IMG/VR virus record: IMGVR_UViG_3300031749_000025
Location: 1-31,569 of that record
Length of the DNA stretch: 31,569 nucleotides
Origin: a virus
Direction: 5' to 3' (one strand)
Shown here: positions 1 through 31,569 of the stretch, in pieces
Numbering within the stretch: position 1 is the stretch's first letter
How the letters are laid out: each line of letters opens with the position of its first letter
The notes under the pieces: generated by a model
What the model saw: the letters and a program-made list of their open reading frames with translations, nothing else
Told to the model about the DNA's origin: nothing
Databases searched by the model: none
Program-made: the position numbers and the translations under genes

Positions 1-1
1 C

Positions 2-595
2 TACGTCGCCATGTCCTCCAGCGAACTGGACACGCTGCAAGCGGCCTTCCGCGCCGCCGGCGGGCACTGGTCGACCTTCATCATCTGGGCGAAGAACACC
101 TTCACGCTCGGTCGCGCCGACTACCAGCGCCAGTACGAACCGATCCTCTACGGCTGGCCCGAGGGCGCTACCCGCCACTGGTGCGGCGACCGCGACCAAG
201 GCGATGTGTGGCACTTCAACAAGCCGCGCGTCAACGATCTGCATCCAACGATGAAGCCGGTGGAACTGGTCGAGCGGGCGATCCGCAACTCCAGCCGTCC
301 AGGCGATGTGGTGCTCGACCCCTTTGGCGGTTCGGGCACGACGCTGATTGCGGCCGAGAAGTCGGGGCGCCAGGCGCGGCTGATCGAACTCGATCCGAAG
401 TACGTCGATGTGATTGTTCGCCGCTGGCAAGAGTACGCCGGCGCGCAGGCAGTGCGTGAGGCCGATGGGGTCCGCTTCGATGATCTGTTCGGCGCTGACC
501 CCGGTGAGCCGTCACGCCTCAGTGACGGCAGAGGTGTGGCGGCACTTGGGGAAATTGGCGCAGCCGAGGAAGGGACGTCCTGCATTGGGGCCTGA
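2..595 (+). CDS. DNA methyltransferase, beta class (5'-truncated by window edge)
   Basis: This is the C-terminal part of a site-specific DNA methyltransferase; the reading frame is open from base 2, so the start lies outside. Visible motifs are a TMKPVEL segment near 247-267 and the SAM-binding motif DPFGGSGTT near 316-342, followed by ELDPKYVDV, where an acidic residue would contact SAM. The SAM motif lies near the C terminus, so the catalytic (D/N)PPY motif must be upstream and off the window. That order is typical of the beta class (N6-adenine or N4-cytosine enzymes common in phages). The last ~40 residues look unconserved and overlap the 3' end of the convergent NERD gene by 84 bp. Its role is probably modification of phage DNA against restriction. 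Target sequence and completeness cannot be judged. Confidence 0.88.
   Translation, partial: YVAMSSSELDTLQAAFRAAGGHWSTFIIWAKNTFTLGRADYQRQYEPILYGWPEGATRHWCGDRDQGDVWHFNKPRVNDLHPTMKPVELVERAIRNSSRPGDVVLDPFGGSGTTLIAAEKSGRQARLIELDPKYVDVIVRRWQEYAGAQAVREADGVRFDDLFGADPGEPSRLSDGRGVAALGEIGAAEEGTSCIGA
508..529. other. perfect 8-bp inverted repeat at a convergent gene overlap
   Basis: GCCGTCAC (508-515) and GTGACGGC (522-529) flank a 6-nt loop. The stop codon of the minus-strand NERD gene (512-514) lies in the left arm, and the whole element lies within the 3' end of the methyltransferase frame. No T-run follows on either strand, so it is not a standard intrinsic terminator, though it could slow RNA polymerase from both sides. 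Confidence 0.55.
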
Positions 596-1207
596 TTTGG
601 CTGTGCGCTGAATCAGATCCCCACCGCATTTCGGGCAGGTTGTCGTGCTGCTGTGGCGTTGTTGCAGTGACGCGATGTGGGCGTTTCGGGTGGCCCAGGT
701 CTTGGGCAACATCCCGGTGCGCAGCGCCTCAATCAACTGGGCGACTTCCTCATCCGAGAACAGCACGGTCTGCTTGCTCTTGATGTAGGTCGCGTAGCCC
801 CTGGTCATCACGTTTGGCGGCATCGGGGTTTTCAGTTCAGCCTCACCCCAGAACATCACCACCGAATGCAGTTTGTCGTGATCGATCCCCAGGAAGTCTG
901 CCAGCGCCTTGGTGTGCCGGTAATTCTGGTGCAACGGGTTCTGGAAGCGATGCTTTTTGCCGAAGAGGCTCTGAGTCCACTGCTTGTTGTGCTCGTCGCC
1001 AAAGATCCAGCCTTTCATGTTCTTGGTCTCGACGACAAAAAGACCGAAGCGCGAGACGATGACGTGATCGATTTGCGTGGTGCCGTTGGCCGTCGGAATC
1101 GTCACGTTGTTGATCGAGTGATAGATCTTGTCGTCCAGGAACAGCGTGTGCGCCACCGCTCCCTGCGCTTCCCCCAGCCAGCCTTTGAATACCGACAGCA
1201 ATGACAT
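512..1207 (-). CDS. NERD-domain nuclease-related protein with C-terminal zinc finger
   Basis: The product is 231 aa. Residues ~10-120 match the NERD (nuclease-related) domain. A GEAQG segment is near residue 12. A core TQIDHVIVSRFGLFVVETKN follows, with D47, E60 and K62 in the D...ExK arrangement of restriction-endonuclease-like folds. C191, C194, C216 and C222 form a topoisomerase-I-type C4 zinc finger at the C terminus, suggesting nucleic-acid binding. I start at ATG 1207 because GGGAGAGA precedes it; an in-frame extension to 1327 adds unconserved residues and runs through the divergent gene. The 3' end overlaps the methyltransferase gene by 84 bp. NERD proteins are presumed nucleases; the substrate is unknown. 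A role in DNA processing or phage-phage/host conflict is inference. Confidence 0.85.
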   Translation of the reverse strand: MSLLSVFKGWLGEAQGAVAHTLFLDDKIYHSINNVTIPTANGTTQIDHVIVSRFGLFVVETKNMKGWIFGDEHNKQWTQSLFGKKHRFQNPLHQNYRHTKALADFLGIDHDKLHSVVMFWGEAELKTPMPPNVMTRGYATYIKSKQTVLFSDEEVAQLIEALRTGMLPKTWATRNAHIASLQQRHSSTTTCPKCGGDLIQRTAKSGPNAGRPFLGCANFPKCRHTSAVTEA

Positions 1208-1283
1208 CTTCTCTCCCGTTTGCTTCTTATGACGGGTCGATGATGCCACCGATAGGGACTGAATGAACAACCGGGGTGCAGGG

Positions 1284-1502
1284 ATGAAGCAGACACGCTG
1301 GATGTCGCTGGTGGAAGCCGTGACCAACGTGCTGGTCGGCTACGGGGTGGCGGTGGCCACCCAATGGGCGGTGTTTCCGCTCTTCGGTCTGCACGCCACG
1401 CTGCAGGAGAACCTGGTGATCGGACTCGTTTTCACGGCCGTGTCGCTGGTCCGTAGCTACGTGCTGCGCCGCGCGTTCGAGGGGCTGCGCGGCATGGGCT
1501 GA
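1284..1502 (+). CDS. small two-helix membrane protein (DUF7220-like)
   Basis: The product is 72 aa from ATG 1284 (MKQTRWMSLVEAV...); an upstream ATG at 1263 in the same frame would add seven residues. The sequence holds two hydrophobic segments, residues ~14-35 and ~40-60, with a basic C terminus (VRSYVLRRAFEG), so a hairpin inner-membrane protein with both ends in the cytoplasm is likely. It resembles short phage and prophage proteins grouped as DUF7220, for which no function is known to me. Its TGA stop (1500-1502) directly abuts the TCA (TGA) stop of the convergent minus-strand gene (1503-1505), so both frames end in one TGATCA palindrome. It is divergent from the NERD gene, sharing a 76-bp spacer. 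Confidence 0.7.
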   Translation: MKQTRWMSLVEAVTNVLVGYGVAVATQWAVFPLFGLHATLQENLVIGLVFTAVSLVRSYVLRRAFEGLRGMG

Positions 1503-1871
1503 TCAGGCGGCCAGGGACTCTTCGACGATCTCGCAGTGGATCACGAAGCCGGTGAGGTAAGGCAGGCCCTTGGGGATGCCGTACTGTTTGCTGGTGCTGC
1601 GGCCAATCGTCCAGCCCATCCAGCGTTGGGTGGCGGCGTTGATGGCGTCAGCCAAGGCGTCGCCGGCGTAGAGGCCGTTTTGCACGTCGTCAGCAAAGTG
1701 GCGACCGTGGCGGCTGTCGAGGAAGGTGCGGACCGATTCGAGTGGCTGGCCGGTGGCGTCCGAGATCGCCGCCATGGCGATGGGCCAGGCGGCTTCGGCG
1801 TGCTCGCCCATGGTGCCAAAGAACCCGAAGTCGGTGATGGTCGAGGTGGGGATCTGGGTGGAGGTGTTCAT
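1503..1871 (-). CDS. unknown protein, 122 aa, distal gene of the minus-strand cluster
   Basis: ATG at 1871 is preceded by CAGGAGCC, a good ribosome binding site. The protein has no signal peptide or membrane segment. It includes a Thr-rich N terminus, an Ala-rich region (AEAAWPIAMAAISDATG) and a central stretch with FLDSRHGRHFADDV, then a mixed hydrophobic C terminus (YLTGFVIHCEIVEE). I do not recognise a family with confidence. The gene sits downstream of a copy of the 28-bp leader element (1911-1938) and is the last of six minus-strand genes. It ends immediately against the convergent membrane-protein gene. Coding is supported by the RBS, the length and the lack of any competing gene on the other strand. 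Confidence 0.65.
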   Translation of the reverse strand: MNTSTQIPTSTITDFGFFGTMGEHAEAAWPIAMAAISDATGQPLESVRTFLDSRHGRHFADDVQNGLYAGDALADAINAATQRWMGWTIGRSTSKQYGIPKGLPYLTGFVIHCEIVEESLAA

Positions 1872-1910
1872 CTCTGGCTCCTGGTGGTTGATCGTTGCGA
1901 CACCCGTAGT

Positions 1911-1938
1911 AACGCGCTTCGGGCGATGGAAGCCAAGC
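1911..1938 (-). repeat. 28-bp leader element, copy 1
   Basis: Plus-strand form: AACGCGCT (1911-1918), twelve variable bases, AGCCAAGC (1931-1938). It lies 39 nt before the ATG of the 122-aa gene. Similarity to copy 2 extends towards the gene through the shared string TTGATCGTTGCGACACC (1888-1904). Confidence 0.8.
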
Positions 1939-1965
1939 GCCTGTTCGATCTTTTTGCGCTTGGCT
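1931..1965. other. 10-bp inverted repeat attached to leader copy 1
   Basis: AGCCAAGCGC (1931-1940) and GCGCTTGGCT (1956-1965) are perfect complements around a 15-nt loop. The left arm is the outer half of the 28-bp leader element. On the minus strand no T-run follows the stem, so a classical terminator is unlikely. It begins 9 nt after the stop of the upstream minus-strand gene. Confidence 0.65.
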
Positions 1966-1973
1966 CGGGGCCC

Positions 1974-2240
1974 TCATTCCATCGTGTCGGCACGCACCAG
2001 TTCCGCCTGGGCGCTGGCGATCAGGTCCAGGCGCAGGTTCGGGGTGATGTTGCAGGCGAGCTCGTTCAGGGTCCAGTTCATCACATCAGCCTTGTCGCGC
2101 AGCGACTCAGCCTCCTCGAAGCGGCTGGTGTAGCGATCCAGTTCGCGCAAGGCTCGTTCCAGGGTGGATCGGGCCTGGGCCAGGGCCTCGCGGGCGCGGT
2201 GTTCGGCGTGCAGGATCTGAAATTCGCGGGGCGTGTTCAT
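1974..2240 (-). CDS. unknown helical protein, 88 aa
   Basis: ATG at 2240 follows GAGAAGGAGAG, a strong Shine-Dalgarno. The sequence is almost entirely predicted helix, with heptad-like charged stretches (residues ~10-50, HAEHRAREALAQARSTLERALRELDRY), so a coiled-coil or helical-hairpin protein is likely. No catalytic motif, cysteine pair or membrane segment is visible apart from one Cys. The gene lies between two copies of the 28-bp leader: copy 2 precedes it and copy 1 follows its stop. I do not recognise the family; small coiled-coil phage proteins may be DNA-binding accessories or inhibitors, but that is conjecture. Confidence 0.65.
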   Translation of the reverse strand: MNTPREFQILHAEHRAREALAQARSTLERALRELDRYTSRFEEAESLRDKADVMNWTLNELACNITPNLRLDLIASAQAELVRADTME

Positions 2241-2282
2241 GGTGTGCTCTCCTTCTCAGTTGATCGTTGCGACACCTGTATG

Positions 2283-2310
2283 AACGCGCTGGTCGCGTGA
2301 GAAGCCAAGC
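2283..2310 (-). repeat. 28-bp leader element, copy 2
   Basis: AACGCGCT (2283-2290), GGTCGCGTGAGA, AGCCAAGC (2303-2310) on the plus strand, 42 nt before the ATG at 2240. The twelve central bases differ from copy 3 by a single base. Confidence 0.8.
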
Positions 2311-2327
2311 GCTTTTTGCTTGGCTTC
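2301..2327. other. 10-bp inverted repeat attached to leader copy 2
   Basis: GAAGCCAAGC (2301-2310) pairs perfectly with GCTTGGCTTC (2318-2327) around GCTTTTT. As at copy 1, the stem uses the AGCCAAGC half of the leader. There is no T-run after the stem on the minus strand; the T-run is in the loop on the plus strand. Confidence 0.65.
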
Positions 2328-2337
2328 GCGTTTCTCG

Positions 2338-2604
2338 TCAGGCCTTGCGCAACACCGCGATGCCGGCTTGCGCGAGATCCAGGGCAGCAGCGTGGAAGGC
2401 GGCTTCGGCCACCCAGGGTGCGGCGCGGGCGTCGTCGAGCAAGCGGTCGATGACCGGGCGTGCCTGGGCGCGCATGGCGACGCAGGCGGCTTCGAGCTCG
2501 TCGCGGCTGGCGGAGGCCACTTCCTTGCGGCAGGTGCGCACCAGCACCGTCAACGCTGCCTCGGCGAGCTTGGTGGCGAGAAGGTCGGGGGTGTGGAGGT
2601 TCAT
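2338..2604 (-). CDS. unknown helical protein, 88 aa
   Basis: ATG at 2604 is preceded by GAAAGGACG. The product is Ala-rich and mainly helical (residues ~10-85), including LLATKLAEAALTVLVRTCRKEV and DELEAACVAMRAQARPVIDRLLDDAR, with two or three cysteines and no membrane segment. I do not recognise a family. Leader copy 3 lies 40 nt upstream of the start, and the stop is 10 nt from the hairpin of copy 2. The upstream part of the open frame (up to 2913) overlaps other genes and lacks an RBS, so the short form is chosen. Confidence 0.65.
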   Translation of the reverse strand: MNLHTPDLLATKLAEAALTVLVRTCRKEVASASRDELEAACVAMRAQARPVIDRLLDDARAAPWVAEAAFHAAALDLAQAGIAVLRKA

Positions 2605-2644
2605 CGGGCGTCCTTTCGATCGGGTGGTTCGGGGTGACGTGATG

Positions 2645-2672
2645 AACGCGCTGTTCGCGTGAGAAGCCAAGC
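2645..2672 (-). repeat. 28-bp leader element, copy 3
   Basis: AACGCGCT (2645-2652), GTTCGCGTGAGA, AGCCAAGC (2665-2672) on the plus strand, ending exactly where the stop codon of the upstream minus-strand gene begins (2673). It is 40 nt from the ATG at 2604. This copy lacks the second hairpin arm seen at copies 1 and 2. Confidence 0.8.
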
Positions 2673-2870
2673 TCAATCTGCATCGTGCTCGGCATCGATG
2701 GCCTCGATGGCCAGCACCACATCGGCGATGCGGTCGGCCTCGAAGCCAAACCCCCGGTGGCGAAGCAGGTGCTCGATGCTCGGATGCTTCATCCGGGCGA
2801 TCTTCCGGCAGGCCTCCAGCAACGCTGGCAACAGGTTTGCCGGGATCGGGGCGTTGGGCTGCGTGCTCAC
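2673..2870 (-). CDS. unknown protein, 65 aa, coupled to the DUF3489 gene
   Basis: GTG at 2870 overlaps the TGA of the upstream DUF3489 gene (2867-2869) as GTGA, the typical signature of translational coupling. The protein reads VSTQPNAPIPANLLPALLEA and continues with a basic helix (CRKIARMKHPSIEHLLRHRG) and an acidic end. It is soluble and helical, with no recognisable domain. Because it is co-translated with a putative winged-helix protein, it may act with that protein, but nothing in the sequence proves it. The longer open frame reaching 3017 is rejected because it would overlap DUF3489 by 150 bp without an RBS. Confidence 0.6.
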   Translation of the reverse strand: MSTQPNAPIPANLLPALLEACRKIARMKHPSIEHLLRHRGFGFEADRIADVVLAIEAIDAEHDAD

Positions 2871-3475
2871 GCGCTGGCTTCCTCGGCAATGCGGTAGAGG
2901 CGCTGTCCTGCACCCGGCGTGCCGGCGGGGCCTTCGATCTTCTCGGAGACGATCGTCAGGCCCAGTTTCTTTTTGAGTGCGCCGGCAAAGGTCCCCCTGA
3001 TCGTGTGGTGCTGCCACCCCGTCGCCTCACTGATCTGCGCGATGGTGGCGCCCTCGGGGCGTTTCAACATCTCGATCACCAGCGCCTGCTTGCTGTTGCC
3101 CGGGCCACGCTTGGGCGACTCAAGGGTGCTGGCGGGTTGAACCTGCTGCCAGCTGGCTTCGGCGGCAGCTACGGCGGCTTCCAGTTCCGGGTCGTCGGCC
3201 AGGGGCGGTGTGGGTGAGGTGGCGGCACCCTTTACCGCAGGCAGCACGTCCTCCGGTTGGGCTTCGCCCTTGATGATGGAGATGGCGGCACCCGTGATGC
3301 GCCACTGGCCATTCATCTGCTCGATCAGCCCGCGCTGCGCGAGGTTGGCGATCATCTTGAGTTTGGCGCCGCCCTTGAGGTCGAGCAGCGGCTCGATCAG
3401 GCCATTGGCATCGCAATGGGCGCGGGTGATGAGATCCAGTTGGCGTTCGGTGATCGGGGTGGTTTGTGCGGACAT
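2867..3475 (-). CDS. DUF3489 family protein, putative winged-helix DNA-binding protein
   Basis: The product is 202 aa; ATG 3475 follows AAGGAGCACGACC. The C-terminal ~75 residues (KQALVIEMLKRPEGATIAQI, then SEATGWQHHTIRGTFAGALKK and a QRLYRI end) match DUF3489, which has the shape of a winged helix-turn-helix: helix, ATIAQI turn, recognition helix HHTIRGTFAG, beta wing. The N-terminal half (residues ~7-70) looks like a second small helical/wing domain (LITRAHCDANGLIEPLL..., then LAQRGLIEQMNGQWRIT). A Pro/Ala-rich linker joins them. DUF3489 proteins are common in phages and mobile elements without a known job. As the only likely DNA-binding regulator in the cluster, it is the obvious candidate to recognise the 28-bp leaders; that is inference. 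Confidence 0.85.
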   Translation of the reverse strand: MSAQTTPITERQLDLITRAHCDANGLIEPLLDLKGGAKLKMIANLAQRGLIEQMNGQWRITGAAISIIKGEAQPEDVLPAVKGAATSPTPPLADDPELEAAVAAAEASWQQVQPASTLESPKRGPGNSKQALVIEMLKRPEGATIAQISEATGWQHHTIRGTFAGALKKKLGLTIVSEKIEGPAGTPGAGQRLYRIAEEASA

Positions 3476-3502
3476 GGTCGTGCTCCTTGTGGGTGATGAA
3501 GG

Positions 3503-3757
3503 TCAGGCGGCTTGTTGTTCGATCGGCCGATCAGTGGCCTTGGCGGCGGCGCTTTGGCCTGCGGCCAGGCCTGCTTGGTAGGCCGCCACCAGGGCGCTTT
3601 TGACGCCCCAGACGCTGACGTCGTGGAAATCCAGGCTGTCGCTGTTTCGTGTGGCCAGGGTCTCGATGAAGAGGTGGTCCAGGGCGATCCGGGCGAGCAG
3701 CTGGTCGAGTTGCTGCGCGGCTTTGGTGGTGGTGGCTTTGGTGGTGGTCTTGCGCAT
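3503..3757 (-). CDS. DUF6900-like small protein, 84 aa
   Basis: ATG 3757 follows CCCAGGAGAACACC. After a Lys/Thr-rich N terminus (MRKTTTKATTTKAAQQ), residues ~17-65 carry LDQLLARIALDHLFIETLAT and DSLDFHDVSVWGVKSALVAAYQAG. I associate this pattern with the DUF6900 family of short phage/plasmid proteins, function unknown. It is the first gene of the minus-strand cluster, 27 nt ahead of DUF3489, and lies behind leader copy 4. Its start is divergent from the terminase gene, with 108 bp between the two start codons. Confidence 0.7.
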   Translation of the reverse strand: MRKTTTKATTTKAAQQLDQLLARIALDHLFIETLATRNSDSLDFHDVSVWGVKSALVAAYQAGLAAGQSAAAKATDRPIEQQAA

Positions 3758-3793
3758 GGTGTTCTCCTGGGGGTGGGTTGCTGTGCTTGTAGT

Positions 3794-3821
3794 AACGCGC
3801 TGTTCAAGCGGAAAGCCAAGC
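3794..3821 (-). repeat. 28-bp leader element, copy 4
   Basis: AACGCGCT (3794-3801), GTTCAAGCGGAA, AGCCAAGC (3814-3821) on the plus strand, 36 nt before the ATG at 3757. It lies in the divergent spacer between the minus-strand cluster and the terminase gene (GTG 3866), so it could influence both directions. Confidence 0.8.
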
Positions 3822-3865
3822 GTTCGCCTCATCGTTTTGGCATCTATTTCGCATCGGAGTGGCTT

Positions 3866-5740
3866 GTGTTCGACACTGCTGAATCGGCGGCGGCATTGGT
3901 CGTGCAGTCCGCCTGGAAACGAGGGCTCGCGCCTGACCCCGTCCTCACCGTCGATGACTGGGCCAACCGCCACCGGATGCTCTCGTCGGTGGCCTCTGCC
4001 GAGCCGGGACGCTGGTCGACCAGCCGCACGCCGTACTTGGCCGAGGTCATGGCGAGCTTGTCGGCCACCTCACGATTCGAACGGGTCGTGTTCATGGCCG
4101 GAGGTCAGGTGGGCAAGACCGAGTGCGGCCTCAACTGGGTCGGCTACGTCATTCACCACGCCCCCGGCCCGATGCTGCTGGTGCAGCCCACAGTGGAAGG
4201 CGCCAAGCGCGTCTCCAAGCAACGGGTCGATGCGCTGATCGAAGCCAGTCCCGAACTGGCCAGCCGAGTAAAGGACCCGAGAAGCCGGGATTCCGGCAAT
4301 ACCCAGCTGATGAAGGAATTCCCCGGTGGCGTGCTGATCATGACCGGCGCCAACTCGGCGGTGGGTCTGCGCTCGATGCCGGTGCGCTACCTGTTTCTCG
4401 ATGAGGTGGACGGCTACCCTGGCGATGCCGATGGTGAAGGCGATCCGGTGGCACTTGCCGTGCAGCGGGCGGCGACCTTCGTCAATCGCAAGGTGTATCT
4501 GTGCTCAACCCCGACCCTGAAAGGCTTCTCGCGCATCGAGGCGGCCTACCTGGAGTCGGATCAGCGGGTGTTCGAGGTGCCTTGCGATCACTGCGGCGCG
4601 TATAGCCAGATCCAGTGGCGGGACATCCGCTGGCCCAAGGACAAGATGGCGGACGCCGCCTGGCACTGCCCAGCCTGCGACGGTATCCATCCCGAGTACC
4701 GCAAGCCGGCACTGCTGGCCAACGGTCGTTGGACGGCTAAGGCCGAGGGCGACGGCAAGACGGTGGGCTTCCACCTCTCCAGCCTGTACAGCCCGTGGCT
4801 CACCTGGGGCGAGATCGCCCAGGAGCACCATGCCGCCAAGGACGATCCGGTACGGCTCAAGGTCTGGGTCAACACCAAACTGGCTGAGACCTGGGAAGAC
4901 CGGGAGGGTGAGACCTTGGATGCCGAAGGCCTGATGGAACGTCGGGAAGCCTACGGGCCAACCATCCCGGCGGAGGTCGCGCTGCTCACCTGCGGCATCG
5001 ACGTGCAGGACGACCGGCTGGAGTTGGAGGTGGTCGGCTGGGGCCGGGACGAGGAGTCCTGGTCGGTGGACTACAAGGTGCTCTGGGGCGACCCGTCCGC
5101 GCCCGAGGTCTGGGCGCAGCTGGACGAGTATCTCGCGCAGCGATTTGAACACGAAACCCTGGCCAACGGCCTGACCATCGAAGCCGCGTGCCTCGACACC
5201 GGCGGCCATCACACCCTGGCGGCCTATGCCTTCTGCAAGGGCCGGGAGAGGAAACGCATCTGGGCGATCAAGGGGGGCTCAGGCAAACGGCCGATCTGGC
5301 CCAAGCGACCGAGCAAGGCCAACAAGGGCAAGGTCAATCTGTTCACGGTCGGCGTCGATGCCGCCAAGGAAGCGATCTACGCCCGGCTGAAGAAGGCCGG
5401 GCCCGGCCCAGGCGCGATGCATTTCCCGCTGGACCGGGATGCGCAGTATTTCGAGCAGCTGACGGCCGAGCGGATTCGCACCCGTTACGTGAGGGGCTTT
5501 CCGCAGCGCTTCTGGTGGAAACCGGATGGCCGGCGCAACGAAGCGCTGGACTGCCGGGTGTATGCCTACGCCGCGCTGCACGGCCTGTTGTCGATGGGCC
5601 TGAACCTCAACAAACGGGTCGAGGCGCTGCCGCCGGTTCCGGCGAGCCGTCAGTCTCGAAACGATCCACGCCCTGTGACGGCACCGATGACCGCCAGCCC
5701 GCGCCGTCGGCGCATGGCGATTTCGTCGAACTACATCTGA
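3866..5740 (+). CDS. A: terminase large subunit (lambda gpA family)
   Basis: The product is 624 aa, close to lambda gpA (641 aa). GTG 3866 is chosen because GGAG sits 6 nt upstream and the lambda-type N terminus (FDTAESAAALVV...) begins there; the frame is open further back but only as an antisense shadow of the DUF6900 gene. The ATPase Walker A is AGGQVGKTE (residues ~78-86, K84) and Walker B is RYLFLDEVD (D179-E180). A zinc-ribbon-like CDHC...CPAC follows the ATPase. The C-terminal half contains GIDVQDDRLELEVVGWG, consistent with the nuclease domain. It cuts and packages concatemeric DNA through the portal. The usual small subunit (Nu1-like) gene is not next to it. Confidence 0.95.
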   Translation: MFDTAESAAALVVQSAWKRGLAPDPVLTVDDWANRHRMLSSVASAEPGRWSTSRTPYLAEVMASLSATSRFERVVFMAGGQVGKTECGLNWVGYVIHHAPGPMLLVQPTVEGAKRVSKQRVDALIEASPELASRVKDPRSRDSGNTQLMKEFPGGVLIMTGANSAVGLRSMPVRYLFLDEVDGYPGDADGEGDPVALAVQRAATFVNRKVYLCSTPTLKGFSRIEAAYLESDQRVFEVPCDHCGAYSQIQWRDIRWPKDKMADAAWHCPACDGIHPEYRKPALLANGRWTAKAEGDGKTVGFHLSSLYSPWLTWGEIAQEHHAAKDDPVRLKVWVNTKLAETWEDREGETLDAEGLMERREAYGPTIPAEVALLTCGIDVQDDRLELEVVGWGRDEESWSVDYKVLWGDPSAPEVWAQLDEYLAQRFEHETLANGLTIEAACLDTGGHHTLAAYAFCKGRERKRIWAIKGGSGKRPIWPKRPSKANKGKVNLFTVGVDAAKEAIYARLKKAGPGPGAMHFPLDRDAQYFEQLTAERIRTRYVRGFPQRFWWKPDGRRNEALDCRVYAYAALHGLLSMGLNLNKRVEALPPVPASRQSRNDPRPVTAPMTASPRRRRMAISSNYI

Positions 5741-5775
5741 CACCGCCAGCCTCTCGCTGGCCGGGAGTGCTGTCT

Positions 5776-5988
5776 ATGACCCTCGAACAACTCAAGGCCC
5801 AGCGGGAAGCCCTGCAGGCCGCCCGCTTCAACGGTGTGCTCACCGTGAAGGCCGGCGACAAGTGGGTGACCTACAAGTCGGACGCCGAACTGCAGTCGGC
5901 CCTTGGAGACCTGGATCGCGAGATCGCCAAAGCGGAAGGCCGCCCGCGTGCTCGTCGCATCCGCACTTACGCCGAGAAGGGGCTGTGA
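5776..5988 (+). CDS. W: head-tail joining protein, lambda gpW-like
   Basis: The product is 70 aa (lambda gpW is 68). The pattern MTLEQLKAQREALQAARFNG, then KWVTYKSDAELQSALGDLDREIA, is typical of gpW: two helices around a small beta hairpin. In lambda, gpW fills the portal channel exit after packaging and makes the head competent for tail attachment. It sits between terminase and portal exactly as in lambda (A-W-B). The TGA stop shares one base with the portal ATG (TGATG), so the two are probably translationally coupled. Confidence 0.85.
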   Translation: MTLEQLKAQREALQAARFNGVLTVKAGDKWVTYKSDAELQSALGDLDREIAKAEGRPRARRIRTYAEKGL

Positions 5989-7421
5989 TGAAGGCATTCC
6001 AGAACCTGCGGCGCAAAGTGGGTGCCATGATCGGCGGCTTTGAGGGCGGACTGTCCGCCCGCCGCCTCAAGACTTTTCAACCCAGCCGCGCGCACGTCAA
6101 CACGCTGATCCAGGCCGCCGGCGCCGACATGACCGCGCGTGCCCGCTACCTCATCCGCAACAACGGCTACGCCGCCAATGCGGTCGAGTCCTGGGCGGGC
6201 AATGCCGTGGGCACGGGCATCAAGCCCTCCTCGGGCATTGCCGATGCCGTGCTCAAGGACCGAGTGCAACGGCTGTGGCTGCGCTGGACCGATGAGTCCG
6301 ATGCCGAAGGACTGACGGATTTCTATGGACAGCAGCGCCGCGCCGCTCGGGAACTGTTCATCGCCGGGGAAGTGTTCTTCCGCATCCGAGCACGCAGGCC
6401 CGAGGATGGGCTGACAGTGCCACTGCAGTTGCAGATGCTGCCGTCCGAGATGCTGCCCTTGAATCACAACCAGGCACTCGACAACGGCCACCGCATCCGT
6501 CAGGGCATCGAGTTCGACAAGATCGGCCGACGCGTGGCCTACCACTTCCTGCGCCGCCACCCGGGCGACATCACCGATCCGGGGCTGGCCGGGGAGACGG
6601 TACGGGTGCCGGCCGAGTCCGTGCTGCACATCGTTGATCCGGTGGACGCTGGTCAGTTGCGCGGCGTGTCGCGCTTCTCGCCGGCGCTGGTGAAACTCTT
6701 TCTGCTCGACCAGTACGACGATGCGGAGCTCGATCGCAAGAAGGTCGCGGCGATGTTCGTGGGCTTCGTGCGCCGGCCCGAGCGCGACTTTGACAACAGC
6801 GGCGAGACCGATGCTCAGGGCGAGCCATTGCTGCCGCTCGAGCCCGGCCAGTTGCAGATTCTGGACGACGGCGAGGACATCACCTTCTCGAACCCGGCCG
6901 ATGTCGGTGGCAACTACGAGGCCTTCCAGTACCGCACCTTGCTACAGGTGGCGGCTGCATTGGGGCTGCCCTACGCCAACCTGTCTGCGGACATGCTGAA
7001 GGCGAACTACTCGAACACCCGTGCGGCGCTTCTGGAGTTCCGTCGGCGCATCGAGGCATTCCAGCACTCGGTGCTGGTGTTTCAGCTGTGCCGCGCGGTG
7101 TGGGCGCGCTGGATGGATACGGCGGTGCTCTCGGGGGCGTTGGACCTGCCGGACTACGAGCAACGCCGCGCCGACTATCTGGACTGCAGCTGGCTGCCGC
7201 CACGCTGGGACTGGGTCGATCCCCTCAAAGACATCCGCGCCGAGATCGAGGCCATCGAGGCGGGGCTCAAGTCGCGCACCCAGGCGATTGCCGAGCGCGG
7301 CTATGACGCCTCGCAGGTCGACGCCGAGATCGCCGCCGATCGGCAGCGCGAGCGCGACCTTGGACTGTGGTTTCAGCGTCGGACCGCGCCAGTCCCTGTC
7401 GATCAACCCGAGTCTGACTGA
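5988..7421 (+). CDS. B: portal protein, lambda gpB family
   Basis: The product is 477 aa (lambda gpB is 533). ATG 5988 overlaps the gpW stop by 1 nt. Residues ~50-80 (ARYLIRNNGYAANAVESWAG, then NAVGTGI) are the hallmark N-terminal block of the lambda portal family, and the central domain contains DPVDAGQLRGVSRFSPAL and LDQYDDAELDRKKVAAMF. The dodecameric portal forms the unique capsid vertex, seeds procapsid assembly and conducts DNA. The C-terminal part is shorter than in lambda; a charged helical tail (AEIEAIEAGLKSRTQAIAERG) ends the protein. An upstream extension to 5862 overlaps gpW and is rejected. Confidence 0.95.
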   Translation: MKAFQNLRRKVGAMIGGFEGGLSARRLKTFQPSRAHVNTLIQAAGADMTARARYLIRNNGYAANAVESWAGNAVGTGIKPSSGIADAVLKDRVQRLWLRWTDESDAEGLTDFYGQQRRAARELFIAGEVFFRIRARRPEDGLTVPLQLQMLPSEMLPLNHNQALDNGHRIRQGIEFDKIGRRVAYHFLRRHPGDITDPGLAGETVRVPAESVLHIVDPVDAGQLRGVSRFSPALVKLFLLDQYDDAELDRKKVAAMFVGFVRRPERDFDNSGETDAQGEPLLPLEPGQLQILDDGEDITFSNPADVGGNYEAFQYRTLLQVAAALGLPYANLSADMLKANYSNTRAALLEFRRRIEAFQHSVLVFQLCRAVWARWMDTAVLSGALDLPDYEQRRADYLDCSWLPPRWDWVDPLKDIRAEIEAIEAGLKSRTQAIAERGYDASQVDAEIAADRQRERDLGLWFQRRTAPVPVDQPESD

Positions 7422-7423
7422 CC

Positions 7424-8752
7424 ATGACCGATCTGCCCCACTTGGCGTCCCGCCTGTACGGGACGCCACTCCTCATTGCGCGCCCCAAACTCGAAGTGAT
7501 CCTCGGGGTGGTGGCCAGAAAGCTCGCAGGCGACACCCTGGCCACGCCACCACCGGCCAACGTCGATGCCGGCATGACCGGTGGCCTCCAGAACCTGGAT
7601 GGCATCGCCATCCTCCCGATCCTCGGCACCCTGGTGCGTCGCTCTTCGTACATTGGTGCCGCCAGTGGCCTCACCAGTTATCACGACATCGAGGCCATGG
7701 CCGAAGCAGCCTTTGCTGATCCGATGGTGAAGGCTGTGCTGCTGGAGATCGACTCCAGCGGTGGCGAGGCGGGCGGCGTGTTCGATCTGGCGCAGCGTCT
7801 GCGGCAGCTGGCACAGACCTCCGGCAAACCCCTGTGGGCCATCGCCGATGAGGCTGCGCTCTCAGCCGCCTACGCCATTGCCAGTGCCGCCGACCGGATC
7901 TGGCTCACCCGCACTGCCGAGGTGGGCTCGATTGGTGTGGTGGCGGTGCACGTCGACGAGTCGGTGGCCGATGCGAAGGCGGGGCTCAACTACACCTTCC
8001 TGCACGCCGGCGCCCACAAGGTCGACGGCCATCCGCACGCGCCGCTGCCGGCATCGGTCGCCGCCGACATCCAGGCCGACGTCGATCAGCTGTACACGCA
8101 GTTCATCGCCTTGGTCGCCCGGTTCCGCCGCCTCACGCCCGAGGCGATTCGTGACACCGAGGCTCGCGTCTATCGCGGTGAAGCCGCCATCCGCGTGGGC
8201 CTGGCCGATCAGATCGGCACCACCCGCGAGGCGCTGACCGCCCTGCAACGCCAGCTGGCGTTGTCTGCCGGCCGCAGCCTGCGCAACAAGGCTGCTTCGC
8301 TGTCGGCCATTCGTACCACTTCCCGATCCCAACCATCCCCGAAGGAGATCTCCATGAACGATCACAACCCCGTCACGCCATTGGACGACGCCCTGGAAGG
8401 TTCGACCCCGAACTCAACCCAGACCCCGGCGCAGTCACCGCAAACCCCGCCGCCGCTCGATGAAGCGGCCATCACCGCCCAAGTGGAGCAGCGACTGCGC
8501 CGCCAACTCGCGGAACTCACCGAGATCGCCGCCCAGGCCAAACGCCTCGGCGTAACGGTCGATCCCGCCCAGGCCCTGGCCCGTGGCGTCACCCCAGATG
8601 CGCTGCGCCAGTCGGTGCTGAAGCAGGCGGCCGAGCGCGATGTGGCGCAAGACATCGTCGCCGAGGCTCCGCCGCAACCCCACACCAAACCCCAATCCGT
8701 CGCTGATAGCCCCTTGGTCAAAGCGGCCCAAGCCTATGGAGGTCGTAAATGA
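7424..8752 (+). CDS. C: S49-family head maturation protease (lambda gpC type) with C-terminal scaffold region
   Basis: The product is 442 aa (lambda gpC is 439). Residues ~60-270 form a ClpP/SppA-type domain. IDSSGGEAGG (109-118) is the oxyanion strand, ALSAAYAIASAAD (145-157) holds the likely nucleophile S147, and AGAHKVDGHP (195-204) holds the likely base K199, a Ser-Lys dyad as in S49 peptidases. Residues from 311 on are low-complexity then helical and match a scaffold, which is also encoded as a separate nested gene. The protease cuts scaffold and itself during procapsid maturation. Its TGA overlaps the next ATG (ATGA). Confidence 0.93.
   Translation: MTDLPHLASRLYGTPLLIARPKLEVILGVVARKLAGDTLATPPPANVDAGMTGGLQNLDGIAILPILGTLVRRSSYIGAASGLTSYHDIEAMAEAAFADPMVKAVLLEIDSSGGEAGGVFDLAQRLRQLAQTSGKPLWAIADEAALSAAYAIASAADRIWLTRTAEVGSIGVVAVHVDESVADAKAGLNYTFLHAGAHKVDGHPHAPLPASVAADIQADVDQLYTQFIALVARFRRLTPEAIRDTEARVYRGEAAIRVGLADQIGTTREALTALQRQLALSAGRSLRNKAASLSAIRTTSRSQPSPKEISMNDHNPVTPLDDALEGSTPNSTQTPAQSPQTPPPLDEAAITAQVEQRLRRQLAELTEIAAQAKRLGVTVDPAQALARGVTPDALRQSVLKQAAERDVAQDIVAEAPPQPHTKPQSVADSPLVKAAQAYGGRK
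8354..8752 (+). CDS. nu3: nested in-frame capsid scaffold (lambda Nu3-like)
   Basis: An internal ATG at 8354, in the same frame as the protease gene, is preceded by GAAGGAGATCTCC, one of the best Shine-Dalgarno sequences in the region. It would give a 132-aa protein identical to the protease C terminus (residues 311-442). This matches lambda, where Nu3 scaffold is translated from inside C. The protein is a Pro/Thr-rich N terminus followed by a helix-rich part (ITAQVEQRLRRQLAELTEIA), as expected for a scaffold. Independent expression is inferred from the RBS and the lambda parallel. Confidence 0.82.
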   Translation: MNDHNPVTPLDDALEGSTPNSTQTPAQSPQTPPPLDEAAITAQVEQRLRRQLAELTEIAAQAKRLGVTVDPAQALARGVTPDALRQSVLKQAAERDVAQDIVAEAPPQPHTKPQSVADSPLVKAAQAYGGRK

Positions 8753-9141
8753 GCACACCTTTGATTTCCCAGTCGACGCTGGGTGACCTGATCAAGCGCG
8801 AGTCCGACCCGGACTACACCCGCGAGACCGTGACCCTGAAGGCGGGCACTGCCTATCCTCTGGGCGCGGTGCTTGGTCGTATCACTGCCACTGGCGTCTA
8901 TACGCTCTCTCCTGCCGCCTCGACCACAGGCATCGAGGGCGCCGAGATCGCCTGCGCCGTGCTACTGCACCCGGTCGCCGCCAGCAACGGGGACACCCAG
9001 GCTGTGGTGCTCGCGCGCGGCCCGGTGATCGTCGCCGACCGTGCGCTGGCCTTCGACGCCTCGGTCACGGATGCCGCCGCCAAATCCCTCAAACACCAGC
9101 AACTGGCTGCCCACGGCATCGTCGTGCGCGCCGCTGCTTGA
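8749..9141 (+). CDS. D: head decoration protein, lambda gpD-like
   Basis: The product is 130 aa (lambda gpD is 110). The start ATGA overlaps the protease stop. The sequence includes the conserved blocks DYTRETVTLKAGTAYPLGAVLG, EIACAVLLHPVAA and VLARGPVIVADRALAFD seen in HDPD-type trimeric decoration proteins that cap threefold sites of the expanded shell and stabilise it against DNA pressure. The position between protease/scaffold and major capsid gene is that of lambda (C-Nu3-D-E). No signal or membrane part is present. Confidence 0.9.
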   Translation: MSTPLISQSTLGDLIKRESDPDYTRETVTLKAGTAYPLGAVLGRITATGVYTLSPAASTTGIEGAEIACAVLLHPVAASNGDTQAVVLARGPVIVADRALAFDASVTDAAAKSLKHQQLAAHGIVVRAAA

Positions 9142-9164
9142 TTCGAATTCACAGGAGTTTTTCC

Positions 9165-10193
9165 ATGACCGTGATCGTCAATCCGTTCGACGCCGGCGGC
9201 TTCACGCTGGCCGAGATGACGGCCGCCATCCAGATGCTGCCCAACCCCTATGGCCGGGTCGGCCAGCTGGGGCTGTTTGCACCCGAGCCGATTTCCCAGC
9301 GCAACGTCACCATCGAGTCCATCGAGGGTGAGCTGCGTCTGTTGCCGGCTGTTGCGCCCGGTGCGCCTGCGACGGTGGGCAGCACCGACAAACGCTCGGT
9401 ACGCTCGTTTGCCGTGCCGCACATCCCGCACAACGATGTGGTGCTGCCCGAGGAAATCCAGGGCATCCGTGGCCTGGGCCTGGCCGCTGGCGAAGACCCG
9501 CTCGTCACCGTGATGACCCGCAAACTCGCCCGGATGCGTGCGAAACACGCGCAGACCTTGGAGTACATGCGCGTGAACGCTCTGCGCGGCATCACCAAGG
9601 ACGGGGCAGGCAATACCCTCTACAACTGGCACGACGAGTTCGGCATCCAGAAGCCCGAGGTGGATTTCGCCTTCGGTAGCACCGAGGACATGGTCATCCA
9701 CTGCACCCAGGTGGCCCGCCACATCGAGGAGAACCTCAAAGGCGAGATGATGACCACCATTCACGCACTGGTCAGTCCGGAGTTCTTCGATGCCCTGGTC
9801 AAGCACAAGACCGTCAAGGAGGCCTACACCTTCTACCAAGGCACGGCCGGTACCAATCCGTTGCGTGACGATGTGCGCCGGGGCTTCCGTTTTGGCTCCA
9901 TCCTGTTCGAGGAATACTTTGGCACCGTGACGCTGGCCAATGGGCAGACCGAGCGGCTGATTCCGGCCAAAGAGGGCGTGGCGTTTCCGCTGGGCACGCT
10001 CGACACCTTCCGCACCTACTTCGCGCCGGCGAACCTGATGGACGCCGTCGGCACCTATGGCCAAGAGCTCTACGCCTACCAGCTGGCGCGTCCGAACGGC
10101 ACTGGCATCGACATCTACACCCAGTCGAACCCGCTGCCCATCGTGAAGCGCCCGGCCCTGACCGTGCGACTCTTCTCCAGCAACGGCTGGTGA
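9165..10193 (+). CDS. E: major capsid protein, lambda gpE family
   Basis: The product is 342 aa, against 341 for lambda gpE. ATG 9165 is selected because ACAGGAG lies 6-8 nt upstream; the in-frame start at 9138 overlaps the RBS and adds unconserved residues. The N-terminal segment FTLAEMTAAIQMLPNPYGRVG and blocks such as TDKRSVRSFAVPHIPHNDVV and PLGTLDTFRTYFAPANLMD are typical of the family, which has an HK97-type fold. It builds the icosahedral shell around portal and scaffold. Confidence 0.95.
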   Translation: MTVIVNPFDAGGFTLAEMTAAIQMLPNPYGRVGQLGLFAPEPISQRNVTIESIEGELRLLPAVAPGAPATVGSTDKRSVRSFAVPHIPHNDVVLPEEIQGIRGLGLAAGEDPLVTVMTRKLARMRAKHAQTLEYMRVNALRGITKDGAGNTLYNWHDEFGIQKPEVDFAFGSTEDMVIHCTQVARHIEENLKGEMMTTIHALVSPEFFDALVKHKTVKEAYTFYQGTAGTNPLRDDVRRGFRFGSILFEEYFGTVTLANGQTERLIPAKEGVAFPLGTLDTFRTYFAPANLMDAVGTYGQELYAYQLARPNGTGIDIYTQSNPLPIVKRPALTVRLFSSNGW

Positions 10194-10552
10194 TGGTCAT
10201 GACGGCCTTCGGTGACCTGACTCGGGCGGTGTCATCCATCGTGCTCGACACCTTCGGCGAGCCGGTGGTGTTTCACCTCGAAGGGCAGGCCGAGGCGCTG
10301 CCGGGCCGGGGCGTGTTCTCGGCGGCGCACCAGGAGGTGGATGCCAGTACGGGTGTGCCGGTGTCCACGGTCCAGCCGGTGTTGGAGGTGCGGCTGGAGG
10401 ATCTGCCGGCCACACCGACCGAGGGTGATGCGGTGACGGTGCAAGGGGTGCTCTACCTGATCGTCGAGGTGCGACCCGATGGGCACGGCTTTCTGAAACT
10501 GATGCTACACAAAGGGGGCGGCCATGAAGCACCCACGCACCCTGATCCGTGA
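10193..10552 (+). CDS. FII: head-tail joining protein, lambda FII-like
   Basis: The product is 119 aa from ATG 10193 (lambda FII is 117 aa). An alternative ATG at 10199 and a GTG at 10190 are in frame; the chosen one overlaps the capsid stop as TGATG. The sequence is beta-rich (VVFHLEGQAEALPGRGVFSA, then a TPTEGDAVTVQGVLYLIVEV strand pair), fitting the small beta-barrel connector that sits between portal/gpW and tail. Assignment rests on position, length and fold-like pattern rather than a sharp motif. Confidence 0.68.
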   Translation: MVMTAFGDLTRAVSSIVLDTFGEPVVFHLEGQAEALPGRGVFSAAHQEVDASTGVPVSTVQPVLEVRLEDLPATPTEGDAVTVQGVLYLIVEVRPDGHGFLKLMLHKGGGHEAPTHPDP

Positions 10553-11078
10553 GGCGGTGGCCGCGCGCCTCATCGAGTCTTTGCCCAAGGTGGATGAGCG
10601 CATCACGCCGGCACGCATCAGCATCCACCGCAGCACGCCGCTGTTTGCCGGCAAGTTGCCGGCGATCCTGATCTACACCCGCGACGAGCGCATCGAAGAT
10701 CAACCCAACGCCGATCCGGGGCTGCGCTATCGGAAGTTGGATCTGTCGGTCGAGATCATCACCAGTGGCGATGCCGCAGCTGAGGAGGCCGATGTGCTGG
10801 CCCAGGCGGTGGAAGCCACCCTCGATGCCGATGAGACCTTGGGGCTGCTGGTCGAAGGCACGCGCCTGACCCGCACCGAGGTCGATCAGGGCGGAGAGGG
10901 CGACACACCAGTGTTGGCCGCTCGATTGTCGTTCGAGGTCAGCTACTGGACCCGACCGCTGGAAACGCCCGAAGGCGCACTGCCATTGCAGGCGCTCTAC
11001 AGCTGGGCGCCGCGCATCGGTGTACCGCATGGGCCTGAGTACCAACCCCTGCTTGATCCCGCCGGAGCCACGCCATGA
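10524..11078 (+). CDS. putative tail terminator, resembling lambda gpU
   Basis: The product is 184 aa; ATG 10524 follows AAAGGGGGCGG and overlaps the FII-like gene by 29 nt. The order of elements recalls lambda gpU. An N-terminal helix (MKHPRTLIREAVAARLIESL) is followed by a strand PAILIYTRDERIEDQ, then YRKLDLSVEIITSG, a helix EADVLAQAVEATLDADE and a late strand AARLSFEVSYWTRP. Terminators cap the tube, fix tail length and dock to the head. It occupies the place where P2 has R and S. The ~40-residue C-terminal tail (APRIGVPHGPEYQPL) is extra. Similarity to gpU is by eye. Confidence 0.65.
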   Translation: MKHPRTLIREAVAARLIESLPKVDERITPARISIHRSTPLFAGKLPAILIYTRDERIEDQPNADPGLRYRKLDLSVEIITSGDAAAEEADVLAQAVEATLDADETLGLLVEGTRLTRTEVDQGGEGDTPVLAARLSFEVSYWTRPLETPEGALPLQALYSWAPRIGVPHGPEYQPLLDPAGATP

Positions 11079-11551
11079 GCGAACGCCATCTGCACCAGGA
11101 CATGACCGAGGCCGAGCGGCGGCTGAGCAATCTGGTGATGCTGGGGCAAGTGGCCGAACTCGATGCGAAGAAGGCCCGGGTGCGGGTCCAAGCCGGTCCC
11201 ATCCTCACGGCCTGGCTGCCGTTTGCCACCGTGCGTGCGGGGCCGGATCGCACCTGGCACGCCCCGGAGCCCGGGGAACAGGTGGTGCTGGTCGCCCCGG
11301 GCGGTGATCTCAATCAGGCCGTGGTGGTGGGGTCGCTCTACCGCGACGCCTATCCGCCGCCGGCCGACAGCGCCGACATCAGCTGCACGGTGTGGGACGA
11401 CGGCGCGTTCGTGCGGTACGACCGCCGCCAGCACCACTGGCACCTGTCGGTGCCATCCGGCGGGCGCATCGTCATCGAGGTTGGCCCCAGCAAGATCGAG
11501 ATGAGTGATAGCGGCATTCGCCTCACGGCACCGCGCATCGATCTGAACTGA
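11075..11551 (+). CDS. V: baseplate assembly protein V (spike shaft), P2 type
   Basis: The product is 158 aa. ATGA overlaps the previous gene. The N-terminal OB-fold domain is visible at residues ~20-95 (LGQVAELDAKKARVRVQAGP, then LPFATVRAG..., PGEQVVLVAPGGDLNQAVVVGSLY). A short C-terminal beta-prism-like repeat follows (GGRIVIEVGPSKIEMSDSGI, then RLTAPRIDLN), as in P2 gpV, whose trimeric needle punctures the outer membrane. P2 gpV is 211 aa, so the prism is shorter here; the missing tip is supplied by the separate PAAR gene 0.5 kb downstream. Confidence 0.92.
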   Translation: MSERHLHQDMTEAERRLSNLVMLGQVAELDAKKARVRVQAGPILTAWLPFATVRAGPDRTWHAPEPGEQVVLVAPGGDLNQAVVVGSLYRDAYPPPADSADISCTVWDDGAFVRYDRRQHHWHLSVPSGGRIVIEVGPSKIEMSDSGIRLTAPRIDLN

Positions 11552-11559
11552 GGTGATGG

Positions 11560-12063
11560 ATGGCAACCTGGACACCTGACCCGGCAATCATCCCCTGGCT
11601 GGAGGTGGTGGCCAACGCCACCTTCGTCGCCGCGCCCATTGTGGCCGTCGACGAGAACGGCACACCGGCCAGCCACTACGACTTCGAGATCGTCGGGCCG
11701 CGGCCCAAGATCATCGGCCTGCAGGTCAGCCAGGACGAAGCAGGGTTGGTGATCGCCGTGCCGCAAGTCATCACGGGCCTGTATCCGCCGGTGGAGATCG
11801 AGTACCAGACGCCGCTGGCTGACGGCAGTCGGCAAACCGGTTTTTGTTGGGACTTCCCGGAGATCCCGGTGGAGGCCGACGAGATCATCTGCTTTACGCC
11901 GCGTAAGGAACCCTCGCTCGACTGGACGTTGCGGGTCACGGCGTACTTTGCGCAGGGCTCAGACAGCGCCGAGTTCATCCTGCGCGTGCACGCCGACTGG
12001 ACACCGGGGCGCGATGCATTGAAGGAGGCTGTTGATGCCCGCCGTCACGAAGCTCGGGAGTGA
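11560..12063 (+). CDS. unknown baseplate-region protein, 167 aa
   Basis: ATG 11560 follows GAGGTGATGG, 8 nt after the V stop. The protein is beta-rich (NATFVAAPIVAVDENGTPAS, then YDFEIVGPRPKIIGLQVSQDE, LDWTLRVTAYFAQGSDSAEF) and looks like one or two immunoglobulin-like or beta-sandwich domains, ending in a charged helix (GRDALKEAVDARRHEARE). I recognise no family. It lies between the spike shaft (V) and the PAAR tip and overlaps the PAAR start by 29 nt, so a role in the central spike or in loading the tip is suggested by context alone. Confidence 0.72.
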   Translation: MATWTPDPAIIPWLEVVANATFVAAPIVAVDENGTPASHYDFEIVGPRPKIIGLQVSQDEAGLVIAVPQVITGLYPPVEIEYQTPLADGSRQTGFCWDFPEIPVEADEIICFTPRKEPSLDWTLRVTAYFAQGSDSAEFILRVHADWTPGRDALKEAVDARRHEARE

Positions 12064-12322
12064 GTGCTCTGGCCACGCGTGTTGGCCACCCCGGCCCAAT
12101 ATCCAGGGTTCGCCCAACGTCTTCGTCAATGGTATCGCGGCGCACCGGCAAAGCGACGCCTGGGCCACGCACTGCTGCGGCAAGTCCTGTCACGACGGGA
12201 AACTCGCCGCCGGCAGCAGCACGGTCTACTGCAACGACCTGCAGCTGTGCCGCATTGGCGATCCGGTCAGCTGCGGTTCGGTAGCGGCCAGTGGGAGCCA
12301 GAACGTCTTTGCGGGTGGGTAG
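12035..12322 (+). CDS. PAAR-domain spike tip protein
   Basis: The product is 95 aa; ATG 12035 is preceded by GAAGGAGG, and the frame overlaps the previous gene. The sequence contains the PAAR hallmarks: GSPNVFVNGIAAHRQSDAWA, a second half-repeat LAAGSSTVYCNDLQLCRIGD, then PVSCGS and a final GSQNVFAGG. Eight cysteines and several histidines (HAC, AHRQ, THCCGKSCH) provide more than enough ligands for the metal that stabilises the cone. PAAR proteins cap the V-type needle and sharpen it for membrane piercing. The family is also used in type VI secretion, but the phage context here is unambiguous. Confidence 0.9.
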   Translation: MPAVTKLGSECSGHACWPPRPNIQGSPNVFVNGIAAHRQSDAWATHCCGKSCHDGKLAAGSSTVYCNDLQLCRIGDPVSCGSVAASGSQNVFAGG

Positions 12323-12352
12323 GCAACAGCTGAGACTCGAGCGCGACGTAAT

Positions 12353-12368
12353 TGCGCAAATTTGCGCA
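12353..12368. promoter_or_regulatory. 16-bp perfect palindrome in the PAAR/W spacer
   Basis: TGCGCAAATTTGCGCA lies in the 78-bp gap between PAAR and W, one of the few real gaps in the late operon and locally AT-rich. A palindrome of this form could be an operator, but no promoter hexamers are convincing beside it. It shares the core GCAAATTTGC with a second palindrome at 14972-14991. Confidence 0.4.
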
Positions 12369-12400
12369 TTTATCCGAATGGGATGAAGGGGGGCTTTGCG

Positions 12401-12763
12401 ATGAATGGCTTCAACGCCCACACCGGCCAGCCCCTCGCTGGCCTCGACCACCTGCGCCAGAGCATTGCCGACATCCTCTCCACGCCCCTGAACACCCGGG
12501 TGATGCGCCGCGACTACGGCTCGCGCATCCCCGAACTGATCGACCAACCCATCACGCCACGCCTGGCCGTGGAACTCTACGCCGCCACTGCCGAGGCGCT
12601 GCGCCGCTGGGAGCCACGCTTCAAGCTCACCCGCGTGCGCCTGACCGACGCGCGGGCCGGCTGGGTCGAGCTGACCCTGGAGGGCGAAGTGCGGCTGCAG
12701 GGCTTTGAAGGCCAGACCGTCACCCTGTCGGGGCTGAGCATCGGCAATGGAGGACGCCCATGA
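12401..12763 (+). CDS. W: baseplate wedge protein W (gp25-like)
   Basis: The product is 120 aa from ATG 12401, with GGGGGG 7 nt upstream; an ATG at 12383 is in frame but lacks a good RBS. The core residues ~15-60 (LAGLDHLRQSIADILSTPLN, then TRVMRRDYGSRIPELIDQPI) are the signature of the GPW/gp25 family, which forms the inner baseplate wedge next to the tube. The gene order V-W-J-I is that of P2. Its TGA overlaps the J start (ATGA). Confidence 0.93.
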   Translation: MNGFNAHTGQPLAGLDHLRQSIADILSTPLNTRVMRRDYGSRIPELIDQPITPRLAVELYAATAEALRRWEPRFKLTRVRLTDARAGWVELTLEGEVRLQGFEGQTVTLSGLSIGNGGRP

Positions 12764-13614
12764 ATTTCACTCCCTCGCTGGCGCCAGAGCTCGCCGGCCT
12801 GCCCACGCCGCAGGTGCTGGAGACCCTGCGCTTTGAGACCGTGTTCGATGCGCTGCTGCGCGACTTTCAGGCGCGCTACCCGCAGTACAGCGCGCTGCTG
12901 GCCTCGGACCCGGCGATCAAGCTGATCGAGGTGGCGGCCTACCGCGAGTTGCTGCTGCGTGCCCGGATCAATGAAGCCGCCCGGGCGAACTTGCTTGCCT
13001 TTGCGGTGGGCAACGATCTGGAGCACCTGGGCGCCTTCTATGGTGTTTCCCGGTTGCCCCAAGAGCAGGACGAGCCGCTGCGCCGGCGCATCCGGGCTCG
13101 CATCATGGGCTTTGCCAATGCGGGCGGCGCCGCGCACTACCGCTACTGGGCCTTGTCCGCTTCGCCGGAAGTCGCCGATGTGGCGGTCGACAGCCCCGGC
13201 CCGGGGCGGGTGCGTATCAGCGTACTGCCCACCGGGCACAGCGACACCGTGCCCGAAGCGCTGCTGGACGCCGTGCGCGCCACGGTGCTGCGCGACGACG
13301 TGCGGGTGCTGACCGACACCGTGGAAGTCGTGCCAGTCAGCCTGGTGCCGGTGACGGTCTCCGCCCAGATCTGGCTCTACCCCGACACGCCCATGGCGGT
13401 GTTCGAGGGACTCGCCCCACGGCTCACGCGAGAGCTCGCCCAGGCCGCCGTGCTCGGCTGGGATCTGACGCGCTCCTGGCTGATCGGGCAGCTGCAGCAA
13501 CCCGGTGTTCACAAGGTCGAGCTGACCGAGCCTGCCACCGATATCCGCATCCACAGCACCCAGGCGGTGCGCCTGACCGACGTCCAGCTGACCTTTGCGG
13601 GCAGAGACCGGTAA
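12760..13614 (+). CDS. J: baseplate protein J
   Basis: The product is 284 aa (P2 gpJ is 302). The N terminus (PELAGLPTPQVLETLRFETV, then LLRDFQARYPQYSALLASDP), ELLLRARINEAARANLLAFA, and the middle EDEPLRRRIRARIMGFANAG-like segment are characteristic of the Baseplate_J family, homologous to T4 gp6, the iris-forming wedge protein that opens during contraction. A C-terminal alpha/beta part ends in IHSTQAVRLTDVQLTFAGRD. There is no in-frame anomaly. A hairpin lies between its stop and the start of I. Confidence 0.93.
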   Translation: MNFTPSLAPELAGLPTPQVLETLRFETVFDALLRDFQARYPQYSALLASDPAIKLIEVAAYRELLLRARINEAARANLLAFAVGNDLEHLGAFYGVSRLPQEQDEPLRRRIRARIMGFANAGGAAHYRYWALSASPEVADVAVDSPGPGRVRISVLPTGHSDTVPEALLDAVRATVLRDDVRVLTDTVEVVPVSLVPVTVSAQIWLYPDTPMAVFEGLAPRLTRELAQAAVLGWDLTRSWLIGQLQQPGVHKVELTEPATDIRIHSTQAVRLTDVQLTFAGRDR

Positions 13615-13623
13615 GCGCGCCGC

Positions 13624-13644
13624 CCTGGGGTTTTTCGACCCAGG
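13624..13644 (+). promoter_or_regulatory. I: hairpin overlapping the ribosome binding site of gene I
   Basis: CCTGGG (13624-13629) pairs with CCCAGG (13639-13644), and flanking CGCC/GGGCG bases can extend the stem past a GA bulge. The right arm contains the start of the CAGGAGGG Shine-Dalgarno of I. Ribosomes ending J at 13614 would reach the stem and could open it, a simple way to couple I to J. Confidence 0.4.
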
Positions 13645-13651
13645 AGGGCGC

Positions 13652-15226
13652 ATGACATCGGATCACCTGCTGCCGCCCAATGCCACGGCGCTGGAGCGTT
13701 CGCTGTCGATCTCGACCGATCTGCTCACACGCCTTGCCGGTGATACCGAGGCGCTGGCTGGCTTCAAGACCGAACCCAGCGACAGTCTCTTGCCTTGGCT
13801 GATCTGGGAGTACGGCCTGGGCGAATTGCTGCCATACCTACCCGATCCTCGCCGGGCCATTGCCGAAGGCATCCGCTGGCAGCGCTTGCGCGGTACCCCG
13901 GCAGCACTCACGACCGCCTTGTCGTGGATCGGTGCGACCGCCACGGTCGAGCAGGAAACGCCCGGCATTCACTTTGCCGAGTTCCAGTTCGATCCAGGTC
14001 AGGTGCTGGATGACGATGGAACCATCGCCAACCTGATCGCCATTGCCCGGCTGTCGGCACCAGCCCGATCCCGACTGTCCCGCATCTACCACGGCTGGGA
14101 TCTGCGCCGTCTGGTGCCGGGTGAGAGTCGGCTGGGCGAGGCGCTGCTGTCGGATCACAGTGGCGTGTTCTGGCGGGATGGGCAGACCAAGTTGTCGTTT
14201 GGGCGAGGTTTCGCGCAGAACGCGCTGGCATCCGGACAACAGATCGCGCCGAACCGTGAGGCCGTGCGTTTTGCGGTGGCCCGCCTCATCGACCGTTACC
14301 TGCTCGACTTTTCGGCGCTGGGCGATCCCGGCCACACGCCCAACGAGGAAATCCTGCACTCGCATCTCTTCACACTGGCCAATGCGCGGGGGGTGCCGAA
14401 TGCGACCACCTTGCTGCCCGAACGCCGATTTGCACGGGCGATGGTGGTGCTGTCCGACAGCACGCCTTTGGGCGACATCAACGCCAACCTGCCGCGCTTT
14501 GCCTGGCAAGAGTTGGGTAAAGCAATTTCACTCGGTGAGGGCGATCTCTTGTCTGCCACGCCACACCAGCTCATTCGTGTGGAGGTGCTGGAGCGATTTG
14601 CTCGGGGCCATCCGGGCGACCTGGTCGTGCCAACCTTGAGTCTGCTGGCCCACCGCGATCATCTCGCTGTTCACCGTGTCCAGGCCCGCGCCGATCAGTC
14701 GCTGGGGATGTGGGCCTTGGGCGAATCGGTACCGAGCCTGGACCGGGGCTTCGTGCGCCGGGATCACACCCGAGGCAACTTGGGGCTGCCCGATGCCGCT
14801 GGCTGGCGGCCACGCCTTTACCAACGGGCGCAGGTGGTGCTCAGTGAAGTCATTCTGGGCGAGGTCAATACCCGCACGCCCCGGCGAGCACTGTTGCGCA
14901 CCCGACCGCTGCCCACCCTGGGCGATCTCACCTTGGGTGGGGCCGCTGAGATCGAATGGCGGCCACTCACCGAGATGCAAATTTGCATCTCTGGCCTGAC
15001 CGAGAACTTGCCCTATGTCTTCGACGACGCCCGCCCGAGCCTTTTGCGCCTGCTGACCCGTAGCGCTGAAGCCGACACCGCTTCACAAGTTTCTCCCGCA
15101 CGCGTGCCGGTCCTCAGCACCCGCGCTGCTTGGAGCGGCCAGACCTGGACCGGCGTGCGCTGGCCGACTTCAAGCTGGACCGACACCCGCGAGCTGATCG
15201 GCGCGACACATCAGACGCTGAACTGA
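13652..15226 (+). CDS. I: tail protein I, P2 type, enlarged with a repeat region
   Basis: The product is 524 aa; ATG 13652 follows CCAGGAGGG. Residues ~1-170 match P2 gpI (LLPPNATALERSLSISTDLL, SLLPWLIWEYGL..., AEGIRWQRLRGTPAALTTAL, SWIGATATVEQ), the wedge protein that links J to fibres. P2 gpI is only 176 aa. The remaining ~350 residues show imperfect repeats, for example ARAMVVLSDSTPLGDINANL against RAQVVLSEVILGEVNTRTPR, each with LG(D/E)(I/V)N. The extension probably forms a beta-rich arm for the fibre module; that is inference from repetition and position. Confidence 0.85.
   Translation: MTSDHLLPPNATALERSLSISTDLLTRLAGDTEALAGFKTEPSDSLLPWLIWEYGLGELLPYLPDPRRAIAEGIRWQRLRGTPAALTTALSWIGATATVEQETPGIHFAEFQFDPGQVLDDDGTIANLIAIARLSAPARSRLSRIYHGWDLRRLVPGESRLGEALLSDHSGVFWRDGQTKLSFGRGFAQNALASGQQIAPNREAVRFAVARLIDRYLLDFSALGDPGHTPNEEILHSHLFTLANARGVPNATTLLPERRFARAMVVLSDSTPLGDINANLPRFAWQELGKAISLGEGDLLSATPHQLIRVEVLERFARGHPGDLVVPTLSLLAHRDHLAVHRVQARADQSLGMWALGESVPSLDRGFVRRDHTRGNLGLPDAAGWRPRLYQRAQVVLSEVILGEVNTRTPRRALLRTRPLPTLGDLTLGGAAEIEWRPLTEMQICISGLTENLPYVFDDARPSLLRLLTRSAEADTASQVSPARVPVLSTRAAWSGQTWTGVRWPTSSWTDTRELIGATHQTLN
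14972..14991. other. 20-bp perfect palindrome inside gene I
   Basis: GAGATGCAAATTTGCATCTC is a perfect palindrome in the coding part of I (codons for EMQICIS). It is unusually AT-rich for this region and shares GCAAATTTGC with the intergenic palindrome at 12353-12368. Confidence 0.5.
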
Positions 15227-15230
15227 TTCG

Positions 15231-15249
15231 GCAGCGCACCGAGCGCTGC
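15231..15249. other. 7-bp hairpin between I and the next gene
   Basis: GCAGCGC (15231-15237) pairs with GCGCTGC (15243-15249) around ACCGA, 5 nt after the stop of I. Only scattered Ts follow (TGCTTTGCATTTCT), so at best a weak terminator or pause site in a 63-bp spacer. Confidence 0.4.
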
Positions 15250-15289
15250 TGCTTTGCATTTCTCCCTCATTCATTTTCTGGAGCACCCG

Positions 15290-15982
15290 ATGGCCATCCT
15301 GACTGCCAGCGGTCGCGCTGCGCTTGCCGCCGCGATCAAACAACAGACCTTGCACCTCGCCCTGGGCGAGGGCGATCCGCTGTGGGACACCACCCGCGCG
15401 ATCAGCACGCCCTTTGACGAGGCGGGTGTGATCGAGCTGGGCTTTACGCACCTGGCCGATATTCGCGTCACCTCGCTCGATGGCCAGACCGAGTACCTGC
15501 TCGATGTGGACTACAGCGCCAACGCCCGCGAGGGCGTGATCCGGCGCCTGCCTGACAGCACGATTCCCGAAGGCGGTGACGTCACGGTCCACTTCAAGAT
15601 TTCGCACCCGCCCGAGTCGATTGGCCAGACGGTGCTGCTGCGCGAAGTCGGCCGCCGAGTGGTGGATGAGGTGCATTTCGTTGCCGCCGACCCCGAGGGC
15701 GAGATCGTCGTGCCGACTGGGCGCTATCGGCTCAGCGCTGATCCGACCAACCATCTGTTCATCCGCGTGCGTTTCGACTTCGAGGACGCCGCCACCAGCG
15801 TGGTGCGCGAGCAAGGCCTCTTCGTCGGCACCCAGACCGATCCCGCTTTGCCCATCGGGCAGAAGTTTTTCATCCCCGCCCAGATCACCGATCCGGGCAT
15901 TTTGCTCGTGCTGCAGAACTCGGTGCCCATCGTGCGCCAGCCCAGTACGCGCGAGACCTTCGAATTCGTCGTCACTTTCTAA
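15290..15982 (+). CDS. putative baseplate-fibre junction protein, 230 aa
   Basis: ATG 15290 follows CTGGAGCACCCG; an upstream in-frame ATG at 15254 lacks an RBS and falls in the spacer. The N terminus MAILTASGRAALAAAIKQQT resembles the opening of several phage tail/fibre proteins, followed by LHLALGEGDPLWDTT. The rest is beta-rich with a late block (VVREQGLFVGTQTDPALPIG, then QKFFIPAQITDPGILLVLQN). The gene directly precedes the DUF4815 gene, with 15 nt between. It sits where P2 has fibre gene H, but it is far too short for a fibre, so an adaptor is the most likely role. Confidence 0.7.
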   Translation: MAILTASGRAALAAAIKQQTLHLALGEGDPLWDTTRAISTPFDEAGVIELGFTHLADIRVTSLDGQTEYLLDVDYSANAREGVIRRLPDSTIPEGGDVTVHFKISHPPESIGQTVLLREVGRRVVDEVHFVAADPEGEIVVPTGRYRLSADPTNHLFIRVRFDFEDAATSVVREQGLFVGTQTDPALPIGQKFFIPAQITDPGILLVLQNSVPIVRQPSTRETFEFVVTF

Positions 15983-15997
15983 ATCGCGAGGCCACCC

Positions 15998-18900
15998 ATG
16001 ATCGAGCGTTACTACAACCTGTTTGACCCGGCCAAGCACTACACCCAGCTCTTGTTCCGCGCCGGCGATGGCCTGCAGTCGCGGGAACTCAACGAGATCC
16101 AGACCACCCTGATCCACCGCTTGCAGGGCGTGGCCGATGCGCTGCTCAAGGATGGCGACATCGTCAGCGGCGCCAACCTGCAGATCGATGCCGACACGGG
16201 TCTGGTCACCCTGGAAGCCGGCCGCGTCTATCTGCGCGGCGCGGTGCGGGACGTCCCGGCAGCCACCTTCACGGTGCCGACCACCGGCCGCATTGCCGTC
16301 GGCGTGCGCTTTACCACCCGCACCGTCACCGAACTCGAAGACCCCAGCCTGCGCGAACCGGCGGTGGGCGTGCGCAACTACCAGGAGCCGGGGGCCGGTC
16401 GTCTGCAGGAGACCATCGCCTGGGGCTGGGAAGGTGCGGGCACCAGTGACGGTCAGCCCGGCGACTTTCACGCCATCTATGCGCTGGACAATGGCATCCT
16501 GGAGAATCGCACTCAGCCGCCGGTGCTCGATGGCGTGATTGCGAGTCTGGCGCGCTACGACTATGACGCCAACGGCCACTACGTGACCGAAGGGCTGGGC
16601 GTCCGATTCCTCAGCACCGATGCCGATGCCCAAGAGCACATCTTCTCGGTCGCCGAGGGCCGCGCCAACATCGACGGCTTCAAGGTCGAGCGCAGTCAGT
16701 CGCAGCGCCTGCGTCTGCCCATCGACCCGGATCTGCAGCGGGTGTCCTCGGAACCGCAGGTCTTCAATGACTCGGGCGATGGTTCGATGGTCGTCACGAT
16801 CAACCGGCCACCGCTGGCTCAGGTGCTCGACATCAAGGTCACCCAGCAGAAGACCGAGACCGTTGCACACGGCGCCTTCACCGGCAGCCGCGATGTGCTC
16901 ACCGAACCGACGGTCGTCGCCGTGCTGGAAGTCAAGCAAGGCACGACCACCTACACCCAAGGCAGCGACTACAAGGTGGTAGGCGACGAGATCGACTGGA
17001 GCCCGGGCGGTGCAGAGCCGGCACCCGGATCGAGCTACCAGGTCACCTACCAGTACATCGCCAGCATCACGCCCACCGACTTGACCGACACCGGCTTCAA
17101 GGTGGCGGGCGTGGTGCAGGGCTCGACGATGTACATCGACTACCTGTGGAAGCTGCCGCGCGTGGATGTGCTGGCGCTCACGGCTGACGGCCAGGTCGAG
17201 CGCATCAAGGGCATCAGCCAGGTGAGGAACCCCGTCGCACCCACGGTGCCGGCCTCGCGCCTGGCCTTGGCCGAGATCGCCTATGACTGGAAGCAGGACA
17301 GCACTCCCGAAGTGCGCAACATCGCCATTCGCACCATCAAGGTCTCGGAACTGACCGCGATGCAGCGCCAGATTGCCGACCTGTATGACCTGATGGCACT
17401 GGAGCGCCTGCGGGTGGACGCCAACATCCGCGAGCCCGCCGCCAAGAAGGGGTTGTTCGTCGACAACTTTCTGGATGACGATCTGCGCGACCAGGGCGTG
17501 GCGCAAACCGGGGCGATTGTGGCCGGTGTCCTCACCTTGCCGATCACGGCATCCGCCCAGCACGCCAAGGAGAACGGTAATGCGCTCATCACGCTCGACT
17601 ACACCCTGACGCCGGTGATCGAACAGTTGGCCCGCACGGGTTCGATGAAGATCAACCCTTATCAGGCCTTCGAGCCGGTGCCGGCCCGGGTGACGCTCAA
17701 TCCGGCCGTCGACCAGTTCACGGTGACGAACACCACCTGGGCGTCCGACGTCACCGAGCGCCTGGTCATCGGCAGCGGCGTGCTCGAACAGGTGCTCGAG
17801 ACCCGACGCTCGGAACAGGTGCTGGCCTCCTCCAGCGAGAAAGCGCAGTTTCTGCGCAGCCTCAATGTGGCTTACACCGTTACCGGATTTGGGCCGAATG
17901 AGCCACTCAGTGAGCTGCGCTTCGATGGCATCGGTATTCCGCAGCCGCCCGGCACGGCAGCCAATGATGCTGGCCTGCTCACCGGCAGCTTCCAGATCCC
18001 GCAAGCGATTCCGGCGGGCGCGAAGTTGGTCGAATTCCTGGGTGCCGGCGGTAGTTACGGTTCGGCCACCTATGTGGGGCGCGGCCAGATCGTCACCGAA
18101 ACCCGTCGCCGCATCCTGACCACGGTAGTGCGTCGCTGGGACCCGCTGGCGCAGACCTTCACGCTGCCCGAGCGCCGCACCATCGGCGCTCTGGAGCTGT
18201 GGTTCACCGCCAAGGGTGGCTCGGCTCCCGTGATCGTGCAGATCCGCGAGACGCAGGTCGGCATCCCGACCACCACGGTGCTGACCGAAGGCCGATTGCT
18301 GGCGTCCGACATCAAGACCGATGGCAACCCGACCCGCATCACCCTCGACCCGGTGGCGCTCGACGCCAACCGCGAGTACGCCATCGTGGTCCTCACGGAT
18401 GACGCCGAGCACGCCGTGTCGGTAGCCGAGCTGGGCAAGTTTGATCCGCGCACCGGCTGGGTGACGGCGCAGCCCTACCAGATCGGCGTGCTGCTCTCGT
18501 CCTCCAACGGCAGCACCTGGACGCCGCACCAGACGCAAGACCTGACTTTCCGCCTGTTGGCCTGCCGGTTCACGCAGACGAGCAAGACCGTCTCGCTGGG
18601 CCAGTACACGGTGACGAATCTGTCGGATGTGATGGCGCTCGCGGGCGTCGAGCGTCCGGCCGCCGGCACCGATGTGCAGTTCCTGGTGACCGATGCCCAG
18701 GGGCGGATCTACACCTTGTCGGAAGACCAGGGGTTGGCCTTGAGCGAGAAGCTCTCGGGCAACCTGGCGGTGTCGGCCAAGCTGACGGGCACCGAAGTCG
18801 CCAGCCCGATCCTCTACCCGGGCACGCAGCTGGTGTTTGGAACGCTGGAAGCCGCTGGCGACTACCTGTCGCGTGCGATTCCGGCTGCTGCCACCTTCAA

Positions 18901-19159
18901 TGTGTCGGTGACCTTCGAGGCGCTGACGCCTGGCATGTCCAGCGTGACGGTGCAGGCCGAGTCCGGTACGTCGGGCAGTTTCCAGACGTTGTCCTTGTCG
19001 TCGGGCGTGGAGGTGGGCAACGGCTGGGTGGAGCGTACCTACAAGGCCGCCAGCCTTGTTGGCGTCGGGGCGGATCGCACCACGCGCGTGAAGCTGGCGT
19101 TGTCCGGCAATCCGCAGCACCGACCCTTCGTGCGCAACCTGCGCGTCATCGTCACCTGA
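15998..19159 (+). CDS. large DUF4815 tail protein, 1053 aa
   Basis: The N terminus (MIERYYNLFDPAKHYTQLLF, then RAGDGLQSRELNEIQTTLIH, RLQGVADALLKDGDIVSGA) is the DUF4815 hallmark, seen in large phage structural proteins near baseplate and fibre genes. Downstream the chain is beta-strand rich with repeated sandwich-like modules (a DVLTEPTVVAVLEVKQGTTTY region near residue 300, VIVQIRETQVGIPTTTVLTE near 745, NVSVTFEALTPGMSSVTVQA near 970) and no membrane segment. It is the largest baseplate-side protein and likely forms the fibre trunk or distal baseplate. Host specificity is not demonstrated. All neighbours share its frame, which explains the long antisense open frame opposite it. Confidence 0.88.
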   Translation: MIERYYNLFDPAKHYTQLLFRAGDGLQSRELNEIQTTLIHRLQGVADALLKDGDIVSGANLQIDADTGLVTLEAGRVYLRGAVRDVPAATFTVPTTGRIAVGVRFTTRTVTELEDPSLREPAVGVRNYQEPGAGRLQETIAWGWEGAGTSDGQPGDFHAIYALDNGILENRTQPPVLDGVIASLARYDYDANGHYVTEGLGVRFLSTDADAQEHIFSVAEGRANIDGFKVERSQSQRLRLPIDPDLQRVSSEPQVFNDSGDGSMVVTINRPPLAQVLDIKVTQQKTETVAHGAFTGSRDVLTEPTVVAVLEVKQGTTTYTQGSDYKVVGDEIDWSPGGAEPAPGSSYQVTYQYIASITPTDLTDTGFKVAGVVQGSTMYIDYLWKLPRVDVLALTADGQVERIKGISQVRNPVAPTVPASRLALAEIAYDWKQDSTPEVRNIAIRTIKVSELTAMQRQIADLYDLMALERLRVDANIREPAAKKGLFVDNFLDDDLRDQGVAQTGAIVAGVLTLPITASAQHAKENGNALITLDYTLTPVIEQLARTGSMKINPYQAFEPVPARVTLNPAVDQFTVTNTTWASDVTERLVIGSGVLEQVLETRRSEQVLASSSEKAQFLRSLNVAYTVTGFGPNEPLSELRFDGIGIPQPPGTAANDAGLLTGSFQIPQAIPAGAKLVEFLGAGGSYGSATYVGRGQIVTETRRRILTTVVRRWDPLAQTFTLPERRTIGALELWFTAKGGSAPVIVQIRETQVGIPTTTVLTEGRLLASDIKTDGNPTRITLDPVALDANREYAIVVLTDDAEHAVSVAELGKFDPRTGWVTAQPYQIGVLLSSSNGSTWTPHQTQDLTFRLLACRFTQTSKTVSLGQYTVTNLSDVMALAGVERPAAGTDVQFLVTDAQGRIYTLSEDQGLALSEKLSGNLAVSAKLTGTEVASPILYPGTQLVFGTLEAAGDYLSRAIPAAATFNVSVTFEALTPGMSSVTVQAESGTSGSFQTLSLSSGVEVGNGWVERTYKAASLVGVGADRTTRVKLALSGNPQHRPFVRNLRVIVT

Positions 19160-19171
19160 TGGGGGTGAGCG

Positions 19172-19378
19172 ATGACCCAGGAGCGCACGCCGCGCGGCTA
19201 TCCGCTGCCGCACCCCGAGCACCTGCTGTCTGAGGACGTCCTCAACCTGCGTGAAGCCCTCACCCGCATCGATGCGGATGTGGCCGCGCAGGAGGCGTCC
19301 ACGCAGCAGGGGCAAGACCAACTCACCGAACGGCTGCACCGCCAGCAATTGCGGGTGTTTCACCAGTTCGGCTTTTAA
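19172..19378 (+). CDS. small unknown protein, 68 aa
   Basis: ATG 19172 follows GGGGGTGAGCG, 12 nt after the DUF4815 stop. An N-terminal extended segment (MTQERTPRGYPLPHPEHLLS) is followed by one long helix (DVLNLREALTRIDADVAAQE, then QGQDQLTERLHRQQLRVFHQ) with heptad character. A short helix-forming protein between fibre components may be a trimerisation or attachment piece, or a chaperone. No family is recognised. Confidence 0.65.
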   Translation: MTQERTPRGYPLPHPEHLLSEDVLNLREALTRIDADVAAQEASTQQGQDQLTERLHRQQLRVFHQFGF

Positions 19379-19390
19379 GGAGCACACCCC

Positions 19391-19885
19391 ATGGCCAAAG
19401 ACCCCTTGCTGCGCGATGCGGTGCGCGCGATCAAAGCCAAGATCGAAACTGCCGCCGAGATCGCCACACCCGAAGAGCTGGCGTATCTCGGCACCGCCAT
19501 CGACCGCATCGGTGGGCGCGCCACCGTCCTCGAGGTCGAGGAGATGGGTGACATCAAGATGGCGGAGATGTCGGCGCACGCGACCGCCGTAGAGACAGCG
19601 ACGCTCGACACCATTGCCACGGCCGCTGATGTGGCCATTGCCAACGTCACGGCGGCCAAGACAGCGGCCGAGACTGCGATCACCGCCACCAAGACGGCAG
19701 CGGAATCCTCGATCACCCAGACCAAGGATGCGGCCCTGGCGGTGATGGCGCAGACCGAGACCAGCACGGTGGCGACCGTCAATGCGGCAGCCCAGACCGC
19801 GATCCAGCAGGCGGCGGCTGCCGCCAACAGCGTCACCCAGCAACTGGTGCTGGGGCGCAAGACCTTCTTCCTTGCCCAACTCTAA
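19391..19885 (+). CDS. Ala/Thr-rich coiled-coil protein, 164 aa
   Basis: ATG 19391 follows AAGGAGCACACCCC. After a short N-terminal part (DPLLRDAVRAIKAKIETAAE), residues ~55-150 are a nearly unbroken run of Ala and Thr with heptad spacing (TAAKTAAETAITATKTAAES), ending with QQLVLGRKTFFLAQL. This pattern forms long trimeric coiled coils in phage fibre shafts. It lies 12 nt after the 68-aa gene and 12 nt before the next, inside the fibre module, so a fibre shaft or linker is the best guess. No enzymatic motif is present. Confidence 0.7.
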   Translation: MAKDPLLRDAVRAIKAKIETAAEIATPEELAYLGTAIDRIGGRATVLEVEEMGDIKMAEMSAHATAVETATLDTIATAADVAIANVTAAKTAAETAITATKTAAESSITQTKDAALAVMAQTETSTVATVNAAAQTAIQQAAAAANSVTQQLVLGRKTFFLAQL

Positions 19886-19897
19886 GGAGCCCCCTCG

Positions 19898-20209
19898 ATG
19901 TCCATTCTGGGAACGGCGCTGCCAGCCGCCAATACGCTGGCGACCCTCTACGAAGTGCCCACCGGCCGCCGCGCGGTGGTCAATGTCGCCGCCTGCAACA
20001 AAGGCACGGCGGCTGCCAAGGTGCGCATGGCGCTCACCGCCTCGGCCACACCAGCCGAGAGCGAGTTCATCGAATTTGATGTGAGCCTGGCGGCGACCGA
20101 GGTGCTGGAGCGCACTGCGCTCTCCTTGGCTGCGGGGCAGAAGATCGTGGTGCAGGCCAGCGCCGCCACGGTCAGCTTCAACGCCTGGGGCATTGAGGAG
20201 GTGGCGTAA
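19898..20209 (+). CDS. small beta-rich fibre-module protein, 103 aa
   Basis: ATG 19898 follows TAAGGAGCCCCC. The sequence (MSILGTALPAANTLATLYEV, PTGRRAVVNVAACNKGTAAA, then VLERTALSLAAGQKIVVQAS) resembles short phage proteins with a single beta-sandwich, often placed next to tail fibres; I cannot name the family. The stop TAA overlaps the start of the next gene by 1 nt (TAATG), suggesting coupled production with the 470-aa protein and perhaps a shared complex. Confidence 0.7.
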   Translation: MSILGTALPAANTLATLYEVPTGRRAVVNVAACNKGTAAAKVRMALTASATPAESEFIEFDVSLAATEVLERTALSLAAGQKIVVQASAATVSFNAWGIEEVA

Positions 20210-21621
20210 TGGGACGTTATCTATCCAATCCGCTCGGCCGCAGTGACGGCCCCGTGAGCGATGTGCGTTACGCCGTGTGCAACTTCGGGGGCAGCGGGGG
20301 CAGTTACTACCGGCTGCTTGATGGCGACTTCAAACCGGCGCGCCAGATTCCGAATCTCGCGCCCGCGATGGCGCCCATCTCGGTCAGTGGCTACGCCTCC
20401 TACGGCACCGTCCAGCCTTCGGGGCTGGGGGTTTCGTTCGACCCGGTGTTTGCGCTGGGCGGTGCCTGGTCGGGACCGGCCAACACCAACGGCAACTCGT
20501 ACTACTTCGACGGTGCCCAACAGCAGGCCATCAATTTTGGTGGTGCCACCACCGCCCCTGGCAACAGCAACAGCAACTTCGACCACTACACCGGCCGCTG
20601 CGGCGAGTTCGGTCATGACCGCTGGAACCTCGACAACCGTGGCGCGATCCTGCTGCCTCAGCGCAGCCCGACCTTCGGGCTGGAGACCAAGACCGAAGCG
20701 AACGATGCCTTCGTCAATGGCGATCTGGCCGATGGGAGCCTCACGCTGCTGCTTTGGAACGGACGCCTGTATCTCACCCGCCGCACTGAGGTGGAAACGG
20801 TGGTGGTCTCCAACGGCGCCAGGGGCTGGATCAGCCGCTTCACCGTCGCGGGGCTGCCCAACGGCTACTATGGCACGGCGTCCTACAACCGCACCCGCAA
20901 CGAGCTCGTCATCCTGGGTGGCAGTTCCGCCACGTCCAGCAGCGGGATGTGGCTGCGGCTGTACCGCAATCTGCCTGTGCTCGACGAGACCAGCAACCTG
21001 GAGACCATCCTGTCGGCCATCACGCCGCTCGAGGTGGCGATCACCTGGTCGGGCTGGACGCCGGCGGCCAATGCCGAAGCGGTCGGTGGCGCCACACCCG
21101 TGCTCACCGACAACGGAGACGTGTTCGTCGGCTTCTTCAACGCTGGTTCGGCGCTGTATGTGGTGCGATTCCAGCGCACTGGCGACACGACGTTTGGCAC
21201 GCCATCCAACCACGTGTCGTATGGCGTGACGACCAGCTATGGCAGGCACAACGCCCGGGGTTCCGGGATGCAGGTGATGCAGACCCGCGATGGCAGCACC
21301 GTGGCCTTCTACAGCCAGTATTACTACTACGGCGCAGGCCTGGGGGTCATCACCGTCAACAAGCGCTCGAGCAGCGCCCGGGTGATGTACGCCGACAGCC
21401 AGACCTCGGACGGTCGCAGTCTGCTGCACTGGGGTGCGTCGGGTTTTGCGGTGGCGTTCAATGCGTCGGGCAGCTACAGCGCGGCCAGCAGCGGTGCGGT
21501 GTACGGCTACGACTGTGCGGTGCAAACCGCTACCGTGTCCCCGTCGCAAATCGTGCTACCCATTCCCAACGGCTACAACACCGGCGGTACCTATCCGTTC
21601 TATGTGGAGGTGAACCTGTGA
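20209..21621 (+). CDS. putative receptor-binding tail fibre protein, 470 aa, unrecognised fold
   Basis: ATG 20209 overlaps the previous stop. The sequence is rich in Gly, Ser, Asn, Tyr and Trp and almost devoid of long helices: NFGGSGGSYYRLLDGDFKPA, FDHYTGRCGEFGHDRWNLDN, FYSQYYYYGAGLGVITVNKR. Regular strand spacing and repeated short motifs (GYASYGTVQPSG, GYYGTASYNRTRNELVILGG, VLTDNGDVFVGFFNAGSALY, SGAVYGYDC) suggest a beta-propeller or beta-helix. It is the distal large gene of the fibre module and is followed by a small coupled gene, as fibre and chaperone pairs often are. I recognise no named family. Receptor binding is inferred from composition and location. Confidence 0.68.
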   Translation: MGRYLSNPLGRSDGPVSDVRYAVCNFGGSGGSYYRLLDGDFKPARQIPNLAPAMAPISVSGYASYGTVQPSGLGVSFDPVFALGGAWSGPANTNGNSYYFDGAQQQAINFGGATTAPGNSNSNFDHYTGRCGEFGHDRWNLDNRGAILLPQRSPTFGLETKTEANDAFVNGDLADGSLTLLLWNGRLYLTRRTEVETVVVSNGARGWISRFTVAGLPNGYYGTASYNRTRNELVILGGSSATSSSGMWLRLYRNLPVLDETSNLETILSAITPLEVAITWSGWTPAANAEAVGGATPVLTDNGDVFVGFFNAGSALYVVRFQRTGDTTFGTPSNHVSYGVTTSYGRHNARGSGMQVMQTRDGSTVAFYSQYYYYGAGLGVITVNKRSSSARVMYADSQTSDGRSLLHWGASGFAVAFNASGSYSAASSGAVYGYDCAVQTATVSPSQIVLPIPNGYNTGGTYPFYVEVNL

Positions 21622-22070
21622 TGAATGTCTACTTTGACATCCGAAACGGCCACATTGCCGTCATCGAAACCGACACCCCCGAGCCCGGCTGGATCAAGCT
21701 GAAATCTACGCAGTCGCGGCTGGCTGTGCGCTATCGCCTGGATGATGATGGCAAGGTGGTGGACGCCTATCCCGGCAAAACCGATGAGGAGGTGTTGACC
21801 CTCATCGCTTCGGAACAAGCAGCCCAAGTCGTGGCTGCTCCATCCCAGAAGGTCATCACCAAACTGGCCTTCATGAACCGCTTCACGATGGAGGAGCTGG
21901 CGGCCATCTACACCGCCGCCAAGACCGAGGTCATGGTTGAGGTGTTCTTCGACAAACTCAAACTGGCCGAATACGTCGATGTCACGGACCCGCAGACCAT
22001 TGCCGGGGTGCAGGCGCTGGTGTCCAAGGGCCTCTTGACCGAGGCCCGCGCCCAGGAGGTGCTGAAGTGA
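21621..22070 (+). CDS. fibre-module protein, putative assembly factor, 149 aa
   Basis: ATG 21621 overlaps the fibre stop (TGATG), with GGAGG upstream. The N-terminal half (MNVYFDIRNGHIAVIETDTP, then EPGWIKLKST, LDDDGKVVDAYPGKTDEEV) is a short beta-rich domain. The C-terminal half (KLAFMNRFTMEELAAIYTAA, LKLAEYVDVTDPQTIAGVQA, LVSKGLLTEARAQEVLK) is helical and resembles a module shared by many phage proteins encoded right after fibre genes. A fibre chaperone or minor tail component is plausible; no experimental basis is visible. Confidence 0.65.
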   Translation: MNVYFDIRNGHIAVIETDTPEPGWIKLKSTQSRLAVRYRLDDDGKVVDAYPGKTDEEVLTLIASEQAAQVVAAPSQKVITKLAFMNRFTMEELAAIYTAAKTEVMVEVFFDKLKLAEYVDVTDPQTIAGVQALVSKGLLTEARAQEVLK

Positions 22071-22387
22071 AAGACGCCATCCGGCAGAGGCTGTCGATGC
22101 TGGCGATCTGGCTTTTATGCCAGATCGCCGCCGTGATCGCGTCACTGTGGATGCTGTTGGCCATTGTCACCGGTTCCCGCCGCGCCTGGACCCTGGCGGT
22201 GGCTCACGACCAACTGGCCAATGCCGCTTTCGGCGGTCACGAGGACGAAACGCTCAGTTCCCGCGCCGGCAAAGCCGCGCGTGAGGGCAAGCGCTGGGCC
22301 TGCGTGTTGTGTCGCTTGCTGGATCGGCTCGATCCGAACCACTGTGAGAAATCCATCGAGCTGGATCGGGGTAAAGCGATGCGGTGA
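22067..22387 (+). CDS. small membrane protein, 106 aa
   Basis: GTG 22067 overlaps the previous stop (GTGA), with CAGGAGG 8 nt upstream. Residues ~8-34 (LSMLAIWLLCQIAAVIASLW, MLLAIVTG) are one long hydrophobic segment; the rest is a soluble basic domain (SRRAWTLAVAHDQLANAAFG, GHEDETLSSRAGKAAREGKR, WACVLCRLLDRLDPNHCEKS). I have seen this soluble block in small phage proteins of unknown role, sometimes misannotated as helicase. The gene is last before a strong double terminator. A lysis accessory or superinfection-exclusion role is possible but unsupported. Confidence 0.72.
   Translation: MKDAIRQRLSMLAIWLLCQIAAVIASLWMLLAIVTGSRRAWTLAVAHDQLANAAFGGHEDETLSSRAGKAAREGKRWACVLCRLLDRLDPNHCEKSIELDRGKAMR
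22102..22129 (+). other. 11-bp perfect hairpin inside the membrane-protein gene
   Basis: GGCGATCTGGC (22102-22112) pairs with GCCAGATCGCC (22119-22129) around TTTTAT. It covers the codons of the transmembrane helix (LAIWLLCQIAA), 35-62 nt after the start codon. Such a stable stem could slow translation during membrane insertion, or mark an insertion remnant. Confidence 0.5.
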
Positions 22388-22419
22388 TCGCCCCGTCTGA
22401 CCTCGCCTCACGGCCGCAG

Positions 22420-22448
22420 AAATCCGCCAATGGGCGGATTTTTTTTTT
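22420..22448 (+). terminator. intrinsic terminator at end of the fibre module
   Basis: AAATCCGCC (22420-22428) pairs with GGCGGATTT (22433-22441) around AATG, running into ten Ts (22439-22448). It is 33 nt after the stop of the membrane-protein gene. Both strands have A/T runs, so it could work in either direction. Confidence 0.88.
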
Positions 22449-22465
22449 GCGCATTCGCCCCTGAC

Positions 22466-22488
22466 ATCCGCCGCTTGGCGGATTTTTT
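22466..22488 (+). terminator. second terminator-like hairpin abutting the sheath RBS
   Basis: ATCCGCC (22466-22472) pairs with GGCGGAT (22477-22483) around GCTT, followed by six Ts (22483-22488). The stem sequence repeats that of the first terminator. GGAGA (22489-22493), the sheath Shine-Dalgarno, starts on the next base. Confidence 0.78.
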
Positions 22489-22499
22489 GGAGAAACCCC

Positions 22500-23996
22500 A
22501 TGAACGAACGCTTTTTACACGGCATCGAGATCGTCGAGATCAACGAAGGCGCGCGCAGCGTGCGCACCGTCAAATCATCCGTCATCGGGCTGGTCGGCAC
22601 AGCGCCCGACGCCGCCGGCGCGCGGCGCGCCGAACTGACGGTCGGCAGCGGCAACGCGACGCTGCGCGTCGTCGCCAAGCAGGCGGGCGTCGTCGGCAAC
22701 GCGCTGCGCCTTGAGTTGCGTGCCGCCACCGAGCCCAACCAGCCGCTGGCCATCGCGGTCGATGGTCGCGCGCCCGGCCTGATACTGATTTTGGTCACGC
22801 TGGCCAGCGATGCCGATGGCCAGCGCATCAGCACGGCAAGCGATGTCGCCGCGGCGTTGAATGCGGACGATGACACCAAGACCCTCATCGAGGCCGCCGC
22901 GTTGGGCGACGGAACCGGCATCATGCAGCCGACGCTGGGCCCGAAAGCGCTGGATGGCGGCATGGACGAGCCGTTCCCGCTCAATACCCCGGTGCTGATC
23001 ACGAATCGTCGCCTGATCCCGCATCTGGGCCAGTCCGGAACGCTGCCGTGGGCCATCGCCGGCATCTACGACCAGTCCGCGCCCATGATCTTCGTCGTGC
23101 GCGTCGCCGAAGGCAGCACGATGAGCGAGACGATCAGCCACGTCATCGGCGGCCGCGACGCCGCCGGGCAGCTCACGGGCATCAATGCTCTGCTGACGAC
23201 CCGCGCAGAGATCAAGCCGCGCATCCTGATCGCGCCAGGATTCAGCCAGCACAAGCCGGTGGCCGACGCCCTGATTGCGGCGGCGCACACGCTGCGCGCC
23301 ATCGCCGTCATCGACGGGCCCAATACCAGCGACGAATCCGCAATCGACTACCGATCGCAGTTTGGCTCGGAGCGGGCCTACCTGGTCGATCCGTGGCTGA
23401 TGGTGCGTCGCCCGGACGGCTCGCAAGCGCCCGAGCCGGCGTCGGCGCGCGTCGCCGGGCTGATCGCGCAGTCCGATGAGATCAACGGCTTTTGGGCGAG
23501 CCCCTCCAACCAGGTCATCCGCGGCGTGCTGCGCCCGGCGCGCTTGCTGTCGTGGGCGATCGACGACCCCAACACGCAGGCAAACTACCTCAACGAGCTT
23601 GGCGTGGCGACCTTCATCGTGCACGACGGAGTGCGTCTGTGGGGCAACCGCAGTTGCGCCACCGATCCGCGCTGGAGCTTTCTCTGTGTGCGCCGCACCG
23701 CCGACATGATCAACGAGAGCCTGCTGCACGCGCATCTGTGGGCGGTGGACCGCAACATCACCAAGACCTACGTCGACGAGGTCACCGAGGGCGTCAATGC
23801 GTATCTGCGCCAGCTCAAGGCCAAGGGCGCGATTCTGGGCGGCAAATGCTTGGCCGACCCTGACCTCAACACACCCGAAGCCATCGCCGATGGCCGGGTG
23901 TACTTCGACTTCGACTTCACCGCGTCCTACCCCGCCGAGCACATCACGTTTCGCTCGCGCATGGTCGGCGACTACCTCGAGGAAATCTTTAAGTAA
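22500..23996 (+). CDS. FI: contractile tail sheath protein FI (P2 type) with inserted domain
   Basis: The product is 498 aa against 396 in P2. Residues 1-40 (HGIEIVEINEGARSVRTVKS, SVIGLVGTA) and 157 onward (FPLNTPVLITN, VRLWGNRSCATDPRWSFLCV, HAHLWAVDRNITKTYVDEVT) align by eye with P2 FI. Between them, residues ~41-155 form an extra beta-rich domain (AELTVGSGNATLRVVAKQAG, NALRLELRAATEPNQPLAIA, ISTASDVAAALNADDDTKTL, GDGTGI), a module also found in other phage structural proteins. It likely projects from the sheath surface. The sheath polymerises around the tube and contracts on infection. The RBS GGAGA touches a terminator hairpin. Confidence 0.94.
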   Translation: MNERFLHGIEIVEINEGARSVRTVKSSVIGLVGTAPDAAGARRAELTVGSGNATLRVVAKQAGVVGNALRLELRAATEPNQPLAIAVDGRAPGLILILVTLASDADGQRISTASDVAAALNADDDTKTLIEAAALGDGTGIMQPTLGPKALDGGMDEPFPLNTPVLITNRRLIPHLGQSGTLPWAIAGIYDQSAPMIFVVRVAEGSTMSETISHVIGGRDAAGQLTGINALLTTRAEIKPRILIAPGFSQHKPVADALIAAAHTLRAIAVIDGPNTSDESAIDYRSQFGSERAYLVDPWLMVRRPDGSQAPEPASARVAGLIAQSDEINGFWASPSNQVIRGVLRPARLLSWAIDDPNTQANYLNELGVATFIVHDGVRLWGNRSCATDPRWSFLCVRRTADMINESLLHAHLWAVDRNITKTYVDEVTEGVNAYLRQLKAKGAILGGKCLADPDLNTPEAIADGRVYFDFDFTASYPAEHITFRSRMVGDYLEEIFK

Positions 23997-24007
23997 GGAG
24001 CAAGGCC

Positions 24008-24520
24008 ATGCCCATTCAACTGCCCCGCGTGCTCAAGAATATGAACCTCTTTGTCGATGGCCGCGGCTACGCCGGGCGCATCGACGAAATCCAGCTGCCC
24101 AAGCTCACGCTCAAGACCGAGGAGCACCGCGCTGGCGGCATGGATGTGCCGGTCGAAATCGACCTCGGCATGGACAAGCTCGAAGCCGAGCTGACCATCT
24201 CGGACTACGACCCCGAGGTGTACAAGCTGTTTGGCCTGCTTGACCTCAAGCCGGTGCAAATCACGATCCGCGGCGCGATCCAGGCGCAAGGCGAAGATCC
24301 CAAGCCGGTCGTCATCAATCTGCGCGGTGGCTGGCGCGAGATCGACGCTGGCACCTGGAAGCCCGGTGACAAGAGCGCGCTGAAGGTCTCGGTGGCGGCG
24401 AGCTACTACAAGCTCACCATCGACGGCCAAGAAGTGGTGGAGGTGGACGCCATCAACCTGGTGCGCAAGGTCGGCGGCGTCGATCAGATGGGCGCCATCC
24501 GCGCTGCGATCGGGCTGTAA
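24008..24520 (+). CDS. FII: tail tube protein FII (P2 type)
   Basis: The product is 170 aa (P2 FII is 172). ATG 24008 follows AAGGAGCAAGGCC, 11 nt after the sheath stop. MPIQLPRVLKNMNLFVDGRG, the TLKTEEHRAGGMDVPVEIDL block and the late strand ALKVSVAASYYKLTIDGQEV, EVDAINLVRKVGG are typical of the Phage_tube family. Hexameric rings stack into the inner tube through which DNA leaves. Sheath and tube adjacency is conserved with P2. Confidence 0.95.
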   Translation: MPIQLPRVLKNMNLFVDGRGYAGRIDEIQLPKLTLKTEEHRAGGMDVPVEIDLGMDKLEAELTISDYDPEVYKLFGLLDLKPVQITIRGAIQAQGEDPKPVVINLRGGWREIDAGTWKPGDKSALKVSVAASYYKLTIDGQEVVEVDAINLVRKVGGVDQMGAIRAAIGL

Positions 24521-24532
24521 CGGGAGGTCGCT

Positions 24533-24781
24533 ATGGGTCACGCCGAACGTATCCGTTTGCACTACCCCATCGAGCACGACGGTCTACCGATCAAGGAGAT
24601 CGCCCTGCGCCGTCCCACGGTGGGCGACCACCTGGCCGCGCAGAAGTCGGCTGGCACCGACGCCGAGCGCGAAATCCGGCTGATCGCCAATCTGGCCGAG
24701 CTGCCGCCAGCGGCCATCCACCAGCTGGACATGAAGGACTACGCCCAGTTGCAGAAGGTGCTGAGCGGTTTTTTGCAGTGA
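24533..24781 (+). CDS. E: tail assembly chaperone E (unshifted product)
   Basis: The product is 82 aa (P2 E is 91); ATG 24533 follows CGGGAGGTCGCT. The sequence (LPIKEIALRRPTVGDHLAAQ, EIRLIANLAELPPAAIHQLD, MKDYAQLQKVLSGFLQ) matches the small tail assembly protein family. E and its frameshifted form chaperone the tape measure in P2. The reading frame ends four bases past a TTTTTTG slip site, as expected for this gene pair. Confidence 0.92.
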   Translation: MGHAERIRLHYPIEHDGLPIKEIALRRPTVGDHLAAQKSAGTDAEREIRLIANLAELPPAAIHQLDMKDYAQLQKVLSGFLQ

Positions 24782-24927
24782 ATCCGGGTGAGCTCTCCGC
24801 CCTTGTGGTGGAGCTCGCCCTCTACACCCACTGGCCTCGATCCGAGTTGCTCGCCCTGGAGGTGAGTGAGTTGGTCGAGGCCTTGTCATTGGCGCGGCGC
24901 TTGTCATCCGCCACGGCTACATCCTGA
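24533..24927 (+). CDS. E+E': tail assembly chaperone E+E' (programmed -1 frameshift product)
   Basis: A -1 shift at TTTTTTG (24769-24775) continues the chain from GCA (24775) for 50 more codons, ending at TGA 24925-24927, for about 131 aa in total. The added segment (AVNPGELSALVVELALYTHW, PRSELLALEVSELVEAL) has the acidic-hydrophobic pattern, with a Tyr-x-x-Trp-Pro block and a SELLALEVSEL-type helix, typical of E' extensions in P2-like phages. The extension has no start codon or RBS of its own and fills the gap before the tape measure gene, which argues it is expressed by slippage. Confidence 0.87.
24769..24775 (+). other. ribosomal slippery heptamer TTTTTTG
   Basis: Six Ts then G lie in the zero-frame phase T TTT TTG, allowing both tRNAs to re-pair after a -1 slip. 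The zero-frame stop TGA follows four bases later (24779-24781), which may pause ribosomes near the site. Its position is the same as in the P2 E/E' genes. Confidence 0.87.
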
Positions 24928-24951
24928 TTTTTTCGTTGCCCGAGGTACGCC

Positions 24952-27900
24952 ATGTCTACTGCGCATCCCGTTCAAATCAGCATCGGTGCCACGCTGGCGG
25001 CATCCCTGGGCTCGGCGGTGCGCGGTGCCCAGGCGCAGCTGAACCAGCTGGGCTCCACCATGGCCGAACTGGGCAACAAGCAGTTGGGCATCAAACGGCT
25101 GCAGGAGCTCAAGCATCAGGCCATCGAAGCGGGCGAGGCATGGCGCAAGGCGCAGGCCGAGGTCATGCAATTGCAGCAGACCAAGGCCGCCGGGCAGTGG
25201 TCGACCAAGGGACTGGATGCCGCTCGCGCCAGGGTGTCTGCGCTCGAGGCGAAAGCAGCCGATCCGGCATTATCCGAGGCCAAGCGCGCCCGCGCCGCCG
25301 CTGCGCTGGAGACTGCGCGTCAACGGCTCGCCGAGCAGGAGGCCAAGGCCGAGGCCCGCTATGCCCGGCAGCTCGATCACCTGGTCGAGAAGGCGGGCAA
25401 GGCCAAGACTGCCTACGAACAGATCAAGGCATCGGTGGCCAACCTGACCACCGAACTGCAAAAGTCCGGTGTCGCCACAAACAAACTCGCCAGCGAGCAG
25501 GCCCATCTCGGCTCCACGATGGAGACCTTGCGCGCCCGCACCGAAGCCCTGACCCGCGCGCAACAGGCCCAGGCCAGCAATCTGGAGCAGCGCAGCGCCT
25601 ACCGCGCCCAGATGATGGATGCGGTGGCCCTGGGCGGTGCGCTCTACGGCCTGGTGCAACCGGCGGTTAAGTTCGAATCGGTGATGGCCGACGTCAAGAA
25701 GGTGGTCAACTTCGACACGCCCGAGCAGTTCGGGCAGATGTCCAAAGATGTGCTCTTGCTGTCGACGCGCATCCCGATGGCCGCCGAAGGGATCGGGGCC
25801 ATCGTCGCGGCGGCCGGTCAAGCCGGCATCGCGCGCCATGAGCTGGTGCGCTTTGCCGAGGACGCCGCCAAGATGGGCGTGGCCTTTGACCTCTCCGGCG
25901 AGCAGGCCGGCGCGGCGATGACGGGCTTGCGCACGATCTTTGGCCTCACGCAAGACGAGGCGGTCAAACTGGGTGACGCCATCAACCACCTGTCCAACAA
26001 CATGGACGCCCGCGCGGCGGACATGCTCAACATCGCCAACCGGGCTGGATCGACAGCCAAGCTCTTTGGCCTGTCCGGCGCGCAACTGAATGCCCTGGGT
26101 GCCACCTTCCTGGCGCTCAAGACGCCCCCGGAGGTGGCGGCCACCGGCATCAATGCGCTGTTGATGAAGTTGGCCACCGCCGACAAGCAGAACGAGAAGT
26201 TCCAGCAGGGCTTGCAGGACATCGGGCTGTCGGCCGAGGTCATGAAGAAAATGATCCAGCGCGACGCTCAGGGCGCGCTGACCACCTTCTTGCGGCAGGT
26301 GAAGAACGCGCCCGATCTGATGGGCACGCTCTCCGATCTGTTTGGCGCGGAGTATGCCGACGACATCGCCAAGCTGGTGGGCTCGATGGAGACCTACGAG
26401 AAGGCGGTAGGGCTGGTGGCCGACCAGACCGCCTACGCCGGCTCGATGCAGAAGGAGTACGAAGCACGCTCGGCCACCACCGCCAACAATCTGCAGCTGC
26501 TCAAGAACCAGATGAGCCGGCTGGGCATCACGGTGGGCAATGCGCTGCTGCCGGCCTTGAACAACTTGGTGGGCGCGTTGATGGGGCCGATCGACAGCCT
26601 CGCCAATCTGGCCGAGCGTTTCCCTATCGTCACCCAGGTGGTGGTGGGGACTGTCGGTGCCGTGCTGGGCTTGAAGGTGGCCACCATCGCATTGGGCTAC
26701 GCCTGGACGTTTGTGAAGGGCCCGATCCTGGCGGCAAATGTGGCGTTTCAGTCGGTCCGCGCGGGGCTGGCCCTGCTGCAAGCGCAGGCAGCAGCGACCG
26801 GTGCCAGCAGCGGGTTGTTGTCACTGGCCTGGGCGCGGATTCAGACGGGCGCCCTCGGGCTGATCGCCCCGATCAAGTCGGCGGCACTGGCTTTTTGGGG
26901 CATGCTGCCAGCCATCGGTGCGACGACGGCAGCGCTCTTGGCCAACCCGATCACGTGGATCGTCGCTGGCATCGGGGTCGCCGTCGCAGGCCTTGCCTTG
27001 GTGATCCGCAAATATTGGGACCCCATTGCTGCCTATGTGGGTGGCGTGTTCCAAGGCATTCGCGCCGCAGTGCAGCCAGCGATCAGCAGCTTGACCACGG
27101 CGCTGGCGCCACTGGCACCCATCGGTCAGGCGGTCGCGTCGGTGTTCGGATTCATCGCCGATGCGATCAGCGGACTGGTCGGCTGGGTCGGTGATCTGCT
27201 GGCCCCGGTCACCCTCACCAAGGATGAGTTCGACAACCTGTCCGCATCCGGGCAGTCCCTGGGGACGGTGATCGGCAGCGTATTGAGCGCGGCGTTTACG
27301 GTGCTGACATTCCCGATTCGGGCAGTCGGTACGTTGGTGGGTTGGGTGATGGAGGGCTTTCGGTGGCTGGTGTCGTTCTCGCCGCTGGCTGCACTGCAAG
27401 CTGCCTGGCAACCCCTCTCGGGGTTCTTCGGCGGCCTGTGGGGCAGCGTGGTCAGCGGGGCGCAGTCGGCCTGGCAGCAACTCACTGCTGCGCTGGCGTC
27501 ACCCAACCCGCTGCTTGCGCTGCAGTCTGTTTTGGGGTCAATGCTGAGTGCGCTCGGCAGCCTGCCCGGCCAGTTCATGAGTTTCGGCAGCGCGATGCTG
27601 CAAGGCCTCGCCCAAGGCGTGCGCAATGCCGCCCAGCAGGCCGTGGCGGCCGTGGGTGAAGTCGCCGCCAGGGTGCGTGACCGCTTCAAAGCGATGCTGG
27701 GCATCCACAGCCCGTCGCGGGTGTTCGCCACGCTGGGCAGCGCGCTGTCGCTCGGCCTGGCGCAAGGGGTGGCGGCAGCGGGGCCGGCGGTGGTGAATGA
27801 AGTCGGGCAGCTGGCCCAATCGCTGCAGGCCGTGCCGTTGGCACTGGCCAACCCTGACGTGGTATCGCCAGCACAGGGGCTGCGGCTGCCCTCACCGGAG

Positions 27901-28257
27901 CGTCCGTCGCTGGGGTTGGCGCTGCCTGCTCGGATCGATGGGTCTATGCCGACGTGGCGGCCGGCGTGGGAGGAGGTGCCTGCCCCGCAAGTGCCACCGG
28001 CCAAAGGTGGGCCTGGTGATGTGGTGGCTCCGGCACGTGCCCAGCCAGTCCCGGTGAACGATCCAACTCGTGTGGCGCCGTCCATGCCCGGTGCTCCAGC
28101 AGCTCCAGGCGCGCCCTCGATCCACTTCGCCCCGCAGATCACCATCCACGCGCCCCCGGGCAGCGACCCACAGGCCCTGGCCGATCTGCTCGACAGTCGG
28201 CTGCGCAGCCTGATCCGGGATGCATTGCGCGGCTCCAGTGCCGCGTTGCACGACTGA
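24952..28257 (+). CDS. T: tail tape measure protein T
   Basis: The product is 1101 aa (P2 T is 815), so a tail somewhat longer than P2's is expected if length scales with residues. Residues ~30-220 are coiled coil (KRLQELKHQAIEAGEAWRKA and onward). At ~243-420 is a TP901-type minor-tail domain (SVMADVKKVVNFDTPEQFGQ, RIPMAAEGIGAIVAAAGQAG, LNALGATFLALKTPPEVAAT). Hydrophobic segments near 556-590 and 660-690 (NPITWIVAGIGVAVAGLALV) probably act in membrane entry. The C-terminal ~150 residues are Pro/Ala-rich and end in QALADLLDSRLRSLIRDALR. ATG 24952 follows GAGGTACGCC. Confidence 0.95.
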   Translation: MSTAHPVQISIGATLAASLGSAVRGAQAQLNQLGSTMAELGNKQLGIKRLQELKHQAIEAGEAWRKAQAEVMQLQQTKAAGQWSTKGLDAARARVSALEAKAADPALSEAKRARAAAALETARQRLAEQEAKAEARYARQLDHLVEKAGKAKTAYEQIKASVANLTTELQKSGVATNKLASEQAHLGSTMETLRARTEALTRAQQAQASNLEQRSAYRAQMMDAVALGGALYGLVQPAVKFESVMADVKKVVNFDTPEQFGQMSKDVLLLSTRIPMAAEGIGAIVAAAGQAGIARHELVRFAEDAAKMGVAFDLSGEQAGAAMTGLRTIFGLTQDEAVKLGDAINHLSNNMDARAADMLNIANRAGSTAKLFGLSGAQLNALGATFLALKTPPEVAATGINALLMKLATADKQNEKFQQGLQDIGLSAEVMKKMIQRDAQGALTTFLRQVKNAPDLMGTLSDLFGAEYADDIAKLVGSMETYEKAVGLVADQTAYAGSMQKEYEARSATTANNLQLLKNQMSRLGITVGNALLPALNNLVGALMGPIDSLANLAERFPIVTQVVVGTVGAVLGLKVATIALGYAWTFVKGPILAANVAFQSVRAGLALLQAQAAATGASSGLLSLAWARIQTGALGLIAPIKSAALAFWGMLPAIGATTAALLANPITWIVAGIGVAVAGLALVIRKYWDPIAAYVGGVFQGIRAAVQPAISSLTTALAPLAPIGQAVASVFGFIADAISGLVGWVGDLLAPVTLTKDEFDNLSASGQSLGTVIGSVLSAAFTVLTFPIRAVGTLVGWVMEGFRWLVSFSPLAALQAAWQPLSGFFGGLWGSVVSGAQSAWQQLTAALASPNPLLALQSVLGSMLSALGSLPGQFMSFGSAMLQGLAQGVRNAAQQAVAAVGEVAARVRDRFKAMLGIHSPSRVFATLGSALSLGLAQGVAAAGPAVVNEVGQLAQSLQAVPLALANPDVVSPAQGLRLPSPERPSLGLALPARIDGSMPTWRPAWEEVPAPQVPPAKGGPGDVVAPARAQPVPVNDPTRVAPSMPGAPAAPGAPSIHFAPQITIHAPPGSDPQALADLLDSRLRSLIRDALRGSSAALHD

Positions 28258-28298
28258 TCGTCTGTCCTGAGTTCCATTTCCTGTTGCGGAGGTTCGCC

Positions 28299-29195
28299 AT
28301 GGCCGAACGCGTGATGTTGGCCCTGGGGCCGTTTCGTTTCGAGATGGGGCAGGCGACCTACCAGAGTCTGGCCATGAGCCAGTCCTGGCGCTGGCCGGAA
28401 CAGGCCCGTATCGGGCGCGAACCCGCGCTGCAATTCACTGGCCGCGAGCCCGCCGAGATCCGGCTGCAAGGGGTGCTGTTTCCCGGGTTCGATGCGGGTC
28501 TTGCGCAGGTGGAAGAAATGCGCGAACTGGCCGACAGGGGTGAGCCGCTGCAACTGGTCGATGGCCTGGGCCGGGTGTGGGGCTCTTGGGTGATCGTCGA
28601 AGTGGGCGACACCCGCAGCGTGCTGATGGACGACGGCCAACCGCGCCGGGTGGGGTTTGAAGTGAAGCTCAAGGCCTACGGCGAGGATGAGACCGTCACC
28701 GACTACTCGGGCGGCTGGAGCCCCTTCGCCATGCTTTCGGTCGTCGATTCGGTGCTCACCGACCCCGTCAGCGCCATGGATGACCTGCTCGGATCGTTGC
28801 CCGGTTTGCTGGAAGAAACAGGGACCGGGAGTGTGGCTGCGGTGACTGCGATCCACACTGCCTTGAAGGAACTGCTCTCGAGCTTCAGTTCCAGCCTCAA
28901 CGGGCTGCACAGCCAGCTGAGGTCGGCAGGCCTCACGATCCCCGCCATCGATCCGCTGGTGCAGCAGGTGATCGCGGCGGTCAATGCACCGCTGAGTTCA
29001 TCTGCTGCGCTGGACGCACAGATCACCGCCTTGCTCACCACAATCAACGCACTGTTGACCACAGGCATCCAGATCCGGGCGCGCACCGACCCTGCGCGCT
29101 ACAGCCAGCAACACAGCGAGATCGCCGGCGAGCTCGTTGCCTTGCTGGAAAAAACCCACACCGCCCTGGTCTGGTTGCACGAGGCCTTGCCATGA
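28299..29195 (+). CDS. U: tail protein U (P2 type) with C-terminal extension
   Basis: The product is 298 aa from ATG 28299, with GGAGG 6 nt upstream; an earlier in-frame start (28284) is inferior. Residues ~1-140 match P2 gpU (MLALGPFRFEMGQATYQSLA, SQSWRWPEQARIGREPALQF, GWSPFAMLS after VGFEVKLKAYGEDE). P2 gpU is 159 aa, so ~150 residues are extra. The extension is helical and rich in Leu, Ser and Ala (IHTALKELLSSFSSSLNGLH, ALDAQITALLTTINALLTTG), ending in LVALLEKTHTALVWLHEALP. gpU belongs to the baseplate/tail-hub region. Function of the extension is unknown. Confidence 0.85.
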   Translation: MAERVMLALGPFRFEMGQATYQSLAMSQSWRWPEQARIGREPALQFTGREPAEIRLQGVLFPGFDAGLAQVEEMRELADRGEPLQLVDGLGRVWGSWVIVEVGDTRSVLMDDGQPRRVGFEVKLKAYGEDETVTDYSGGWSPFAMLSVVDSVLTDPVSAMDDLLGSLPGLLEETGTGSVAAVTAIHTALKELLSSFSSSLNGLHSQLRSAGLTIPAIDPLVQQVIAAVNAPLSSSAALDAQITALLTTINALLTTGIQIRARTDPARYSQQHSEIAGELVALLEKTHTALVWLHEALP

Positions 29196-29428
29196 GCCGC
29201 AAGAAGTTCGACGCCCAAGTGCTCACCGCCCGCGAGGGCGAGATGCTCGATGCGCTGGTCTGGCGGCACTACGGCCGCCTCGACGTGATGCCACTGGTGA
29301 TCGAGGCCAACCGCCAACTGGCACGACTGCCCGTCACGCAGATGCTGCGATTACCGGGAGGCACCCCGGTGTCGATGCCCGCACTCCACGACCAGCCCGT
29401 GCTGCCGCTGGTGCGCATCTGGTCGTAG
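29192..29428 (+). CDS. X: tail protein X (LysM-like), P2 type
   Basis: The product is 78 aa (P2 gpX is 67). ATGA overlaps the stop of U. DALVWRHYGRLDVMPLVIEA, NRQLARLPVTQMLRLPGGTP and the PVLPLVRIW end match Phage_tail_X proteins, small LysM-like domains of the baseplate hub (T4 gp53 and gp48/54 contain similar folds). The U-X-D order matches P2. Confidence 0.92.
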   Translation: MSRKKFDAQVLTAREGEMLDALVWRHYGRLDVMPLVIEANRQLARLPVTQMLRLPGGTPVSMPALHDQPVLPLVRIWS

Positions 29429-29440
29429 AGGAGACGCACG

Positions 29441-30508
29441 ATGCAACCCACCTTCCTGATCCTCGCCGACCGCACCGACATCACCCGCGCCGTGGCCGAC
29501 CGGCTGCTGGAACTCGTCGTGACCGACGAAGCCGGTCTGTCCTCGGATGCCCTGCGCCTGACGCTGGATGATCGACGCCGGGCCGATGGGGCGATTGCGC
29601 AACTGCCCAAGATTGGCACGGTGCTGGAAGTCTCGCTGTCCTACGCTGGCCGATCCTGGGTGGCGATGGGCAAATTCATCGTCGATGAGATCGAGATCCG
29701 CTCGCCGCCGGCCACGCTGTCCGTCTCGGCCAAGGCGGCCGACATGGTCGGGCCGTTTCGCAGTCCCAAGACACGCTCATGGGATGCAACGACGCTGGGC
29801 AAACTGGTCGAGACCATCGCAGGTGAGCACGGCTACACGCCGAAGGTCGATCCTGAGCTTGGCGCGATCCCCATCCCGCATCTGGACCAGACCGAGGAGT
29901 CGGATATGGCGCTGCTGACACGTCTGGCCGCCAAGCACGATGCGGTGGCCAAACCCGTCGCCGGTTTCCTGGTGCTCGCCCGCCAGGGCGCGGCCAAGAG
30001 CGTCACCGGCCAAGCGCTGCCGACGATCACGCTGCGGCCGGATCAGATCAGCGAGTGGCGCTATCAGTACAGCGCCCGCCGGATAGCGGGCAAAGGCGGC
30101 TCCGGTCTCGCCGACAACAGTGACGCGAATCACGGCGGCGTCAAGGCCTACTGGTGGGACTACCAAAAGGGCGAGCGGCGCGAAGTCGTCGTCGGACGCC
30201 CTCCATACGAGGAGTTGCGCTACGTGCACGCCACCGAAGCCGAGGCCCGCGCTGCTGCCGCCACCCGCAAAAACCGCGGCGAGCGCTCGCAGGCCGAGCT
30301 GAGCTTTCGGGTGCCCGGAGAACCGCGCCTGGCCGCTGAGGCGCGGCTATCCATTGCACTGCGACCGGGCATCCCGACTCGGTGGCGCATCACGCGCGTC
30401 GAGCACCGCTTGAGCGCTCAGGGGTACAGCACCAGCGTCGAGTGCGAACGCGACGTCATCGATCCGATATCGATCACGCAAAGCGAGGTCAACGATGACA
30501 CCCCATGA
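29441..30508 (+). CDS. D: baseplate hub / late control protein D, P2 type
   Basis: The product is 355 aa (P2 gpD is 387); ATG 29441 follows GAGGAGACGCACG. ADRLLELVVTDEAGLSSDAL, RLTLDDRR, ISWVAMGKFIVDEIEI-like strands, ESDMALLTRLAAKHDAVAKP (residues ~150-170) and the IALRPGIPTRWRITRVEHRL end are typical of the GPD family, trimers related to T4 gp27 that join tube and V spike. Despite the old name late control, the role is structural. It overlaps the next gene by 14 nt. Confidence 0.94.
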   Translation: MQPTFLILADRTDITRAVADRLLELVVTDEAGLSSDALRLTLDDRRRADGAIAQLPKIGTVLEVSLSYAGRSWVAMGKFIVDEIEIRSPPATLSVSAKAADMVGPFRSPKTRSWDATTLGKLVETIAGEHGYTPKVDPELGAIPIPHLDQTEESDMALLTRLAAKHDAVAKPVAGFLVLARQGAAKSVTGQALPTITLRPDQISEWRYQYSARRIAGKGGSGLADNSDANHGGVKAYWWDYQKGERREVVVGRPPYEELRYVHATEAEARAAAATRKNRGERSQAELSFRVPGEPRLAAEARLSIALRPGIPTRWRITRVEHRLSAQGYSTSVECERDVIDPISITQSEVNDDTP

Positions 30509-30779
30509 CACCCAGCCGATCACGATCACAGCCAACGAGCTCAAGGCGATGTTGGAGCAGGCTGCCGAACGCGGGGCCGAGCGCGTGCTCGCCCACCTCG
30601 GCCTGGAAAACGGCCACGCCGCGCGCGACATCCGCGAGCTGCGCGACCTGCTGGCCGCTTGGCGCGAGGCGCGCCGCGCCGCCTGGCAGACCATCGTCAA
30701 AGTCACCACGACTGGCGTCCTGGCTGCGCTGCTGGTCGGCATTGCAGTCAAGCTCAAACTGACAGGAGGCGGCTCATGA
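30495..30779 (+). CDS. DUF6127-like small membrane protein, 94 aa
   Basis: ATG 30495 lies 14 nt inside the end of D, after GAGGTCAACG. The N-terminal part (ITANELKAMLEQAAERGAER, VLAHLGLENGHAARDIRELR, DLLAAWREARRAAWQTIVKV) is helical and soluble; residues ~68-88 (TTTGVLAALLVGIAVKLKL) form one membrane helix. This layout fits DUF6127 proteins, which lie next to holin and lysozyme genes in many prophages. A role in lysis timing or as an antiholin is suggested by context; nothing shows it directly. Its stop overlaps the holin start (ATGA). Confidence 0.78.
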   Translation: MTPHDTQPITITANELKAMLEQAAERGAERVLAHLGLENGHAARDIRELRDLLAAWREARRAAWQTIVKVTTTGVLAALLVGIAVKLKLTGGGS

Positions 30780-31252
30780 TCGAAACCCTGTTGGGCGGAT
30801 TGCTGGGCGGCGCGTTCCGCCTCGCGCCCGAGATCCTGAAGTGGCTCGACCGCAAGGGCGAGCGCAGCCACGAACTGGCGATGCAGGACAAGGCGCTTGA
30901 GTTCGAGAAGCTGCGCGGCGCCCAGCGCATGGCCGAGATCGGTGCCGGGGCCGATGCCGCGTGGAACACCGGCGCCATCGAGGCCCTGCGGGAGTCGATC
31001 GCTGCCCAAGGTCAGCGGCCCCGGGTCCGATGGGCCGATGCGCTGTCGGTCAGCGTGCGCCCGGTGATCACCTACTGGTTCATGGCGCTGTATTGCGCGG
31101 CCAAGACGGCGGCGTTCGTGGCTGCCATCAACGGCGGCAGCGACTGGGGCGCCGCGGTCCTGCACGCCTGGACCGAGGCCGATCAAGCCCTGTGGGCCGG
31201 GGTGCTGAACTTCTGGTTCCTCGGCCGCGTGTTCGACCGGGTGCGGCCGTGA
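30776..31252 (+). CDS. holin-like membrane protein, 158 aa
   Basis: ATG 30776 follows GACAGGAGGCGGCTC. The chain has an N-terminal hydrophobic/amphipathic stretch (MIETLLGGLLGGAFRLAPEI), a charged middle helix (WLDRKGERSHELAMQDKALE), then membrane helices at residues ~96-120 (VRPVITYWFMALYCAAKTAA, FVAAI) and ~135-152 (ALWAGVLNFWFLGRVF). The RPVITYWF block and the two to three helices resemble holin-of-three-TM type proteins. It is placed directly before the lysozyme, sharing GTGA with it, so pore formation for endolysin release is likely. The number of true membrane passes is uncertain. Confidence 0.72.
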   Translation: MIETLLGGLLGGAFRLAPEILKWLDRKGERSHELAMQDKALEFEKLRGAQRMAEIGAGADAAWNTGAIEALRESIAAQGQRPRVRWADALSVSVRPVITYWFMALYCAAKTAAFVAAINGGSDWGAAVLHAWTEADQALWAGVLNFWFLGRVFDRVRP

Positions 31253-31569
31253 TCGCGGTTCCCCAGGCGGCCATCGATCTGGCTAAGCGCTTCGAGGGCT
31301 TTCATCGGGTGCCCAAGAATGATCCTGGTCGCGCGCATCCCTACGTCTGCCCGGCCGGCTACTGGACCATCGGCTACGGGCATCTGTGCGATCCGAAGCA
31401 TCCGCCGATCACGGAGGTCGAGGCCGAGGCCTACCTCGCCCAAGATCTGAAGGTGGCGCTGGCCGCCACGCTGCGCTACTGCCCGGTGCTGGCCACCGAG
31501 CCCGAGGGGCGGCTGGCGGCCATCGTGGACTTCACTTTCAACCTCGGGGCGGGGCGGCTGCAGACCTCG
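31249..31569 (+). CDS. endolysin, T4-type lysozyme (GH24), 3' cut by window edge
   Basis: The visible 107 codons run from GTG 31249, which overlaps the holin stop (GTGA), to the window edge. KRFEGF holds the catalytic Glu (residue 16), and HPYVCPAGYWTIGYGH (30-45) is the GH24 signature with T40 matching T4 Thr26. In the position of T4 Asp20 there is a cysteine (C34). T4 lysozyme is known to tolerate Cys there, and CPAG variants are common in phage lysozymes. IVDFTFNLGAGRLQTS starts the C-terminal helical lobe. No signal-anchor is seen at the N terminus, so release by the holin is expected. It cleaves the peptidoglycan glycan strand. Confidence 0.92.
   Translation, partial: MIAVPQAAIDLAKRFEGFHRVPKNDPGRAHPYVCPAGYWTIGYGHLCDPKHPPITEVEAEAYLAQDLKVALAATLRYCPVLATEPEGRLAAIVDFTFNLGAGRLQTS

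Follow-up and report, generated by a model that had tools for sequence, protein, structure and literature searches.

A probable split tail fibre with an exchangeable tip gene in a virus related to Acidithiobacillus phage AcaML1

Described fibres and the gene block of the window

Phage tips are often swapped inside a single long fibre gene. Swaps of this kind leave blurred borders and partners which are hard to assign. The gp38 adhesins of the T4 superfamily are tips made as polypeptides of their own, which sit on the shaft end. For Salmonella phage S16, gp38 is described as a glycine-rich receptor-binding tip, likewise distinct from the shaft (PMC9608196). The same source reports that fibre gp24 of phage Pam3 unites a helix shaft, a TNF-like beta domain and a glycine-rich tip in one chain, and that its chaperone gp25 has a non-conserved N-terminal beta domain and a conserved C-terminal helical domain (PMC9608196). 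The receptor-binding protein Gp45 of Staphylococcus phage phi11 contains a beta-propeller; stem, propeller and tower form one chain (PMC4901313). The Alteromonas phages A5 and V22 possess a tail fibre and a cognate chaperone which are common to unrelated phages (PMC10579305).

The DNA analyzed here, the window, comprises 31,569 nucleotides of viral origin (IMG/VR record IMGVR_UViG_3300031749_000025, positions 1 to 31,569). The gene block in question occupies positions 15290-22070. It is preceded by gpI (13652-15226, Tail_P2_I in Pfam) and followed by the small gene P9 and the sheath gene. A sequence-only reading had claimed seven genes in place of the P2 genes H and G. This is borne out: all seven open reading frames are present with the place and size reported, and the block is conserved in relatives. 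No P2-type fibre or tail-fibre-assembly family of Pfam occurs among P1-P7 at E values up to 1. The genes are:

15290..15982, plus strand: P1, 230 aa, baseplate wedge/fibre-network adaptor family (BW3TFN), from PF25691 and homologues in phages WO and AcaML1
15998..19159, plus strand: P2, 1053 aa, DUF4815 protein, proposed fibre-carrying platform, from PF16075 and 9euf
19172..19378, plus strand: P3, 68 aa, stand-alone N-terminal tail-fibre anchor, from homology and phrog_20381
19391..19885, plus strand: P4, 164 aa, proposed shaft rich in Ala and Thr and probable trimeric coiled coil, from composition and phrog_16274
19898..20209, plus strand: P5, 103 aa, jelly-roll protein, putative connector of shaft and tip, from AlphaFold2 and frame ends
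20209..21621, plus strand: P6, 470 aa, exchangeable tip and proposed receptor-binding protein, from slot exchange; propeller-like from about residue 150
21621..22070, plus strand: P7, 149 aa, probable assembly chaperone specific for the tip, with variable N-half and conserved, helical-looking C-half
22067..22387, plus strand: P9, 106 aa, small companion gene, phrog_34710 (E 1.7e-48), no fibre role claimed

The intergenic distances from P1 through P7 are 15, 12, 12, 12, -1 and -1 nt. An identical gene set in identical order is found in AcaML1, in Tepidimonas prophages and in viral loci of sufficient length. Because order and content recur in this way, P1-P7 are not chance open reading frames. 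In AcaML1, a temperate phage of Acidithiobacillus caldus (JX507079), the seven genes are gp47-gp53. P1 (gp47) is 94% identical, the DUF4815 protein and P6 92% each, whereas P3, P4 and P5 share 52-58% and P7 67%. Wolbachia phage WO resembles the window in P1, the DUF4815 protein (VrlC) and a stand-alone P3 in the same order, yet a single 458-aa gene with a P4-like start replaces P4, P5 and P6.

The order of parts in Pam3 gp24 is that of P4, P5 and tip, and gp25 has the anatomy of P7. The difference is that Pam3 carries shaft, TNF-like domain and tip in one chain and the window in separate genes. The likeness to S16 gp38 lies in gene anatomy and exchange, with a tip gene separate from the shaft gene, and in the glycine-rich type-C tips of relatives (see below). 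The window is set apart by the propeller-like P6, a P5-type connector gene ahead of it and a Met-Gly-Arg start. P6, if its moderately confident model is right, would resemble phi11 Gp45 in its beta-propeller, but Gp45 has stem and tower in the same chain. A5 and V22 share a whole fibre plus chaperone; relatives of the window exchange the tip and a chaperone-like N-half only. A separate tip is already known from S16 gp38. A constant connector with a tag, and the pairing of tag and P5 with the tip, were not found described in a search largely at title and abstract level with thin coverage of subscription journals.

We conclude that the block very probably encodes a tail fibre which is split into separate polypeptides. 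The full reading, i.e., a split fibre together with its mount and its chaperone, is probable. A constant three-residue start marks the separate tip gene, which lies between a conserved connector gene on its 5' side and a chaperone-like half-gene matched to the tip on its 3' side. Through this arrangement three points become directly testable: what fixes a separate tip to the shaft, how chaperone specificity tracks the tip, and how near-identical phage bodies carry different tips within one host strain. In addition, probable roles can be assigned to gene families of many phages which are listed as of 'unknown function'.

Platform, anchor, shaft and connector

P1 matches PF25691 (BW3TFN, 'tail fiber network component') with an E value of 1.7e-39 and 136 bits (gathering cut-off 27) and is 48% identical to gwv_1121 of phage WO, the gene preceding WO's DUF4815 gene. 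P2 matches PF16075 (DUF4815) with E 2.2e-188 and 627.6 bits (gathering cut-off 30); its matches extend to 1423 phage records, 606 of which cover at least 80% of the query. Among solved structures P2 has a relative in 9euf (E 5e-78), which we take to be from Staphylococcus phage 812. Judged by family membership, P1 and P2 appear to be baseplate or adaptor proteins, not fibre shafts, and would form a platform at the baseplate periphery. A literature search retrieved no paper naming PDB entry 9EUF and nothing on a phage 812 weld/tripod or on an arm scaffold; for DUF4815 in connection with a baseplate one Wolbachia genomics paper surfaced. The terms 'fiber network' and BW3 are absent from the text of PMC10329688 and PMC11042391, as are 'fiber network' and DUF4815 from that of PMC11948020.

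The P3 block is a separate gene in WO and Aeromonas HJ05. It constitutes the N-terminus of the fibre gene in the DUF4815 phages POA1180, Acidovorax Alfacinha3 and Microcystis Mae-JY30. By homology P3 is an anchor peptide, the element which starts the fibre gene in other DUF4815 phages. P4 contains 26% Ala and 15% Thr and matches phrog_16274 (E 2.3e-5); this family is represented at full length by the 458-aa gene following DUF4815 in phage WO. P4 may form an Ala/Thr coiled-coil shaft.

P5 is modeled by AlphaFold2 as a single chain with eight strands and a pLDDT of 96.7. Two tail-fibre PHROGs are hit by it (E 6e-12 and 1e-6), and its AcaML1 counterpart gp51 is annotated as 'phage tail fiber-like protein', the other block genes of AcaML1 being hypothetical. 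In 126 of 126 places found, the P5 frame either closes no more than 3 residues from the match or runs to the end of the contig. The stop-free stretch ahead of the match is 30 codons in L035, 230 codons in L046 and L070 (the same contig) and 9 codons or fewer elsewhere. Comparison of the single-chain model with the fold classes present in the fold lists scored Z 8.3 for the trimeric cement protein of KHP40 (rmsd 2.8, 97 aligned) and Z 6.5-7.2 for C1q/collagen NC1 chains; a TNF/C1q-like jelly-roll trimer is one candidate. Sequence and profile searches with P5 against solved chains gave zero matches. With its fold predicted at high confidence, P5 would be a jelly-roll connector which caps the shaft.

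The sequence-only reading, which saw no recognisable fibre, is wrong on this point: a fibre can be recognised by the tail-fibre PHROGs of P5, the annotation of gp51 in AcaML1, the BW3TFN match of P1 and the likeness of P3 to fibre N-termini of DUF4815 phages. Its multi-component fibre holds insofar as each of shaft, linker and tip has a gene to itself, with P6 in the tip slot. It does not hold for P1 and P2, which match baseplate and adaptor families, nor, it appears, for P7, which has the anatomy of a chaperone, i.e., a variable N-half and a conserved C-half.

Exchange of the tip gene and its chaperone-like partner

We examined the gene after P5 in 27 loci with a P5 at least 77% identical (L027-L052, L061). 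Type A, the P6 type, fills the slot in 3 loci, type B in 9 and type C in 13; 2 are unreadable. In other words, 22 contigs which share the platform with the window carry a tip other than P6, 9 a distant relative and 13 an unrelated glycine-rich protein. Type-B products have 448-451 aa, and hhalign shows A and B to be distant homologues over 275-426 (probability 96, E 4e-9). All three type-C proteins scanned score above the cut-off of PF21722 (Gly_rich_2) and match tail-fibre PHROGs. In 12 of 12 aligned loci with other tips, homology of the window DNA ends at the first and restarts at the second of two borders:

20216..20223, no strand: left border of the exchanged cassette, just past the Met-Gly-Arg codons of P6
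21719..21870, no strand: right border of the exchanged cassette, within P7

The right border depends on type: it lies at 21719-21771 in five type-B loci, at 21855-21859 in six type-C loci and at 21870 in L046. The sequenced strain Tepidimonas thermarum AA-1 contains both a type-A and a type-B copy; T. ignava has a type-A copy and one further type. According to these alignments, relatives exchange tip and P7 N-half as one piece, with recombination points at the tag and within P7, while the platform is kept. This suggests that tip swaps on a constant fibre are a natural plug-in system which changes what the virus grips. The short couplings had been read as a sign of a fixed assembly; they do not establish one, as the tip is exchanged and the P3-P5 part also varies among relatives.

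P7 follows the exchange with one half only. Its N-half is 18% identical to the window in type C (2 rows), 53% and 37% in type B, and 53-85% in type A (7 rows); its C-half is 54-82% identical in all eleven rows. This is the pattern of a Pam3-type chaperone. Sequence and profile searches yielded no match of P7 to solved chaperones, nor of P5 or P7 to solved phage chains. The best solved match of P7, a MarR regulator (E 0.003), and a weak match to the SigF NTF2-like domain in Pfam were taken as chance. We consider it rather likely that P7 is a tip-specific assembly chaperone. It would aid folding or trimerisation of P6, the N-half fitting the tip type and the conserved C-half being the assembly part.

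P6 is not an orphan, as it has relatives in AcaML1, 8 viral loci and 2 Tepidimonas genomes. Matches to an acid phosphatase (E 0.04, weak) and to DUF6947 (E 0.02, under the Pfam cut-off) were attributed to chance. Pfam reports no PF21722 match for P6, i.e., no glycine-rich receptor-binding domain of the S16 gp38 type. The model as a whole is weak (mean pLDDT 52.7; residues 1-166 below 50). Residues ~150-456, the C-terminal half, are modeled with moderate confidence as a beta-propeller. Propellers fill the fold lists without an outlier, the best Z being 8.7; 5EFV, the phi11 entry, aligns with residues 153-450 (Z 8.2, rmsd 4.6, 205 residues), a Z level with that of many unrelated propellers. The C-terminal half may have a propeller-like fold. 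The 'unknown fold' assigned earlier probably does not apply; a propeller is known from the phi11 receptor-binding protein.

Quite probably P6 is the receptor-binding tip and would bind the host surface. Two other readings must be weighed. P6 might be a virion surface enzyme, a sialidase- or glycosidase-like propeller which degrades host polysaccharide, the exchange reflecting different envelopes. Sialidases and a GH43 enzyme are indeed among its propeller matches, and polar residues, e.g., R130, C131, E133, H136 and D137, are invariant in all aligned family members. However, the matches are generic and include lectins and non-enzymes, no enzyme family is reported for P6 by Pfam, PHROGs or NCBIfam, and the type-C proteins in the same slot match a glycine-rich domain and tail-fibre families; we regard an enzyme as improbable. 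Even less probable is a structural extension such as a cap, in which case P4, the C-terminal part of the DUF4815 protein or some other component would bind the receptor and the exchange would be neutral mosaicism. Such a role would agree with the strong conservation of P6 within type A: in distant relatives P6 is 66-74% identical, the DUF4815 protein 50-52% and P3-P5 36-61%, the reverse of what is expected of a fast-evolving receptor binder, and between window and AcaML1 P3, P4 and P5 are 52%, 57% and 58% identical but P6 92%. Within P6, variation falls in the unmodelled N-half and spares the propeller. Close relatives speak against a cap, as their largest differences are restricted to the gene following P5 and the P7 N-half with DUF4815 at 80-98%; so do the fibre-type glycine-rich proteins which occupy the slot in 13 of the 25 readable loci. 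For AcaML1 neither virion proteomics nor adsorption data were found in a search that extended to the text of one paper, where the word 'tail' does not occur.

The Met-Gly-Arg start of tip genes

The left border of the exchanged cassette directs attention to the first codons of P6:

20209..20217, plus strand: codons Met-Gly-Arg, constant start of tip genes and proposed docking tag, from comparison of genes after P5

From the 126 places with a P5 we dropped 24 repeat views of the same contig or genome and 4 truncated at a contig end. In 96 of the remaining 98 the gene after P5 starts with M[GA]R (MGR in 90), cyanophages included; the exceptions are L129 and L130 (MAADVL). The background is 16 of 596 open reading frames (5 MGR and 11 MAR), these being mechanical calls from both strands and partly spurious. 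Eight of 8 further places after P5 begin with MGR. Since many of the 98 are near-identical, counts by cluster and by distinct start are also given: the tag is present in 9 of 10 blastp clusters with products of 90 to 942 aa, and 51 of 52 distinct 12-residue starts have M[GA]R (47 MGR). It is kept next to P5 relatives of just 29-35% identity. The codons vary (GGN for glycine, CGN or AGR for arginine), and the spacing between P5 and tagged gene ranges from a 1-nt overlap to a gap of ~33 nt. In 6 of 98 places (L006, L007, L008, L009, L019 and L075) the chosen ATG is preceded, at a distance of 1-6 codons, by a GTG or TTG in the same frame.

P6 may be mounted on P5 via this N-terminal tag; we give such docking slightly less than an even chance. 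More tentatively, proteins of the P5 family could serve quite generally as sockets at fibre ends, with M-[G/A]-R-x-[I/L/V] as the short N-terminal plug of unrelated tips, which would comprise propellers, glycine-rich adhesins and small beta proteins. The phages concerned would be very different ones: Acidithiobacillus and Tepidimonas phages which carry contractile-tail genes, cyanophages, and a prophage stretch from Burkholderiales in which DUF4815 finds no match. If true, tip exchange amounts to cut-and-paste at the plug codons. Alternatively, Met-Gly-Arg could be a signal for the translation of genes which overlap, or a relic of shared 5' ancestry. P5 and P6 do overlap by one base in the window, and tip exchange leaves the 5' end on the side of the platform. 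Yet the tag is retained across the wider gaps and with synonymous codons, and it spans the whole range of product lengths, clusters and distant P5 relatives listed above; we regard this explanation as rather unlikely. P5 itself might be a repeating bead instead of a tip mount. It is a small, stand-alone jelly-roll protein, and in the neck fibre of A-1(L) gp81 trimers are chained between gp82 and gp80 (PMC10966104). A bead appears improbable. As to P9, its relative in L144 also follows a P7-like gene.

The tail region and its nearest relative

The tail part of the virus (an IMG/VR record of 31,569 bases) carries genes of P2 type: baseplate V, J, sheath, tube, X and D each match their own Pfam family, and gpI matches Tail_P2_I. 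Among named phages the closest is AcaML1, which is temperate and infects Acidithiobacillus caldus; the gene order of its tail part is identical. With 74% identity to its AcaML1 counterpart gpI is more diverged than gpJ (90%). It has 524 aa, and the Tail_P2_I match is confined to residues 7-101. The fibre block is located between gpI and the sheath gene:

13652-15226: gpI
15290-22070, + strand: seven fibre-block genes, P1 to P7
22067-22387, + strand: small gene P9
22418-22443 and 22466-22483: two tandem hairpins resembling intrinsic terminators, between P9 and the sheath gene

Three terminator-like sites were found in the 700 bases scanned (0.5 expected). The fibre block may therefore terminate its own transcript.

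Two minor observations concern AcaML1. Its genes gp60 and gp61 (32978-34279) carry the names tail protein X and late control protein D; these look swapped because the counterparts in the window are Phage_tail_X (78 aa) and Phage_GPD (355 aa). At the place of its PAAR gene the window (11560-12284) carries two ORFs, one of 167 aa and one of 74 aa; neither matches a Pfam family, and the 167-aa ORF has no match in the AcaML1 stretch compared.

Proposed platform, anchor, shaft and connector

P1 matches BW3TFN and P2 matches DUF4815, both far over the cut-off. P2 has a relative of solved structure (9euf, E 5e-78), and P2 matches are present in 1423 of 50,697 phage records. In phages POA1180 (Ochrobactrum), Alfacinha3 (Acidovorax) and Mae-JY30 (Microcystis) the fibre gene starts with a P3-like block; phages WO (Wolbachia) and HJ05 (Aeromonas) have this block as a gene of its own. 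The weakest match, to Alfacinha3, is short (blastp E 0.004 against 29 proteins; phrog_20381 E 0.0013). Judged by these homologies, P3 is the stand-alone form of the N-terminal block of fibre genes. P4, rich in Ala and Thr, matches the start of a 458-aa gene of WO.

P5 matches tail-fibre PHROGs and has cyanophage relatives; in Prochlorococcus phage P-SSM2 the relative directly follows a gene labelled tail fiber-like protein. In Burkholderiales it is scarce (4 of 399 genomes). P5 is modelled as an eight-stranded sandwich (mean pLDDT 96.7). Foldseek gave a best E of 0.005, and a second structural alignment listed jelly-roll folds and sandwiches like them, with Z 8.4 for nucleoplasmin-like domains, 8.3 for the trimeric KHP40 phage cement protein (rmsd 2.8, 97 aligned), 8.1 for a baseplate chain from a Klebsiella phage and 6.5-7.2 for C1q/collagen NC1. 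Such an arrangement is widespread and does not prove kinship.

Different probable tips behind one proposed connector

A search with P5 yielded 35 viral loci, 27 of them with a P5 at least 77% identical. Where the contig extends, these 27 keep the platform (DUF4815 80-98%, P3 65-99%, P4 49-92%). The gene after P5 is P6-like (type A) in three, all already-known contigs, type B (448-451 aa) in nine, type C, rich in glycine, in 13 (of these, three run off the contig end), and unreadable in two. All three type C genes scanned match Gly_rich_2 and tail-fibre families. Types A and B have residues 275-426 in common. A fourth type, of 473-474 aa, occurs in one further locus (L075) and in Tepidimonas ignava, and Tepidimonas thermarum AA-1 carries two copies of the block, one with a type A and one with a type B tip.

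Every tip type in this group starts with MGR. Over 98 places, the gene after a P5 relative starts with MGR in 90, MAR in six and MAA in two; with the first 10 residues trimmed off, the proteins form ten blastp clusters, nine with an M[GA]R start. Among 596 distinct background ORFs, called mechanically on both strands and partly spurious, MGR occurs five and MAR 11 times. GR at positions 2-3 is found in two of 51 annotated AcaML1 genes, gp52 (the P6 counterpart) and a GTG-start gene. All eight additional places, from genomes of Tepidimonas and other members of the Burkholderiales, have MGR, also behind P5 relatives of 29-35% identity. The arginine codons comprise CGN and AGA/AGG, and the spacing from P5 to tip varies between an overlap and a gap of about 33 nt; thus it is the peptide which is conserved. 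In cyanophage-like contigs (L053-L060) the MGR gene is small (107-290 aa); the Gly/Cys-rich proteins encoded downstream of it may be the real adhesins.

The P6 model is poor (mean pLDDT 52.7; residues 1-166 below 50, better from 167). It matches for the most part beta-propellers, including lectins and sialidases, with none outstanding; the phi11 receptor-binding protein 5EFV is matched with Z 8.2 (rmsd 4.6, 205 aligned). In type A the majority residue, per 20 positions, accounts for 67-81% up to residue 140 and for 74-95% beyond. Since the N-terminal half is more variable, specificity may reside there rather than in the propeller.

Exchange borders and the proposed fibre

When the window is aligned at the DNA level with 12 loci carrying other tips, homology stops at 20216-20223, shortly after the P6 start at 20209, and returns at 21719-21870 in all 12. 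From these borders, the exchanged cassette is the tip body with the first part of P7. The N-terminal half of P7 varies with tip type; the C-terminal half is retained and matches a Rheinheimera phage gene located two genes after a tail-fibre gene. Exchange in the opposite sense occurs as well: prophages of Tepidimonas have a type A tip of 72-74% identity beside a DUF4815 of only about 51%, and AcaML1 has a P6 of 92%, but P3-P5 of 52-58%.

We infer a fibre in which P1/P2 would be the platform, P3 the anchor, P4 the shaft, P5 the connector and P6 the receptor-binding tip, presumably as trimers contacting each other in the virion, with P7 as putative chaperone. What the comparisons show directly is which genes are present, the homology of P1-P3, the borders of exchange, the tag at the tip start and how P7 covaries. 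The succession is that of the Pam3 fibre (shaft, TNF-like domain and tip in one chain), but divided into separate genes. A separate adhesin tip (S16 gp38; PMC9608196), a propeller receptor-binding protein (phi11; PMC4901313) and shared fibre-chaperone modules (PMC10579305) are already known; in the literature searched, a constant connector with an M-[G/A]-R start common to unrelated tips was not found described.

In one of the four Burkholderiales genomes with P5 (L144), P5 follows a coiled-coil-like gene rich in Ala and is itself followed by an MGR gene of 531 aa, a gene like P7 (40% over 60-148) and one like P9 (56%), with no DUF4815 match within the 10.5 kb covered. Therefore the fibre unit exists without the platform and, as far as gene order and sequence indicate, seems to move between tail types.
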